Assembly: GCF_036010665.1 (NCBI RefSeq)
Contig: NZ_CP108581.1
Span: 6,443,501 to 6,507,500, forward strand
Direction of reading: 5' to 3'
DNA: 64,000 nt
DNA from: Microbispora sp. NBC_01189
GTDB lineage: Bacteria; Actinomycetota; Actinomycetes; Streptosporangiales; Streptosporangiaceae
Made by a program: the position numbers and the translations under genes. The notes under the pieces are model-generated. The model worked only from the letters and a program-made list of their open reading frames with translations. It was not told the origin of the DNA and did not search any database. Below, piece by piece: positions 1 through 64,000 of this stretch. Position 1 is the stretch's first letter. Every line of letters begins with the position of its first letter.

Positions 1-118
1 CCTCGCCGTCCACGGCCTCCCTGAGGTCGCGTTCGAGCGCCGCGAGATCCACCCGGACGCCGCCGGGCCCGGGCGGGACCGTCACCGGGTCGGGCAGGAG
101 GCGGAGTGTCTCCGTCAT
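1..118 (-). CDS. Partial gene, N-terminus only; possible FAD-binding oxidase
   Basis: Only the first 39 codons are inside the window; the gene runs off the left edge. Its ATG overlaps the stop of the TPP-enzyme gene as ATGA (115-118), so the two are probably co-translated. The visible part is a proline-rich start followed by LERDLREAVDGE, which resembles the beginning of GlcD/D-lactate-dehydrogenase-type FAD-linked oxidases in actinomycetes. That is an inference from a short stretch; the FAD-binding motifs would lie outside the window. Confidence 0.45.
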   Translation of the reverse strand, partial: MTETLRLLPDPVTVPPGPGGVRVDLAALERDLREAVDGE

Positions 119-1881
119 GACAGGAGCTCGTTGATCTTGTCGCGGGCGACGGCGGCGAGCGTGCTCGCCTTGTGCGGCTGACCGCGCAGGAACGCCTCGG
201 CGAAGTGCTTGGCCTGGTCGTACTTGACCCTGCCGGGCATCGGCGGCTCGTCGGGGTCGACGTCGCAGTCGACCAGGGCGGGGCCGTCGTGGGCGAGCGC
301 CTCGCGGATCGCGCCGGGCAGGTCCTTCGGGTCCTTGATCTTCGCTCCGTACGCCCCGCAGGCGCGGGCCCAGGCGGCGAAGTCGGCCTCGGGCGGCTGG
401 TGGCGGACGGCGTACTCCGGGTAGCCCAGGATGATCTGCTCCCACAGGATCTGCCCGTAGGCGTTGTTGTTGTTGACGACGACCTTGATCGGCAGGCCGT
501 GCCGGACCGCGGTGAGGAAGTCGGCCATGAGCATGGCGAATCCGCCGTCGCCGACGAAGGCGACCACCTGCCGGCCCGGACAGGCGTGCTGGATCCCGAT
601 CGCGTACGGCAGGCCGGGGGCCATCGTGGCGAGGTTGCCCGACAGGTAGAACTCGCGGCCGCCGCGGATCGTCCAGTGCCGGGCGGCCCAGGTGGCGATC
701 GTGCCCGAGTCGCAGGTCAGGATCGCGTCGCCGGTCGCGGCCTCGTCCACGCAGCCCATGAGGTACTGCGGGGCGACGGGATCGCGGGAGGCGTCCTGCA
801 GCGCCTTCATGTCCGAGCGCCAGTCGTCCATCCTGCGCTGGTACTTCTCCAGGAACGACCGGTCCTTGGCCTCCTCCAGCATCGGCAGCAGCGCCTGGAG
901 GGCGAGTTTCGCGTCGGCGGCGACCGGCGCCTCGGTGGGCCGGCGGATGCCCAGCAGGGTGGGGTCGGCGTCGATCTGCACGACCCGGGCCTGCCCCTCC
1001 TGCGGCAGATACTTCCCGTACGGGAAGGAGGTGCCGACCATGAACAGCGTGTCGCACTCCTCCATGAGCTCCTCGCTGGGCGCGGTGCCGAGGAGGCCCA
1101 GCCCGCCGGTGGTCAGCGGATGGTCGTCGGGCACCGTGAACTTGCCCGGCAGCGTCTTCACGATCGGGCTCGCGAGCTTCTCCGCGACGGCCAGGATCTC
1201 GTCGCGGGCGTGCCGGGCGCCGACCCCGACCAGCATGGCGATCCTGTGGCCCTGGCGCAGCACGTCGGCGGCCCGGGCCAGTTCGTCCTCGGCGGGCCGC
1301 AGCGGCGCCACGGAGCAGTTGGGCATGCTGGCCGGCGGGGTGCCGGGGCCGACGTGCCGGTAGGGGTCCTCGGCGGCGGCGGCGACCTGGATGTCGTTGG
1401 GGAAGGTCAGGTGGGAGACCGTCCGTCTGGTCAGCGCGTTGCGTATCGCGAGGTCCACCACCCCGGGCATCTGCTGCGGGTTGGTGATCATCAGGTTGTA
1501 CGCGGCCAGGTCCTGGTAGAGCCGGTCGAGGTGCACTTCCTGCTGATAGTGGGTGCCGAGGACGGAGGTCTCCTGCATGCCGGTCAGCGCCAGCACCGGG
1601 ACGTGGTCGAGCTTGGCGTCGTACAGGCCGTTGAGCAGGTGGATCGCGCCGGGGCCGGAGGTGGCGGCGCACACGCCGAGGCGGCCGGTGGCCTTGGCGT
1701 AGCCGGTGGCCATGAAGGCGGCGGCCTCCTCGTGGTGGACCAGGATGAAGCGGATCTTCTCCCGCTGCCGCCGGAAGCCCTCCATCAGGCCGTTGATCCC
1801 GTCGCCGGGGAGCCCGAAGATCGTGTCGACCCCCCACTCCACCAGCCGTCTGGCCAGGCTCTCACCGACGATCTCAGTCAT
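115..1881 (-). CDS. Thiamine-pyrophosphate-requiring enzyme, pyruvate oxidase/dehydrogenase (quinone)-like
   Basis: A 588-residue cytoplasmic member of the TPP enzyme family (acetolactate synthase/PoxB type). The order is a pyrimidine-binding N-terminal domain with the activating glutamate in HHEEAAAF, a central FAD/NAD-like domain, and a C-terminal TPP domain with GDGGFAML...VVVNNNN, the GDG-x(n)-NN diphosphate/Mg motif. It probably decarboxylates pyruvate or another 2-oxo acid; the substrate cannot be read from sequence. The start is ATG 1881, preceded by GGAGAG, not the upstream in-frame codons. The stop overlaps the start of the partial gene at the window edge, suggesting an operon. The family is very likely; PoxB function is inferred. 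Confidence 0.85.
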   Translation of the reverse strand: MTEIVGESLARRLVEWGVDTIFGLPGDGINGLMEGFRRQREKIRFILVHHEEAAAFMATGYAKATGRLGVCAATSGPGAIHLLNGLYDAKLDHVPVLALTGMQETSVLGTHYQQEVHLDRLYQDLAAYNLMITNPQQMPGVVDLAIRNALTRRTVSHLTFPNDIQVAAAAEDPYRHVGPGTPPASMPNCSVAPLRPAEDELARAADVLRQGHRIAMLVGVGARHARDEILAVAEKLASPIVKTLPGKFTVPDDHPLTTGGLGLLGTAPSEELMEECDTLFMVGTSFPYGKYLPQEGQARVVQIDADPTLLGIRRPTEAPVAADAKLALQALLPMLEEAKDRSFLEKYQRRMDDWRSDMKALQDASRDPVAPQYLMGCVDEAATGDAILTCDSGTIATWAARHWTIRGGREFYLSGNLATMAPGLPYAIGIQHACPGRQVVAFVGDGGFAMLMADFLTAVRHGLPIKVVVNNNNAYGQILWEQIILGYPEYAVRHQPPEADFAAWARACGAYGAKIKDPKDLPGAIREALAHDGPALVDCDVDPDEPPMPGRVKYDQAKHFAEAFLRGQPHKASTLAAVARDKINELLS

Positions 1882-2117
1882 CTGTCTCTCCGTTCGGACA
1901 GAACGTGGACGGATCGGGCCGCTCGCGGTCGCCCTTCCCGATGCCGTTTCCGCCAAACGGCGCGGTCCTCGTGTCGCGGCCTTTTGCGGAGCTCAAAAGG
2001 TGTGCTTACCAGGCATTTTGCTTGATGCAACTTTTTCGGGTCCTACGGCCGGACGCCTGGTCAGGGGGGCGCCCGGCCGCGGATCACGCGGGAGTCACGC
2101 AACGATCATGCGGAGCC

Positions 2118-3665
<1,548 letters not shown>

Positions 3666-3804
3666 TCACAACGGTGAGCCGTCGTCTCACAGTTGTGCAT
3701 GGGGATCGGTGCGCTCAGTTTTGACTTCTGACACTCTCGCGTCAAGGCCCGATTTCCGGCCGCGGTGAAAATTTCACGCCCCCGCGGCCGGTGCGATCGG
3801 TCGG

Positions 3805-5223
3805 TCAGTAGACGTAGGGCCAGCCCGCGCTGTCCCAGCCGAGCTTGTTGATGCCGAGACGCGAGGAGCCGTCGTCGGCGTACCAGTGGTAGAAGAGGAC
3901 GTCCCCGTCGTTGTCGGCGAGGACGGACTGGTGCCCGGGGCCGTGGATGCTCCCGTGCCCGGCCAGCACCTGCGTGCCGCCTCCCGAGGTCATCGCCGTC
4001 CCGTTGCGGTCGGCGTACGGGCCGGTGACCGAGGTGGAACGGCCCACCATGATCCGGTACGTGCTCGACGCGCCCTTGCAGCACAGGTCGAAGGAGACGA
4101 ACTGGTAGTAGTAGCCGCCGTGCCGGTAGACGAACGGCGCCTCGGTCGCGCCGCCGTTACGGCCCGAGATGCTGAGGATGGTGCTGTTCAGCCGCTTTCC
4201 GGTCGCCGGGTCGAGCTGGACCATCTTGATCCCCGACCAGAACGAGCCGAAGTCGAGCCACCAGCGGCCCTGGTCGTCGACGACGAGGTTGGGGTCGATG
4301 GCGTTCCAGTTGTCGGAGGTGTTCGACTCGATGACCAGGCCCTGGTTGGTCCACGACCCCGACGCCCCGGTCGTGCTCGTCGCCAGGAAGATCCCCGAGT
4401 GGTTGGAGCCGAAGGTCGAGGCCGCGTAGTACATGTAGTACCTGCCGTTTAGGTAGGTGATGTCCGGCGCCCACAGCGTGTTGCTGCCGTTGGTGTAGGC
4501 ATACGTCCACGAGGCGCCGCCGGGGAAGGCCACGCCCGCGTTGCGCCAGGCGGTCCGGTCGGCCGAGATCTTGAGCGCGATGTTGTCGCCGGTGTACGCG
4601 AGCAGGTAGGAGCCGTCCGGCTTCTTGGTCACCTCGGGGTCGTGCGCGGCGACGTCACCGGTGATGTACCCCGGATCGGGGTAGGAGACGAGCTTGACGA
4701 GCTGCCACTGCTGGTTGGCGCCGTTGAGGTCGGTGTACTGGGAGACGCGGCCGCCGTCGGCGGTGGACCACTCCCAGACTTCGAGGGCCTTGCCACTGTT
4801 GCGGTTGACGAGCTTGACGTAGCCGCCGTCGGTGTCGACGACCCGGAACTGCTGGTTGGTGGCGTTCTTGTCGGTGTATTGGATGACGTCGGCCCCGTCG
4901 GCGGCCGAGCGGCCGGAGATGTCGACGACCTTCCCGCTGTGGCGCGACTTGAGGCGGTAGTAGCCGCCGCCGGAGTCGACGAACTGCCACTGCTGCCAGG
5001 CACCGTCGTTGCGGGACCACTGGTCCAGCGGCGCGCCGTCGTTGGTGGCCCAGTTGTACACGTCCAGGACCTTGCCGCTGTTGCGGTTGACCAGCACGTA
5101 CGACGCGTTCGTGTCGATCGTCGCCGCCCGGGCAGGGCCGGCCAGGACGAACCCGAGGCTCAGGGCCAGGAGCAGCGTGAGCGCCGACGCCAGAGCGCCG
5201 CGTACCGGAGAAAGGGCTTTCAT
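3805..5223 (-). CDS. Secreted GH43 endo-alpha-1,5-L-arabinanase-like enzyme with N-terminal ricin-type lectin
   Basis: A 472-residue secreted enzyme expected to cut the arabinan backbone, complementing the GH54 debranching enzyme beside it. Residues 1-33 are a signal peptide ending ARA. Residues about 34-175 are a RicinB-type beta-trefoil with repeated NRNSGKxLxV and QQW/QQF motifs. The five-bladed GH43 domain follows, with the three acidic residues of the family in AHDPEV (base), AIDPNLV (pKa modulator) and ATEAPFV (acid). ATG 5223 is preceded by GGAGG. The lectin is N-terminal here and C-terminal in the neighbour. Endo-arabinanase is the best match; exo-arabinanase or arabinofuranosidase activity cannot be excluded. 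Confidence 0.92.
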   Translation of the reverse strand: MKALSPVRGALASALTLLLALSLGFVLAGPARAATIDTNASYVLVNRNSGKVLDVYNWATNDGAPLDQWSRNDGAWQQWQFVDSGGGYYRLKSRHSGKVVDISGRSAADGADVIQYTDKNATNQQFRVVDTDGGYVKLVNRNSGKALEVWEWSTADGGRVSQYTDLNGANQQWQLVKLVSYPDPGYITGDVAAHDPEVTKKPDGSYLLAYTGDNIALKISADRTAWRNAGVAFPGGASWTYAYTNGSNTLWAPDITYLNGRYYMYYAASTFGSNHSGIFLATSTTGASGSWTNQGLVIESNTSDNWNAIDPNLVVDDQGRWWLDFGSFWSGIKMVQLDPATGKRLNSTILSISGRNGGATEAPFVYRHGGYYYQFVSFDLCCKGASSTYRIMVGRSTSVTGPYADRNGTAMTSGGGTQVLAGHGSIHGPGHQSVLADNDGDVLFYHWYADDGSSRLGINKLGWDSAGWPYVY

Positions 5224-5239
5224 GAGGGATGCCTCCAAG

Positions 5240-5253
5240 TGTGAGCGTTGACA
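5240..5253. promoter_or_regulatory. Degenerate copy of the LacI-type operator
   Basis: TGTGAGCGTTGACA matches the perfect operator at 3651-3664 at 11 of 14 positions and keeps the AGCG centre. It sits just upstream of the GH43 gene's Shine-Dalgarno sequence. Co-regulation of the two arabinan genes by one repressor is inferred. Confidence 0.45.
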
Positions 5254-5307
5254 TCGCGGCGCGTGCGTGTATCGGAGTCCCGGCGCGGCGCTTGTAGGGT
5301 GCTGATC

Positions 5308-5778
5308 GTGACCGGCGAGACCGACCTGCGCGAACTGCTGACCACGATGCGCCCGCGGCGGAACCCCGGGCGTTACGTGTTCACCGTCGTCGACGGCGAC
5401 ATCCCGCCCGGGGTCCGTCCCGTCGTCACGGTGGCCGAGGACGAGGGGCTCACGCTGGTCGTGCCGCAGCGGGACGCCGACGCGGCGGGGCTGAAATACG
5501 AGTACGTCGCCGGGTGGATCACCCTGGGGGTCCACTCGGCGCTCGACGCGGTCGGCCTGACCGCCGCCGTCGCGCGGGAGCTCGCCGCCGCCGGCCTGAG
5601 CTGCAATGTCGTCGCCGGTTTCCATCATGATCACCTGTTCGTGCCGTACCAGCACGCCGCCCGGGCGGTCGGCGTGCTGGAGGACCTGTCGCGACGGCCG
5701 GCCCGGGCCCGGCGGCGGGAAGGGGAGCCGCCGCCGGGCCCGGAGGTCGTGGGAGGCGCGGACCGGGTTTACCGGTAG
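5308..5778 (+). CDS. ACT domain-containing protein
   Basis: A 156-residue soluble protein related to small ACT-domain proteins. It opens with VTGETDLRELLTTMRP and contains the pattern GVHSALDAVGLTAAVARELAAAGLSCNVVAGFHHDHLFVP, which fits a beta-alpha-beta-beta-alpha-beta ACT fold with ligand-type residues near its end. GTG 5308 is chosen because AGGG ends 8 nt before it; GTG 5299 is possible, and a TTG at 5248 would run through the neighbour's operator. Its 3' end overlaps the pectate lyase gene by 10 bp, tail to tail. The C-terminal 25 residues are Arg/Pro-rich and probably unstructured. The ligand and partner are unknown. Confidence 0.75.
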   Translation: MTGETDLRELLTTMRPRRNPGRYVFTVVDGDIPPGVRPVVTVAEDEGLTLVVPQRDADAAGLKYEYVAGWITLGVHSALDAVGLTAAVARELAAAGLSCNVVAGFHHDHLFVPYQHAARAVGVLEDLSRRPARARRREGEPPPGPEVVGGADRVYR

Positions 5779-6599
5779 ACGATGTCCGACGACGCGTAGA
5801 GGCAGTTGACGCCGTCGGCGCCGCTGCCGATCCTCGTCGGCTCCCCGCTGGTCACGCCCTTGTACTTGTCGCAGACGACGACCTTCCTGCTCCCGTCGTT
5901 CACGATCGTGATCTGCGAGAGGCGCGCCGTGTCGCCGTAGTTGGTGTTGATGCCGGCGAGGACCTTGCCCGGCGTCGTCGCGGTGACGTTCTGGATGACG
6001 ACGTTGCGCTTGTACTGCTTGGAGCAGTTGCCGCAGGAGCGGTAGAGCTTGCCGAAGTCCTGCACCTGGAAGTTCTTGATGACCATGGTGCCCGGGCCGT
6101 TGTGCTGGAAGACCTTGTCACTCGCGGCCCGCGCGCCGCCGCCGTCGACGGTCATCGTCTGCGACGACGAGGTGCCCTTGAAGGTCGCCGCGTCCTCGCC
6201 GACGTCCTCCCACCACACGTTCTGCAGGGTGCAGGTGCCCATGCAGTGGACGCCGTCGGCGGCGGGCGAGCCGAGGATGACGTTCTTCAGGACGGCGCCG
6301 TCGGCCAGCTTGAAGATCGGTGACTGGCCCTCCTCCTGGCCGCCGGAGCCGAGGGCGCCGGTGCCGTAGTAGCGCTTGAGCTTCCCGTCGTACGTCCCCG
6401 AGACGCTGATCGTGGCGCCGACGGCCTGCTGGCCGCTGGGGGAGGGCCAGGCGGCCAGCCGCGCGGCGGCCAGTGCGGAGGCAGGGGCGGCGGCCGGGGC
6501 CGCCGACGCGGAGGCGCCGCCGGCCGGAGCGGCCGCGAGGGCCAACCCCGCCGCCGAGGCGGCGGCGAGCGCCGTACGGAGTCTTGCGAACGTGGTCAT
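5769..6599 (-). CDS. Secreted pectate lyase, PL3 family
   Basis: A 276-residue protein with an Ala-rich signal peptide (about 1-33) followed by a single parallel beta-helix domain of the PL3 family. It is expected to cleave polygalacturonate by Ca-dependent beta-elimination. Family hallmarks visible are ADGVHCMGTCTLQNVWWEDV with GEDAATFKG, then GARAASDKVFQHNGPG and KNFQVQDFGKLYRSCGNC with paired cysteines. ATG 6599 has GGAG close upstream. With the two arabinan enzymes it makes a small pectin-side-chain degradation locus, although it may have its own promoter since the ACT gene intervenes on the other strand. Confidence 0.92.
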   Translation of the reverse strand: MTTFARLRTALAAASAAGLALAAAPAGGASASAAPAAAPASALAAARLAAWPSPSGQQAVGATISVSGTYDGKLKRYYGTGALGSGGQEEGQSPIFKLADGAVLKNVILGSPAADGVHCMGTCTLQNVWWEDVGEDAATFKGTSSSQTMTVDGGGARAASDKVFQHNGPGTMVIKNFQVQDFGKLYRSCGNCSKQYKRNVVIQNVTATTPGKVLAGINTNYGDTARLSQITIVNDGSRKVVVCDKYKGVTSGEPTRIGSGADGVNCLYASSDIVYR

Positions 6600-6617
6600 T
6601 CACACTCCAGGGAGGGA

Positions 6618-6638
6618 CACGGCGGTGAGACCGCCGTG
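6618..6638. other. Stem-loop in the leader of the pectate lyase gene
   Basis: CACGGCGGT and ACCGCCGTG form a perfect 9-bp inverted repeat with a 3-nt GAG loop, 19 bp upstream of the pectate lyase ATG. It could be an operator or an RNA hairpin acting near the ribosome-binding site. No protein partner can be named. Confidence 0.4.
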
Positions 6639-7124
6639 CGTGGTGGCGCCGGCCGAGGGTGCCCGGCCGGCCTGTTCGAATGTGTGAACCCGACGCGGAC
6701 AGCGGAACAGGTTCGCGCACACCGGATCCGTGGAGCCGGTGATCTGCACGGCCCGCCGCGTCGCCGGACGGGGCACGCGTACCACGTCCGGCGACCCCTG
6801 CCGCCACCACCGACCAGGCAGGGGAGCCGTCTCGGGACAGTGTGAAAACGACCATGAAAGGTGTCAAGGCACGGGAGACCCTCGCTCGGCCCGGCCGCTC
6901 GTGACCCGGCGACGGCCGGGGCGACGGGCCCGGAAGTCGCACTGGTCCGGCCTGTGCCGGACCACCGGTGCGCGGCGGAGGATCCACCCCGCACCACAGG
7001 CCGATCCTCTGGAAGTTTCACGCGTCTTCCCCCGGGCCGCCGTCTCAGGGTGAGAGGCGCGTGCCCTCTCCCGGTCTCCGGGAAGGATAGGTTGGCTCCC
7101 GATCATCTGGCGCGAGTCGCTCCT
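6639..7124. other. Long intergenic region between divergent genes
   Basis: About 490 bp between the pectate lyase and the Ser/Thr kinase. I see no convincing gene; the frames that are open here lack a ribosome-binding site and recognisable protein. It should hold the two divergent promoters. An A-rich patch near 6840-6865 is the only departure from high GC. Confidence 0.5.
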
Positions 7125-7138
7125 GGGAGGTGCGGGAC

Positions 7139-8671
7139 GTGGTGCCGTCCGTGCTCGGCGGTCGTTACGAGCTGGAGGGGCTGATCGGCCGCGGCGGGAT
7201 GGGCGAGGTCTGGCGCGGCCGGGACCTGCGGGCCCACCGCCCGGTCGCGGTCAAGATCCTCGCGCCGCAGGTCGCCGACCTCGCCTCGCGGGAGCGCTTC
7301 GCCCGCGAGGCCCGCGCCGCCGCGCGGATCGTCCACCCCAATGTGGTGACCGTGCTGGACGTCGGCGAGGAGGACGCCCGGCCGTATCTCGTGATGGAAC
7401 TGCTCACCGGCCGCAGCCTGGCCGAGGAGCTGGCCGACCGGGGCCGCTACTCCGTGGCGGAGGCGTGCGACCTGACGAGCCAGGCCGCCGCCGGCCTGGA
7501 CGCCGCGCATCGCGCGGGGGTCGTGCACCGGGACGTCAAGCCCGCCAATCTGCACCGGACGGCGAGCGGCGCGCTCAAGGTGGTCGACTTCGGCGTCGCG
7601 CAGGTCGCGACGGAGGCGGCCCGGCTCACCGCGGTGGGCGCCGTCGTCGGCACCGCCGCCTACCTCGCCCCCGAACAGATCGAGGGCCGGAGCGCCGGGG
7701 CGGCCTGCGACCTCTACGCCCTGGGGTGCGTCTGCTACGAGTTGCTGTGCGGGCAGCCGCCGTTCACCGGGTCGGCTCCGCAACTGATATACCGGCACAT
7801 TCACGAGGCTCCGGTGCCGCCGAGCCGGCATCGGCCGGACATTCCCGCCGAGCTGCAGCGGCTCGTCATGGCGCTGCTGGACAAGGACCCCGCCGTCCGC
7901 CCCGCCGCGGAGGTCACGCGCCGGGTCCTCGCCGCAGTCGCTCCCACCACCGGTCAGGGAGCACCGCACCCGGCCGCGGGGCTCCCCGCCGCCGGAGGCG
8001 GCGCCCGCGCGGGGGACACCGCGCTGCTGGACGTGCCCTCCTTCGGCGGGCCGCCGTACGGGGGGTCGTCATCCGGCGGGCCGTCGGCGGCGGGCGGGAC
8101 GCCCGAGCGGCGGACGCTCATCCGGCTCGGCGCGGCGGTGGGGGGATTGGCCGTGATCGTCATCGGAGTGGCAGCGCTGTCCAATCCCGGAGGGCAGAGC
8201 GGGTCCACGGCCGCCGCCCCCACGGCGTCCCCGGTGACGGCCACCCGCGCCGAGACCTCGCCCGCTCTCACGAGGACCGCCTCGCCGCGCCCGACGCCCC
8301 GGCCCGCGACGCCAACGGCGTCCAGCAGCCCGACGGCCGCGCCCACCCCGGCCGTGCGCCGTGTCTACGGGGGATATCAGGAGTGGCTGGCCGCGTTCGA
8401 CCACGCCGTACAGGAGCAGGAGAGCCAGGGCGGCATCGAGCAGGGGCTGGCGCGCCGGGCGCACGACACGATCAGGAAGGCGGCCAGGGACCTCCTCCAC
8501 GACCGCGGCCGGGGCAGAGGCAGAGGCGACAAGGGCGCGAGGCGCGTCTACGACCTGGTCCGCGAGCTGTGGAAGGCGCATGGCGACGGCCGCCTCGCCG
8601 ACGGCCCGCTGACGAGCTTCCTGAACACCACCGGCGTCGGCACCGGCGGCGGCGCGGACCGCCCACGCTGA
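7139..8671 (+). CDS. Transmembrane Ser/Thr protein kinase, PknB-like
   Basis: A 510-residue eukaryotic-type kinase. The cytoplasmic catalytic domain (about 8-265) has the glycine loop IGRGGMGEVW, VAVKIL lysine, HRDVKPAN (about 128-136), DFGVA and APEQ motifs. A Pro/Gly-rich juxtamembrane stretch precedes one membrane helix at about 329-347 (GGLAVIVIGVAALS). A Thr/Pro-rich linker and a small extracellular domain of about 100 residues follow; no PASTA repeats are present. GGGAGG at 7125-7130 gives an 8-nt spacer to GTG 7139; GTG 7142 is also possible, while GTG 7130 overlaps the ribosome-binding site. The gene stands alone. The sensed signal and substrates are unknown. Confidence 0.92.
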   Translation: MVPSVLGGRYELEGLIGRGGMGEVWRGRDLRAHRPVAVKILAPQVADLASRERFAREARAAARIVHPNVVTVLDVGEEDARPYLVMELLTGRSLAEELADRGRYSVAEACDLTSQAAAGLDAAHRAGVVHRDVKPANLHRTASGALKVVDFGVAQVATEAARLTAVGAVVGTAAYLAPEQIEGRSAGAACDLYALGCVCYELLCGQPPFTGSAPQLIYRHIHEAPVPPSRHRPDIPAELQRLVMALLDKDPAVRPAAEVTRRVLAAVAPTTGQGAPHPAAGLPAAGGGARAGDTALLDVPSFGGPPYGGSSSGGPSAAGGTPERRTLIRLGAAVGGLAVIVIGVAALSNPGGQSGSTAAAPTASPVTATRAETSPALTRTASPRPTPRPATPTASSSPTAAPTPAVRRVYGGYQEWLAAFDHAVQEQESQGGIEQGLARRAHDTIRKAARDLLHDRGRGRGRGDKGARRVYDLVRELWKAHGDGRLADGPLTSFLNTTGVGTGGGADRPR

Positions 8672-8675
8672 GGCA

Positions 8676-9227
8676 TCAGCGGGGAGGACGGCGGCCGGCG
8701 TCTCCGGCGGCGCCGGTGTCCCTGGCCGATCCGGTGTCGCGGGTCCAGGAGCCGAGCACCAGCAGGGTCTTGGTGCCGGTCACCTCACCGGCGCGGCGCA
8801 GCCGGTCGATCACCTGCTGCAGGTGGCTGAGATCGCGGACGCGGACGTGGATGAGCGCGTCCGGGTCGCCGGCGATCGTGAACACCTCCTGCACCTCGGG
8901 CACGTCCGTGGCGGTTCGGATGATCTTCGCGACCGGGGTCGTGCCGGGATACCGAAGTTCGGTGAACGCCTCGATGCCCCAGCCGAGCTTGGCGTAGTCG
9001 ACCCGCACGGTGAAGCCGGTGATGACGCCGATCTCGCGCAGCCGGTCGACGCGCCGCTTCACCGCGGCCACCGAAAGGCCGATCTCGGCCGCCATCTCCG
9101 AGAAGGTCCTCCGCCCGTCCTCGCGCAGCAGGCGTAGCACCTGGTGGTCGATCTCGTCTATCTCCGCGATGGGGCCACCTCCGTAACCGACGCAAAGAAC
9201 AGTACTCATATGAGAGCGATTCTTCAT
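8676..9227 (-). CDS. Lrp/AsnC family transcriptional regulator
   Basis: A 183-residue regulator. It has an N-terminal winged HTH (RTFSEMAAEIGLSVAAVKRRVDRL), then a RAM/ligand-binding ACT-like domain (GDPDALIHVRVRDLSHLQQVIDRLR), and a tail of about 25 residues rich in Gly, Asp and Arg. Feast/famine regulators bind amino acids and often control a divergent catabolic gene, here the 2-oxoacid:ferredoxin oxidoreductase. The start is uncertain: ATG 9227 and ATG 9209 both lack a Shine-Dalgarno sequence, so the mRNA may be leaderless. The start lies inside an inverted repeat that may be its own operator. Confidence 0.88.
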   Translation of the reverse strand: MKNRSHMSTVLCVGYGGGPIAEIDEIDHQVLRLLREDGRRTFSEMAAEIGLSVAAVKRRVDRLREIGVITGFTVRVDYAKLGWGIEAFTELRYPGTTPVAKIIRTATDVPEVQEVFTIAGDPDALIHVRVRDLSHLQQVIDRLRRAGEVTGTKTLLVLGSWTRDTGSARDTGAAGDAGRRPPR

Positions 9228-9238
9228 AGTTTTGCGTC
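9189..9238. promoter_or_regulatory. Inverted repeat in the Lrp/oxidoreductase divergent promoter
   Basis: GACGCAAA (9189-9196) and TTTGCGTC (9231-9238) are a perfect 8-bp inverted repeat. The half-sites are 42 bp apart start to start, close to four helical turns, which suits Lrp octamer wrapping. It overlaps the regulator's start codons, suggesting autoregulation. The role is inferred. Confidence 0.45.
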
Positions 9239-9325
9239 GTGGCCGCCGTCTGCCGCGCCGTGCTTGCGTACGAGGCGGGAGATTGCTGTGCTGTGGGTCA
9301 CCCCCCAGTAGCCCAGGAGGTTCGC

Positions 9326-12300
9326 GTGAGTGTGAGCATGTCTCCGCGTCCCGTCTCGCTCGACGACAGGTACGCCGCCGAGAGCGGCACCGTGCTGATG
9401 TCGGGCGTCCAGGCGCTGGTCCGCCTGACCCTTGAGCAGCGCCGCCTGGATACGGCGCGCGGCCTGGACACGCGGGTCTTCGTCTCCGGATACCCCGGCT
9501 CGCCGCTCGGCGGGGTCGACCTGGAGATGGCGCGGGCCGCGCGGTTCCTGGCGGCGGCGGGCGTGGTGGCCAGGCCCGCGCTGAACGAGGAGCTCGCCGC
9601 GACGGCGGTCGCCGGCACGCAGTTGCTCGACGTGCTGCCGGGCCGCCGGCACGAGGGCGTGACCGGCTTCTGGTACGGCAAGAACCCCGGCCTCGACCGC
9701 GCCGCGGACGCGATCCGGCACGGCAACATCGCCGGCACGGCGGCGCTCGGCGGCGCGGTGGCCTGGATCGGCGACGACCCCGGCAGCAAGTCGTCGACCG
9801 TCCCCAGCACGTGCGAGCCGATGTGCCAGAGCCTGACGATGCCGCTGTTCGCCCCCGGCTCCGTGGCGGAGATCATCGAGCTCGGGCTGCACGCCGTGGC
9901 GCTGTCGCGGGCCACCGGCCTGTGGGCCGGGATGAAGATCGTCACCGACGTCGCCGACTCCTCGGCGACCGTCGACCTCGGGCCGCTCCGTGCGGGCGTC
10001 CCCGCGCCGGACCGCACCCCCCGCGGGGCGCCGCCCACCCTGGTCGGCCCGGCCTCGCTCGACGCCGAGCACGACATGCTCACCCGCAGGCTCGGCCTGG
10101 CCCGCGAGTACGCCCGCGCCCACGACCTCAACCGGGTGACGCACGACGCGCCGCGGGCCACGACGGGCGTGCTCGCGTCCGGCACCTCCTACGCGGTGGT
10201 CCTGCGCGCCCTGGCCGACCTCGGCCTGGACGAGACCGCGATGGACGACCTCGGCCTGCGGCTCATCCGGCTCGCCATGCCGTTCCCCCTCGCGTACGAC
10301 CACCTCGCGGCCATGGCCGCCGGCCTCGACCGGGTGCTGGTCGTCGAGGACAAGGTGCCGTTCCTGGAGGGCCATCTCAAGCAGGCGTTGTACGACGCCG
10401 ACCACCGGCCCGACGTCATCGGCCGCGAACTGCTGACCGCCCGCGGCTCCCTCGCCGCCGAGGACGTCGCCGAGGCGCTCGCCGTCTGCCTCGGCAGGGA
10501 GCGGCTGCCCCGCCGCGCGGTCGCCCTGTCCGCCCGCCCGGCGGCGCGCCCCCTGCTGCCGCTCGTGGCTGCCCGCACGCCGTACTTCTGCTCGGGCTGC
10601 CCGCACAACATCTCAACCCGCGCCTCCGGCGACACGCTGGTCGGTCCGGGCATCGGCTGCCACGCGATGGTCGCGCTGCACACCGAGGGGCGCGGCAGGC
10701 AGGTCGGCATCACGCAGATGGGCGGCGAGGGCGCCCTGTGGTTCGGCCTGGCTCCCTTCACCTCCGACCGGCACTTCACCCAGAACCTCGGCGACGGCAC
10801 CTTCCACCACTCGGGCTCGCTGGCGATCCGCGCCGCCGTGGCCGCCGAGGTCCCGATCACGTACAAGCTGCTCTACAACGACGCGGTGGCGATGACCGGC
10901 GGCCAGCGCGCCGAGGGCCGTCTCGACGTGCCTGCGCTCACCCGGTCGCTGGCCGCCGAGGGGGTGCGCCGGATCGTGGTCGCCACGCCCGAGCCGGAGA
11001 CCTACCGCGGCATCCGGCTGGCGCCGATCGCGTCCGTACGGCACCGCGACGACCTCCCGGCGGTGGAACGGGAACTCGCCGAGGTCGACGGGGTGACCGT
11101 GCTGATTTACGACGACCGCTGCGCGGCGGAGGAGCGGCGGCTGCGCAAACGCGGCGAACTGCCCACGCCGACGGCCAAGGTGGTGGTCAACGAGCGGGTG
11201 TGCGAGGGCTGCGGCGACTGCGGCGAGGCTTCCACCTGCCTGTCGGTCCAGCCGGTGGAGACCGAGTTCGGCCGCAAGACCCGCATCCACCAGGCGTCGT
11301 GCAACTCCGACCTGAGCTGCCTCAAGGGCGACTGCCCGTCGTTCCTGCTCGTCGAGCCCCGTCCCCGCCCCCGGGCCCGGGACGAGGTGCCCGGGCCGCC
11401 GGTCGCGCTGACCGAGCCGGCGCCGAGGTTCCCCGGGCGGCCGGTGCTGCTGCGGCTGCCCGGCATCGGCGGCACCGGCGTCGTCACCGTCTCGCAGATC
11501 CTCCAGATGGCCGCGCACCTGGACGGCCTGCACGCCGCCGGGCTCGACCAGACCGGGCTGGCGCAGAAGGGCGGCCCGGTCGTCAGCGACGTGCGCGTCT
11601 CCCCGCACCCGATCACGGGCTCGGTGCGCGCCACCCGGGGCGCGGCCGACGTCCTGCTCTGCTTCGACGTGCTCGGCGCCGCCGCGGACGGCACGCTCGC
11701 CGTCGCCTCGCCCGGGCGCACGGTCGCCGTCGTGAACACCGCGATCGTGCCGACCGCCGCCATGGTGACCGGCCGCGCCGCGCTTCCCGGGCCCGAGGAC
11801 GCGCTCGCCCGCCTGGAGTCGGCCACCGTGCCGGGTGGCAACGTCCACCTGGACGCGGGCGCGCTGGCCGACGCGCTGTTCGGCGACCACATGCCCGCCA
11901 ACCTCGTGCTGGTGGGCGCGGCCTACCAGCACGGCTGCCTGCCGATCTCGGCGGACGCGATCGAGTGGGCGATCAGGCTCAACGGCGCCGCCGTCGAGAC
12001 GAACCTCGCGGCCTTCCGGTGGGGCCGGGCCGCCGTGCTGGACCGCGAGGCCGTGTTCCGAGCCGCGATCCCGGGGACGCCAGCCCCTCAGGAGGCCGCG
12101 GAGGAAATCGGTGAGGAGACCCTGGAAGCCGCGCTGGCCGTACGGGTCGCCGACCTGACCGGATACCAGAACGCCGGGTACGCCGGGTCGTACGCCCGCG
12201 AGGTGCGCCGGGTGGCGGCCCTCGCCGCCGAGCGCGCGGGGGAGAAGGCGGGCGACCGGATCGCGATCGCGTACTCGCGGGGGCTGCACAAGCTGCTGGC

Positions 12301-12766
12301 GTACAAGGACGAGTACGAGGTCGCGCGGCTGCACCTAGACCCGGTGGAGCGCGCCAGGCGCGAGCGGGAGTTCGGCGCGGACGCCGACGTGTCGGTGCTA
12401 CTGCATCCGCCGTTGCTGCGGGCGATGGGCCTGAAGCGGAAGATCAGGCTGCGCCGGTCGGCCGGCGTCGTGTTCCGCGGGCTGCGGGCCGCCCGCGCGC
12501 TGCGCGGCACCGCGGCCGACGTGTTCGGGTACGCCGCCGTCCGCAGGGTGGAGCGCACGCTGCCCGGGGAGTACCGCGAGCTGGTGCGGCGGGCCCTCGA
12601 CGGGCTCACCCCGGCGAACGCCGCCGCCGTCGCCGAGATCGCCGGGCTTCCGGACATGATCCGCGGTTACGAGGGCATCAAGCTCGCCAGGGTGGCCGAG
12701 TTCCGCGACCGGGCCGCGGCCCTTCTCGCCCGGCTGGACGACCCATCGCCTGTGGAGGCACAGTGA
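9326..12766 (+). CDS. Indolepyruvate:ferredoxin oxidoreductase-like fused 2-oxoacid oxidoreductase
   Basis: A 1146-residue cytoplasmic enzyme fusing the alpha, beta and gamma parts of indolepyruvate ferredoxin oxidoreductase. It is expected to convert aryl- or branched 2-oxo acids plus CoA to acyl-CoA with ferredoxin as electron acceptor. The order is a pyrimidine-type domain, a TPP-binding domain (FCSGCPHN and GGEGALWFGLAPF at about 420-490), a [4Fe-4S] segment (CEGCGDC...CNSDLSCLKGDCPSF, about 624-675), a gamma domain (LPGIGGTGVVTVSQIL, GLDQTGLAQKGGPVVSD) and a C-terminal DUF6537-type domain. AGGAGG at 9315-9320 supports GTG 9326. The acyl-CoA dehydrogenase gene follows after 13 bp, so the pair likely degrades amino-acid-derived acyl-CoAs under Lrp control. 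Confidence 0.92.
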   Translation: MSVSMSPRPVSLDDRYAAESGTVLMSGVQALVRLTLEQRRLDTARGLDTRVFVSGYPGSPLGGVDLEMARAARFLAAAGVVARPALNEELAATAVAGTQLLDVLPGRRHEGVTGFWYGKNPGLDRAADAIRHGNIAGTAALGGAVAWIGDDPGSKSSTVPSTCEPMCQSLTMPLFAPGSVAEIIELGLHAVALSRATGLWAGMKIVTDVADSSATVDLGPLRAGVPAPDRTPRGAPPTLVGPASLDAEHDMLTRRLGLAREYARAHDLNRVTHDAPRATTGVLASGTSYAVVLRALADLGLDETAMDDLGLRLIRLAMPFPLAYDHLAAMAAGLDRVLVVEDKVPFLEGHLKQALYDADHRPDVIGRELLTARGSLAAEDVAEALAVCLGRERLPRRAVALSARPAARPLLPLVAARTPYFCSGCPHNISTRASGDTLVGPGIGCHAMVALHTEGRGRQVGITQMGGEGALWFGLAPFTSDRHFTQNLGDGTFHHSGSLAIRAAVAAEVPITYKLLYNDAVAMTGGQRAEGRLDVPALTRSLAAEGVRRIVVATPEPETYRGIRLAPIASVRHRDDLPAVERELAEVDGVTVLIYDDRCAAEERRLRKRGELPTPTAKVVVNERVCEGCGDCGEASTCLSVQPVETEFGRKTRIHQASCNSDLSCLKGDCPSFLLVEPRPRPRARDEVPGPPVALTEPAPRFPGRPVLLRLPGIGGTGVVTVSQILQMAAHLDGLHAAGLDQTGLAQKGGPVVSDVRVSPHPITGSVRATRGAADVLLCFDVLGAAADGTLAVASPGRTVAVVNTAIVPTAAMVTGRAALPGPEDALARLESATVPGGNVHLDAGALADALFGDHMPANLVLVGAAYQHGCLPISADAIEWAIRLNGAAVETNLAAFRWGRAAVLDREAVFRAAIPGTPAPQEAAEEIGEETLEAALAVRVADLTGYQNAGYAGSYAREVRRVAALAAERAGEKAGDRIAIAYSRGLHKLLAYKDEYEVARLHLDPVERARREREFGADADVSVLLHPPLLRAMGLKRKIRLRRSAGVVFRGLRAARALRGTAADVFGYAAVRRVERTLPGEYRELVRRALDGLTPANAAAVAEIAGLPDMIRGYEGIKLARVAEFRDRAAALLARLDDPSPVEAQ

Positions 12767-12779
12767 TTCGGGAGGCGCG

Positions 12780-13919
12780 GTGACCGTCGAGCGGCTGCTG
12801 CCGGGGCAGGACGCCCGGGACCTGATCGAGCTGACCCGGGAGATCGCCGACAAGGAGCTCGCCCGCCGGGTCGACGAGCACGAGCGCGCCGAGACCTATC
12901 CCGAGGGGCTGTTCGCCACGCTCGGCTCCGCCGGGCTGCTCGGCCTGCCCTATCCGGAGGAGTACGGCGGGGGCGGCCAGCCGTACGAGGTGTATCTCCA
13001 GGTCATCGAGGAGCTGGCGGCGCGGTGGGCGGCCGTCGCGGTCGCGGTCAGCGTCCACACGCTGGCCTGTTACCCCCTGGCGGCGTACGGCACGCCGGAG
13101 CAGCGGGCGCGCCTGCTGCCGGACATGCTGGCCGGGCGGCTGATCGGCGGCTACAGCCTGTCGGAGCCGCAGGCCGGCTCGGACGCCGCCGCCCTGACCT
13201 GCCGGGCCGACAGGACCGAGGGCGGCTACCGGATCACCGGCACCAAGGCGTGGATCACGCACGGCGGCCGGGCCGACTTCTACGCGCTGTTCGCCCGCAC
13301 CGGCCCGGGTCCGCGCGGCGTCTCCTGCTTCCTCGCGCCCGGCGCGGCCGAGGGCCTCACGTTCGGCCGCCCCGAGGAGAAGATGGGCCTGCACGCCATC
13401 CCGACCACCACCGCGCACTGGGACGGCGCGCTGATCGAGGCGGACCGGCTCGTCGGCGTGGAGGGACAGGGCCTCTCCATCGCCTTCGGGGCGCTCGACT
13501 CCGGCAGGCTGGGCATCGCCGCCTGCGCGACCGGTCTCGCCCAGGCCGCGCTCGACGAGGCCGTCGCGTACGCCAAGGAGCGCGAGACGTTCGGTAAGAA
13601 GATCATCGACCACCAGGGGCTCGGCTTCCTGCTCGCCGACATGGCCGCCGGAGTCGACGCCGCCCGCGCCACCTACATCGACGCGGCCCGCCGCCGCGAC
13701 GCCGGGCTGCCGTACAGCAGGCAGGCCAGCGTCGCCAAGCTGGTCGCGACCGACACCGCGATGCGGGTCACCACCGACGCCGTCCAGATCTTCGGCGGGT
13801 ACGGCTACACGCGCGAGTTCCGGGTCGAGCGCTACATGCGCGAAGCCAAGATCATGCAGATCTTCGAGGGCACCAACCAGATCCAGCGCCTCGTCATCAG
13901 CCGCCACCTCGCCAGGTAG
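12780..13919 (+). CDS. Acyl-CoA dehydrogenase
   Basis: A 379-residue FAD flavoprotein that introduces a trans-2 double bond into an acyl-CoA. The three-domain layout is N-terminal helices with LPYPEEYGGGG, a middle beta domain with YSLSEPQAGSDAAAL and GTKAWITHGG, and a C-terminal bundle with RETFGKKI and DAVQIFGGYGYTREF. IFEGTNQIQR carries the catalytic glutamate at about residue 362, the position used in short- and branched-chain enzymes. GGGAGG lies 6 nt before GTG 12780. Its position behind the oxoacid oxidoreductase suggests a branched- or aryl-acyl-CoA substrate. Confidence 0.92.
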   Translation: MTVERLLPGQDARDLIELTREIADKELARRVDEHERAETYPEGLFATLGSAGLLGLPYPEEYGGGGQPYEVYLQVIEELAARWAAVAVAVSVHTLACYPLAAYGTPEQRARLLPDMLAGRLIGGYSLSEPQAGSDAAALTCRADRTEGGYRITGTKAWITHGGRADFYALFARTGPGPRGVSCFLAPGAAEGLTFGRPEEKMGLHAIPTTTAHWDGALIEADRLVGVEGQGLSIAFGALDSGRLGIAACATGLAQAALDEAVAYAKERETFGKKIIDHQGLGFLLADMAAGVDAARATYIDAARRRDAGLPYSRQASVAKLVATDTAMRVTTDAVQIFGGYGYTREFRVERYMREAKIMQIFEGTNQIQRLVISRHLAR

Positions 13920-13934
13920 CGACCGGTAGCGACC
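13915..13934. repeat. 10-bp tandem duplication at the end of the acyl-CoA dehydrogenase gene
   Basis: GGTAGCGACC occurs twice in a row (13915-13924 and 13925-13934), starting over the stop codon; a third, imperfect unit follows. It is one of the non-coding members of the short-repeat set seen across the window. Confidence 0.75.
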
Positions 13935-13947
13935 TGAAGCGACACCG

Positions 13948-14595
13948 TCACTGGAGCCCGGGCAGCCTGTAGACCCAGTACGCTCCCTGCCGGCCCGAGA
14001 CGTTGTACGGCGTCCTCACCGCGTCCGGATAACCGTACGTCGTGGGGATGTGGTTGCCCCGTGTCCTGTCCCGGGAGGCTTCGGGGGTGTCGTAGACGCT
14101 TTCGGCGGTGATGGGGACCTTGCTCCCGGCCTGCTGGGCCGCGGCGAGGAGGTCACTGTGGAAGATCTGGACGCGGGCCTTGCAGCCCGTGCACGGCCCG
14201 ATATTGCTGATCAGGATGACCTGGACGCTTTTGGCGGCGACGTTGAATCCTTGATCGGTGATCCACTCGTAGGCTTCGAGCAGAGTGGTGACCTCGCTGT
14301 CCTGCTGCGAGAGCTTGGCCTCGTCCAAGCTGATCTCTGCGGGACGTGCGGCACCGTCTGCCGTCGTGAGGGTGTACCAGCCCTGGCCGGACCTGGGTGC
14401 TGCGACCGGGGTCAGGTAACAGTTCTCACTGTCGCCCTCGGACGGGATGTTGCCGTCGACGATCACCATGATGCGGGAGTACAGCCCGGGTTCCCCGACA
14501 TGATGGTCCTTTGCGGCCAATTCGTGGAGTGCGGCCAGTTCTCGCACAATTGCCCCGGTTCGCGCGTCAGGGCTTTGAGCCTGCGTATGTGACAT
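13948..14595 (-). CDS. Orphan protein with nucleic-acid-deaminase-like DSE and PCxxC motifs
   Basis: A 215-residue soluble protein that I cannot assign by overall similarity. After a hydrophilic N-terminal half, DSE at 99-101 lies at the start of a predicted helix (DSEVTTLLEAYEWI), then a beta strand (SVQVILISN) leads into GPCTGCKARV (P134, C135, C138) and another helix. A [D/H]xE motif followed by a strand and PCxxC is the zinc-site layout of bacterial toxin-type deaminases (BURPS668_1122/YwqJ-like). There is no toxin delivery domain, signal peptide or obvious immunity gene. ATG 14595 has CGAGGA upstream. The fold call is an inference; the existence of the gene is well supported. Confidence 0.65.
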   Translation of the reverse strand: MSHTQAQSPDARTGAIVRELAALHELAAKDHHVGEPGLYSRIMVIVDGNIPSEGDSENCYLTPVAAPRSGQGWYTLTTADGAARPAEISLDEAKLSQQDSEVTTLLEAYEWITDQGFNVAAKSVQVILISNIGPCTGCKARVQIFHSDLLAAAQQAGSKVPITAESVYDTPEASRDRTRGNHIPTTYGYPDAVRTPYNVSGRQGAYWVYRLPGLQ

Positions 14596-14812
14596 CGTCG
14601 TCCTCGTTGATTCGGGGACTCCACCTTCTCACCGGGAGAGAGGGAATCAAGGGGTGCCGGTGTCCTGTTCCGGCCAGCACCGCAGGTAGTGGCCCTCGTC
14701 GTCAGCCGCCCCCTCGCCCGCTGATGACGACCGCGTACGGCGCCTGGCCCACCCGTTAGCCTCGTTCTGGAGCCTCACACCTGGACGACGCGGACGGAGG
14801 TGTGTGCGGCGG

Positions 14813-15151
14813 ATGACCGAGACCGACCCGCACATCCATGTCGAGCAGAAGGTCATGCAGGCCGGCGCCGGCTACCGCAATCTGCTCGCGTCGTCGCTGG
14901 GGCGCGCTCCCGGCGCGCCGGGCGTCGTCACCACCGGGTGCGGACTCCGGGTGCCCTACGCGATGACCTCGCCTCGTTTGGAGAGCGTCACCTGCCTCGC
15001 GTGCCGCGAGCACGCGCACTGGGAGCACCTGCGCCACGCCGAGCAGGTGGAGCGCCTGGGCGGGATGCCCGGCGCGCCCGTGACCGGGGCTCAGGCGGCC
15101 GAGGCCGCGCGATGGGCCCGGGACGTAGCGAAGCGGTTCTCGGGCCGGTAA
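14813..15151 (+). CDS. Small Cys/His-rich protein of unknown function
   Basis: A 112-residue protein. The centre holds TTGCGLRVPYAM, then VTCLACREHAHWEHLRH, giving one Cys, a CxxC pair and several His, which could bind zinc. Short actinobacterial proteins with a similar C...CxxC...H pattern are common and uncharacterised. GGAGG at 14796-14800 lies 12 nt before ATG 14813 and 3 nt before an in-frame GTG at 14804, so the start is not settled. No partner gene is evident: upstream is the oppositely oriented deaminase-like gene, and 109 bp downstream an FMN reductase. Confidence 0.6.
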   Translation: MTETDPHIHVEQKVMQAGAGYRNLLASSLGRAPGAPGVVTTGCGLRVPYAMTSPRLESVTCLACREHAHWEHLRHAEQVERLGGMPGAPVTGAQAAEAARWARDVAKRFSGR

Positions 15152-15260
15152 CCCGCGGGACACCGGGCCTCCCGGGATGGGGAGACCCGGTCGGTGCCCG
15201 TTCCGATCATGGCGTACCGTGGTGCGAGTTATATCCCTTAAATCGCTTTATGGGGGAATC

Positions 15261-15836
15261 GTGGGGAAGCCGGTTCTGCAGATCGTCGTCGCCAGCACGC
15301 GACCGGGGCGGACGGGGCTGCCGGTCGCGCGGTGGTTCCGGGAGCGCGCGGCCGCGCACGACGCGTTCGAGGTCGAGCTCGTCGACCTGGCGGAGGTGAA
15401 CCTCCCGTTCCTGGACGAGCCCCACCACCCCCGGCTGCGGCAGTACGTCAACCAGCACACCAAGGAGTGGAGCGCGACCATCGAACGCGGCGACGCGTTC
15501 GTGTTCGTCACGCCGGAGTACAACTACGGCTTCAACGCGGTGCTGAAGAACGCCATCGACTACCTGCACCACGAGTGGCAGTACAAGCCGGTCGGGTTCG
15601 TCAGCTACGGCGGCGTCTCCGCGGGGACGCGCGCGGTGCAGATGCTCAAGCAGGTCGTCACCACGCTGAAAATGGTGCCGGTGTCGGAGGCGGTCTCGAT
15701 CCCGTTCGTCGCCCAGTTCCTCGACGAGGAGGGCCGCCTGCGGTCCAACGACGTCATGGACGGCGCGGCGGACGCGATGCTGGCCGAGCTCGCCCGGCTC
15801 GCCGCCGCCCTGCGGCACCTGCGCCCCGCCGCCTGA
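15261..15836 (+). CDS. NAD(P)H-dependent FMN reductase
   Basis: A 191-residue flavodoxin-fold reductase. The N-terminal phosphate-binding loop is IVVASTRPGRTGLPVARWF, and the FMN-ring motif is TPEYNYGFNAVLKNAIDYLHHEW, followed by KPVGFVSYGGVSAGTRAVQ, all typical of the NADPH-dependent FMN reductase/ArsH-EmoB group. It supplies reduced flavin or reduces quinones and azo compounds. GTG 15261 is chosen because GGGGGA ends 4 nt before it; an upstream extension in the same frame has no ribosome-binding site. A paralogue of the same fold is at 32831-33421. AT-rich sequence at 15228-15255 likely contains the promoter. Confidence 0.9.
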   Translation: MGKPVLQIVVASTRPGRTGLPVARWFRERAAAHDAFEVELVDLAEVNLPFLDEPHHPRLRQYVNQHTKEWSATIERGDAFVFVTPEYNYGFNAVLKNAIDYLHHEWQYKPVGFVSYGGVSAGTRAVQMLKQVVTTLKMVPVSEAVSIPFVAQFLDEEGRLRSNDVMDGAADAMLAELARLAAALRHLRPAA

Positions 15837-15850
15837 CGCCCGGGAACGCG

Positions 15851-15874
15851 GCCGGGAATCAGGCCGGGAATCAA
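15851..15874. repeat. 12-bp intergenic tandem duplication
   Basis: GCCGGGAATCAG followed by GCCGGGAATCAA, with partial units on both sides, lies between convergent genes. It is part of the short-tandem-repeat set seen across the window. Confidence 0.7.
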
Positions 15875-15907
15875 GCGGGGATGGTCACCCGGGCAGGGGT
15901 CGCGGCA

Positions 15908-16528
15908 CTAATCCGCAAGCAGGGGGAGCAGCGCGGCTTCCAGGTCCGCCGGCGCGCGGTAGTGGACGCCGGTCATGCCGAGGGCACTCGCCGCGGCGAC
16001 GTTCTCGGCCCGGTCGTCCACGAAAAGGCAGCGCTCCGCCGGCGCGCCCGCGTGCTCGACGGCGATCTCGAAGATCCGCCGGTCGGGTTTGATCACGCCC
16101 ACGTCGTAGCTGCTCACCACGTGATCGAAGGCGTCGTGCAGCTCCAGCTCGCGCAGGTGGGCGGCCAGCTCGGAGGTCGCGTTGCTGACGAGCACGACGG
16201 GGACGCGGGCGCGGGCCCGCGTGAGCAGCGCCAGCACCTCCTCGTCGGCCCAGGTGCGGGCCGTGATCCACTCGCCGATCAGCGCGCCCGCCCGCGCGGC
16301 TGAGCCCACCAGCCCGGCGAGGACCGGTACGGCCGACGCCAGCCACTCCTCACGGGTCACCAGGCCGGTCAGCGCCGGGACGAGCAGCGGCGACGCGCCG
16401 GTCACCCGGGCCACGGTCCCCGGCTCCACGCCGTACGCGCGCTCGATCTCCGTCTGCTGCTCCAGGTCCTGCAGTTTCAGGACGCCGTCGAAGTCGCACA
16501 ACACCGCGTCGAATGGTCTGCCCGCCAC
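15908..16528 (-). CDS. HAD-family hydrolase (phosphatase-like)
   Basis: A 206-residue haloacid-dehalogenase superfamily protein. Motif I is CDFDGVL with the nucleophile D12 and acid/base D14, motif II is VLVSNATSEL, motif III is the lysine in VIKPDRRIFE, and motif IV is LFVDDRAENV. A helical cap of about 80 residues lies between motifs I and II. It likely hydrolyses a small phosphorylated metabolite; the substrate is not evident. Translation starts at GTG 16528. No operon partner: the neighbour upstream is divergent and the downstream gene is convergent. Confidence 0.88.
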   Translation of the reverse strand: MAGRPFDAVLCDFDGVLKLQDLEQQTEIERAYGVEPGTVARVTGASPLLVPALTGLVTREEWLASAVPVLAGLVGSAARAGALIGEWITARTWADEEVLALLTRARARVPVVLVSNATSELAAHLRELELHDAFDHVVSSYDVGVIKPDRRIFEIAVEHAGAPAERCLFVDDRAENVAAASALGMTGVHYRAPADLEAALLPLLAD

Positions 16529-16549
16529 GGTTCAGAGCCTACTTACGGA

Positions 16550-16612
16550 TCACGTGGCGAGTGCCGCGTAGAAGGCGAGGTGGCGTTCGGCGGCGGACCA
16601 CGTGTGGCGCGC
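16550..16612 (-). pseudogene. Possible C-terminal remnant of a glycosyltransferase gene
   Basis: About 20 codons ending in TGA at 16550 read RHTWSAAERHLAFYAALAT, which looks like the last helix of GT4/GT1-type glycosyltransferases, where a W-x(5)-HL-x-(L/F)-Y pattern is common. No start, ribosome-binding site or upstream catalytic domain exists; the same frame continues only as the antisense of the transporter gene. Low certainty because the stretch is short. Confidence 0.25.
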
Positions 16613-16687
16613 TGCCGGCTCCCGGTGGGGACGGGTGCGTAACCTGGGAGGACGCGACCGGCGCGCAAGGGGGTGACGCCCGGGATC

Positions 16688-17569
16688 ATGACTGTCACGG
16701 TGTTCCTCGGCCTCGTGGCCGCGGCCCTCCTCGGGCTGGGCTTCGTCGCGCAGCAGCACGTCGCGTACACGGAGCCGCTGGGCGAGATGCTGCACGTGCG
16801 CCTGCTGCTCGACCTCGCGCGCAAGCCGGTGTGGCGGGCCGGGATCGCCCTGATGGTCGGTGGCCAGATCGCCGGCGCGCTGGCGCTGCGGCGCGCCGAC
16901 GTGGCGTCCGTGGAGCCGCTTCTCGCGACCAACCTCATCTTCGCCCTGGGCGCGGCGGCCCTGCTGTACCAGGAGCGCCTGGGCGGGACGGAGTGGCTGG
17001 GCGCGGTGCTGGTCAGCGGGGGCGTCGCCGCGTTCCTGGTGGCCGGGCGCCCGCACGGGGGCGGGATGCCGGCGTCGGGATCCCTGGTGTGGATCGCCGT
17101 GCTCGTCGTGGTCGCCGTCGCCGCGGGGATGGTCGTGGTGGCGCTGCGCGTGCCCCTGCAGACCAAGGCGATGCTGTTCGCCGCCGCGGCCGGGGCGTTG
17201 TACGGCCTGCAGGACGCGCTGACCCGGGGGGCCCTGCTCACGCTGGCGCGGGGACCGGGGGCGCTGCTGGCCTCCTGGCAGCTCTACGCGCTGCCGGTGA
17301 TCGCGGTGACCGGCATCCTGCTCAACCAGAGCGCGTTCGACGCCGCGCCGCTGCGGATCTCGCTGCCCGCGACCACCGCGGCCGAGCCGATCGTCGGCAT
17401 CCTCCTCGGCGTCGTCCTTTTCGGTGAGCGCCTGCGCGTCGACCCGCCGGCCCTTGCGGGGGAGGTGGGCGGGCTCGTCGCGCTGGTGGCGGGCATCGTC
17501 GTCCTCGGCCGCTCGCCCTTCCTGCACAAGTCGGAGCAGGGGCCGAACGGCCGCTCCGCCGCGCCCTGA
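16688..17569 (+). CDS. DMT-superfamily (EamA-like) membrane transporter
   Basis: About 293 residues forming roughly ten hydrophobic helices arranged as two EamA-type repeats, with a short loop near residue 115 (RPHGGGMPASGS). Each half shows the pattern of small residues at the helix end before ExL (EPLLATNLIFALGAAALLYQERLGGTEW and EPIVGILLGVVLFGERLRV), typical of drug/metabolite transporters. The substrate is unknown. ATG 16688 starts the first helix directly; GTG 16673 is in frame but overlaps the AAGGGG ribosome-binding-like sequence. Confidence 0.85.
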   Translation: MTVTVFLGLVAAALLGLGFVAQQHVAYTEPLGEMLHVRLLLDLARKPVWRAGIALMVGGQIAGALALRRADVASVEPLLATNLIFALGAAALLYQERLGGTEWLGAVLVSGGVAAFLVAGRPHGGGMPASGSLVWIAVLVVVAVAAGMVVVALRVPLQTKAMLFAAAAGALYGLQDALTRGALLTLARGPGALLASWQLYALPVIAVTGILLNQSAFDAAPLRISLPATTAAEPIVGILLGVVLFGERLRVDPPALAGEVGGLVALVAGIVVLGRSPFLHKSEQGPNGRSAAP

Positions 17570-17637
17570 AGGGACCGGCCGGCGAGGCCCCCTGAATGGT
17601 GCGCTGCAGGCCAGGGTGAGGCGGGGCAGGATAAGTC

Positions 17638-17658
17638 GATCCGCCATCAGGGCGGATC
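17638..17658. other. Hairpin downstream of the transporter
   Basis: GATCCGCC and GGCGGATC form a perfect 8-bp inverted repeat with a 5-nt loop. It could terminate the transporter transcript, or be a left-end hairpin of the mobile-element remnant that follows. Neither can be decided from sequence. Confidence 0.4.
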
Positions 17659-17680
17659 GGCGTCCGGTAGCGTGATCGCG

Positions 17681-17845
17681 TCAGGTACCGCCGGACGGGC
17701 GGGAACGGAACCCTCGGGTTCGAAAGCCTGTGGAGACCCGGTAGGACCACTTCGGTGGCACAGGTCGCTTAAGCAGGAAGCCACAGAAGTACCGCACGCG
17801 CGGCACAGGCTGAATCCCCGGCAGCCATGCAGGGGAGCGCGTCAA
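17681..17845 (+). mobile_element. IS200/IS605-type right end with omega-RNA-like scaffold; tnpB absent
   Basis: This stretch has the features of the 3' end of an actinobacterial tnpB element. An outer stem CCTGTG/CACAGG (17727-17732 with 17759-17764) encloses a CCAC-TTCG-GTGG hairpin. Next come GCTTAAGC and AGGAAGCC (17767-17782), then AATCCCC...GGGGAGCGCG forming a terminal hairpin (17816-17835), and finally TCAA at 17842-17845, the type of right-end cleavage sequence used by IS608-like elements. A short open frame (GTAGRAGTEPSGSK...RSLKQEA) resembles tnpB C-terminal coding, but no TnpB nuclease motifs and no tnpA exist nearby. I read it as a remnant or non-autonomous element; the adjoining bases from 17846 would be the guide position. 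Confidence 0.55.
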
Positions 17846-17921
17846 TCGATCAACGCCAGCACGTCTGGGGTGCAGCGTCCGCGACGTCGTCTTCAGCGGC
17901 TGACGGCCGGATGACACGCGG

Positions 17922-17956
17922 CGGGCCCCGCCGGACGCGAAGTCCGGCGGGGCCCG
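17922..17956. terminator. Strong hairpin terminator after the M28 peptidase gene
   Basis: CGGGCCCCGCCGGAC (17922-17936) pairs perfectly over 15 bp with GTCCGGCGGGGCCCG (17942-17956) around a 5-nt loop. It lies 26 bp past the peptidase stop codon. There is no U tract, as is usual in actinomycetes. Confidence 0.8.
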
Positions 17957-17982
17957 GTGACAACCCGCGTACGGCCGGGGAG

Positions 17983-19554
17983 TCAGCTGACGGTCAGGAC
18001 GTGCCCGTGGTCCGCGTGGGCGCCCGCGGAGGCCGCGGCCGACGCCCCGGCGATCCGGGCGGTGGGACGGGTGTCCGGCCCGGGCAGGTCACGGCTGAAG
18101 GCGTATACGACGGCCGCCGTGGCGATCGCGCCGGTGTTCAGCGCGAGGGCCTTGTCGTTGATGTTCGCGATGGTGTCGCACGCCTTGTGATAGCAGGAGT
18201 CGTACGCCTGGCCGGCGGTGCCGCCGAACAACGCCTGCTCCGCGGGGGTCTTGACGCCCTCCGCGCCGGTGAACACGCCGCCGGCAGGAATCCCGGCGTC
18301 GATGAACGGCCCGTAGTCCGACCGCCCGTCGAAGTCGGTGCCGACGTGGCCCTGCCGGATGGTGTCGAAGTACTTCTCGAAGAGCTTCTCGATCTCGTCG
18401 GAGCCGGCTGGGCCGGCGGGCGCGCCGGTGGCGTCGGAGTCGTCGCCGTCGTAGATCTTCAACGCGTAGTTGGGAGAGGCGACCATGTCGAAGTTGAGAT
18501 ACAGCTTGATCTTCGCCAGGTCCGCCGGCGGCAGGCTCGCGACGTAGTGCTCCGAGCCGAGCAGGCCCAGCTCCTCGCCGCTCCAGAAGGAGAAGCGCAG
18601 CGCGTTCCGGGTCGGGATGGCGCCGAGCTTCGCGGCGACCTCCAGGATCGCGGCGCTGCCCGAGCCGTTGTCGTTGATGCCCGGCCCCGGCAGCACGCTG
18701 TCGAGGTGCGCCCCGAGCTGCACGACCTTGTTCGGGTCGCCCCACCTGGAGTCGGCGATGACGTTGTGGGTGGTGCGGATCTCGCTGGTGGTGCTCGTCC
18801 TGACGTGGACGACGGTCCCGGCGGCGCCGGCCAGTTCCTGGCCGACCGCGAAGCTCACGCCCACGACGGGGATGTGCACGGTGGGCGCGCCCAGGGTGCC
18901 CTGCAGGGTCTCGGTGCGCCCCGGCTGGCCCTCGTTCATGATGATGACGCCGGCGGCTCCGGCGGCCTGCGCGTTCTCCGCCTTGACCTGGAAGGTGCAG
19001 GTGCCGCGCTGCACCAGCGCGACCGCGCCGGCCGGGAACGAGGCGAAGTCGGCGGCCTCACAGCCGGAGGTGGAACTGCTGGGGGCCGGCCCGGGCGGCA
19101 GCATCAGGTCGACGTTCCGGACCGCGGTCGTGACGTCGCCGGAGCCGGAGTAGGTCATCGTCGCGAACTCCCCGACGGTGCTGCCGTCCGGCGGAGTCGG
19201 CGCGTACGTCTTCGGGGCCGGAGCGGTGCGCTCCAGGGTCGCGGTGGCGTTCTCCTTGAAGAACGGGAACTCGAACGCCTGCAGGGTCACCTTGTAGCCG
19301 GCCTTCTTCAGCACCCCGGCGACGTAGTCGCGGGAGGCCACGTGGCCGGGTGTGCCGGCGGCCCGGGTGTGGCCGTTCGTGTCGGCGATCTGCTGCAGCT
19401 TCGTCAGGTGCTTCTTCACCGCCGACGCGACGATCGTCTGCGCGATCAGCGCGGGATCGGGGTCGGCGCTCGCCGGTGCGGCGGGCAGGAGGGGAAGCAC
19501 GAGGGCGGACGCCGCGACGGCGGCCGCGGCCCGCATGCCGAGGGTGGCGCGCAT
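17983..19554 (-). CDS. Secreted M28-family zinc aminopeptidase with inserted PA domain
   Basis: A 523-residue secreted metallopeptidase similar to Streptomyces griseus aminopeptidase but carrying a protease-associated domain. The signal peptide spans about 1-30 (ends ASA). The PA domain holds CEAADFASFPAGAVALVQRG and GAAGVIIMNEG. The M28 zinc ligands and catalytic residues are in GAHLDSV (His and Asp), NDNGSGS, SGEELGLLGS (catalytic Glu plus ligand), NFDMVAS and YHKACDT. It removes N-terminal residues from extracellular peptides. ATG 19554 has AAGGAGA upstream. A Gly/Ala/His tail follows the catalytic domain. Monocistronic, with its own terminator. Confidence 0.93.
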   Translation of the reverse strand: MRATLGMRAAAAVAASALVLPLLPAAPASADPDPALIAQTIVASAVKKHLTKLQQIADTNGHTRAAGTPGHVASRDYVAGVLKKAGYKVTLQAFEFPFFKENATATLERTAPAPKTYAPTPPDGSTVGEFATMTYSGSGDVTTAVRNVDLMLPPGPAPSSSTSGCEAADFASFPAGAVALVQRGTCTFQVKAENAQAAGAAGVIIMNEGQPGRTETLQGTLGAPTVHIPVVGVSFAVGQELAGAAGTVVHVRTSTTSEIRTTHNVIADSRWGDPNKVVQLGAHLDSVLPGPGINDNGSGSAAILEVAAKLGAIPTRNALRFSFWSGEELGLLGSEHYVASLPPADLAKIKLYLNFDMVASPNYALKIYDGDDSDATGAPAGPAGSDEIEKLFEKYFDTIRQGHVGTDFDGRSDYGPFIDAGIPAGGVFTGAEGVKTPAEQALFGGTAGQAYDSCYHKACDTIANINDKALALNTGAIATAAVVYAFSRDLPGPDTRPTARIAGASAAASAGAHADHGHVLTVS

Positions 19555-19718
19555 TGGGCTCTCCTTCGGGTCCAATGACGATCCGAGACGGCCCAGCAGG
19601 CTGGGGACCGAGATCGGCCTCCGCTGGACACTGATCGGGAAACTAACCGCGTTCCGCCGATGTGGGAAGGCCCTCTTTTCCGGAAGCTTTTCCGGACGCC
19701 ACCTTTCCTGGTAAAAAA

Positions 19719-20612
19719 TCAGCTTTCGGCCGCCCAGTCGAGCAGAGACCCGGCGGTGTCCCAGCGGCGGCTGGAGTCGTCCTCGCCGAGGATGACGCCG
19801 ACCAGACGGTGGTCGTGGCGGTCGGCCGCGAACGCCAGGCAGAACCCGGCGGCGTTGGTGAAGCCGGTCTTCACGCCGATCGCGCCGGGCAGGCCGAGCA
19901 TGTGGTTGGTGTTGGACCAGTCGTACCTGCCGTCATCGGTCGAGTGGTGACGGGTCGAGGTGATTTTGGTGAAGATCGGGTCGCGCAGCGCGATCGCCGC
20001 GAGTCGGGCCTGGTCGCGGGCGGTGGAGTAGCCGTCCCCGCCCCGCGTGGGCAGCCCGTCGGCGTTGACGTAGTGCGTGTCGTTCAGCCCGAGGCTCTTG
20101 GCGGCGGCGTTCATCTTGGCCACGAAGCCGGCCACTCCCGGGCCGTACGCGCGGGCCAGGGCGTGCGCGGCGTCCGCGCCCGAGGGGAGCAGCAGCGCGT
20201 AGAGCAGTTCCCCGACCTGAAGGCTGTCGCCGGCGTCGAGATCGGCCGCCGTGCCGTCGTTGTCGCCGGCGTAGGAGACGTCCTCGCGCTTGATCGTCAC
20301 CTGGTCGGACAGGTTCGCCTCGCGCAACACGACATAGGCGGTCATGATCTTGGTGAGGCTGGCGACCGGCATCCGCTCGCCGGCGTTCTTGTCCAGCAGT
20401 TCCCGGCCCGTGGTCGCGTCGAAAAGATAGACGGCCCGGCCGTACGCGTGCGGCGCCGCGTACGCGGGAAACGCCGCGGTGTGTTCGCGGACCGAGGCGA
20501 CGGACAAGCCGGGAGCGGCCGTGGGGGGCTGCGCGAGCGCGGGCGACGCGACCCCCGTGAACAGGGCAAAGGCCGCCATGAAGACACCAAGGGAAAGCTT
20601 ACGGGTCGGCAT
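19719..20612 (-). CDS. D-alanyl-D-alanine carboxypeptidase, S11 family
   Basis: A 297-residue exported penicillin-binding protein that trims pentapeptide stems of peptidoglycan. The signal peptide is 1-27 (ends ALA). The serine active site is S85-x-x-K88 (ASLTKI), the second motif is S144-G145-A in LLLPSGADAAH, where S-x-N or S-G-C/N is usual, and the third is K248-T249-G250 (GVKTGFT). There is no clear C-terminal membrane anchor, so it may be released or wall-associated. ATG 20612 lacks a good Shine-Dalgarno sequence. The gene stands alone between two secreted peptidase genes. Confidence 0.92.
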   Translation of the reverse strand: MPTRKLSLGVFMAAFALFTGVASPALAQPPTAAPGLSVASVREHTAAFPAYAAPHAYGRAVYLFDATTGRELLDKNAGERMPVASLTKIMTAYVVLREANLSDQVTIKREDVSYAGDNDGTAADLDAGDSLQVGELLYALLLPSGADAAHALARAYGPGVAGFVAKMNAAAKSLGLNDTHYVNADGLPTRGGDGYSTARDQARLAAIALRDPIFTKITSTRHHSTDDGRYDWSNTNHMLGLPGAIGVKTGFTNAAGFCLAFAADRHDHRLVGVILGEDDSSRRWDTAGSLLDWAAES

Positions 20613-20812
20613 GCGTTTCAGCGTGCCATGACGATTCCTGCACTTTGGATGATTAACAGCAAAGAATCGGCAAAGCGCGTGACCAATGTGACTTCTGGAG
20701 GTTTGAGAAATAACTGGTAGTGCGGTGAGGGGCCGGATACGTATTCCTGCCGATGTGCCCGGCCGCCGGGTTGCCTACCGTCGAGGACGCCGACGAGACC
20801 CCGAGGTGAGCC

Positions 20813-22099
20813 ATGCGCGTGCCGACCGCGTTCCTGTCCACCCTCCTGTCCACCCTCCTGTCCGCGCTCCTGTCCGCCGTCCTCATCGTGCCCACCCCGG
20901 CCACCGCCACAGTGGCCGGGACCAAACCCCCGCCCGGCGGCGTCGACGTCGTCTACCAGCGGGCCGTCTTCGGCCCCGGCACGCGGGAGGGCGTGCGGGC
21001 GGGGAAGACCCTCTCCTTCGCCACCCCCGTGGGCACGATCTCCTACGCCGACGCTCTCGGCACGAAGAGCTGGGAGTACGCCCGGTGGACCGGCCCCGAG
21101 CGGCCGGTCGGGTTCGCCGCCACCGAACTGGTGGCCTCGTGGACCGCCGACGTCCCGGCCGGAAGCTGGCTGCAGGTCGAGATGCGCGGCCGCCACGCCG
21201 CCGGGCAAACGAAGTGGTATGTCCTCGGCCGCTGGGCGTACGGCGACGAGGACATCCGCCGCACGTCGCTGTCAGGACAGCGTGACGCCGACGGCACGGT
21301 CTCGGTCGACACGTTCGTGGCCGCGGCGGGCAGGGCGATCACCGCGTACCAGCTGCGCGTGACGTTGTACCGCACGCCGGGCTCGGCCGTGCGGCCGGTG
21401 GTCCGCACGCTCGGCGCGATGGCCTCCGCCGTGCCGGACCGGGAGACCGTGCCGGTGAGCCCGGGCGGCGTCGCGTGGGGCCTCGAACTGCCCGTGCCGC
21501 GCCGCTCGCAGAACGTCCACGAAGGCCACTACCCGCAGTGGGACGGCGGGGGAGAGGCCTGGTGCAGCCCGACCTCGACCACCATGGCGCTCGGCTACTG
21601 GGGCAGGTGGCCGAGCGCGCGGGACACCTCCTGGGTGGACCCCGCCGATCCGGCCCCCGAGGTCGACTACGCCGCCCGCCACACCTACGACTACGCGTAC
21701 GAGGGCGCGGGCAACTGGCCGTTCAACACCGCCTACGCCGGGCGTTACGGCATGGAGGGGTTCGTCACCCGGCTGCGCTCACTGACCGAGCTGGAGCGGC
21801 TGATCAGGGCGGGCGTCCCGGTCGTCACCTCCCAGTCGTTCAAGGCGGAGGAACTGCCCGGCGCGGGATACAGCACGAACGGCCACCTCATGGTGATCAT
21901 CGGCTTCACCGCCACGGGCGACGTGATCGCCAACGACCCCGCCTCGCGGGACGACGCCGCGGTGCGGCGGGTCTACCCCCGGGCGAACTTCGAGAACGTC
22001 TGGCTGCGCAGCACCGGCAGCGGCGGGATCGTGTACGTCATCCACCCGCCGGGCCACCGGCTGCCCGCCACGACGCCGGGCCTGCCGGCCAACTGGTGA
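20813..22099 (+). CDS. Secreted C39-like cysteine peptidase
   Basis: A 428-residue secreted protein. The signal peptide is unusual: its hydrophobic core is built from a tandem repeat (STLL-STLL-SALL-SAVL). A jelly-roll-like N-terminal half with repeated beta strands is followed by a papain-like C39-type domain with the catalytic Cys in EAWCSPTSTTMAL (about residue 251), the His in NGHLMVIIGF and the Asp in VIANDPASRDD. Related proteins are called peptidase C39 family or BtlZ-like, and their substrates are unknown. GAGGTG precedes ATG 20813. Confidence 0.88.
   Translation: MRVPTAFLSTLLSTLLSALLSAVLIVPTPATATVAGTKPPPGGVDVVYQRAVFGPGTREGVRAGKTLSFATPVGTISYADALGTKSWEYARWTGPERPVGFAATELVASWTADVPAGSWLQVEMRGRHAAGQTKWYVLGRWAYGDEDIRRTSLSGQRDADGTVSVDTFVAAAGRAITAYQLRVTLYRTPGSAVRPVVRTLGAMASAVPDRETVPVSPGGVAWGLELPVPRRSQNVHEGHYPQWDGGGEAWCSPTSTTMALGYWGRWPSARDTSWVDPADPAPEVDYAARHTYDYAYEGAGNWPFNTAYAGRYGMEGFVTRLRSLTELERLIRAGVPVVTSQSFKAEELPGAGYSTNGHLMVIIGFTATGDVIANDPASRDDAAVRRVYPRANFENVWLRSTGSGGIVYVIHPPGHRLPATTPGLPANW
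20831..20878 (+). repeat. Four 12-bp tandem repeats inside the signal peptide
   Basis: The unit CTCCTGTCCACC recurs four times with small changes, in frame, adding four residues per copy to the hydrophobic core. Copy-number change would lengthen or shorten the signal peptide. Confidence 0.85.
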
Positions 22100-22115
22100 C
22101 CCCGCCGGCCCAGCG

Positions 22116-22964
22116 TCAGCGGAAGGCGGCCGCGTTGCGCCGCGCCCAGTCCGAGAAGGGGCGCGGCGCACGGCCGAGGACCCGCTCGACCTCCGGGCTG
22201 ACCCGCCGCTCGCCGGGGGTCGGCTCGCCGAGGATGGCCAGGGTGCCGTCGGCCACCTCCTCGGGCATGAAGGCCGCCATCAGCGCGCGTGCCTCGTCGC
22301 GGCTCTGCTCGGCGAACCGTACGGGCTCGCCGAGCGCGTCGCCGAGCGCGGCGGCGATCTGGCGGGGAGAGACCCGCTCCGGCCCGGTGAGCTCGTAGAC
22401 CCGGCCGTCGTGGCCGGGCTCCCGCAGTGCCGCCGCCGCGACCTCGGCGATGTCGCCGGGATCGACGACCGGCAGCCCGACGTCTCCGAACGGGGCGGTC
22501 ACCGTGCGACGTAGCCGGACGGACTCCGCCCAGGCGAAGGCGTTGGAGGCGAAGCCGCCCGGCCGCAGGATCGTCCACTCCAGCCCCGAGTTCCTGACCT
22601 CGCTCTCGTCCTCCAGGGCCCGCAGGCCGTGACCCGGGGAGAGCGGGCGCGTCCCGGCGGACTGGGAGGACAGCAGGACGACCCGGCGCACCCCCGCCTC
22701 CGCGGCGACGCGGAGGATCGGCCGCACGTTCCCGCCCATGGCCAGGTAGTCCCCCGGCGTCACCAGGAACAGGGCGTCCGCCCCCTCCAGCGCGGGGCGC
22801 AGGCCGGCGGGATCGGCCAGGTCCGCGGCGACCGTACGGACCCCCTCGGGCACGTCGGCGGCGGAGACGCGGCGGGCGACGGCGGTGACCTCCTCTCCCG
22901 CCTCCGCCAGAAGCCGGACCAGGACCCGGCCGACGTTCCCGGTGGCTCCCGTGACGACGATCAT
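22116..22964 (-). CDS. NmrA/SDR-type NAD(P)H-binding protein
   Basis: A 282-residue Rossmann-fold protein of the atypical SDR/NmrA group (NAD(P)H azoreductase or quinone reductase-like). The N-terminal nucleotide motif is VTGATGNVGR, followed by the ALFLVTP and VVLLSSQSA strands, and LEWTILRPGGFASNAFAW in the usual position of the substrate loop; the catalytic Tyr-Lys pair of classical SDRs is absent. ATG 22964 has GAGGAG upstream. It is divergent from a TetR regulator with matching operators in front of both genes, so it is probably the regulator's target and responds to an electrophile or quinone-like ligand. Confidence 0.88.
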   Translation of the reverse strand: MIVVTGATGNVGRVLVRLLAEAGEEVTAVARRVSAADVPEGVRTVAADLADPAGLRPALEGADALFLVTPGDYLAMGGNVRPILRVAAEAGVRRVVLLSSQSAGTRPLSPGHGLRALEDESEVRNSGLEWTILRPGGFASNAFAWAESVRLRRTVTAPFGDVGLPVVDPGDIAEVAAAALREPGHDGRVYELTGPERVSPRQIAAALGDALGEPVRFAEQSRDEARALMAAFMPEEVADGTLAILGEPTPGERRVSPEVERVLGRAPRPFSDWARRNAAAFR

Positions 22965-22978
22965 AGTGTTCTCCTCTG

Positions 22979-22998
22979 AGTTAGTTAGTTGGCTGACT
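22979..22998. promoter_or_regulatory. TetR operator copy before the NmrA-like gene
   Basis: A 20-bp site (AGTTAGTTAG then TTGGCTGACT) matches the operator at 23031-23050 at 16 of 20 positions. It lies just upstream of the ribosome-binding site of the NmrA-like gene. Repression by the adjacent TetR protein is inferred. Confidence 0.6.
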
Positions 22999-23030
22999 CA
23001 GAGAGAACCGTAGCACGGCGCGCCGCCTAT

Positions 23031-23050
23031 AGTCAGTCAGGTGACTGACT
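23031..23050. promoter_or_regulatory. Perfect TetR operator over the regulator's own start codon
   Basis: AGTCAGTCA-GG-TGACTGACT is a perfect 9-bp inverted repeat with 2 bp between halves. The TetR GTG start (23041) lies in its centre, so binding would block transcription of the gene, which probably has a leaderless mRNA. Confidence 0.75.
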
Positions 23051-23631
23051 CGACCGTCTCCCGCGTGCGGGCCGCGAGCGCCAAGCGGCGGCGGCTCACG
23101 TCCGCCGCCGCCGAGGTGGTGCACCGGCAGGGCGCCGAGCGCACGACCATCGCCGACATCGCCCGCGCCGCCGGCGTCCCGGTGGGCAACGTGTACTACT
23201 ACTTCAAGACCAAGGACGAGCTGGTCGCCGCCGCTCTGGACGAACACGCCCGGCATCTCGCGGAGCTGACCGGACGGCTGGAGCGGCTGCCCGATCCGCG
23301 TGAGCGGCTCAAGGGGCTGGTGGAGACCTGGATCGGCCGGCGTGACGTCGCGGCGCGGTGGGGCTGCCCGACCGGCACGCTCGCCGCCGAGCTGGACAAG
23401 CGCGGCGACGGCGGGCTGGACGCGGAGGCGGGAAAGGTGATCCGGCTGCTGCTCGACTGGGCCGAGCGCCAGTTCCGCGAGCTGGGCCTGCCCGAGCCCG
23501 ACGGGCTCGCGCTGACCCTGGTGGGCGCCTATCAGGGCATGTCGCTGCTGGCCAACGCGCTGCGCGATCCCGAGATCATGACCCGCGAGGGCAACCGGCT
23601 GCTCGGCTGGCTCGGCTCACTGCCCGGCTGA
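23041..23631 (+). CDS. TetR family transcriptional regulator
   Basis: A 196-residue repressor with an N-terminal HTH (TIADIARAAGVPVGNVYYYFKTKDEL) and a helical ligand-binding domain of the TetR_C_6-like type. GTG 23041 has no Shine-Dalgarno sequence and lies inside its own operator. It is divergent from the NmrA-like oxidoreductase, the classic layout of a local repressor/target pair. The ligand is unknown, but the target suggests reactive electrophiles. Confidence 0.92.
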   Translation: MTDSTVSRVRAASAKRRRLTSAAAEVVHRQGAERTTIADIARAAGVPVGNVYYYFKTKDELVAAALDEHARHLAELTGRLERLPDPRERLKGLVETWIGRRDVAARWGCPTGTLAAELDKRGDGGLDAEAGKVIRLLLDWAERQFRELGLPEPDGLALTLVGAYQGMSLLANALRDPEIMTREGNRLLGWLGSLPG

Positions 23632-23649
23632 GCTGCCCGGCTGACCCGG

Positions 23650-25384
23650 TCAGCCCGAGCCGCCTTGGCGCCGTGACAGGAGCGTGGTCAGGGCGGTGGT
23701 CCGGGCGGCGTCCCAGCCGTCCGGCGGCGCGATCCGCGCCCAGGCGTTGGCCACCTCGCCGTCGTAGTCGTGGCCGTGGCCGGGCGGCGCGTCGAGGGAG
23801 AACACCAGATCCGCGGTGACCTGCCAGAACGTGACGAACGGATACCAGTGGATCCAGGGCAGCACGTCGTCGCCGCGCCGTTCCTCCAGCCAGTCCGGGC
23901 GGCCGAGGACCAGCCGCGGGGTCCACCACACGATCGGATCGGAGGGATGCTGGAGGTAGACCACCCGTGACCCGGCCCAGGCGGAGGCGGGCGCGGCCAG
24001 ATCGGCGGGCCCGTTGGCGAAGCGCACGGTCTCGCCGTCCCGGTAGACGGGCAGCACCTCCCGGCTGCCCGGGGCGCGGCCGTCCACGAACCGCCGCCAC
24101 AGCGGGCTGCTGTCGGGCGGCCCGACGAACAGCGCGCCGTCGGTGCGCTCGCGCAGGTCGCGGTCGTCGCGGAAGGCCGACTCCGCGCCGAACGCCCCCA
24201 GGCTCTCCCCGAACACCAGCAGCCGGGGCCGGTGACCGGCGGGCAGCCGCGACCACCGGGCGTACACCTGGCCGAACAGCTCGCGCCCCGCCGCCGTGAC
24301 GCGCTCGCGGTCCACCAGGAACGACAGCCAGCTCGGCAGGTAGGAGTACTGCATCGAGACGAGCGCGGAGTCCCCGCCGTACATGAACTCCAGCGCGGCG
24401 GCCGCCTGGGGATCCACCCAGCCCGTGCCGGTCGTCGTGATCACGCACAGCACCGCCCGGCGGAACGCGCCGGTCCGGTCCAGTTCCCGTACGGCGAGGG
24501 CGGCCCGCTCGCGGGCGGTCGCCGCCGAGTCGAGCCCCGCGTAGACCCGGACCGGCGGGAGCGCGGGCCGCCCGGTGAAACCGCTCAGCTCCGACGGCGG
24601 GGGCGCCGGCGACGAACGCCCGGCCCTCCAGGCCGAGCGACGCGAAGGAGACCAGAGAGGAGGGGCCGCCCGAGACGGCGGCGGACCGGGGCGGCGAGGT
24701 GCCGGGGGCGGTCTCGCTGTTGATCGCCGCGAAGCTGTTGTCGGCCCCTCTGAGCAGGGCCTCCGTGAGGATCCCGTCGGTCAGCAGGACGGCCAGCACG
24801 CCCACGCCGAGCCCCGCGGCCAGCCGCGCCGCCGCGGCGGGGATCCACCGCCCGAGCACGCCTCCGAGCGCCCGGGCCGCGACGCGCAGCGCGCGGGCGG
24901 CGGCCAGCAGGAGCAGAAAGACCGCCGCCGCGACGAACGGCACGCCGAGATAGCCGAGCCGTTCCGGCGGGCGCAGCCCCATCAGCGGGTAGATGGCCCG
25001 CTGGGCGCGTACGCCGAGGACCAGCGACGCGGCGCCCAGCCCGCAGCCGAACGTCGCGACCAGGCGGCGCACCCGCCGCCGTCCCGTACGGCGCCATTTC
25101 TCGCGCCATCTCTCGCAACGTCCCTCGCGCCATTTCTCGCGCCGGGCCCCGGGACACCACCGGGCGGCCGTGGCGGCGCTCCGGCGGGCCAGGGCGCCGG
25201 CGGTCACCCCGGCGAGGTATCCGGTCGCGGTCAGCACCCCCGCGATGATCCCCTGCAGCGGCCAGGAGCGGGGCAGCAGCGACGGCGTGAGGGACAGGCA
25301 GAAGAAGATCGCGGCGAACAGGATCCCGGCCGTGTCCAGGGCCGTGTCCAGCGCTCCGCCGAGCCGCACCCGCCCTTCCCGCAT
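23650..25384 (-). pseudogene. Frameshifted membrane-anchored alpha/beta-hydrolase (Abhydrolase_9 family)
   Basis: The N-terminal half (25384 to about 24604) encodes several membrane helices (GILFAAIFFCLSLTPSLLPR, PFVAAAVFLLLLAAARAL, LGVGVLAVLLTDGI) and reads to GLEGRAFVAGAP. The C-terminal half continues in another frame from PPSELSGFTGRP through GTGWVDPQAAAALEFMYGGD, VFGESLGAFGAE (nucleophile-elbow-like GESLG) and HPSDPIVWW to the stop at 23650. The frame changes at a run of five G (24599-24603); six would restore one 577-residue protein. Either the gene is broken, or there is a sequencing error, or frameshifting occurs. ATG 25384 has GGGGG upstream. Function of the intact family is poorly known. 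Confidence 0.75.
25091..25138 (-). repeat. Four 12-bp tandem repeats in the membrane hydrolase gene
   Basis: GCGCCATTTCTC recurs four times with changes, encoding the charged stretch REKWREGRCERWREKW between two membrane segments. It remains in frame with the N-terminal half of the gene. Confidence 0.75.
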
Positions 25385-25468
25385 CAGGCCCCCGATTCGC
25401 CGCCTGTTCACCGATCTCGCGGAGCGGGCAGGCTGTCAAGTCACCGGCAGGTCACCGCCCCGCACCCC

Positions 25469-25501
25469 GCGTCGTCCCCGCGTCGTCCCCGCGTCGTCCC
25501 C
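25469..25501. repeat. Three perfect 11-bp tandem repeats, intergenic
   Basis: GCGTCGTCCCC occurs three times without a mismatch between the membrane hydrolase and flavin reductase genes. The 11-bp unit would break a reading frame and is found only outside coding sequence. Confidence 0.85.
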
Positions 25502-25512
25502 GCGCCGCCGTC

Positions 25513-26100
25513 TCACCCCCAGTGGTCGCCCCAGCCCCACAGGTTGGGGCCGAGCGCCGTGGCGGGGTCGTCGTGGTACACGCCGAACCTGCCGCGGAAG
25601 AACAGCATCGGCCGCTGCTCCGGGTGGACGGGTTCGAGTTCGCGGACGAGGCCGATCACGACGTCGTGGTCTCCGGCCACGTGCACCTCCCGCACCTCGC
25701 CGTGGACGCGCAGCAGCACGTCACGCAGGGCGGGCGTGCCCCGGTGGGACAGGTCCCAGGCGAGCCCGGCGAACTTGTCGCCGTTGCTCGATCCGAACCT
25801 GGCGCACACGTCGACCTGCTCCTCGCCGAGGACGTTGACGCAGAAGCGGCCGGACCTCCTGATCCGCGGCCAGGCGCGGCCCCTGTGGTCGGCGCAGAAG
25901 AGCACGAGCGGCGGATCGAGGGACACCGACGCGAACGACTGGCAGGCGAACCCCACCGGCTCTCCGTCGTCCAGACCCGTGACCACGGTCACGCCGGTCG
26001 CGAACGTGCCGAGCGCGCGCCGGAACTCCGCGGGCGACGGCGGCGGCACGTCGCCGGAGCCGGGGTCGCCGAGGCCGGGGCCGGCGGAAGCTGCGGTCAT
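25513..26100 (-). CDS. Flavin reductase family protein (HpaC/DszD-like)
   Basis: A 195-residue split-barrel FMN-binding oxidoreductase. Hallmarks are FRRALGTFATGVTVVTG, PVGFACQSFASVSLDPPLVLFC, RFCVNVLGEEQ, and the GDHDVVIGLV strand near the C-terminus. Such proteins give reduced FMN/FAD to a partner monooxygenase. ATG 26100 has GAGGTGG upstream. No partner oxygenase is adjacent; the nearest candidate is the acyl-CoA-dehydrogenase-like monooxygenase at 34.3 kb, which has its own reductase. Confidence 0.9.
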   Translation of the reverse strand: MTAASAGPGLGDPGSGDVPPPSPAEFRRALGTFATGVTVVTGLDDGEPVGFACQSFASVSLDPPLVLFCADHRGRAWPRIRRSGRFCVNVLGEEQVDVCARFGSSNGDKFAGLAWDLSHRGTPALRDVLLRVHGEVREVHVAGDHDVVIGLVRELEPVHPEQRPMLFFRGRFGVYHDDPATALGPNLWGWGDHWG

Positions 26101-26354
26101 GGGTCCACCTCTCGCGTGACTCAGCGCTCAGGTCAGTCACGAACTTACAAACCTCCTCGGCGCCGCTTCGCACGGGATCCCGTCCAGCGGGCCGCCCGTG
26201 CGACGAGTCCGCCCAGGTAAAAACATGTTTTGTCAGGTTTACACCATTGTTGAGCTGTATGTACCTTTGGGAGTCACGGCATGCGTGCCGGTGACCTCCG
26301 TGTCGCCTCCCTTGCCGTGTCGTTGCCCGGACCGTGCGCTCACCAGGGCGTGCG

Positions 26355-26477
26355 GCCGCCGAGTCCGCGTTCCGCGGAGCCGGGGACCCACTTTTCGGGG
26401 TGAATCGCCGCGCAGCCCCCCAGATGCGCTCGTAGGGCACTTCCTGCCCGAACCCGTCAGCTAACCCGGTAGGCGGC
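26355..26477 (+). promoter_or_regulatory. c-di-AMP riboswitch (ydaO/yuaA type)
   Basis: The outer P1 stem pairs GCCGCC (26355-26360) with GGCGGC (26472-26477). Between them are the conserved blocks of the ydaO aptamer: GGAGCCGGGGACCCA, CTTTTCGGGGTGAATC, then TAGGGCA and GAACCCGTCAGCTAACCCGGT. In actinomycetes this element commonly precedes genes for cell-wall hydrolases and turns them off at high c-di-AMP. It lies directly before the GH25 lysozyme gene, whose AAGGAG follows 8 nt after P1. About 250 bp of leader/promoter DNA with an AT-rich patch (26220-26265) precedes it. Confidence 0.93.
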
Positions 26478-26504
26478 ATGGAAGCAAGGAGCTCAACCCG
26501 CGTC

Positions 26505-27239
26505 ATGCCCACCCTCAGGTTCTCTCTCGCCGGGCGGCCCTCCCGCCGCCTGCGCGCCGCCCTCGCCGCGGCGACACTCGCGGTCTCGGCCGGCACGGCC
26601 ACCCTCACCGCCGCCACGCTCGCCGCCACCGCGGCCGCGCCCGCTGCCGCCTACGCGAACCCGCATACGTACGGCCAGGACGTCTCCGGCTATGAGGCCG
26701 ACCACGACTGGATCAACAGCCGGGCGCAGTTCGGCTTCATCAAGGCCACCGAAGGCACGGACTGGGTCGACTCGTCCTTCCCCCGGCACTGGCGCGAGCT
26801 GGACAAGAAGGGGATCGTCCGCGGTGTCTACCACTACGGCCATCCCGCCAACGACCCGATCGCCGAGGCCGACCACTTCCTCCGGGTGGTGAACGCGCAG
26901 CCGGGCAAGCCGGGCGACATCCTCGTGCTCGACCTGGAGACCACCGACGGCCAGTCGGTGCCGCGCGTCAACGCCTGGGCCAGGAAGTGGCTGGAGTACG
27001 TGACCGCCAAGACCGGCGTCAGGCCGATGTTCTACAGCGGCTGGAACTTCGCCGACAAGTACGGCCAGGGTCTGGGCGACTATCCGCTGTGGGTGGCCCA
27101 CTACAGCCGGGACCCGGGCGACATCAGCCCGCCGGCCGACTGGAAGACCTGGGCGATCCACCAGTACACCGACTCGCCGATCGACCAGAACGTCTCCTCG
27201 CTGAGCCCGGCCGCGCTGCGCGCCCTCGGCCGTCCCTGA
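26505..27239 (+). CDS. Secreted GH25 lysozyme (muramidase)
   Basis: A 244-residue secreted 1,4-beta-N-acetylmuramidase. A long signal sequence of about 50 Ala/Thr-rich residues precedes GQDVSGYEADHDW. The single (beta/alpha)5 GH25 domain holds the active-site acids in DVSG and LDLETT, plus FIKATEGT and YHYGHP. ATG 26505 is preferred; ATG 26478 directly abuts the riboswitch P1 stem and lies before the AAGGAG, so it should not be used. The c-di-AMP riboswitch ties peptidoglycan cleavage to osmotic or wall status. A strong hairpin follows the stop. Confidence 0.93.
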   Translation: MPTLRFSLAGRPSRRLRAALAAATLAVSAGTATLTAATLAATAAAPAAAYANPHTYGQDVSGYEADHDWINSRAQFGFIKATEGTDWVDSSFPRHWRELDKKGIVRGVYHYGHPANDPIAEADHFLRVVNAQPGKPGDILVLDLETTDGQSVPRVNAWARKWLEYVTAKTGVRPMFYSGWNFADKYGQGLGDYPLWVAHYSRDPGDISPPADWKTWAIHQYTDSPIDQNVSSLSPAALRALGRP

Positions 27240-27240
27240 G

Positions 27241-27280
27241 GCCCCTTCCCGGGGCGGGCGCCGCCCGCCCCGGGAAGGGC
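27241..27280. terminator. Bidirectional hairpin terminator
   Basis: GCCCCTTCCCGGGGCGGGC and GCCCGCCCCGGGAAGGGC form a stem of about 18 bp with one bulge immediately after the lysozyme stop and before the convergent SecDF gene. Confidence 0.8.
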
Positions 27281-27300
27281 CCGCTCAGACCACTTCGGAT

Positions 27301-29547
27301 TCAGACCACCGCGCCGGATCCGTCGCGCGCCGCGGGCCGGCGACGGGGTGCGGCGGGCAGGGGCGGCGGCTGACCGGCGCGCCGCTCCAGCTCGATCGCG
27401 GCCGGCCCCGCCACGAACGACGACGACAGCGTGCCCACGACGATGCCGATCAGCAGGGCGATCGCGAAGTCGCGCAGCGAGTCGCCCCCGAACACCGCCA
27501 GCGCCGCCAGGATGAACAACGCGCCGAGTCCCGTGTTGACCGTACGCGGCACGGTCTGCAGGATCGCCGTGTTCACCACCCGCCCGAAGGGCGTCCCCCG
27601 CGACACCGGCCAGAGCTCGCGGACCCGGTCGAAGAGCACGACCTTGTCGTTGACCGAGTATCCGATGATCGTCAGCATCGCGGCCAGGAAGACGCCGTCG
27701 ATCGGCTTGCCCAGCCAGGCGAACGCGCCGACGACGACGGCCGCGTCCACGAACAGCGCCGCCACGGCGGCGGTGCCGAACGTCCAACGGAACCGGAACG
27801 CCAGGTAGGCGAGCTGGGCCGCGAGCGCGACGCCGAGCGCGATGAGCGCGTTGCGGCGCAGTTCCGCGCCCAGGCTCGGCCCGACGAGCTCGTCGCGCTG
27901 CTTGACGACCTCCCCGACGCTCCGGTCCAGGGCCTCCTCGACGCGGACGACGTCGTCGGCGGTGATCTGCCCGGTCCGTACGGAGATCGCGTCGTCCGAC
28001 CGCTGCACCACGGCGGTGGGGAACCCGGCGTCTGCCACCGCCTGCCGGGCCGCGGCGACGTCGACCGGCCTGCTCGTGGCGAACTCCACGATCCGCCCGC
28101 CGGTGAACTCGACGCCGTAGTTCAGGCCGCGGGTGACCAGCCCCGCGCCCACCAGCACGAGCAGCCCGGCCGCGACGGCGAGCCAGCGCCGTCCCGCCCG
28201 CATCAGGTCGGGATCGCGCCGGGTCAGCCAGGTCCGGACCCGGCCGATCGAGCCGAGGCCCGAGACTCCCGGGCCGACCCTGCCGATCAGGGCCGAGGCG
28301 AGCACCCGGGTGATCAGCATGGCCGAGACCAGCGAGGCGAGAACGCCGATGGCCAGCGTCACGCCGAAGCCCTTCACCGGTCCCGAGGCCAGCCAGAACA
28401 GTAGCCCGGCGGCGAGCAGGGTGGTGATGTTGGAGTCGGCGATCGCGCTCCAGGCGTTCTTGAACCCCCGGTCGAGGGCCGCCCTGAGGCCCCGGCGGGG
28501 CGCCGCGCCGTACTCCTCCCTGGCCCGTTCGAAGACCAGCACGTTGGCGTCCACCGCCATGCCGATCGCCAGGACGAACCCGGCCAGGCCGGGCAGCGTG
28601 AGCGTGGCGCCCATCGCCAGCAGCCCCGCGTACGAGATCAGGCCGTAGCAGGCCAGCGCGACCGCGGCCAGCAGGCCCACCAGGCGGTAGACGAGGCCGA
28701 TGAACACCGCGGTGAGGATCACCCCGGCGACGCCCGCCTTGGCGCTCGCCGCGATCGCGTCGGCGCCGAGGGTCGGGCCGACCGTACGCTGCTCGACCAG
28801 CTCCAGGGGCACCGGGAGCGAACCGCCCTTGACGAGCACGGCGAGGTTCTGCGCCTCCTCGGCGGAGAACGACCCGGTGATCTGGGTGGTGCCGCCGGAG
28901 ATGCCCGCCCCGCAGGCCACCGTCTCGTTCACCTGGGGTGAGGAGATGATCTCGTCGTCGAGCACGATGGCGACCCTGCGCCTGGGATCGCCGGCCGGTT
29001 CGCAGGCCGCTTTGCCGGTCAGCTCCCGCCAGGGGCCCGGTTCCCGGAAGTCGATCGTCACGAACCAGCCGGGCCCGAACTGGGGGTCGGTGCCGGCGGC
29101 GGCGTCGGTGACGCCGGCCCCGCTGAGGGCGACCGGGCCGAGCTTGAGCTTCTGGCCGCTCTCGTCGGCGATCGCGTCCTTGTCGCCGTCCTCGGCCGGG
29201 CCGAGCACCGGATGGAAGTTGAGCTGTGCGGTCTTGCCGATGACCTCGGCGGCCTCGCGCGGGTCGAGCACGCCGGGCAGTTCCACGATGATCCGCTTCT
29301 CGCCGGAGCGGACCAGGGTGGGATCGACGACTCCGAGGGCGTCCGCCCGGCGCCGGAGGACGTCGAGGGCACGGTCGGTGGCGTCGGCGTCCGCCTTGAC
29401 CGTGGGGGAGTCCTTCGTCTCGAAGACGAGCTGGGTGCCGCCGCGCAGGTCGAGACCGAGGCGCGGGGCCATGGTGAGGGCGATCAGCAGTGAGGTGGCG
29501 ATGACGGCGAGCGCCGCCACCGCGCGCCACAAAGGCGCACGTGACAT
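27301..29547 (-). CDS. secDF: Protein-export membrane protein SecD-SecF fusion
   Basis: A 748-residue fusion of SecD and SecF, which use the proton gradient to pull preproteins through SecYEG. The SecD half has LGLDLRGGTQLVF after the first helix, the P1 head, and the membrane motif GFVLAIGMAVDANVLVFERAREE. The SecF half has GLNYGVEFTGG and the motif TIIGYSVNDKVVLFDRVRE. About twelve membrane helices are visible. Many actinomycetes have separate secD and secF beside yajC/ruvB; this fused copy stands alone, so it may be an additional system. ATG 29547 has GGAGG upstream. Confidence 0.93.
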   Translation of the reverse strand: MSRAPLWRAVAALAVIATSLLIALTMAPRLGLDLRGGTQLVFETKDSPTVKADADATDRALDVLRRRADALGVVDPTLVRSGEKRIIVELPGVLDPREAAEVIGKTAQLNFHPVLGPAEDGDKDAIADESGQKLKLGPVALSGAGVTDAAAGTDPQFGPGWFVTIDFREPGPWRELTGKAACEPAGDPRRRVAIVLDDEIISSPQVNETVACGAGISGGTTQITGSFSAEEAQNLAVLVKGGSLPVPLELVEQRTVGPTLGADAIAASAKAGVAGVILTAVFIGLVYRLVGLLAAVALACYGLISYAGLLAMGATLTLPGLAGFVLAIGMAVDANVLVFERAREEYGAAPRRGLRAALDRGFKNAWSAIADSNITTLLAAGLLFWLASGPVKGFGVTLAIGVLASLVSAMLITRVLASALIGRVGPGVSGLGSIGRVRTWLTRRDPDLMRAGRRWLAVAAGLLVLVGAGLVTRGLNYGVEFTGGRIVEFATSRPVDVAAARQAVADAGFPTAVVQRSDDAISVRTGQITADDVVRVEEALDRSVGEVVKQRDELVGPSLGAELRRNALIALGVALAAQLAYLAFRFRWTFGTAAVAALFVDAAVVVGAFAWLGKPIDGVFLAAMLTIIGYSVNDKVVLFDRVRELWPVSRGTPFGRVVNTAILQTVPRTVNTGLGALFILAALAVFGGDSLRDFAIALLIGIVVGTLSSSFVAGPAAIELERRAGQPPPLPAAPRRRPAARDGSGAVV

Positions 29548-29585
29548 TGTGCCTCCACAGGCGGGTACGAGGAAGAAAAGGGGCC

Positions 29586-30155
29586 TCAGTACGCCGTGGA
29601 GGGGGGAGCCCGCGCGGCCGTCGTGCGGCGCGGGCGCTGGGCGGGAGAATCGTCGTGCCGCGGCCCGGCGCGGGTGACCCGGGCGCCGCCGCGCGGCGAC
29701 GCGGAGGCGGGCGGCAGGGCGGGCCCGGCGGTGGCGCCGGGGCCGCCGGCGCCCGCGTGGATTCGGGGCTGGTCGCTCTGCGCGGGCCGGCCCGCGCTCG
29801 GCGACTCCCAGTGCCGTGTTGCCGGGTGCCGCGCCGCCGTGTCTCGTGCGCTCGTGTTCTCCGACCTCGCGGGGCGGGCGGTCATGGGGCGCGCTGCCGT
29901 AGGTGCTGTGGTCGTGGTGCGGGTTGCCGGGAGGCGGGCGTCGCCGGCCGCCGAGGACCAGGCGCGGGCCGCCTGATGTGCGATGCCCATCGTGCCCGCC
30001 GGTCGCCCGGTGACCGCTGCGGCGCCCTGCGCGCCCGTGGCCGCCGCTGCGGCGGGCGAGCCGCCGGTGGTCAGGAAACCCGTGGTCAGGAAGCCACTGG
30101 TCAGGAAGATCGCGTGCAGCAGGAACAGCAGCGCGGTGGTCGGCCTGCTTCGCAC
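29586..30155 (-). CDS. Hypothetical low-complexity secreted protein
   Basis: 189 residues that I do not recognise. A hydrophobic N-terminus (TTALLFLLHAIFLTSGFLTTGFL) looks like a signal peptide, followed by an Ala/Thr/Arg/Pro-rich region without predicted domains. GTG 30155 has a strong GGGAGGGAT upstream, which is the main reason to accept it. The tail is compositionally biased and could be translated in other frames equally well. It lies 38 bp downstream of nothing and 38 bp upstream of the secDF start codon, on the same strand, so it may be transcribed with secDF. Confidence 0.5.
   Translation of the reverse strand: MRSRPTTALLFLLHAIFLTSGFLTTGFLTTGGSPAAAAATGAQGAAAVTGRPAGTMGIAHQAARAWSSAAGDARLPATRTTTTAPTAARPMTARPARSENTSARDTAARHPATRHWESPSAGRPAQSDQPRIHAGAGGPGATAGPALPPASASPRGGARVTRAGPRHDDSPAQRPRRTTAARAPPSTAY
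30067..30111 (-). repeat. Three 15-bp tandem repeats in the signal-like N-terminus
   Basis: GTGGTCAGGAAACCC is followed by two near copies, encoding the repeated (L)T(S/T)GF unit of the hypothetical protein at about residues 15-29. Confidence 0.8.
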
Positions 30156-30332
30156 GATCCCTCCCTCCCGTGACGGCCTGGTCTCAGGTCACCGTAGCCG
30201 CTCCGGCCCGGACCCGCCGAGTCCAGTAATTCCGGACTAGAGTGAAAAATGCAGTGATCTTCAGAAATGGGTGGAAATAAGAGGAGAAACGGGCAACAGA
30301 AAACGTAGATGACCGTTTCGAGAAGGTGGGCT

Positions 30333-30710
30333 ATGGTCGGTCTCATGGCGACCTCACGACGTGACATGTGCGGGTCCACCGCCCTCACGTGGGTGGTGGG
30401 CCTGCTGATGCTCGGGCTCGCCCTGGTCGCCTCCACGCCCGCCTGGTACGGCGGCGATCCCGCGCAGCGCGCGCCCGAGACCGCCGCCGAAGTGTGGACG
30501 CCGGGGGCGTGGTCGCCCCAGTCCGCCACCCTGCCCGCGGGCGCCGGCTCAGAGCACATGCCGCTGTCGTCGCGGCTGCGGAGCACTGTGGCCGCGGTGG
30601 CGGCTCCGGCGCCCGCCCCGGCGCTCGTCCAGCATGACGAGGACGTCATCCTCAGCCCGCAGCAAACCGGGCATCGCACGGTCGGATCACGTAGCCCGCC
30701 GCTGGTCTAG
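30333..30710 (+). CDS. Small single-pass membrane protein of unknown function
   Basis: 125 residues with one clear membrane helix (TALTWVVGLLMLGLALVAST) after a short Arg-containing N-terminus, then a Pro/Ala-rich external region and a hydrophilic tail. AAGGTGGG precedes ATG 30333; ATG 30345 is an alternative. An AT-rich stretch (30225-30310) immediately upstream suggests a promoter. No family is recognised. It is upstream of and parallel to the DksA/actin-like operon but separated from it by about 390 bp. Confidence 0.55.
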   Translation: MVGLMATSRRDMCGSTALTWVVGLLMLGLALVASTPAWYGGDPAQRAPETAAEVWTPGAWSPQSATLPAGAGSEHMPLSSRLRSTVAAVAAPAPAPALVQHDEDVILSPQQTGHRTVGSRSPPLV

Positions 30711-31101
30711 AACCCCGGAGCACGCCGAGCCGCGTCCTCGTCCCGGCCCGTCCCGGTCTCGTCGCCGAGCCGTCCCGGCCGTCTGGCCCGTCCAGTGGTG
30801 CGGGCCGGTCCGCGCGCCGGGTGACCGCCGGCTGATCCGCGACACCGTCTGCTGATCGGGGACAGGGCACGTGGCGTAGTCGGGCATCCCGCTTGCGTCA
30901 GAGGCGCTCCCGCTCGTCCCGCCAGCCCGCCGCTTCTTCGAGCGGTGCGTCTGTTCCGCGTAAGTGGGCGGCCCGGGCTGCGGCCGCTCGCCGCGATCCG
31001 ATCCGGCCGTCAGCCCTGGCCGCCGCTCGCGCACCCGTCTCGCGCCGGTGCGGGGGCGTCGCGTCCCACCCACCTTTCCCATACCTGGAGTGATGCCGAT
31101 C
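30711..31101. other. Intergenic region before the DksA/actin-like operon
   Basis: About 390 bp, C/G-rich, with no gene I would support. Open frames here lack ribosome-binding sites and recognisable domains. It presumably carries the promoter of the three-gene operon that follows. Confidence 0.5.
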
Positions 31102-31461
31102 ATGGCGGAGATCAGGTCGCCGGGCTCTCTCATGGAGGAGTGCCGGCAGTACGACGCGCAGCTCTCCGAGCTGCGCATGCTGCTCGACGAGCGGCTGCAC
31201 GCCGCCCGGGCCGAGCTGGCCCTGGCGGGTGAACCACACGAGGTGACGCCGCCCGTCACGCGGGTCCGCCCGTCCGCCGAAGCCGTACGGCGGGCGAGCC
31301 GCGACGTCGCCGCGATCGAGGCGGCGATCGAACGGATGGACCTCGGCCTCTACGGCACGTGCACGGAGTGCGAGGCGTTCCTGCCGCTCGACCGGCTCCG
31401 CCTGGCGCCGCACGTGCAACTGTGCGCCGCCTGCGCCGGTGAGAGCCGGATGTCGGCATGA
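31102..31461 (+). CDS. TraR/DksA-type C4 zinc-finger protein, first of operon
   Basis: A 119-residue protein with an N-terminal helical hairpin (MEECRQYDAQLSELRMLLDERLH...) and a C-terminal C4 zinc finger (GTCTECEAFLPLDRL, then CAACA). DksA/TraR proteins enter the RNA polymerase secondary channel; many actinobacterial members are uncharacterised and lack the acidic coiled-coil tip. ATG 31102 is preferred over 31093 because GGAG (31087-31090) is too close to the latter. The stop overlaps the next gene's ATG as ATGA. Confidence 0.85.
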   Translation: MAEIRSPGSLMEECRQYDAQLSELRMLLDERLHAARAELALAGEPHEVTPPVTRVRPSAEAVRRASRDVAAIEAAIERMDLGLYGTCTECEAFLPLDRLRLAPHVQLCAACAGESRMSA

Positions 31462-32399
31462 CCGGCACAACCGGCATGACGGCCGGGCACGGCACGACCC
31501 GTATCGGTGGCGGGACGGGCGGGGGAGCGGGCGGAGGGACCGCCCTGGCCCTCGACCTCGGCACCGCGCGGACCCGCCTGCTGCTGTCCGGCAGTCCGGT
31601 GATCCGGGAGCGGCCCTCCGCGGTCGGCGCTCCGGCCGCGCCGCGCCACTGGCCGGTGCGGCATGGGATGGTCGCCGACATGCCCGGCTGCGCGCGGCTG
31701 GTCAGCGCCGCGCTGAGCGAGGTCGCCGGGCAGGAGCCGCTGGAACGCGTCCTGCTCGGCGTGCCGGTGGCGGCCTCACGGCTGGACCGGCGCGCGGCGT
31801 ACGCGGCGGTCGGCAACGCCGCCCGTTGCCCGGTCACGATCATCGAGGAGCCGCTCGCCGCCGCGGTCGGCTGCGGCGTCGACATCGGCGATCCGAGGCC
31901 CCGGCTGCTCCTCGACGCCGGTGCGGGGATCGCCGAGGCCGTCGTCATCCGCGGCGGCCGGATCGCCGACGCGGGGGCCGTCCAGATGGGCACGGAGGAC
32001 CGTGCCCATGACCGTGCCCACGACCGTGCCCACGACCGCTCCCACGATCGTGCCCACAACCAGGCCGAAGACCGGGCCCGCGACCTGCCGGACGGTCCGC
32101 GGTTCCCGCCGTACGTACGGGAACGCATCGTCGCCATGGTCGCCGACCTCCTCGCGCGCGTTCCCGCCCACCTGCGGGGCATCGCGCGGGGGCGCGGCCT
32201 GCTGATCACTGGCGGCGGCGCCCGTGATCCGGAGCTGGCCCGCGCGCTCTGCGCCGGGCTGCGGATCACCGTCACCCCCGCCGTCGATCCCGCGCAGGCG
32301 ACCGTCAGAGGCCTGGCCTGCCTGCTGCCGGCGGTCGCGCGCCGCGCCGCCCTCCTCCCCGCCGACGAAACGAAGGACCTCGACGATGACCACCAATGA
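31458..32399 (+). CDS. MreB/actin-like ATPase with repeat-containing insert
   Basis: A 313-residue member of the actin/Hsp70 ATPase superfamily closest to MreB. Phosphate-1 is ALDLGTARTRL (after a Gly/Thr-rich leader of 27 residues); RHGMVADMPG matches the MreB R-x-G-v-IAD segment; then come LLGVPVAASRLDRRA, IEEPLAAAVG, phosphate-2 LLDAGAGIAEAVV and the adenosine motif LITGGGARDPEL. Between phosphate-2 and the adenosine motif, where MreB has subdomain IIB, there is a shorter segment with five DRAH-type repeats (about 180-200). It is therefore smaller than true MreB (about 340-350). Start and end overlap the flanking zinc-finger genes. Confidence 0.82.
   Translation: MTGTTGMTAGHGTTRIGGGTGGGAGGGTALALDLGTARTRLLLSGSPVIRERPSAVGAPAAPRHWPVRHGMVADMPGCARLVSAALSEVAGQEPLERVLLGVPVAASRLDRRAAYAAVGNAARCPVTIIEEPLAAAVGCGVDIGDPRPRLLLDAGAGIAEAVVIRGGRIADAGAVQMGTEDRAHDRAHDRAHDRSHDRAHNQAEDRARDLPDGPRFPPYVRERIVAMVADLLARVPAHLRGIARGRGLLITGGGARDPELARALCAGLRITVTPAVDPAQATVRGLACLLPAVARRAALLPADETKDLDDDHQ
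31998..32057 (+). repeat. Five 12-bp tandem repeats in the actin-like gene
   Basis: GACCGTGCCCAC occurs five times with few changes, in frame, encoding a D-R-A-H repeat. It replaces part of the region that forms subdomain IIB in MreB. Confidence 0.9.
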
Positions 32400-32742
32400 G
32401 ACGACGACCGCCGGTGACGAGTTCACCGCCATCAGTGAGCCGCAGACACGGCTGATCCGCACCGAGCTGGAGGAGCAGCTCCAGTGGCGGGAGGTGCAGT
32501 TGCGCGACCTGCGGGCCGCAGTCGACAGCGGCGAGCAGGACACGGCCCGGCTCGCCCTGCTCGCCGACGTCGCCGCCACCGAGCGGGCGGTCACCGAGGT
32601 GCGCCGGACGCTGGAGCGGATGGAGGAGGGACACTACGGCCGGTGCGCCGACTGCGCGGCGGCCATCCCGTTCGGCCGGTTGAAGATCCGGCCCCTGGCC
32701 CGCTACTGCATCGTCTGTCAGCGGCGCCACGAGGCCCGCTGA
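32386..32742 (+). CDS. TraR/DksA-type C4 zinc-finger protein, third of operon
   Basis: A 118-residue second zinc-finger protein. A long helical pair (RLIRTELEEQLQWREVQLRDLRAAV... and TERAVTEVRRTLERMEEG) precedes the C4 finger RCADCAAAIPFGRLKIRPLARYCIVCQ. It shares the DGxYG/EGHYG-C-x2-C arrangement with the first gene but is otherwise diverged. ATG 32386 lies 14 bp inside the end of the actin-like gene, with AAGGA upstream. A hairpin terminator follows. Confidence 0.87.
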   Translation: MTTNETTTAGDEFTAISEPQTRLIRTELEEQLQWREVQLRDLRAAVDSGEQDTARLALLADVAATERAVTEVRRTLERMEEGHYGRCADCAAAIPFGRLKIRPLARYCIVCQRRHEAR

Positions 32743-32758
32743 CGCCGCCCCGGCCCCG

Positions 32759-32787
32759 CCCGTCCCGACGAGATCCGCCGGGACGGG
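32759..32787. terminator. Hairpin terminator of the DksA/actin-like operon
   Basis: CCCGTCCCG and CGGGACGGG pair over 9 bp with an 11-nt loop, 17 bp after the last stop codon and before a convergent gene. Confidence 0.75.
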
Positions 32788-32830
32788 CCCCGCCCGGCGA
32801 CGGGCTGAGGGGAGTGCCGGGGAGGCGGGG

Positions 32831-33421
32831 TCAGGCGCCGTACGGCCGGGCCGCCCGCGCGTCCCGCAGAGCCCTGCCGAACCAGACGAGCTCGTCGAGC
32901 ATCGTCTTGGCCGCGCCCTCCGCGCCCGCGGGGTCCTTCGGCCACTTGCCGTCGTCGTCGAACAGGGTCCAGGGGCTCCGGAACGCGACGGAGTCGCGGA
33001 CGGTCACCGCGTGCAACTCGGCGAAGACCAGCCGGAGCTGCTCGACCGCCCGCAGCCCGCTGGACACGCCGCCGTAGCTGACGAACCCCACGGGCTTGGC
33101 CGCCCACTCCCGGTGATAGCTGTCGATCATCAGCTTGAGGGCCGCGGGGAAGCTCCGGTTGTACTCCGGGGTCACGACGACGAAGGCGTGCGCCTCGTCC
33201 ACCCGCGGCCGCAGCGCCGTGACCTCCTCGGGCCGGTCGCCGCCGAAATGCCCGCGCAACCCGTCGGGGAGCCGGGTCTCGGCGAGGTCGATCACGTCGA
33301 GGGCGAGGTCGCCGCGCCGTTCGGCCTGGGCGGCGAACCAGTTCGCGACGAGGGGCGCCACCCGCCCGTCCCGGACGCTGCCGATGATCAACGCGATTCC
33401 GAGCCGGTCGTCGCCGGGCAT
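32831..33421 (-). CDS. NAD(P)H-dependent FMN reductase (second copy)
   Basis: A 196-residue flavodoxin-like reductase. ALIIGSVRDGRVAPLVANWF is the FMN phosphate loop, and VVTPEYNRSFPAALKLMIDSYHREW with KPVGFVSYGGVSSGLRAVE the ring-binding part. It resembles the reductase at 15261-15836 through the same motifs. ATG 33421 has GGAGG upstream. It is divergent from a TetR gene across four operator repeats. Since the TetR gene is followed by an acyl-CoA-dehydrogenase-like monooxygenase, this enzyme could supply its reduced FMN. Confidence 0.9.
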   Translation of the reverse strand: MPGDDRLGIALIIGSVRDGRVAPLVANWFAAQAERRGDLALDVIDLAETRLPDGLRGHFGGDRPEEVTALRPRVDEAHAFVVVTPEYNRSFPAALKLMIDSYHREWAAKPVGFVSYGGVSSGLRAVEQLRLVFAELHAVTVRDSVAFRSPWTLFDDDGKWPKDPAGAEGAAKTMLDELVWFGRALRDARAARPYGA

Positions 33422-33438
33422 GGTGCCTCCATGAGTGA

Positions 33439-33507
33439 GTACGTCGTACGCAGTGAGTACACCGTACGCGCAACTGCGTACGACGTACAAGCACAGGTAC
33501 GATGTAC
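33439..33507. promoter_or_regulatory. Four GTAC-N3-GTAC operator repeats
   Basis: The motif GTACnnnGTAC occurs at 33439, 33457, 33478 and 33497. The first and third are also part of a perfect 16-bp inverted repeat (GTACGTCGTACGCAGT at 33439-33454 with its complement at 33473-33488). Spacings of 18, 21 and 19 bp place sites on roughly the same DNA face. The array fills the divergent promoter of the FMN reductase and the TetR gene, so it is likely the TetR operator. Confidence 0.8.
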
Positions 33508-33533
33508 CCGCACCGAGGGTGAGGAGTGTGGCG

Positions 33534-34274
33534 ATGGCCGGGAAGAGCGCGGACGAGGTCGCGGGCGACGCCGTCGAATCCATCTGGCAGCGGATGGAAC
33601 GCCCCGCCCGGCCGCCCCGCGCGGCGCTGACCCACGCCCAGATCGCCGCCGCGGCGGTGGAGATCGCGGACGCCGAGGGACTCGACGCCGTCTCGATGCG
33701 CCACCTGGCCGAACGGCTCGGCGTGGCGACCATGGGGCTCTACCGGTACGTGCGCGGCAAGGACGACGTGATCGAGCTGATGCTGGACGCCGTCATCGCC
33801 GAGGAGGCGCAGGTGGAGCCCGCGGCGGACTGGCGCACGACGCTGCGCGAGGCGGCCTGCGGCCTGCGGCGCGCCGTGCTGCGGCACCCCTGGATGGTCC
33901 GGACGACGGCCAGGTCGGGCCAGCTCACGCCGCACCTCGTCGCGCGGGCCGACCGGCTGCTCGCCTCGCTCGAGGACCTCGGCCTGGACGCCGACGGCCG
34001 CATGGCCGTGGTCGGCACGGTGAGCGCCTACGTCAACGGGACGGTGGCGGTCGCCGTCGGCCTGGCCGAGCTCATGCGCCGCGAGGGCGTCACCCGGGCG
34101 GACGAACTGCGCGGCCTCTACTCCTCGCACCTGAGGTGGCTGCTGGAGTCGGGCCGCTATCCCGCCTTCGAGCGCTACATCCGCGAGGGCGTCCGCAAGG
34201 ACGACGGCGAGTGGCAGTTCGAGCTGGGGCTCGACTGCGTTCTCGACGGCGTCGCGGCCCGGCTGGGCATCTGA
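33534..34274 (+). CDS. TetR family regulator with tetracycline-repressor-type C-terminal domain
   Basis: A 246-residue repressor. The HTH (AQIAAAAVEIADAEGLDAVSMRHLAERLGVATMGLYRYVRGKDDV) starts about 35 residues in, after an acidic arm, and the C-terminal domain is of the TetR_C_1 type (RHPWMVRTTARSG, AYVNGTVAV, FELGLDCVLDGV). GAGGAG gives an 8-nt spacer to ATG 33534; the upstream frame from 33435 runs through the operator repeats and is not used. It is expected to control both itself with the downstream monooxygenase and the divergent reductase. Confidence 0.92.
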   Translation: MAGKSADEVAGDAVESIWQRMERPARPPRAALTHAQIAAAAVEIADAEGLDAVSMRHLAERLGVATMGLYRYVRGKDDVIELMLDAVIAEEAQVEPAADWRTTLREAACGLRRAVLRHPWMVRTTARSGQLTPHLVARADRLLASLEDLGLDADGRMAVVGTVSAYVNGTVAVAVGLAELMRREGVTRADELRGLYSSHLRWLLESGRYPAFERYIREGVRKDDGEWQFELGLDCVLDGVAARLGI

Positions 34275-34296
34275 CCGAGAGACGAAGGATTCCCCC

Positions 34297-35466
34297 ATGA
34301 GCAACGAGGTCCTGGACGAGGTACGCGCGCTGCTGCCGGAGATCGCCGCCCGCGCCCGCGCCGTCGACGAGGAACGGCGGGTCCCCGCGGAGTCGATCGG
34401 CGAGTTGTCCCGGGCCGGGGTCTTCCGGATGCTGCAGCCCAAGAGGTACGGCGGCGCGGAGAGCGACCCGGTGCGCTTCTACGAGGTGGTGCGGGAGATC
34501 TCGGCGGTGTGCGGGTCGACGGGCTGGCTCGTGTCCGTCCTCGGCGTGCACCCCTGGCAGCTCGCCCTGTTCGAGGAGGCCGCCCAGGACGAGGTCTGGG
34601 GGAGCGACCCCGGCGTGCTGGTCTGCTCGTCGTACGCGCCGGTCGGGCGGCTCGTCCCGGCCGAGGGGGGATACCGCCTGTCCGGCCGGTGGCGGTTCTC
34701 CTCGGGCTGCGGGCACGCGTCGTGGGCTCTGCTCGGCGGTCTCGTGATGGGCGCCGCGGGCCGGCCGGCGGACGTCGTCACCGTGCTGGTGCCCCGCTCC
34801 GACTACGCGATCGACGACGTCTGGGACGTCATCGGGCTGCGCGGCACGGCCAGCGACGACATCGTCGCCGAGGACGCCTTCGTGCCCGCGCACCGGGTGG
34901 TGCGCAACCACGACCTGGCCCGGCTGCGCGGGCCGGGTCAGCAGGTGAACACCGGCCCGCTGTACCGGATCCCGTTCGGCTCCGTGTTCACCACCACGAT
35001 CACCGCGCCGATCATCGGGATGGCCTCCGGCTGCTACCGGTCGTACGTGTCGGCAATGCGCGACCGCGTACGGCTCAGCCTGGGCGGCGGCGGCCGGTTC
35101 GCCGACGACCAGTTCGCGCAGGTCGCCGTCGCCCGGGCGGCCTCGGAGATCGACGCGGCGGCCCTGCAGACCGACCGCAACGTGCGGGAGGTCTACGAGC
35201 ACGCGGTGCGGGGCGAGGCGATCCCGGCCGAGCTGCGGCTGCGGGTGCGCCGGGACCAGGTCCGCGCCACCGAGCGGGCGCTGGAGGCCATCGACGTCCT
35301 GTTCAAGACGGCGGGGGGCAACTCCCTCCGCCGCGGCAACCCCATCGAGCGGGCCTGGCGCGACGCCCACGCCGGTGGCGTCCACGTCGCCAACGACGTC
35401 GAGCGCGCCCTCGCGATGTACGGCAGGGGAGAGTTCGGCCTGCCCATGGAGGACAACCTCATCTGA
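34297..35466 (+). CDS. Acyl-CoA-dehydrogenase-fold flavin monooxygenase, HsaA-like
   Basis: A 389-residue protein of the group D flavin monooxygenases (HsaA, HpaB-type C2, DszC relatives), which use FMNH2 made by a separate reductase to hydroxylate aromatics or heteroatoms. It shows GVFRMLQPKRYGG, REISAVCGSTGWLVSV, the middle-domain RLSGRWRFSSGCGHASW and GLRGTASDDIV, and a C-terminal bundle ending VHVANDVERALAMYG with no acyl-CoA dehydrogenase catalytic Glu-Gly-Thr motif. It starts 22 bp after the TetR stop, so it is probably in the same operon. The substrate is unknown. Confidence 0.88.
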   Translation: MSNEVLDEVRALLPEIAARARAVDEERRVPAESIGELSRAGVFRMLQPKRYGGAESDPVRFYEVVREISAVCGSTGWLVSVLGVHPWQLALFEEAAQDEVWGSDPGVLVCSSYAPVGRLVPAEGGYRLSGRWRFSSGCGHASWALLGGLVMGAAGRPADVVTVLVPRSDYAIDDVWDVIGLRGTASDDIVAEDAFVPAHRVVRNHDLARLRGPGQQVNTGPLYRIPFGSVFTTTITAPIIGMASGCYRSYVSAMRDRVRLSLGGGGRFADDQFAQVAVARAASEIDAAALQTDRNVREVYEHAVRGEAIPAELRLRVRRDQVRATERALEAIDVLFKTAGGNSLRRGNPIERAWRDAHAGGVHVANDVERALAMYGRGEFGLPMEDNLI

Positions 35467-35546
35467 CCGCGCGGGCGGATCTTGACCCGGTCGGAGGCGC
35501 ATCCTAGCCTTCATAGCACCACGGCCACCCGCGTCGAAGGAGAGCT

Positions 35547-36854
35547 ATGCGGCTTGAGGTCGGCTTCGCCGCCAGCCGTTCCGGTACAGCGGAGTTCGCC
35601 TGGGGACAGCGGGCTATCTGGGGAGCCGTCCAGCAGGTCGGGCCGGACAGCGCGCACTACTTCAACGTGCCCAGGGTCCTCGCCGTCCCGCGCGCGGGCG
35701 GCCCGCGCCCTCCCGAGGCCGTGGCCGCCGCCCTGGCCGAGGTGACGGGCCGGCACGACGCCCTGCGGTCCCTGGTGCGGCTGGGCGCGGACGGTCCGTA
35801 CCAGGAGGTGGCCGCGGCCGGGACGCTGCCGGTCGAGCTGACCGAGGCGGCCCGCGACGAGGCGGGCGACGCCGCGGCGGCACTGGTCGCCCGGCTGGCC
35901 GCACGGTCCTTCGGGGACGGCGAGCAGCCGCTGCGCGCCGGGTTCGTGGTCTGCGACGGCGCCGTCACCCACGTGGCCCTCGTGATCAGCCACGTCGTCG
36001 CGGACTGGCACGCGGCCGGCGTCGTGGTGAACGACCTGCGGACGCTGCTGCTCCGCGGCGCGATCGCGCGCCCGCCGTCGTCGCAGCTGCTCGACCTGGT
36101 GCGGGAGGAGCGGGCGGCGCCCGCCCGTTCGGACCGCGCGATCGCGCAGTGGGAGGCGCTGCTCCGGACCGTGCCGTCCGCCATGTTCCCGGAGGCGGCC
36201 CGGCCGGCCTCGACGCCGAGGTACGCGCGGGCCGTGCTGACGTCGCCCCGGCTGAACCACGCCGCGTACGTGCTCGCCCGCCAGACCGGGGTCAGCACCG
36301 CCACCGTCCTGCTGGTGGCGGTCGCCATGCTGCTGCGAGAACTGACCGGGCACGAGGTGTCCGCGATCACCCCGATCGTGCACAACCGCTTCGACGACCG
36401 GACCCGGGACCTGGTCACCAGCCTCAACCAGCTCGGGCTGTTCACCCTGGGCCCGAGCGGAGGCCTCGCCGAGACGGTCGTGAGCGCGTATCCGGCGGTT
36501 CTCGCGTCCTACCGGCGGGCCCGCTACGACACACCGGCCATGCAGGCCATGATCGACCGGCTCGGCGCCGACCGGGGAGTCTCGGTGTTCCCGTCCTGCT
36601 GCTTCAACGACCTGCGCCCCGGCGAGGATCAGGGCACCGCCGGCCGCGCGGACGAGGAGTCCGAGCTGGAGTGGCTTCCCGGCACCGATCAGCGCAGCTG
36701 CGACTTCTGCGTGGCTTTGATGCGCCACAAGGGCACGCTCGGCGTGGAGGTGAACGCCGACACCACCCGCCTGTCCGAGGGTGAGATGGAGACCCTGCTG
36801 CACCGGCTGGAGTCCTTCGTCGTCGCCTCCGCCCACCGGCAACCCGCCAGTTGA
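35547..36854 (+). CDS. Stand-alone condensation-domain-like acyltransferase
   Basis: A 435-residue protein of the NRPS condensation/CoA-dependent acyltransferase superfamily. The catalytic HxxxD motif is H149-V-V-A-D153 in ISHVVADWHAAG; the first His of the usual HHxxxDG pair is Ser. Other supporting parts are RHDALRSLVR at the N-terminal crossover and VSTATVLLVAVAMLLRELTG with ITPIVHNRF near the floor loop. No adenylation or carrier domain is attached or nearby, so it probably joins an acyl or aminoacyl group to a free partner. AAGGAGAG precedes ATG 35547. Confidence 0.82.
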   Translation: MRLEVGFAASRSGTAEFAWGQRAIWGAVQQVGPDSAHYFNVPRVLAVPRAGGPRPPEAVAAALAEVTGRHDALRSLVRLGADGPYQEVAAAGTLPVELTEAARDEAGDAAAALVARLAARSFGDGEQPLRAGFVVCDGAVTHVALVISHVVADWHAAGVVVNDLRTLLLRGAIARPPSSQLLDLVREERAAPARSDRAIAQWEALLRTVPSAMFPEAARPASTPRYARAVLTSPRLNHAAYVLARQTGVSTATVLLVAVAMLLRELTGHEVSAITPIVHNRFDDRTRDLVTSLNQLGLFTLGPSGGLAETVVSAYPAVLASYRRARYDTPAMQAMIDRLGADRGVSVFPSCCFNDLRPGEDQGTAGRADEESELEWLPGTDQRSCDFCVALMRHKGTLGVEVNADTTRLSEGEMETLLHRLESFVVASAHRQPAS

Positions 36855-37218
36855 GCTAAGCCGGTGAGCCAAGCGGGATCGTGAGCGTATCCAGGCGCTG
36901 TAGGTGTCCCGGTTTGATCGGTGCTCCCACTGTTGGAAGGCTGGAAGGAAGGCCTGCCCAGGCGGCTGTCAAGTTCGTGTACCTCCTGCACCGGGCGGCG
37001 ACTCTCGGTGATGATGTCGTACGGCTTGCGCACGTCGGCCTGAAGACCGGACGTTCTATTCCCCTTCTGAGAGCGAGTGACGTGAATACCAGGGAAAGAC
37101 CGGCCCGTGCGCCGGTCGTGATCGAGACGCGACCGCCGCTTCACGCCCGGCCTATGCGAGCATCGGTCACGGCGGTGATGACTTGGCGGATCGACAGAAC
37201 GACGGTGTGGGAGGTGTG
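36855..37218. other. Non-coding stretch of lower GC before the ATPase/TOPRIM pair
   Basis: About 360 bp with visibly lower GC than the flanks and no gene I can support on either strand; open frames lack ribosome-binding sites and familiar motifs. It marks the left side of a probable acquired island. No tRNA, transposase or direct repeats were recognised here. Confidence 0.5.
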
Positions 37219-38287
37219 ATGACCCGGGAGATGCCATTCCTACGGCGGGCGCGGGTGACGAACTACAAGAGCATCGCCTCCTGCGAGGTCGTCTTCGCTC
37301 CGTTGCTGATCCTGCTGGGTCCCAACGGAGCGGGCAAGAGCAACTTCGTCGATGCTCTGCTGTTCGTCGCCGACGCACTGGCGTCGACCCCTGCGGACGC
37401 GGTGGCCAGACGAGACGGACTGGACGAAGCGCTCCGGCGGGTTCCGGAGGCTGTCGACGAGTTCAGTGTCGAGCTGGAGCTCATGGTCGAACTCGACGGC
37501 GAATCGAAGCCGGCGAAATATGCCTTCACTCTCGGCCGAGACGTTACAGAATCCCGATCTCTGGTCGTCAGGAGGGAGCATTGCGTCCTTCAGCTGGCCG
37601 CTGCCGATGAGGAGGACGAGGCCTGGCTGGCGGAGTTCGAAGTGGAGAATGGCCAGATCGCGGGGGGTGGCCGGATCGAGCGGGATCGGCTATACCTGCC
37701 CCTCGTCGCGACCACGCAGGGTGAATTCACGGAAATTTATTACGGCCTTCGGTCGATGGTGTTTCACCACTTGGACACCGATCACATGAGGAAGATCGCG
37801 CCTGACAGAAGCGGCACCCAGCTTGGCTACGCAGGAGAGCGCCTGGGGTCTGTTCTCGGCCATCTGGAGAGGAACCATCCCACCTTCAAAGCCCGTGTTG
37901 ACGACTATCTCAAGGCGATCGTCCCGGAAGCGGTGGGGGTGAGCCAGCGCATGATCGGCACTTACTCAACAGTGGAATTGCACACCCGTAGCGGGGAGCG
38001 TTCCTTCGGTCCGGAGGCCATCTCGGAGGGAACCCTCCACGCGACGGGTGTGCTGGCCGCGCTTTCCAGCCCGTTGTCCTGGACGGGAAGGCCACTCTGG
38101 TGGCAATCGAGGAACCGGAGACCGCACTTCACCCGGCTGCCGCACGGTGCGAGTGGTGTCGATGTCCGAGGGGATCACCGTGATCGGTGAGATGGACGAG
38201 GTCAGCCGCCGCCTTGTCCAGGACAGGCGGACCACGGTCGGTGAACTGCTGCGGGGTGGCCAACTCCAGCCCGAGGTAGGCAGATGA
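37219..38287 (+). pseudogene. Decayed AAA (RecF/OLD-like) ATPase of a DUF4276 two-gene system
   Basis: The N-terminal part encodes an SMC/RecF-type ATPase: VTNYKSIASCEV, Walker A GPNGAGKSN (34-42), and later ISEGTLHATGVLAAL (signature-like). The frame breaks at TTT 38063-38065, where one more T would give ALFQPVVLDGKATLVAIEEPETALHP, containing Walker B (VAIEEPE). After HPAAA the D-loop/H-loop segment is missing and the sequence jumps to VRVVSMSEGITVIGEMDEVSRRLVQDRR, the expected C-terminus, in a different frame. So a frameshift and an internal deletion are both present. GGGAGG precedes ATG 37219. The C-terminal frame still ends as ATGA over the next gene. The unmodified reading frame would stop at 38190. 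Confidence 0.8.
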
Positions 38288-38922
38288 CTGATCTGATCAC
38301 CGCATCCCCCCGTGTGGCAGGTCCGATCACGATCGCCTCCGTTGTGGAGGGCGACGGCGAGGTGTCCGCGCTTCCCGTGCTGCTTCGCAGGATCGCTCAT
38401 GCGTTCTCGATTTGGGACGTGCGGACTCCGCCACCGCGCCGTATCCCTCGCAGCAGGCTGGTCGCTCCCGGCGGCGTCGAGGCTGCCGTCCTGCAGGCGT
38501 CCTACCAGGTGACCGGTGCGGGTGGCGTCCTGCTGCTGATCGACTCCGACGACGACTGCCCGGCCGCCCTCGGCCCCGCGCTCCTCAAGAGGGTCCGCCA
38601 GGCACGCAGGGACAGAGAGATCTCGGTGGTGCTCGCCCACCGGGAGTTCGAGGCGTGGTTCCTGGCCGCTGCGGAGTCGCTGTCAGGGTGCCGGGGGCTC
38701 GCGGTCCCGCTGGCGCCGCCTGCGAATCCGGAAGGAATCCGAGATGCCAAAGGGTGGCTGTCCGTACGGCAAGACCTCGGCAAGACCGACGGCACACGAT
38801 ACAAGGAGACCGTGGACCAGGCGGCGCTGGCCGCGCTCTTCGACATGGAGCAGGCCCGTAAGGCAGCCCCCTCCTTCGACAAGTTCTGGCGCGAGGTCAA
38901 ACGACTTCTGAGCACCGAATGA
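38284..38922 (+). CDS. DUF4276 (TOPRIM-like) protein, partner of the decayed ATPase
   Basis: A 212-residue intact protein. SVVEGDGEVSALPVLLRR carries the TOPRIM-type glutamate (E22 or E26) and LLLIDSDDDCP the D-x-D motif (D87, D89); EFEAWFLAAAESL is the signature of DUF4276. TOPRIM proteins cut or process nucleic acid with divalent metal. In related loci a RecF/OLD-like ATPase and a TOPRIM protein form an anti-phage pair in which the TOPRIM protein is the effector. Here the ATG overlaps the old ATPase stop as ATGA, so translation was coupled. Activity without the ATPase is uncertain. Confidence 0.82.
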   Translation: MTDLITASPRVAGPITIASVVEGDGEVSALPVLLRRIAHAFSIWDVRTPPPRRIPRSRLVAPGGVEAAVLQASYQVTGAGGVLLLIDSDDDCPAALGPALLKRVRQARRDREISVVLAHREFEAWFLAAAESLSGCRGLAVPLAPPANPEGIRDAKGWLSVRQDLGKTDGTRYKETVDQAALAALFDMEQARKAAPSFDKFWREVKRLLSTE

Positions 38923-39078
38923 GGAGCGGTGCGCTCAGCTTGACGACCATGGCCGAGCCGAGCCCGATGTTCGCCGCGGACGCGGTAACCTACGGTGTTC
39001 ACCGCAGTTGGGAGCCCGGATGCCTCGATCGCACGATCACACCACGACGACCCGCGCCCGTACGCCGGAGACGCGGCG

Positions 39079-40659
39079 ATGAGCGCCGTGACGGGTGAGG
39101 CGGCGCGGCGCCGGACGTTCGCTGTGATCAGCCACCCGGACGCCGGAAAGTCCACGATGACCGAGGCGCTCGCCCTGCACGCCTCGGCGATCACCCAGGC
39201 CGGTGCGGTGCACGGCAAGGCCGGGCGGCGGGGCGTGACGTCGGACTGGATGGAGATGGAGCGCGCCCGCGGCATCTCGATCACCTCGGCGGCGCTCCGC
39301 TTCGACTACCGCGGCCACGTGTTCAACCTGGTCGACACCCCCGGCCACGCCGACTTCTCCGAGGACACCTACCGCGTGCTGGCCGCGGTCGACTGCGCGG
39401 TGATGTTGCTCGACGCGGCCAAGGGCATGGAGCCGCAGACCATGAAGCTGTTCGAGGTCTGCCGCCACCGCCGCATCCCGGTCATCACGTTCGTCAACAA
39501 GTGGGACCGGCCGGGCCACGAGCCGCTGGAACTGCTCGACGAGATCGAGGAGCGGACCGGCCTGCGCCCCACCCCGGTGACCTGGCCCATCGGCGCCGCC
39601 GGGAACTTCCACGGGGTGGTCGACCGGATCGACGGCCGCGCCGTCCGCTACACCCGCACCCCGGGCGGCGCCACCAAGGCGCTGGAGACGACGTTGACGC
39701 CGGGGGAGGCGGAGGCCGATCTCGGGGCCGACTGGACCAGGGCGCGGGAGGAGAGCGACCTGCTCGCCGCCATCGGCGCCGAGCACGACCAGAAGGCGTT
39801 CGAGGCGCACGAGGCGACGCCGGTGCTGTTCGGCGCGGCGTTGTCCAACTTCGGCGTGGCCCGGCTGCTGGACCTGCTGGTCGACCTCGCGCCCGCGCCG
39901 GCGCCCCGGGCGGACGTCGAGGGCGCGGCCCGGCCGCTGGACGCTCCGTTCGCGGGCCTGGTGTTCAAGGTGCAGGCCAACATGGACCCGGCCCACCGGG
40001 ACCGCATCGCGTTCGTCCGGGTCTGCTCCGGCCGCTTCGAGCGCGGGATGGTGCTCACCCACGCCGCGACCGGACGGCCGTTCGCCACGAAGTACGCCCA
40101 GTCGGTGTTCGGCCAGGAGCGCGCCACCATCGACGAGGCCTTCCCCGGGGACGTCGTCGGGCTGGTGAACGCGACCGCCCTGCGCCCCGGCGACACCCTC
40201 TACGAGGGCGCGGCCGTGGAGTTCCCGCCGATCCCGAGCTTCGCCCCCGAGCACTTCGCCGTGGCCCGCTCCCGGAGTACCGCCAAGGCCAAGCAGTTCC
40301 GCCGCGGCATCGACCAGCTCGACGGCGAGGGCGTGATCCAGGTGCTGCGCTCCGACCTGCGGGGCGACCAGGCGCCCGTGCTGGCGGCGGTCGGGCCCAT
40401 GCAGTTCGAGGTCGTGCAGCACCGCCTGGCCGCCGAGTTCGGCGCGGAGATCGTGCTGGACCGGCTGGAGTACACTCTGGCCCGCCGTACCGACGCCGAG
40501 TCGGCCGAGGTGCTGCGCCGCCAGCGCGGCGCGGAGGTGCTCATGCGCGGCCGGGACCAGGCCCTGCTCGCGGTGTTCACCGACCAGTGGCGCATGCGGT
40601 CGATCCAGCGCGAGCACGAGGGCCTGACCCTGGAGCCGCTCATCGCCGGCCAGGGCTGA
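39079..40659 (+). CDS. prfC: Peptide chain release factor 3
   Basis: A 526-residue translational GTPase that recycles RF1/RF2 after termination. The G1 motif is ISHPDAGKST, the switch I region GVTSDWMEMERARGISITSA, G3 DTPGHADFSED, G4 NKWDRPG, with the RF3-specific domains II and III (QSVFGQERATIDEAFPGDVVGL, PMQFEVVQHRL). ATG 39079 has GGAG 8 nt upstream; the longer frame from 38995 would add 28 unrelated residues. RF3 has a patchy distribution in actinomycetes. It directly follows the defence-like island without an obvious operon partner. Confidence 0.95.
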   Translation: MSAVTGEAARRRTFAVISHPDAGKSTMTEALALHASAITQAGAVHGKAGRRGVTSDWMEMERARGISITSAALRFDYRGHVFNLVDTPGHADFSEDTYRVLAAVDCAVMLLDAAKGMEPQTMKLFEVCRHRRIPVITFVNKWDRPGHEPLELLDEIEERTGLRPTPVTWPIGAAGNFHGVVDRIDGRAVRYTRTPGGATKALETTLTPGEAEADLGADWTRAREESDLLAAIGAEHDQKAFEAHEATPVLFGAALSNFGVARLLDLLVDLAPAPAPRADVEGAARPLDAPFAGLVFKVQANMDPAHRDRIAFVRVCSGRFERGMVLTHAATGRPFATKYAQSVFGQERATIDEAFPGDVVGLVNATALRPGDTLYEGAAVEFPPIPSFAPEHFAVARSRSTAKAKQFRRGIDQLDGEGVIQVLRSDLRGDQAPVLAAVGPMQFEVVQHRLAAEFGAEIVLDRLEYTLARRTDAESAEVLRRQRGAEVLMRGRDQALLAVFTDQWRMRSIQREHEGLTLEPLIAGQG

Positions 40660-40679
40660 TCCGCGTCCCGCCGCGCGTC

Positions 40680-41972
40680 CTAGCCCAGGCGTACGGGGAG
40701 GCGGGTGAGGCGCCAGGAGAACGGCAGGAACTGGCGGCCGAGGTCCTCCGGCGCGACCGCGAGCGCGAGGCGGGGGTGGCGGCGGAGGAGGGCGCCAAAG
40801 GCCACCTCGCCCTCCTGCCGCGCCAGCGCGGCGCCCAGGCAGTAGTGCAGGCCGTGGCCGAAGCCGACGTGGACCTCCTTGTGGCCGTCGGACTCCCGCG
40901 CGATGTCGAGCCGTTCGGGGTCGTCGAAGCGGCGGGGGTCGTAGTTGGCCGACACCAGGACCGCCATCACCGGTTCGCCCCGCCGCACGGTCAGGTCGCC
41001 GATCGGCACGTCCTCGGCGGCGTACCTGATGCGGGTGCCCTGCACGGGCCCGCACCAGCGCATGAGCTCGTGTACGGCGCGCGGCAGCAGCCCGGGGTCG
41101 TCCCGCAGCGCGGCGAGCTGGCCGGGGTGGGTCAGCAGGGCGGCGGTCCCGTTGCCGATCAGATGGGCGGTGGTCTCGTGCCCGGCGAGGACGAGCGTGA
41201 GGACCATCGTGACCAGTTCGGTGTCCGACAGCCGGTCGCCGTCCTCGTCGTGGGCCCGGATCAGGCCGGTGAGCAGGTCGCCGGTGGGCTCGGCGCGACG
41301 GCGGCCGACGAGGTCGTGGATGTAGTCGACGATGGCCCGCAGCGGCTCGCCCGCCGCTCCCGGTTCTAGTGAGAAGAGGCCCCTGCCCCACTCCCGCCAC
41401 CGCGGGCGGTCCTCCTCCGGGATGCCGACCAGCTCACAGATGACGGTGATCGGCAGGGGATAGGCGAAGTGCTCGATCAGATCCACGACGCCGTCCTCGG
41501 CGTGCCCGGGGAGCCGGTCGAGCAGGTCCTCGGTGATCGCCTCCACCCGGGGGCGCAGCTCCGCCACCCGGCGCGCGGTGAAGGCGCGGGAGACCAGCCT
41601 GCGCAGTCGCAGGTGGTCGTCGCCGTCGGCGTCGAGGACGGAGTCGAGCACGTACGGCGCGTACTCACGGGGGATGCCGCGGGCCTCGATGAGATCCTCG
41701 CGGATGTTCTGCACGTCCGCGCCCGGCACGTTGGCCGGGTTGTTGACGAACCGGCGGTCGCTCAGCACCGTCTTCACGTCCTCGTACCGCATGACGATCC
41801 AGATCGGGGAGCTCAGGCCGGGGAAGGAACCGCGCGTCATCGGGGCCTGCTCCCGCAGCCGCGAGTAGCCCCCGAACGGGTCGCTCGCCAGCTCCGGGTC
41901 GAACAGGTCGACGACGGTGGTGCCGGATGTGGTGCCGGATGTGGTGCCGGACGTCGTGCCGGGAGTGCTCAT
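40680..41972 (-). CDS. Cytochrome P450 (bacterial class I type)
   Basis: A 430-residue soluble haem monooxygenase of the CYP105/107-like bacterial type. The I helix has LAGHETTAHL, the K helix ExxR is ELMR, and the haem loop is FGHGLHYCLGAALAR with the thiolate cysteine. The N-terminus is built from GTTS repeats (about 4-18) before the conserved VDLFDPELASDPFGGYSRLR. GGAGG precedes ATG 41972. No ferredoxin or ferredoxin reductase gene is adjacent, so redox partners come from elsewhere. The substrate is unknown. Confidence 0.93.
   Translation of the reverse strand: MSTPGTTSGTTSGTTSGTTVVDLFDPELASDPFGGYSRLREQAPMTRGSFPGLSSPIWIVMRYEDVKTVLSDRRFVNNPANVPGADVQNIREDLIEARGIPREYAPYVLDSVLDADGDDHLRLRRLVSRAFTARRVAELRPRVEAITEDLLDRLPGHAEDGVVDLIEHFAYPLPITVICELVGIPEEDRPRWREWGRGLFSLEPGAAGEPLRAIVDYIHDLVGRRRAEPTGDLLTGLIRAHDEDGDRLSDTELVTMVLTLVLAGHETTAHLIGNGTAALLTHPGQLAALRDDPGLLPRAVHELMRWCGPVQGTRIRYAAEDVPIGDLTVRRGEPVMAVLVSANYDPRRFDDPERLDIARESDGHKEVHVGFGHGLHYCLGAALARQEGEVAFGALLRRHPRLALAVAPEDLGRQFLPFSWRLTRLPVRLG
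41917..41964 (-). repeat. Four 12-bp tandem repeats at the P450 N-terminus
   Basis: GTGGTGCCGGAT occurs three times nearly perfectly and once degenerately, in frame, encoding a G-T-T-S repeat before the folded domain. Confidence 0.88.
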
Positions 41973-42087
41973 GCCAACCTCCACGTGCCAGGTACGTCGC
42001 GTCAGGTGCGTACAGGTGCGTCTTTCACGTGCGGCGGACGTCAACGCTACGCCGCGGCCCACCCCCCGGCAACAGTGGTCCAGACGG

Positions 42088-42729
42088 TCAGAGCCAGCCG
42101 CTGTGGCGGGCGGCCCGGACGGCCTCCATGCGGTTGCGGGTGCCGGTCTTGGCGATGCACGACGACAGGTGGTTGCGTACGGTGCTCTCCGACAGGTGGA
42201 GGCGGCGGGAGATATCGGCGGCCGTCGAGCCGTCGGCCGCCGCGACGAGCACCTCGCGCTCGCGCGGCGTCAGCGGGCTCGGCCCCGCGCTGAGGGCGGC
42301 GGCGGCCAGGGCGGGGTCGACCACGACCTCGCCCGCCAGGACCCGCCGGATGGCCTGGGCCAGCTCGCCGACGGGCCGGTCCTTCACCACGAAGCCGCGG
42401 GCGCCCGCGTCCAGCGCCCGGCGCAGGTAGCCGGGCCGGCCGAACGTGGTCACGATGACCACGGCGCACGAGGGCAGCGCCGCCCGCAGCCCGGCGGTCG
42501 CGTCGAGCCCGCCGCCGCCCGGCATCTCGATGTCGAGCAGGGCCACGCCGGGCTCCGTCCGCAGCGCCGCGGGCAGGATCTCGTCTCCGCTCGCGACCTG
42601 CGCGACCACCTCGAAGTCGTCCTCCAGGTCGAGCAGGACGGCGAGCGCGTCGCGCATCATCGCCTGGTCCTCGGCGATCAGCACGCGGGTCACGGGCGGG
42701 GTGACAGGGTGGGCCACAGGCTCCGTCAC
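42088..42729 (-). CDS. LuxR/NarL-type response regulator
   Basis: A 213-residue response regulator. The receiver domain has the acidic pair in LIAEDQAM, phospho-acceptor D66 in ALLDIEMPG, T in VTTFGRPGYLRRAL and K in VVKDRP. The C-terminal NarL HTH is LTPREREVLVAAADGSTAADISRRLHLSESTVRNHLS. The ATG overlaps the kinase stop as ATGA (42726-42729), so the pair is co-translated. It belongs to the DesR-like group common in actinomycetes; its regulon is unknown. Confidence 0.94.
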   Translation of the reverse strand: MTEPVAHPVTPPVTRVLIAEDQAMMRDALAVLLDLEDDFEVVAQVASGDEILPAALRTEPGVALLDIEMPGGGGLDATAGLRAALPSCAVVIVTTFGRPGYLRRALDAGARGFVVKDRPVGELAQAIRRVLAGEVVVDPALAAAALSAGPSPLTPREREVLVAAADGSTAADISRRLHLSESTVRNHLSSCIAKTGTRNRMEAVRAARHSGWL

Positions 42730-43832
42730 GGGCCCTCGTCCCCGCCGAAGCGCGGGATCTCGGCGGCGAGGACGAACCCCCGGGGCAGCCGGGTGACCCG
42801 CAGCCGCCCGCCCGCGGCGGCCAGGCGCTCGCGCAGCCCGCGCAGGCCGCTGCCGTCCTCCTCCCGGACCTCCCGGACCTCCCCGCCCGTGCCGGTGGCG
42901 GCGCCGTCGTCGCTGACCTCCACCAGCACCGGGTCACGGTCGCGGCGGAGCGTGATGACGCAGCGCCGCGCGCCGGAGTGCCGCACGACGTTGGTGACCC
43001 CCTCCCGGACGACCCAGCTCAGCAGCACGTCGGCCTCCCGGGGCAGCGCGGGCCCCGACTCCCGCACCTCGCAGTCGATGCCGGCCGCGGCGAGCGCCGC
43101 CCGGGCGGTGTCCAGCTCGCAGGCGAGGCTCGCGTCCCGGTAGCCCGTGACCGCCTCACGCACCTCCGTCAGCGCCTGCCGCCCGATCGCCTCGATGTCC
43201 TCGGCGTGCCGCACCGCCGCCGCGACGTCGCGCGGGGCCAGCCGGCGCACCGCCTCGGCCTTCACGACCACCATCGAGAGCGTGTGCCCGAGCAGGTCGT
43301 GCAGGTCCCGGGAGAAGCGCAGCCGCTCGGCCGAGACGGCGGCGGCCGCCAGCTGCTCCCGGGTGTGGGCGAGCTCCCCGATGATCTGGCCCATCCGGCG
43401 GAACCCGTACGCCGTGATCCCCGCGAGCGTGGTGGTCAGCGCGGCCCCCCACAGGGCGGCGTCGAAGGAGCCGCCCCGGGCCAGCACCACGGCCGCGGAC
43501 AGCACGGCCGTCGCGGCGACGAGCCAGGGCGCCACGCGGAGGGGCGCGACGACGCCCACGGCCACCGCGAGCAGGGAGAACAGCGTCCGCCACTCCGTCG
43601 CCTCGTAGGCGGCGTTGGCCGCGACCGCGGCCACCGCGAGCAGCCCGGCCAGCGCCGTCGGCAGGAACCGCGCGGACGGCGGGGGACGGCGGAAGGTGAG
43701 CACCGCGCCCGCGAACGACAGCCCCGCGACGGCCAGAACGGCCCACTCGGACCCGCTGTGTGCCGCCGACGCCGGCGCGAGCAGCAGTAGGGCGGTGAAC
43801 CCCAGTGCCCATATTCCCGCCATGGCGGCCAT
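42726..43832 (-). CDS. Membrane sensor histidine kinase (HisKA_3 type)
   Basis: A 368-residue kinase. The N-terminal half has about five membrane helices with very short loops, so it probably senses a membrane or small-molecule signal, as DesK-like kinases do. The dimerisation helix carries SRDLHDLLGHTLSMVV with the phospho-His at about residue 177, and the C-terminal ATPase domain has REGVTNVVRHSGA (N box), SDDGAA and GSGLRGLRERL. GGGGGA precedes ATG 43832. It phosphorylates the overlapping response regulator. Confidence 0.93.
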   Translation of the reverse strand: MAAMAGIWALGFTALLLLAPASAAHSGSEWAVLAVAGLSFAGAVLTFRRPPPSARFLPTALAGLLAVAAVAANAAYEATEWRTLFSLLAVAVGVVAPLRVAPWLVAATAVLSAAVVLARGGSFDAALWGAALTTTLAGITAYGFRRMGQIIGELAHTREQLAAAAVSAERLRFSRDLHDLLGHTLSMVVVKAEAVRRLAPRDVAAAVRHAEDIEAIGRQALTEVREAVTGYRDASLACELDTARAALAAAGIDCEVRESGPALPREADVLLSWVVREGVTNVVRHSGARRCVITLRRDRDPVLVEVSDDGAATGTGGEVREVREEDGSGLRGLRERLAAAGGRLRVTRLPRGFVLAAEIPRFGGDEGP

Positions 43833-43890
43833 TATGGTCCCCCGCGGCCGGGACGCGCAGGGTGGAACGTCTGCTTTCCGGCAGTACGAA

Positions 43891-45243
43891 TCACCCGGTC
43901 CGTGTCACCCGGTTGGGAGTGTAGGTGTCGTCGACGGCGACGACGTCGCGGCCCGCGGCGGCGAGCAGGGAGGCGGCGACGGCCGCCCGGTAGCCGGTCG
44001 CGCAGTGCGCCCACACCTCGCCGGGCGGTACCTCGCCGAGCCGGGCGGGCAGGTCGTGCAGCGGGATGTTGACCGCCCCGGGCAGGTGCGACTCGCGCCA
44101 CTCCGCCTCGCGGCGCACGTCGAGGACCACGACCGGCCGCTCGCGGCGTACGGCGGACAGGTCGGCGAACGTCGCCGTCGGCAGGGACGCGGGCTTCTCG
44201 CCGTTGTCGCCGGTCCAGTCGGCCGGGCCTCCGGTGGCGGCCGCGGCCGGGCGGTCGACGCCGATCCGCACCAGTTCGCGCTGCGCCTCCGCCACGTCCT
44301 CCGGCGTCTCGCCGAGCAGCGTCACCGGCGTGCCCCAGGGGATCAGCCAGCCCAGGTAGACGGCGAAGCCGCCGTCGAGCCCGAAGTTGAGCGCCCCTGG
44401 CAGGTGGCCCGCCGCGAACGCCGTGCGGGACCGCAGGTCGACCACCCACTCGCCGTCCCGCAGGCGGCGGCGCAACTCGGCGGCGCCGGCCCGGTGCGGC
44501 GGGGACAGGTCGGGCGCCTCCGGACCGGCCAGGTTGAGGGCCGCCATGTGCGCGTAGTAAGCCGGATAGGCGTCCAGCCCGGCGAGCAGCGACTCGGCGT
44601 ACTCCTCCTCGCCCCGCGTCAGGACCGGATTGGTCTTCGACTCGCGGCCGATCGTCGACTCGGTGACCTCCTCCGACTGGGTGGACGCGCAGAGGCTCCC
44701 GAAGCCGTGCGTGGGGTAGACCTCCGTCTCCGGGGGCAGCTCGCGGGCCAGGCGGTGCGCCGAGGCGTACTGGGCCCGCACCAGCGTGCCGACCTGCTCG
44801 GGGCCGAGCAGGTCGGGCCGCCCGGTCGCGCCGTAGAGCAGCGAGCCGCCGGTGAAGACCGCGGGCGGCCGGCCCGGGGCCTCCAGCGCGTACGACAGGT
44901 GGGTGAAGGTGTGGCCGGGAGTGGCCAGCGCACGCAGGCGCATGACCCCGGCCTCGATCACGTCGCCGTCCTGGATCGGGCAGTGGTGGATCTCCACCGG
45001 GTCGGCCGCGTTGACGTGGTAGTCCGCGCCGGTCGCCGCGGCCAAGGCCGGCCCGCCCGTGACGTAGTCGTTGTGCACGTGGGTCTCGAAGACGTCGCGG
45101 ATCTCGACGCCGTGCCGTTCGGCCAGGCGGAGCATCCGGTCGACGTCCCGCTGCGGATCCACGACGAAGGCGACCTCCCCGTCGGTGACGAGGTAGCTGC
45201 GGTCGCCCAGCGAGGGGGTGCCGACGGCGACGATTTCGATCAT
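43891..45243 (-). CDS. Persulfide-dioxygenase-like MBL-fold hydrolase fused to two rhodanese domains
   Basis: A 450-residue fusion. The N-terminal metallo-beta-lactamase domain has THVHNDYV (the ETHE1-type HxHxD form), GHTFTHLSY and a terminal THGFGS, as in glutathione-type persulfide dioxygenases. The first rhodanese-like domain (VVDLRSRTAFAAGHLPGALN) lacks a catalytic Cys; the second (VVVLDVRREAEWRESHLPGAVN) has VWAHCATGYRA with it. It likely oxidises low-molecular-weight persulfide to sulfite and handles sulfane sulfur. GGAGG precedes ATG 45243, which overlaps the kinase stop as ATGA. It is the last gene of the pob/pca run. Confidence 0.88.
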   Translation of the reverse strand: MIEIVAVGTPSLGDRSYLVTDGEVAFVVDPQRDVDRMLRLAERHGVEIRDVFETHVHNDYVTGGPALAAATGADYHVNAADPVEIHHCPIQDGDVIEAGVMRLRALATPGHTFTHLSYALEAPGRPPAVFTGGSLLYGATGRPDLLGPEQVGTLVRAQYASAHRLARELPPETEVYPTHGFGSLCASTQSEEVTESTIGRESKTNPVLTRGEEEYAESLLAGLDAYPAYYAHMAALNLAGPEAPDLSPPHRAGAAELRRRLRDGEWVVDLRSRTAFAAGHLPGALNFGLDGGFAVYLGWLIPWGTPVTLLGETPEDVAEAQRELVRIGVDRPAAAATGGPADWTGDNGEKPASLPTATFADLSAVRRERPVVVLDVRREAEWRESHLPGAVNIPLHDLPARLGEVPPGEVWAHCATGYRAAVAASLLAAAGRDVVAVDDTYTPNRVTRTG

Positions 45244-46190
45244 GTATGTCCCTCCTCGGCTCGGGACAGACCCGTACCCAGGGAGAAGGAATTCACCTCC
45301 GCCCGGGTGGGCGGGACCGCGCCGGCGCGGGTGCACACGATCGCCGCCGCGGCGCAGCCGCGCCGCAGCGCCTCGGCCACCCGCGCGGGGGTGAGGGCGC
45401 CGTCATGTAGCGCGTCGTCGTGTAGCGCGTCGAGGTAGGCGGCGGTGAAGGTGTCGCCCGCGCCGACCGTGTCCACGACCTCGACGGCCGGCGCCGGGCA
45501 GGTGATCACTTCGCCGCCCGGACTCCCGGCACGCAGCACCGCCGCCGCGCCGTCGTCGCCAAGGGTGACCACCACCAGCTCCGGGCCGAGCCCGGCCCAG
45601 CGCCGCGCCACGTCGAGGCCGGGCTCGCCGGGATAGAGCCAGTCCAGGTCCTCGGCGCTCACCTTGACCAGGTGCGACAGCCGTACGCACTCCTCGGTGA
45701 GGGCCACGGCCCCGGCATGGTCGCCGGCCAGCGACGGCCGGATGTTCGGGTCGTAGGAGACCGTGACGCCCGCCGCCTTCGCGGCCCGCATCAGGGCCCT
45801 GACGTGATCACCGCCAGGGGACACGAGGGTGGCCAGGGAGCCGGTGTGCAGGCAGGTGACCCCGTCGAGCGCGACCGGGGCGGACAACCGCCACTCGAAG
45901 CGGAAGTCGTACGACGCCGAGCCGTCCGCGCCCACCCGGGCGAAGGCGAGGCCGGTCGACGCCGCGTGGGCGAGGTCGCCGATGCCGATCCCGTGGCGGA
46001 TCAGGTGGTCGCGGAGCAGGCCGCCGAAGAAGTCGTCGCCGGTCTCCCCGGCGAACCGCACCGGGCGGCCCAGCGCGGCCAGCGCCACCGCCACGTTGAG
46101 CGGGCTGCCGCCGGGCACGGCGGTGAAGGTCCACGACCCCGGCGCGCCGATCAGGTCGACGAGGCTCTCGCCCGTCACGAGGAACGTCAT
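45240..46190 (-). CDS. PfkB-family carbohydrate kinase
   Basis: A 316-residue ribokinase/fructokinase-like kinase. FTAVPGGSPLNVAVALAALG and GETGDDFFG form the sugar-binding N-terminal part, and VVDTVGAGDTFTAAYL is the second PfkB signature with the catalytic Asp. A 2-dehydro-3-deoxygluconate, fructose or other sugar substrate is possible. Start and stop each overlap the neighbouring gene by 4 bp (46187-46190, 45240-45243). A sugar kinase is not a known part of protocatechuate catabolism, so its inclusion in this operon is odd. Confidence 0.88.
   Translation of the reverse strand: MTFLVTGESLVDLIGAPGSWTFTAVPGGSPLNVAVALAALGRPVRFAGETGDDFFGGLLRDHLIRHGIGIGDLAHAASTGLAFARVGADGSASYDFRFEWRLSAPVALDGVTCLHTGSLATLVSPGGDHVRALMRAAKAAGVTVSYDPNIRPSLAGDHAGAVALTEECVRLSHLVKVSAEDLDWLYPGEPGLDVARRWAGLGPELVVVTLGDDGAAAVLRAGSPGGEVITCPAPAVEVVDTVGAGDTFTAAYLDALHDDALHDGALTPARVAEALRRGCAAAAIVCTRAGAVPPTRAEVNSFSLGTGLSRAEEGHT
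45406..45435 (-). repeat. 15-bp tandem duplication in the PfkB kinase gene
   Basis: TGTAGCGCGTCGTCG and TGTAGCGCGTCGAGG are adjacent, in frame, and encode the repeated ALHD segment just after the GAGD motif (about residues 251-261). Confidence 0.75.
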
Positions 46191-46591
46191 GCGGCGTCCT
46201 CTCCCGTATCCTCCCCGGAATTCTCCCCTGGGTCCTCCGCCAGCACGCGCTGGGCGACGGCGAAGGCGGCGTTGGCGGCGGGCACCCCGCAGTAGATCGC
46301 GGTCTGCAGCAGGACCTCCTTGATCTCGCCGATGGTGAGCCCGTTGCGCCGCGCGGCCCGCACATGCATGGCCAGCTCGTCGAGCTGGCCCCGGGCCACG
46401 AGGGCGGTGAGCGTGACGCAGCTGCGGGTCCTGCGGTCGAGCCCGGGCCGGGTCCATATCTCGCCCCAGGCGTACCGGATGATGAGGTCCTGGAAGTCGG
46501 CGGTGAACTCGGTGGTCGCCGCCTGCGCCCGGTCCACGTGCGCGTCGCCCAGCACCTCCCGCCGCACCCGCATGCCGTCGTCGTCGCTCAT
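46187..46591 (-). CDS. pcaC: 4-carboxymuconolactone decarboxylase
   Basis: A 134-residue AhpD/CMD-fold enzyme that decarboxylates gamma-carboxymuconolactone to the beta-ketoadipate enol-lactone. Typical parts are VRREVLGDAHVDRA, TEFTADFQDLIIRYAWGEIWTRPGLDRRTRS, MHVRAARRNGLTIGEIKEVLLQTAIYCGVPAANAAF. In many actinomycetes pcaC is fused to pcaD as pcaL; here it is a separate gene whose ATG overlaps the pcaD stop (46588-46591). GGAGGA precedes the ATG. The acidic tail is built of short G-E-x repeats. Confidence 0.95.
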   Translation of the reverse strand: MSDDDGMRVRREVLGDAHVDRAQAATTEFTADFQDLIIRYAWGEIWTRPGLDRRTRSCVTLTALVARGQLDELAMHVRAARRNGLTIGEIKEVLLQTAIYCGVPAANAAFAVAQRVLAEDPGENSGEDTGEDAA

Positions 46592-47373
46592 GCCGTCCTC
46601 CGGGCGATGGTCGTGGTCAGGTGCCGGACGATCGCCTCGGTGACGACGTCCGGCCGTTCGGCGGTGGCCAGGTGGGCCGCCCCCGGCACCACCAGCAGCG
46701 TGGCGTCCGGGATGCCCTCGGCCAGGACTTCGGCGTGCGCGGGCGGGGTCGCCGGGTCCTCGGCCCCGGCGACCACCAGCGTGGGCGCGCGGACCTCCCC
46801 GAGCCGGTCGCGGACGTCGAAGGCCGCCAGGGCGTCGCAGCAGGCCGCGTACCCCTCGGGATCGGCGCCGCGCAGCATGTCGAGGTAGCGCTCGGCGCCG
46901 GGGAAGCCCGCCGTGAACCACCGCGACCGGGTCGCCTCCACCAGGGGCGCGGTGCCCTCCGCGCGCACCAGCGCGGCGCGTTCGCGCCAGCTCTCCGCGG
47001 CGCCGAACCTGGCGGAGGTACAGCACAGCACCAGGCTCCCGACCCGGTCCGGCGCGCGCAGCGCGAGGGCGGTCCCGACGGCTCCGCCCAGCGACACCCC
47101 CGCGTACGCCACGCGGCCGTGTCCCTGGGCCAGGCTGTGGCGGTCGAGCAGCGCCAGCACCCCGGCGGCGAGGTCGTCGACGGTGAGGCCACGAGTGAAG
47201 CCGGACGCGGCGGGTGAGCCGCCGTGGCCGGGCAGGTCGTAGCGGAGCACCCGCCAGGTGAGGGTGAGCGCCGGGAGCTGGGGCTCCCACAGGTCGAGCG
47301 TCGTGCCCAGGGACGGGCCGAGCACGACGACCGGGGCGTCCGGCGGGCCGTCGAATCGGTGGTGCGGGATCAT
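46588..47373 (-). CDS. pcaD: 3-oxoadipate enol-lactonase
   Basis: A 261-residue alpha/beta hydrolase that opens the enol-lactone to beta-ketoadipate. LGPSLGTTLDLWEPQLP gives the oxyanion-hole region, GVSLGGAVG the nucleophile elbow (Ser), GAEDPATPP the Asp region and PGAAHLATAERPD the catalytic His. ATG 47373 has GAGGA upstream and overlaps the pcaB stop as ATGA (47370-47373); its stop overlaps pcaC. The product is in the cytoplasm and feeds pcaIJ. Confidence 0.95.
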   Translation of the reverse strand: MIPHHRFDGPPDAPVVVLGPSLGTTLDLWEPQLPALTLTWRVLRYDLPGHGGSPAASGFTRGLTVDDLAAGVLALLDRHSLAQGHGRVAYAGVSLGGAVGTALALRAPDRVGSLVLCCTSARFGAAESWRERAALVRAEGTAPLVEATRSRWFTAGFPGAERYLDMLRGADPEGYAACCDALAAFDVRDRLGEVRAPTLVVAGAEDPATPPAHAEVLAEGIPDATLLVVPGAAHLATAERPDVVTEAIVRHLTTTIARRTA

Positions 47374-48641
47374 CCGTCTTTCCTCGTGTGGAACTCTCCG
47401 GCATGGAACTCTCCGGCATGGAACTTCCCGGCGTGGAATTGCAGGGCGCGGTCCACCAGGGCGGGGGCCGGCCCGGCCCCGGTGTCCTCCCCGTGCTCGC
47501 GCAGCACGGCGAGTAGTTCGTCGAGATTCTGCCGCATGCGGCCGGGGAACACCTCCAGGCCCTCGGTCAGCTCGGCGGCCGTCTCCGCCGCGCCGCCGGC
47601 GAGGCGCAGGCACTCGCGGAGCGGCTGCCATTCGGCGTGCCAGCCTCCGGCGGGCCGCTCGTGCTCGGCGACCCGCGACGCCAGCAGGATCTGTGCCAGG
47701 GCGGGCGCCTGCAGCGCCGCCGACCTGATCATGGTGGCGAGCACGGGGTTGCGCTTGTGCGCCATCGCCGACGAGCCGCCCCGCCCCGGCGCGGCGGGCT
47801 CGGCGACCTCGCCCACCTCGCTCTGTGCCAGCAGGATCACGTCGACGGCGAGCTTGCCGAGCGCGCCGGTGACGGCGGCGAGCGCGGCGGCGAGGTCCGT
47901 GACCGGGGCACGCGAGGTGTGCCAGGGCAGCACCGGCTCGGCCAGCCCGGTCTCGGCGGCGAAGAGCGGCAGGAGCTCCAGGGCCCGAGCACCGTACCCG
48001 GCCATCGTCCCGGCCGCGCCGCCGAGCTGGACCGGCAGCCGCACCGCCGCGAGGCGGTCGCGGGCGTCCCGGCAGCCGAGTAGCCAGCCGGCGGCCTTCA
48101 GCCCGAACGTGGTGGGCACCGCCCGCTGCATGAGCGTACGCCCGGCCATCGGGGTGTCGCGGTGCTCGGCAGCCAGCCGGGCGAGCGCGGCGAGCACCCG
48201 GTCCAGACAGGGCAGGATCACCGCGCGGGCCCGCGCCGCCACCAGCATCGCCGCCGTGTCGAGCACGTCCTGGCTGGTCGCGCCGTGATGCACCCACCTC
48301 CCCGCGTCCCCGGCGGCGGCGCGCAGGTCCTCGACCAGCGGTACGACGGGGTTGCCGGCGTCCCTGGCCCGCCGGGCGAGCCCGGCCACGTCGTAGCCGT
48401 CCTCTCCGCCCAGGAACCGGGCCGCCTCGCGGATCGCGGCAGCGGCGTGCTCGGGGACGACGCCGAGGCGGGCCTGCGCCCGCGCGAGGCAGGCCTCCGC
48501 CTCCAGCATCGCCCGCAGCCAGGCGGCGTCGCCCGTGACAGCCTCGACCGCTATGCCCGCCCAGACCGGGGACAGCAGGCCCCGATCAGCACCCGCGTCG
48601 GAACTCGTGTCAGAAGTCAAGGAAGACCGTCTCCCGCTCAC
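47370..48641 (-). CDS. pcaB: 3-carboxy-cis,cis-muconate cycloisomerase
   Basis: A 423-residue member of the fumarase/aspartase superfamily that lactonises carboxymuconate. Superfamily landmarks are HHGATSQDVLDTA, the LMQRAVPTTFG region and GSSAMAHKRNPV (mobile loop with the catalytic Ser). The C-terminus carries FHAGK/FHAGE repeats that are probably disordered. GTG 48641 overlaps pcaG by 32 bp; an in-frame TTG at 48620 preceded by GGGAGA is an alternative start and would overlap by 11 bp. Confidence 0.94.
   Translation of the reverse strand: MSGRRSSLTSDTSSDAGADRGLLSPVWAGIAVEAVTGDAAWLRAMLEAEACLARAQARLGVVPEHAAAAIREAARFLGGEDGYDVAGLARRARDAGNPVVPLVEDLRAAAGDAGRWVHHGATSQDVLDTAAMLVAARARAVILPCLDRVLAALARLAAEHRDTPMAGRTLMQRAVPTTFGLKAAGWLLGCRDARDRLAAVRLPVQLGGAAGTMAGYGARALELLPLFAAETGLAEPVLPWHTSRAPVTDLAAALAAVTGALGKLAVDVILLAQSEVGEVAEPAAPGRGGSSAMAHKRNPVLATMIRSAALQAPALAQILLASRVAEHERPAGGWHAEWQPLRECLRLAGGAAETAAELTEGLEVFPGRMRQNLDELLAVLREHGEDTGAGPAPALVDRALQFHAGKFHAGEFHAGEFHTRKDG
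47389..47433 (-). repeat. Three 15-bp tandem repeats at the pcaB C-terminus
   Basis: TGGAACTCTCCGGCA occurs twice perfectly and a third time degenerately, encoding the FHAGE-type repeat at about residues 402-417. Confidence 0.88.
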
Positions 48642-49128
48642 CCTGCAGCCGTACGTCGAACCGGTAGGCGTCCTTCCCGTCCGCGCGGGCGAGCAACGTC
48701 GCGCGGCGGTCCGGCTCCAGCGAGCCGAGCAGGGGGTCGGGCACGTCGGCGAGGTAGACGCGGGTCCGCACCGGCTTCAGCAGCCCCCGGGCGAAGACCA
48801 GCAGGGGGAGGTACGGCCGGACGGGTGGCGCGGTGCGGAACCGGTAGGAGCCGTCGGGCTCGGTGGCGCACCGGCCGAACCCCCTGCCGAACCTGGCGCT
48901 GCCTGCGCTGCCGGGCTCTGTGCTGCCGGGCCCCCGCTGCCGGACCTCTCCAGGGGCACCGGTCCAGAGCTCCAGCAGCGCGTCGGGCACCGCCTCGCCC
49001 GCGCCGTCCAGCACCCGGCCGGTGATCGTGACCGCGCCCGGACGCCCCTCGGGCACGAGCTCCCAGCCGCCCTCGTACGGCAGGGCGAACCCGAAGAACG
49101 GCCCGACGGTCTGCGAGGGAGTGGTCAC
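48610..49128 (-). CDS. pcaG: Protocatechuate 3,4-dioxygenase alpha subunit
   Basis: A 172-residue subunit of the intradiol dioxygenase. TPSQTVGPFFGFALPY is the typical beginning, followed by the beta-sandwich core with VTITGRVLDGAGEAVPDALLELW and SYRFRTAPP. The alpha subunit lacks the iron ligands, which are in the beta subunit encoded immediately upstream. GTG 49128 overlaps the pcaH stop as GTGA. The pair cleaves protocatechuate between the two hydroxyls to 3-carboxymuconate. Confidence 0.95.
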   Translation of the reverse strand: MTTPSQTVGPFFGFALPYEGGWELVPEGRPGAVTITGRVLDGAGEAVPDALLELWTGAPGEVRQRGPGSTEPGSAGSARFGRGFGRCATEPDGSYRFRTAPPVRPYLPLLVFARGLLKPVRTRVYLADVPDPLLGSLEPDRRATLLARADGKDAYRFDVRLQGERETVFLDF

Positions 49129-49817
49129 GAGCCCTCCAGCGTGCTCTCGATCGGTGTCTCGATGGGCGTACGGCCCAGCACGACGTCCCACCGGTAGCCG
49201 AGCGCCCACTCCGGCTCGGTGACGTCGAGGTCGAAGGCGGAGACGAGCCGTTCGCGGGCGGCCGGGTCCGGGACGGACTGGAAGATCGGGTCGAACGCGA
49301 ACAACGGGTCGCCGGGGAAGTACATCTGCGTCACCAGGCGCTGGGTGAACGCGGTGCCGAAGACCGAGAAGTGGATGTGCGCCGGCCGCCAGGCGTTGGG
49401 ATGGTTGCGCCAGGGATAGGCGCCGGGCTTGATCGTGACGAACCGGTAGCGTCCCTCGTCGTCGGTCAGGCACCGGCCCGCGCCGGTGAAGTCGGGGTCG
49501 AGCGGCGCCGGGTGCCGGTCGACCGGATGGGCGTACCGGCCGGCCGCGTTGGCCTGCCAGATCTCCACCAGCGTGCGCGGCACCGGCCGGCCCGAGGAGT
49601 CGAGGATCCGCCCGGTGACGATGATCCGCTCACCGAGCGGCTCGCCCGCGTGCCCGGTGGTCAGGTCGGCGTCGAGCGGGTCCACGTCCTCGTGCCCGAA
49701 GACGGGGCCGGTCAGCTCGGCCGCCTCCGGGTCCTCCTTCATCGGGAGCGGGGCGTGGGAGGGCGCGCGCAGGACCGTGCTCGCGTAGCCGGGATACAGA
49801 TAGGGCGGCTGGGTCAT
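49125..49817 (-). CDS. pcaH: Protocatechuate 3,4-dioxygenase beta subunit
   Basis: A 230-residue catalytic subunit. RIIVTGRILDSSGRPVPRTLVEIWQANAAGRYAHP contains the first Tyr ligand region, and YRFVTIKPGAYPWRN with AWRPAHIHFSVFG holds the second Tyr and the two His ligands of the non-haem Fe(III). ATG 49817 has AAGGA upstream and overlaps the thiolase stop as ATGA (49814-49817). It forms the (alpha-beta)n enzyme with the following pcaG product. Confidence 0.96.
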   Translation of the reverse strand: MTQPPYLYPGYASTVLRAPSHAPLPMKEDPEAAELTGPVFGHEDVDPLDADLTTGHAGEPLGERIIVTGRILDSSGRPVPRTLVEIWQANAAGRYAHPVDRHPAPLDPDFTGAGRCLTDDEGRYRFVTIKPGAYPWRNHPNAWRPAHIHFSVFGTAFTQRLVTQMYFPGDPLFAFDPIFQSVPDPAARERLVSAFDLDVTEPEWALGYRWDVVLGRTPIETPIESTLEGS

Positions 49818-51031
49818 GGGGTTCCTTCGAGGATGAGGGCCAGTCCCTGGCCGACGCCGACGCACAGGGTCGCCACGCCGTACCCGCCGGTGCGGGAGAG
49901 GCGGTGGGCGAGGGTGCCCGCGAGGCGCGCGCCCGAGCAGCCGAGCGGGTGCCCGATCGCGATCGCGCCGCCCTGCGGGTTGACCACCTCGGGGTCGAGA
50001 TCCTTCCACTCGCCGAGGCAGGCGAGCACCTGCGCGGCGAACGCCTCGTTGATCTCGACGGAGGCCAGGTCGGCGAGACCGAGACCGGCCCGGTCCAGGG
50101 CCCTGGCGACCGCGGGGACGGGCCCGATCCCGAAGTCGGCCGGGTCCACGCCCGCGACCCCGGTGGACACCACCCGGGCGAGCGGGCGCAGGCCGTGCGC
50201 GGCGAGGCCGTCGGCGTCGGTGACCAGCAGCGCGGCGGCGCCGTCGCTGAGCGGCGAGGAGTTGCCCGCGGTGATCGTGCCGTCGGCGGCGAAGGCGGGC
50301 TTCAGCCGGGCCAGCGCCTCGGCGGACGTGTCGTCCCTGATCGTCTCGTCCCTGGTCGTCTCGTCGCGGGCCGTATCGTCGCGGGCCGGTCCATCCGGTG
50401 GGACGATCTCGGCGTCGAACAGGCCGTCCCGCCAGGCGGCGGCGGCCCGGCGGTGGCTGCGCACGGCGAAGGCGTCCTGCTCCTCGCGGCCCACGCCGCG
50501 CCTGCGGGCGAGCGTCTCGGTCGCCTCGCCGAGGGAGACCGTCCACCGCTCCGGCATCCCGGGGTTGACCATCCGCCAGCCGAGGGTGGTGGAGTAGAGC
50601 TGCTCGTGGCCCCGGGGGAAGCCGCGCTCGGGCTTGGGCAGCACCCAGGGCGCGCGGCTCATCGACTCGACCCCGCCCGCCACCACCACGGAGGCGTCGC
50701 CGCAGGCCACGGCCCTGGCCGCCTGGATCACCGCCTCCAGGCCGGAGGCGCACAGACGGTTGACGGTCGCGCCGGGGACCGTGACCGGCAGCCCGGCCAG
50801 CAGCGCGGCCATCCGGCCCACGTTGCGGTTGTCCTCCCCCGCGCCGTTGGCCGCGCCGAGGACCACGTCGTCGACGCGCTCCGGGTCGAGGCCGGGGGCG
50901 CGGGCGAGCAGCGCCCTGATCACCCCGGCCGCCAGGTCGTCGGGGCGGATCCCGGCGAGCGCGCCGCCGTACCTCCCGATCGGGGTCCGTACGGCGTCGG
51001 CGACGAACACGTCCTTCATCGCGGCCTTCAT
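49814..51031 (-). CDS. pcaF: Beta-ketoadipyl-CoA thiolase
   Basis: A 405-residue thiolase that splits 3-oxoadipyl-CoA to acetyl-CoA and succinyl-CoA. The acylated Cys is in [13 protein letters not shown], then [10 protein letters not shown], and the C-terminal [23 protein letters not shown] and [10 protein letters not shown] hold the remaining active-site residues. A 20-residue repeat insertion (R-D-D/E-T units) lies in the loop region at about 215-234. ATG 51031 overlaps the pcaJ stop as ATGA; ATG 51019 is an alternative start. The gene order with pcaIJ makes PcaF the best call over a general acetyl-CoA acetyltransferase. Confidence 0.93.
50328..50387 (-). repeat. Four 15-bp tandem repeats in pcaF
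   Basis: GTCTCGTCCCTGGTC-type units occur four times in frame and encode R-D-D/E-T segments inserted in a thiolase surface loop, adding about 20 residues. Confidence 0.88.
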
Positions 51032-51651
51032 GAGATCTCGGCTCCCGTCCTCGCCCGCACCTCGCCGGCGGTGACGCCCGGCGCGGTCTCCGCCAGCCGC
51101 AGGCCGCCGGTGGTCACGTCGACCACGGCGAGGTCGGTGATGATCCGGTGGACGCACGCCCGGCCGGTCAGCGGCAGCGTGCACTCCGGCACGATCTTCG
51201 GCGTGCCGTCCTTCGCGGTGTGCTCCATCAGCACGACCAGCCGTCTCGCACCGTGGACCAGGTCCATCGCGCCGCCCATCCCTTTGATCATCTTGCCGGG
51301 GACGGCCCAGTTGGCGAGGTCGCCCCGGGCCGACACCTGCATCGCGCCGAGCACGGCGACGTCGATGTGCCCGCCGCGGATCATGCCGAAGGACAGCGAC
51401 GAGTCGAAGAACGACGCCCCGGGCAGCACGGTGATCGTCTCCTTGCCCGCGTTGATCAGGTCGGGGTCGACCTCGTCCTCGGCGGGGTAGGGGCCGACGC
51501 CGAGCACGCCGTTCTCCGAGTGGATCACCACGCGCCGGCCGTCCAGGTGAGCGGGGATCAGCGTCGGCAGCCCGATCCCCAGATTGACGTAGCCGCCGTC
51601 GGGCAGCTCACGGGCCGCCCGCGCGGCCATCTCGTCCCGGGTCCAGGCCAC
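51028..51651 (-). CDS. pcaJ: 3-oxoadipate CoA-transferase subunit B
   Basis: A 207-residue small subunit of the class I CoA transferase. [15 protein letters not shown] and [11 protein letters not shown] contain the glutamate that forms the acyl-CoA thioester intermediate; [23 protein letters not shown] and [15 protein letters not shown] are further family landmarks. GTG 51651 lies directly next to the pcaI TAG stop (51652-51654). With PcaI it activates beta-ketoadipate using succinyl-CoA. PcaJ rather than ScoB is chosen from the operon context. Confidence 0.93.
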
Positions 51652-52437
51652 CTACGCCTCCCTCACGGTCCGCTTCTCGACGCCCTTGCCGGCGGCCTGC
51701 TCGGGAGTGAGCGGCAGCACGCGCCGCACGAACACCCCCGGCAGGTGCACCTCGTCGGGGTCGAGCTCGCACAGCTCCTCGACCTCCGCGATCGTCACCC
51801 GGCCCGCCATCGCCGCGAGCGGGTTGAAGTTGCGCGCCGCCTTGGCGAAGACGAGGTTGCCGTACGCGTCCCCCTTCGCCGCCCTGACCAGGGCGAAGTC
51901 GGTCACGATGCCGCGTTCCAGCACGTACGGCACGCCGTCGAACTCGCGCACCTCCTTCGGCGGCGAGGCCACCGCCACGCTGCCGTCGGGGTGGTGGCGC
52001 CAGGGCAGCCCGCCCTCGGCGACCATCGTCCCCACCCCCGCCGGGGTGTAGAAGGCCGGGATGCCGCACCCGCCCACCCGCAGCCGCTCGGCCAGCGTGC
52101 CCTGCGGGATCAGCTCCACCTCGACCTCGCCCGCCAGGTACTGCCGGGCGAACTCCTTGTTCTCCCCGACGTACGAGCCGATGACGCGGGCGATCCGGCC
52201 GGCCGCCAGCAACTCGCCGAGGCCCTGCCCCCTGGTGCCGCCGCCGGTGCCGCAGTTGTTCGACACCACGTGCAGCCCGCCGACGCCGCGCTCCAGCACC
52301 GCGCGGATCAGCACCGACGGCACGCCGGACAGCCCGAAGCCGCCCACGGCCAGCGACGCTCCCTCGCCGACGTCCGCCACCGCCTCCGCCGGACTCGTCA
52401 CGACCTTGGTCACCGGGCTGTTCACCGGGCTGTTCAC
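51652..52437 (-). CDS. pcaI: 3-oxoadipate CoA-transferase subunit A
   Basis: A 261-residue large subunit. GASLAVGGFGLSGVPSVLI, VVSNNCGTGGGTRGQGLGELL, KRTVRE at the end and ELIPQGTLAERLR are typical of class I subunit A. The N-terminus begins with a repeat (NSPV-NSPV). GTG 52437 overlaps the pobA stop as GTGA (52434-52437). Together with PcaJ it makes 3-oxoadipyl-CoA. Confidence 0.94.
   Translation of the reverse strand: MNSPVNSPVTKVVTSPAEAVADVGEGASLAVGGFGLSGVPSVLIRAVLERGVGGLHVVSNNCGTGGGTRGQGLGELLAAGRIARVIGSYVGENKEFARQYLAGEVEVELIPQGTLAERLRVGGCGIPAFYTPAGVGTMVAEGGLPWRHHPDGSVAVASPPKEVREFDGVPYVLERGIVTDFALVRAAKGDAYGNLVFAKAARNFNPLAAMAGRVTIAEVEELCELDPDEVHLPGVFVRRVLPLTPEQAAGKGVEKRTVREA
52411..52434 (-). 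repeat. 12-bp tandem duplication at the pcaI start
   Basis: CACCGGGCTGTT occurs twice, encoding N-S-P-V twice directly after the start codon. The duplication also creates two extra in-frame GTG codons near the start. Confidence 0.8.
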
Positions 52438-53606
52438 AGGCTCTCCTCGTACGGCAGGCCCACGTAGTTCTCCGCGAGCGTCGTACCCGCCGCGTCCGAG
52501 GAGGTGACGTAGTCGAGATGAGAGGTCTGCAGCCGCCGGGCGTAGGCGTCGTCGGAATCGAAAGTGTGCAGCAGCGTCGTCATCCACCACGAGAAGTGCT
52601 GCGCCCGCCACACCCGGGGCAGGCAGGCCCGCGAGTAGCCGTCCAGAGCCTCCGCCGAGCCGCCGGCGAAGAACCGGGCCAGCGCCTCGGTCAGCGCCCG
52701 CACGTCGGCCACCGCCAGGTTGAGCCCCTTCGCGCCGGTCGGCGGCACGATGTGGGCCGCGTCCCCGGCCAGGAACAGCCTGCCGTACTGCATGGGCTCG
52801 GCCACGAAGCTCCGCATGGGCGTGACGCTCCTCTCGATGATCTCGCCGGTCGCCAGGGCGAAGCCGGGCACGGTCTCCAGTCGCGCCCGCAGCTCGGCCC
52901 AGATCCGCTCGCCGGGCCAGGCGGCGACGTCCTCGTCCGGGGCCACCTGGAGGTAGAAGCGGCTGATCTCCGGGGAGCGCATGCTGTGCAGGGCGAAGCC
53001 GCGCTCGGTCCGTGCGTAGATCAGCTCCTCCGACGACGGCTTCACCCGGGCGAGGATCCCGAGCCAGGCGAACGGGTAGTCCCGGCGATACTCGGTCAGC
53101 ACACCGCCCGGGATCGAGTCGCGGGACACACCGTGGAAGCCGTCACAGCCCGCGATCACGTCGCAGTCCAGCCGCTCGCCGCCGAAGGTGAGGAAGGGCC
53201 GGTCGGTGCCGATGTCGTGCAGGGCCACGTCGTCCACCTCGAAGCGGACGTCGCCCCCGGCCGCGAGCCGCGCCGCGACGAGGTCCTTGACGACCTCCTG
53301 CTGGCCGTAGACGGTGATGCACCGGCCGGGCACCAGCCGCTCGAAGGCGATCCGGTGGCCCGCTCCGCCATACCGCAGCTCGATGCCGTGGTGGGGGAGA
53401 CCCTCGCGCTTCAGCCGCTCGCCCACGCCCGCCTCGACGAGCGTGTCCACCGTGCCCTGTTCGAGCACCCCCGCCCGCACCCGCCGCTCGACGTACTCCC
53501 TGCTCCGGCGTTCCAGCACGACCGACTCGATCCCGCGCAGGTGGAGCAGATGGGAGAGCAGCAGGCCGGCCGGCCCCGCCCCGATGATCCCGACCTGGGT
53601 TCGCAT
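52434..53606 (-). CDS. pobA: 4-hydroxybenzoate 3-monooxygenase
   Basis: A 390-residue class A flavoprotein monooxygenase that hydroxylates 4-hydroxybenzoate to protocatechuate using NAD(P)H and O2. The FAD motif is VGIIGAGPAGLLLSHLL, the second FAD/NADPH motif is CDVIAGCDGFHGVSR, and the third is RLFLAGDAAHIVPPTGAKGLNLA. The active-site region YPFAWLGILA and the C-terminal HFSWWMT match PobA. ATG 53606 lacks a strong Shine-Dalgarno sequence. It is first in a run of eleven overlapping genes and divergent from the IclR regulator. Confidence 0.95.
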   Translation of the reverse strand: MRTQVGIIGAGPAGLLLSHLLHLRGIESVVLERRSREYVERRVRAGVLEQGTVDTLVEAGVGERLKREGLPHHGIELRYGGAGHRIAFERLVPGRCITVYGQQEVVKDLVAARLAAGGDVRFEVDDVALHDIGTDRPFLTFGGERLDCDVIAGCDGFHGVSRDSIPGGVLTEYRRDYPFAWLGILARVKPSSEELIYARTERGFALHSMRSPEISRFYLQVAPDEDVAAWPGERIWAELRARLETVPGFALATGEIIERSVTPMRSFVAEPMQYGRLFLAGDAAHIVPPTGAKGLNLAVADVRALTEALARFFAGGSAEALDGYSRACLPRVWRAQHFSWWMTTLLHTFDSDDAYARRLQTSHLDYVTSSDAAGTTLAENYVGLPYEESL

Positions 53607-53649
53607 GGCCCAAGCATCGGCGCCGCCCGCCGTGCCGCGTAGGCTTTGC

Positions 53650-53677
53650 TTCCGCCCAGTGGAACCCATCAGTGGAA
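53650..53677. promoter_or_regulatory. Putative IclR operator in the pobA/pcaR divergent region
   Basis: TTCCGCCCAGTGGAA (53650-53664) is an inverted TTCC/GGAA pair and AGTGGAA is repeated directly at 53658-53664 and 53671-53677. PcaU/PcaR-type IclR proteins use short inverted plus direct repeats of this kind. Location between the two divergent starts supports the call; the protein link is inferred. Confidence 0.5.
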
Positions 53678-53688
53678 GAGGGAGTCAC

Positions 53689-54477
53689 ATGTCCGGCGGC
53701 GCACGCGACTCAGGGCGTTCCGTGACGTCCCGGGCGCTGGCGATCCTCGGCGCCTTCGACGCCCGGCACCCGCGGCTCACGCTGACGGAGATCGCCGGGC
53801 GCACCGGCCTGGCGCTCAGCACCGTCCACCGGCTGGCGGGGGAGCTGGAGGAGTGGCGGGCGCTCCGCCGCGGCGCCGACGGGCGCTTCCAGATCGGCCG
53901 CCGCCTGTGGGAGCTGGGGCAGCTCGCCCCCGACCCGCTGCAGGAGGTGGCCCGGCCCTGGCTGCAGGAGCTGTTCGGCGACACCGGCGAGAACGTCCAC
54001 CTGGCCGTGCGGGACGGGCTGGAGGTCCTCTACGTCGACAAGGTGTACGGCAAGCGGGCCGTGCCGATCCTGTCGCGGACCGGCTCCCGCCTGCCGATGC
54101 ACCCGACCGGCGTCGGCAAGGCCCTGCTGGCGTACGAACCGGAATGGTTTGTTATGTCCTATCTCTCCCGGCCGCTGGAGCGGCCGACGCCGCACACGAT
54201 CACGGAGCCGGGCCGGCTGGCCCGCGACCTCGCCCAGGCGCGCGCCCAGGGGTACGCCACGACCCACGAGGAGATGACGCTCGGCTCGTGCTCGGCCGCC
54301 GCGCCGGTGCTGGCGGGCGACGGGCCGGCCGAGGAACAGGGGGACCGGGCCGTCGCGGCCGTCGGGATCGTGGTGTCCTCGCGGCGGGTGCGCGAGCTGC
54401 CCCGCCTGGTCGACCCGCTGCTGGCCGTCGCGGCCCGCATCGCCGCCGACTACCGGGCGGCCCTCACACGCCCCTGA
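53689..54477 (+). CDS. pcaR: IclR-family regulator of the protocatechuate operon
   Basis: A 262-residue regulator. The N-terminal winged HTH is SRALAILGAFDARHPRLTLTEIAGRTGLALSTVHRLAGELE, and the C-terminal GAF-like effector domain includes GENVHLAVRDGLEVLYVDKVYG and HPTGVGKALLAY. IclR regulators beside pca genes normally respond to protocatechuate or beta-ketoadipate. GAGGGAG precedes ATG 53689. It is divergent from pobA. The name is given from context; a PobR role is also possible. Confidence 0.88.
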   Translation: MSGGARDSGRSVTSRALAILGAFDARHPRLTLTEIAGRTGLALSTVHRLAGELEEWRALRRGADGRFQIGRRLWELGQLAPDPLQEVARPWLQELFGDTGENVHLAVRDGLEVLYVDKVYGKRAVPILSRTGSRLPMHPTGVGKALLAYEPEWFVMSYLSRPLERPTPHTITEPGRLARDLAQARAQGYATTHEEMTLGSCSAAAPVLAGDGPAEEQGDRAVAAVGIVVSSRRVRELPRLVDPLLAVAARIAADYRAALTRP

Positions 54478-54538
54478 GCAGGGTTGCCGTCACGGCCGCC
54501 GGGGAATGTGTCACAAGGGCAAGTGGCGAGGGGGCGCC

Positions 54539-55609
54539 ATGGACGCCGTCGTGATCGAATCTCTTGAACCGCTGATCGCCGAGCTGCGGTCGCGGGGCTT
54601 CGCCGTCGTGGGCCCGGTCGTGCGCGACGGCGCGATCCGCTTCGAGGAGATCGCCTCGGCCGGCCGGCTGCCGCGGGGGGTCACCGACGACCAGGACCCC
54701 GGCCGCTACCGGCTGCGGGAGACCGGCGACGAGATGATCTTCTCGTTCGCGGCGAGCCCCGACTCGGCCAAGCGATACACCCAGCCGCCCCGCCAGGTGC
54801 TCTTCCGGATGCGCGGCGAGCGGATCGAGGAGGCGGAGGAGGAGGCGCCCCGGATCGCCCTGCTCGGCGTGCGGGCCTGCGACCTCGCGGCGATCGGCGT
54901 GCAGGACCGGGTCTTCCTCGGCGGCCGGCACCCCGACCCGGCCTACCGCCTGCGGCGCGAGGCGTTGCTCCTGATCGCGGTCAACTGCGCGGTTCCCGGC
55001 GGCACCTGCTTCTGCGTCTCGATGGGCACCGGGCCCAGGGTGACGGCCGGCCACGACCTCGCGCTCACCGAGCTGGCCGCGCCGCACCGGTTCCTGGTCG
55101 AGATCGGCAGCGAGCGGGGCGAGGAGATCGTCAGGGCGCTCCCGTACGCGCCCGCCCCGGCCCGCGACCTGGCGGACGCCGAGGAGGTGTCCCGTACGGC
55201 CGCCGGGCGCATGGGCCGTCACGTGGAGACCGAGGGCATTCAGGAGCGGCTCTCGGCGCACGACTCGCCGCGCTGGCAGCAGGTCGGCGCCCGCTGCCTC
55301 ACCTGCGCCAACTGCACGATGGTCTGCCCCACCTGCTTCTGCACCACGGTCGAGGACTCCACGTCCCTCGCCGACGGCACGGCCGAGCGGGCCGAGCGCT
55401 GGGACTCCTGCTTCACGCTGGGGTTCTCGGAGGTCAACGGGACGCCCGTGCGAAGCTCCAACCCCGGCCGCTACCGCCAGTGGCTGACCCACAAGTTCTC
55501 CACCTGGATCGACCAGTTCGGCATGTCCGGTTGCGTCGGTTGCGGCAGGTGCATCACCTGGTGCCCGGTGGGGATCGACGTGACCGAGGAACTGGCGAAC
55601 CTGCCGTGA
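54539..55609 (+). CDS. hydB: Group 3b [NiFe]-hydrogenase Fe-S (beta) subunit
   Basis: A 356-residue electron-transfer subunit. The N-terminal two thirds resemble the sulfhydrogenase beta/HdrA-type partner with [20 protein letters not shown] and [11 protein letters not shown]. The C-terminus carries two [4Fe-4S] clusters, [16 protein letters not shown] and [12 protein letters not shown]. Group 3b enzymes are cytoplasmic and reversibly couple H2 to NADP(H). ATG 54539 has GAGGGGG upstream. It is the first gene of hydBGDA, with all junctions overlapping by 4 bp. Confidence 0.9.
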
Positions 55610-56427
55610 CCCCCCACCCGATGACCCCGGTGCTGTATCGGGTGCGCTCCCGCCGCCCGGACCGGGTCGACACCGTGACGCTGACGCTGGAGCCCGTCCG
55701 CGGGGACTGCCCGCCGTTCCTGCCCGGGCAGTTCACCATGCTGTACGCCCCCGGGGTCGGGGAGATCCCGGTGTCGATCAGCGGCCGGTCCCGCTCCGGC
55801 GGGTACGCCCAGACGATCAGGGCGGTGGGCGCGGTCAGCGCCGCCCTGTGCGGCAAGCGCCCCGGCGAGGTGGTCGGTGTGCGCGGGCCGTACGGGCACG
55901 GCTGGGGCGTGCCCGCGGCGGCGGGCCTCGACGTCGTCGTCGCCGCGGGCGGCCTGGGCATCGCCCCGCTGCGGCCGGTCGTGCGGGCGCTGCTGGCCGC
56001 CCGCGACAGGTACGGCCGGATCAGCGTGATCGCCGGCGCGCGGTCGCCCGCCACGCTCGTGTACCCCCGGGAGCTGGCCCGGTGGGCCCGGCAGGGCGCC
56101 GACGTCCAGGTGATCGTGGACCACCCCGACCACGCGTGGCACGGCCCGGTCGGCCTGGTCACCCGGCTCATCGACCGGATCGTCTTCGAGCCGCGCCGTA
56201 CGCACGCGTTCGTGTGCGGTCCCGAGGCGATGATGCGGGCGACGGCGGAGGAGCTGGTGCGGCGCGGGGTCGCCCCCGGACGGGTGGAGCTGTCGCTGGA
56301 GCGCAACATGAAGTGCGCCGTGGTCCGCTGCGGCCACTGCCAGTTCGGCCCGCTGTTCGTCTGCGAGGACGGGCCGGTGCTGCGCTACGACCAGGCGGGG
56401 CCGATGCTGGCCGTGGCGGAGCTGTGA
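55606..56427 (+). CDS. hydG: Group 3b [NiFe]-hydrogenase FAD/NAD(P)-binding (gamma) subunit
   Basis: A 273-residue flavoprotein of the ferredoxin-NADP reductase/DHOD-K family. [22 protein letters not shown] binds flavin, [20 protein letters not shown] the pyridine nucleotide, and a C-terminal [2Fe-2S] loop ([19 protein letters not shown]) connects to the hydrogenase. GTG 55606 overlaps the hydB stop as GTGA; ATG 55621 is also in frame. It exchanges electrons with NAD(P)H. Confidence 0.92.
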
Positions 56428-56459
56428 CGGGAGCTGTGATGGGAGCTGTGATGGACGAG
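56424..56459 (+). repeat. 12-bp tandem repeat duplicating the hydD ribosome-binding site and start codon
   Basis: GTGACGGGAGCT, GTGATGGGAGCT and GTGATGGACGAG are adjacent 12-bp units. Each of the first two supplies GGGAG at the right distance from the next ATG, so two start modules are stacked in frame. Confidence 0.8.
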
Positions 56460-57233
56460 CCGGCGCCGCGCCTCGCGGTCTGGAAGTTCGCCTCCTGCGA
56501 CGGGTGCCAGCTCACGCTGCTCGACTGCGAGGACGAACTGCTGTCGGTGGCCGCCCGGCTGGAGATCGCCTACTTCCTGGAGGCGTCCAGCGCCCCCGGC
56601 CCCGGCCCGTACGACCTGTCACTGGTGGAGGGGTCGATCACCACCCCCGAGGACCTGGAGCGGATCAGGCACGTGCGGCGCGTGTCGCGGCGCCTGGTCA
56701 CGATCGGCGCGTGCGCCACCGCGGGCGGCGTCCAGGCGCTGCGCGACTTCGCCGGCGTCAAGGAGTTCGCCTCGGTCGTCTACGCCCGGCCCGACTACAT
56801 CGCCACCCTGGATCGCTCGACACCGATATCGGCGCACGTGCCGGTCGACTTCGAGCTGCGCGGGTGCCCGATCGACCGGCGGCAGCTGCTGGAGGTCATC
56901 TCCGCGTTCCTGGCGGGGCGGCGGCCGGTCGTGCCCGCGCACAGCGTCTGCGTGGAGTGCAAGGCCAGGGGCAACGTCTGCGTGATGGTCGCGCACGGCA
57001 CGCCCTGCCTCGGGCCCGTCACCCAGGCGGGCTGCGGCGCGCTGTGCCCGTCCTTCAACCGGGGCTGCTACGGCTGTTTCGGCCCGATGGAGAGCCCCAA
57101 CGCCGCCGGGCTGAACCACTGGCTGCGCGGGCTGGGGATGAGCACCCCCGAACTGGTGCGGATCTACCGGACCTATCACGCCACCACCGAGCCCTTCCGG
57201 AGAGCGGCCGAGGAAGCCGAGGAGCACGAGTGA
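56424..57233 (+). CDS. hydD: Group 3b [NiFe]-hydrogenase small (delta) subunit
   Basis: A 269-residue small subunit holding Fe-S clusters between the Ni-Fe site and Hyd[15 protein letters not shown] binds the proximal cluster; [41 protein letters not shown] provide the rest. GTG 56424 overlaps the hydG stop, but a 12-bp duplication repeats GGGAGCTGTGATG, so a perfect ribosome-binding-site/start pair exists twice (starts at 56439 and 56451). The latter, giving [12 protein letters not shown], is the most protein-like start. It lies directly before the large subunit. Confidence 0.92.
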
Positions 57234-58551
57234 CCCACAAGACGGTGCGGATCGGCGGCCTGACCCGGGTGGAGGGCGAGGGCGGGCTGGTCGTGCACGC
57301 CAGGGACGGCCGGATCACCGGCCTGGAGCTGCGGATCTACGAGCCGCCCCGGTTCTTCGAGGCGCTGCTGCGCGGGCGCGGCCACACCGAGCCCCCCGAC
57401 ATCACCGCGAGGATCTGTGGCATCTGTCCCGTGGCGTACCAGATGAGCGCCTGTCAGGCGATCGAGGCCGCCTGCGGCGCGGAGGTGACCGGCCCGCTGC
57501 GGGACCTGCGGCTGCTGCTCTACTACGGCGAGTGGATCGAGTCGCACGCGCTGCACATCTACCTGCTGCACGCGCCCGACTTCCTCGGGTACGACAGCGG
57601 CATCGCGCTGGCCGCGGACCGCCGTGACCTGGTCGAGCGCGGCCTCGCGCTGAAGAAGGCCGGAAACGAGCTGATCGCGGTCATCGGCGGGCGGCCCATC
57701 CACCCCGTGAACGTCCGGGTCGGCGGCTTCTACCGGGTGCCCGCCCGGGCCGAGCTGGCCCCCGTCGCCGAGCGGCTGCGCCGCGCCCGCGACGACGCCC
57801 TGGCCACCGTCGCCTGGGTCGCCGGGTTCGACTTCCCCGACGTCGAGCACGACTACCGGTTCCTCGCCCTCAGCCATCCGGAGGAGTACGCGATCCTGTC
57901 CGGAAGGGTGGCGACCATGATGACGGCGGGTGACGGGCGGGGCACGCCCGAGGGCTTCGCGGTCGAGGACTGGCCGGAGCACGTGACCGAGGAACAGGTG
58001 CCCCACTCCACGGCGCTGCACGCGCGGCTGGACGGCGAGAGCGGCTACCTCGTCGGCGCCCTCGCCCGCTACGCGCTCAACGCGGCGCGGCTGTCCCCCC
58101 TCGCGCGGGAGGCGGCCGCCGCCGCCGGCCTCGGGCCCGTGTGCCGCAACCCGTTCCGGGCCATCGTCGTACGCGCCGTGGAGATCGTGCACGCGTGCGA
58201 CGAGGCGCTGCGGATCCTGGACGGCTACACCGAGCCCGACCGGCCCTCGGTGCCGGTCGAGCCGCGTCCCGGCGTCGGCCACGGCGCGTCGGAGGCCCCG
58301 CGCGGCACTCTCTACCACCGCTACCGGCTGGACGAGGACGGCCTCGTCGCGGAGGCGGACATCGTGCCGCCCACCGCGCAGAACCAGGCGCGGATCGAGG
58401 CGGACCTGCGTGACCTGCTCGCGCCCCGCCTCGCCCCGGGTCTCGACCCGCCCGAGGCGGAGCTGGCCGCCCTGTGCGAGAGGGCGATCCGGAACCACGA
58501 TCCCTGCATCTCCTGCTCCGCCCACTTCCTCGACTTCCGCCTGGATCGCGG

Positions 58552-58555
<4 letters not shown>
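57230..58555 (+). CDS. hydA: Group 3b [NiFe]-hydrogenase large (alpha) subunit
   Basis: A 441-residue catalytic subunit. The L1 motif is [14 protein letters not shown] and the L2 motif is [15 protein letters not shown]; their four cysteines bind the Ni-Fe centre. The Cys after H in L2 is followed by about a dozen residues up to the stop, so a short C-terminal peptide would be removed by the protease, as in the family. GTG 57230 overlaps the small-subunit stop as GTGA. The group 3b form of L1 with PVAYQM is kept. Function is reversible H2 oxidation/evolution with NADP(H), and possibly polysulfide reduction. Confidence 0.94.
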
Positions 58556-62102
<3,547 letters not shown>

Positions 62103-62129
62103 CCGCGCCCGTGTCTCAGGTTGCCGGTG

Positions 62130-62681
62130 TCAGCGGCGGGACGGCCGTATCCCGGGAGCCGCCCGCTCCAGCAGGTCGGCCACGTGCTCGGGCCCCTGGC
62201 CCTCGGGGCCGCGCAGGTCGATCTCCCCGTTCCGCACGCTCACCTCCCAGGTCTCGGAGGGATAGCGCTCGCGGAGCGCGGCGAGGACCGCGTCGCGCAG
62301 CTCGGCGTCCGACCTGGCCAGCAGCGCCATGAGGTCCCGGCGGCTGACCATCCCGACGACCCGCTCGTCCCGCAGCACCGGAACGCTCTTGATCCTCCTG
62401 GCGATCATCAGGTCGGTCAGCACCGCCGTCTCGGTGTTCTCCTCGACCGTGCTGACCTGCCGTGACATGACGTCCGCTACCGTGGCCGGCGCGGACATGC
62501 CGGGTGTGAACGCGCCGCACAGCAGGTCGATCTCGCTGACCATCCCGACCAGTTCGCCGTGGTCCCCCAGCACGGGAGCGGCCGTGATGTCGTGGTCGTA
62601 CAGCACCCGGATCGCCCGTCGGACCGTGTCACCCCGGCCCAGCGTGATCGCCGGGCTGCTCATGACCTCACCGGCGAGCAT
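62130..62681 (-). CDS. CBS-pair protein with C-terminal BON-like domain
   Basis: A 183-residue protein. The first CBS is MSSPAITLGRGDTVRRAIRVLYDHDITAAPVL, the second VMSRQVSTVEENTETAVLTDLMIARRIKSVPVL, each ending in a G-x-(V/I)-G-(M/I)-V-S motif. A tail (LRDAVLAALRERYPSETWEVSVRNGEIDLRGPEG) resembles a BON domain. CBS pairs bind adenosine nucleotides and sense energy or redox state. ATG 62681 has GGAGG upstream and is preferred to GTG 62687, which overlaps it. Confidence 0.9.
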   Translation of the reverse strand: MLAGEVMSSPAITLGRGDTVRRAIRVLYDHDITAAPVLGDHGELVGMVSEIDLLCGAFTPGMSAPATVADVMSRQVSTVEENTETAVLTDLMIARRIKSVPVLRDERVVGMVSRRDLMALLARSDAELRDAVLAALRERYPSETWEVSVRNGEIDLRGPEGQGPEHVADLLERAAPGIRPSRR

Positions 62682-62867
62682 GGCCACCTCCCCACTTGTG
62701 CGCCCTCACTGTTTCCATCCCCGCTGCCTCCAATCCTCTCCCGGGGCGGCGCCGAGGCGTCCGGGCCGCAGGTCCCCGCAGGTCGGGACGTTCGGCACCT
62801 GCGCCGGGCCGCGTCCCGGTGGTCCAATGGAGATGCCGGGTGCGCCGCCCGCGGGAGGTGGACGAGG

Positions 62868-63353
62868 ATGACCGTGGAAGCTATGACCGCCGCCGACGTG
62901 ATGAGCCGCGTGCTGGTGACCGTGAAGCCGGACGAGTCGCCGCTCATGGCCTGGGAGCTCATGCGCCGCGGGTCGATGCACCATCTGCCCGTCGTCGACT
63001 CCGGGTTCCACATCATCGGCGTGCTCACCCGGGAGGACATCGCCGCTCACTGGTCCGGCGGCCCGGCCGAGCAGTCGAGCGCCCAGGTGCGGCAACTGCT
63101 CGGAGGGCGCAGGTGCCCGCACGTGCCGCCGGACGAGTCCCTGCCCGGGGTGGCGGCCGCCATGCTGGAGTCGGAGGTGGACGTGGTGCCCGTCATCGGG
63201 GCCTCCGGCATGCTGAAGGGCATCGTCACCGTGACCGACCTGCTGGCGGCGGTGGCGGGCAGACGGACGGTCGTGGCACAGGACGCGGACTCCTCGGCGG
63301 GCCTGTTCCGGCTGGAGCCGGTGCTCCCGCCCAAGCCGTCGCGGGCGGACTGA
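62868..63353 (+). CDS. CBS-pair protein
   Basis: A 161-residue protein made of one CBS pair: VMSRVLVTVKPDESPLMAWELMRRGSMHHLPVV and GGRRCPHVPPDESLPGVAAAMLESEVDVVPVIG. The pattern is like the mycobacterial hypoxic-response protein Hrp1 (Rv2626c), which is in the DosR regulon. GGGAGG lies 9 nt before ATG 62868. It is divergent from the other CBS protein across about 185 bp that must contain both promoters. Ligand and partner are not evident. Confidence 0.88.
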   Translation: MTVEAMTAADVMSRVLVTVKPDESPLMAWELMRRGSMHHLPVVDSGFHIIGVLTREDIAAHWSGGPAEQSSAQVRQLLGGRRCPHVPPDESLPGVAAAMLESEVDVVPVIGASGMLKGIVTVTDLLAAVAGRRTVVAQDADSSAGLFRLEPVLPPKPSRAD

Positions 63354-63363
63354 GATCTTTCAC

Positions 63364-63393
63364 GCCGAGATCCTGCACGCCCGGATCCTGCAC
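63364..63393 (+). repeat. 15-bp imperfect duplication upstream of the metallo-hydrolase
   Basis: GCCGAGATCCTGCAC and GCCCGGATCCTGCAC are adjacent. They lie in the open frame of the small dehydrogenase-like remnant that precedes the next gene. Confidence 0.6.
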
Positions 63394-63432
63394 AATGGGG
63401 CCATGCGCAACTCGGTGGTGATCTTCTCGTGA
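63385..63432 (+). pseudogene. Possible C-terminal remnant of a mycothiol-dependent dehydrogenase
   Basis: The short frame ILHNGAMRNSVVIFS ending TGA at 63430-63432 resembles the last residues of S-(hydroxymethyl)mycothiol dehydrogenases (...MHxGxxxRSVVxx). That gene normally precedes the same metallo-hydrolase in actinomycetes, and the stop overlaps the hydrolase GTG as GTGA. If right, the dehydrogenase was lost by deletion but its junction was kept. The match is short. Confidence 0.3.
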
Positions 63433-64000
63433 GTGCCCGAATCGACCATGCCGTCACCTCGGGCACATTCAGCCTGGACGGCCAGACGTTCGACGTCGAC
63501 AACAACGTGTGGGTGCTTGGCGACGAGGCCGAATGCGTCGTGTTCGACGCGCCCCACGACGTCAAGGCGATCACCGATCTGATCGCCGGTCGGCGGGTTC
63601 TGGCCATCCTGGCCACCCACGCCCACGACGACCATGTCCGGGTCGCTCCGGACCTGGCCGACGCCACCGGGGCGCCCGTCCTGCTGCACCCGGCCGACCT
63701 GCCGCTCTGGCGGCTCACCCACCCTGACCGGGAGCCCGGCGCCACCCTGGCCGACGGGCAGACCATCGAGGTCGCCGGGACCCGGCTCGAAGTGTTGCAC
63801 ACGCCGGGCCACGCCCCCGGCGCCTGCTGTTTCTATTCGCCGGACCTGGGTGTCCTCTTCACCGGCGACACCCTCTTCCAGGGCGGCCCCGGAGCAACGG
63901 GGCGCTCCTTCTCCGACTTCGGGGTCATCATCGGCTCGATCCGCGACCGCCTGCTGACTCTGCCGCCCGAGACCGTCGTGCACACCGGTCACGGCGACAG
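63429..64000 (+). CDS. MBL-fold metallo-hydrolase, truncated by the window edge
   Basis: 190 codons of a metallo-beta-lactamase-fold hydrolase, running off the right edge. The zinc motif is THAHDDHV (HxHxDH), then HTPGHAPGACCFY with the next His, GDTLFQGGPGATGRSFSDF with the bridging Asp, and HTGHGD at the very end. It resembles the hydrolase that follows mycothiol-dependent formaldehyde dehydrogenase and may hydrolyse S-formyl or other acyl thioesters. GTG 63429 is the likely start; a stop overlaps it as GTGA. Confidence 0.9.
   Translation, partial: MSARIDHAVTSGTFSLDGQTFDVDNNVWVLGDEAECVVFDAPHDVKAITDLIAGRRVLAILATHAHDDHVRVAPDLADATGAPVLLHPADLPLWRLTHPDREPGATLADGQTIEVAGTRLEVLHTPGHAPGACCFYSPDLGVLFTGDTLFQGGPGATGRSFSDFGVIIGSIRDRLLTLPPETVVHTGHGD

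Follow-up and report, generated by a model that had tools for sequence, protein, structure and literature searches.

A decayed HEC-01 cassette in Microbispora sp. NBC_01189, with a twice-broken ATPase gene and an open DUF4276 partner

The window analysed here, a stretch of 64,000 bases, corresponds to positions 6443501-6507500 of the one-contig, 7.37-Mb genome of Microbispora sp. NBC_01189 (100% complete). Between two genes of the host background, a condensation-domain gene (35547-36854, + strand) and prfC, encoding peptide chain release factor 3 (38995-40659, +), lie a broken RecF/SMC-like ABC ATPase gene and an open DUF4276 gene, both also on the + strand. The ATPase pseudogene is spread over three frames: piece 1 (37219-38063, frame 1) starts at the ATG at 37219 and holds Walker A (GPNGAGKS, 37318-37341) and the signature region; piece 2 (38064-38146, frame 0) holds Walker B (VAIEEPE, 38100-38120); and piece 3 (38147-38287, frame 2) encodes the C-terminal tail, its TGA (38285-38287) overlapping the ATG of the DUF4276 gene at 38284. 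A preliminary description of this DNA had reported the ATPase in just this three-frame order, and all of its coordinates hold.

The breaks were mapped by DNA alignment with seven fetched loci (six distinct, L103 repeating L022), in all of which the ATPase is whole. Against all seven, the window has one base fewer between 38063 and 38064 and lacks 103 bases (a figure computed from the DNA alignment blocks) at about 38141-38147, just after Walker B; a protein alignment with 16 relatives agrees on both breaks. The one-base loss that had been assigned to 38063-38065 and the supposed deletion of the D/H-loop region are thereby both placed. The lost segment, with the D-loop and switch region, corresponds approximately to residues 307-342 of the relative P0123, i.e., the helix after Walker B and a strand with the TTQS switch, which in the structure model belong to the ABC head. 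Frame 1 stays open from the ATG at 37219 to a stop at 38188-38190, so that the largest possible product has 323 residues, without Walker B and with an out-of-frame tail; judged from its sequence, the pair no longer works as a sensor and effector. Within the pseudogene there is also an imperfect inverted repeat (37980-38053) with 28-nt arms that are 86% complementary and separated by 18 nt.

The DUF4276 gene (38284-38922, +; 212 aa) is open, as had been described for an intact TOPRIM-like gene in ATGA overlap, and keeps E22, E26, D87, and D89, which are among the residues invariant in a 33-sequence alignment. The TOPRIM motif pairs a Glu that follows the first strand with a DxD that closes a later strand of the core; the same placement is predicted here, with E22/E26 following strand 15-21 and D87/D89 at the end of strand 80-88. 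The structure model is closest to the C-terminal TOPRIM region of OLD, and the predicted fold and motifs suggest that the product is probably a metal-dependent nuclease. The gene also carries a 12-base in-frame insertion (38770-38781, +; residues 163-166). None of the 32 relatives aligned with it shares this insertion, although P0055 has a different one close by.

Pfam assigns the two products to AAA_21 and DUF4276 respectively, and both match profiles of PADLOC-DB 2.0 for HEC-01 (Hma-embedded candidate 01), in the same order and orientation as in that system. The three ATPase pieces match HEC-01A (PDLC04178) at profile positions 1-282 (E 1.5e-81), 280-305 (E 7.9e-8), and 340-383 (E 1.1e-11), i.e., in order, and are therefore not chance matches. 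The partner matches HEC-01B (PDLC04196) at E 2.1e-74, and all 15 of its PADLOC matches (E up to 1) are HEC-01 models. As a control of specificity, PDLC04178 at E 0.001 found something in each of 14 named, well-known control genomes; weak matches to it thus mean little, and the assignment rests on the strong match and the partner gene. Among relatives, P0122 matches HEC-01A at E 8.9e-132, and the nearest named ones (Streptosporangium fragile, Microbispora) match it over nearly the whole length. Unlike an intact HEC-01, which has both genes whole, the window has an ATPase pseudogene broken twice, and by these profile matches the locus is a decayed member of a known candidate anti-phage system rather than a new kind. 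For this clade a role in defence is putative. The available part of one report describes several HECs as active and names HEC-06, HEC-01 not being among those named there (PMC12988326), and the term HEC is absent from the part of another that was available (PMC8565338). A search of the full-text literature, preprints and most subscription papers aside, returned no mechanistic work on HEC-01 or DUF4276; one set of papers returned included a single one on phage defence, which lists systems in Desulfovibrio.

Kinship to OLD/GajA and PARIS had been proposed, of which the shared ATPase-plus-TOPRIM logic stands, but the closest named system is HEC-01 instead. In PARIS (AriA ABC ATPase and AriB TOPRIM nuclease), which the accessible part of one source also treats as class 4 OLD (PMC10568477), the ATPase and the TOPRIM-like protein are encoded by separate genes as they are here, and the ATPase of an intact relative matches AriA at E 5.3e-26. 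AriA is not named among the listed Foldseek/VIA matches of the ATPase, which is a statement on that list only. However, the partner here is DUF4276, without the AriB profile among its PADLOC matches, and the antitoxin-like restraint that characterizes PARIS finds no support in the pattern of loss in HEC-01 loci (see below). OLD/GajA (Gabija) has the same ATPase-plus-TOPRIM logic, and the DUF4276 model is nearest to its TOPRIM region; in contrast to the two genes of the window and its relatives, it is one fused protein, and its profile scores far lower than HEC-01A against the ATPases of the window and relatives. Menshen (NsnB), MADS (Mad3), AbiL (AbiLi), and Septu/retron PtuA resemble the locus in their ATPase heads, as judged by profile or by predicted fold, but with weaker profile scores, whereas all PADLOC matches of the DUF4276 partner are HEC-01 models.

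The two genes lie on an inserted segment of 2,124 bases (36850-38973, +), in place of which the two nearest congeners, G001 and G014, have about 25 bases. In both comparisons blastn similarity breaks off after 36849 and is regained from 38974 on, and in both congeners the condensation-domain gene directly adjoins prfC and the cassette is absent. As the empty sites of the two congeners are similar to each other, a gain in the window lineage is favored. The lower-GC patch noted earlier is borne out, with 65% GC in the insert against 74-75% in the 6-kb flanks, and GC3 is 76-81% in the insert compared to 94-97% in three neighbor genes. No DUF4276 relative was found in any of the 14 congeners searched. 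Sequence comparison thus supports the preliminary description, in which a transferred, defence-like locus of two genes has become a relic; it is a HEC-01A/HEC-01B cassette that was inserted and horizontally acquired. Identity to S. fragile is 87% for DUF4276 and 74% for the ATPase, and the donor was probably Streptosporangium-like. Because the flanks are 96.5 and 97.6% identical to those of G001, the insertion into this lineage is probably young.

What had been called an empty 360-bp flank is part of the insert: its stretch at about 36986-37091 (+) agrees in 87 of 107 aligned columns with the sequence immediately preceding the L029 locus, a relative whose ATPase is whole. This stretch is probably a leader or promoter region belonging to the operon, which the cassette would then have brought along. 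This flank (36855-37218) occurs once in the genome. None of the six inverted-repeat pairs listed joins the two ends of the insert, 36700-39200 contains no Rfam family, no promoter-like site was found, and there was one terminator-like site where 0.9 were expected; nothing here thus identifies the insert as a transposon. Outside the insert, 34297-35466 strongly matches HsaA (652 bits against a cut-off of 450), which is the oxygenase subunit of a secosteroid monooxygenase.

Since only one base is missing at the first break, it might be asked whether the ATPase is really intact and the breaks are errors of sequencing or assembly. A second assembly, known only via its proteins, bears on this question. 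Its protein P0141 (189 residues, from a contig of 8,842 bases) shares about 150 residues with the window ATPase without a difference and from there follows window frame 2, which is consistent with one G fewer in the run of six G at 37662-37667 (+). The two assemblies differ at this run by error or by strain, and a protein off by a frame there means that indel errors or strain differences do exist. Yet P0141, as a sequence, indicates no whole ATPase in the second assembly either, the frame being broken elsewhere than in the window; a loss of 103 bases against 7/7 loci (six distinct) is beyond base-calling error; and the genome is a complete single contig. An error is therefore largely ruled out and very improbable. 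A search for the C-terminal ATPase fragment of the second assembly returned a single distant protein, and the DUF4276 protein is identical on two recorded contigs. Programmed frameshifting, which could join pieces that are ordered on one strand, has a negligible probability: the missing 103 bases include the conserved core, which rules it out, and the whole ATPases of relatives are single frames.

Relatives of the locus show how regularly the two genes go together. Among 80 loci from named genomes, an ATPase match lies upstream of DUF4276 in 76, and with more queries at least the ATPase tail was found in 80/80, so that the finding which was to count against the preliminary description, DUF4276 homologs that never neighbor such ATPases, does not apply. 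In relatives the two genes overlap or nearly abut. These 80 are the best of 299 confirmed loci and hence non-random. Several loci come from draft genomes or, like L097, from metagenome bins. Together with 29 from further genomes of the family they make 109 loci, or 91 after removal of 18 duplicates, the window being left out of the counts. Both genes are whole in 78 of the 91; an automatic count of 72 was raised after re-examination of L047, L048, L051, L071, L081, and L123, where flagged stops proved absent or at natural ends, or a divergent gene proved open. Only the ATPase is broken in three (L026, L097, and L125), only DUF4276 in four (L029, L030, L121, and L122), and both in two (L088 and L124), while in four others the contig ends within the ATPase (L045, L055, L061, and L091). 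About 26 ATPase codons are left in L125. In L026 (Sinosporangium album), an OrfB/TnpB-type gene (Pfam OrfB_IS605; L026:5303-6832) adjoins the last 44 ATPase codons, followed by an open DUF4276 gene, and no further ATPase parts were found in the 14.6-kb locus. From these sequences, we consider the DUF4276-ATPase pairing to be real, orphan DUF4276 genes to be tolerated, and either half to be open to first loss.

At the level of the class, DUF4276 was found in 11 of 394 sampled genomes (the searches scored eight and four first-look candidates per genome, and another search nine, so misses are possible). Seven of the 11 have it beside a near-full-length ATPase match (including G561, with a partial DUF4276 match); the remaining four are the window, G089 without an ATPase match, and two partial cases, of which G499 has no ATPase match and G591 a truncated one. 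Relatives were not found in viral contigs (19 pattern hits, none confirmed), and three Streptomyces plasmid records contain relatives of 41.5-43.1% identity.

An open gene with catalytic motifs might also have been retained because it serves a purpose of its own, either by itself or together with an ATPase encoded elsewhere. The genome does contain a second ATPase matching HEC-01A at E 1.1e-31 (L148:1312-2880; match G000:C1:1516848-1517879); however, open frames of 504-524 aa with ATPase matches also occur in several congeners, with a DUF4276 match in 0/14. A dN/dS check, proposed earlier, gave pairwise values of 0.15-0.22 for the window DUF4276 against seven relatives, within the 0.12-0.33 among those relatives, but they mostly reflect the time before the ATPase break. 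Since the insertion is probably recent, the open frame is not evidence of use. The window DUF4276 exceeds S. fragile in private changes with 5/5 outgroups (significant in two), and the ATPase piece leans the same way with 5/5 (significant in one); by this sequence-based relative-rate test, the orphan gene leans toward relaxation. At highly conserved positions the window DUF4276 deviates at 1/74; the ATPase piece deviates at 6/105 conserved positions and S. fragile at 1/102. None of these three measures (relative rates, conserved sites, dN/dS) proves that DUF4276 is under selection or that selection on it has ceased, and we regard use of the orphan in its own right as improbable.

Our preferred explanation is that a HEC-01 cassette, probably of Streptosporangium-like origin, entered the genome together with its own leader and came to lie between prfC and the condensation-domain gene. 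Its ATPase is broken by the one-base loss and the 103-base deletion, so that, on the sequence, the pair is dead. The open partner, probably a nuclease, would be idle without ATP-driven activation by its ATPase; losing the ATPase before the partner would then be tolerated, and the orphan DUF4276 would drift. In intact copies, by comparison with the PARIS/OLD kin, the most likely role of the ATPase is to detect a phage trigger and turn the nuclease on. We give this explanation as a whole a probability of roughly 0.8.

One part of it, the direction of control, deserves separate treatment. In PARIS, according to the parts available of two studies, AriA sequesters AriB, whose release is toxic (PMC11455837; PMC12409363). 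With this precedent, the HEC-01 ATPase may likewise sequester a toxic TOPRIM nuclease, and the orphan may survive as a silent, poorly translated, or inactivated gene. With the shortened ATPase frame ending 93 bases ahead of the DUF4276 start, the two genes are probably no longer coupled in translation, and the 12-base insertion unique to the window among the aligned sequences could be inactivating. On the other hand, the window protein deviates at a single highly conserved position, and loci with a broken ATPase and intact DUF4276 (3/91, to which the window can be added) occur about as often as those with the opposite defect (4/91), whereas restraint predicts a shortage of the former, although these are few loci, and L097, one of the three, comes from a metagenome bin. 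We consider PARIS-like restraint unlikely, if clearly less so than independent use of the orphan. Given a real pairing and tolerated orphans, the pattern of loss is a weak argument that the ATPase activates the nuclease, and the fact that either half can go first is a hint that the enzyme alone does no harm. Loci that have lost one half are informative here: a toxin under restraint should seldom survive the loss of its antitoxin, whereas an activation-dependent effector can survive that of its activator. We tentatively propose, at somewhat less than even odds, that control in HEC-01 is opposite to that in PARIS, the TOPRIM-like effector being inert until the ATPase switches it on, which would make natural ATPase knock-outs with an open effector viable (the window, S. 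album L026, and G089/L125). If so, the window is a ready-made ATPase-null allele, and the value of the locus lies in this natural knock-out; together with its relatives it provides named allele pairs, and an instance of a defence-like cassette gained and broken in one actinomycete lineage.

Some further features of these loci may be mentioned. The right junction of the 103-base deletion (38147) and the start of the ATPase remnant in S. album (L026:6870) fall within a few bases of each other at the same conserved VRVV codons, near which the frame of L097 is also broken; with two or three cases, this is possibly chance. In L029 (7001-7677) and L030 (7001-7599), the ATPase is whole and DUF4276 is frame-shifted at approximately the same place (residues 45-59), which may be decay, draft error, or something regulated. 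Poribacteria account for 32 of the 80 loci from named genomes, and three of their loci (L048, L057, and L074) have a second ATPase match just downstream, which suggests tandem copies.
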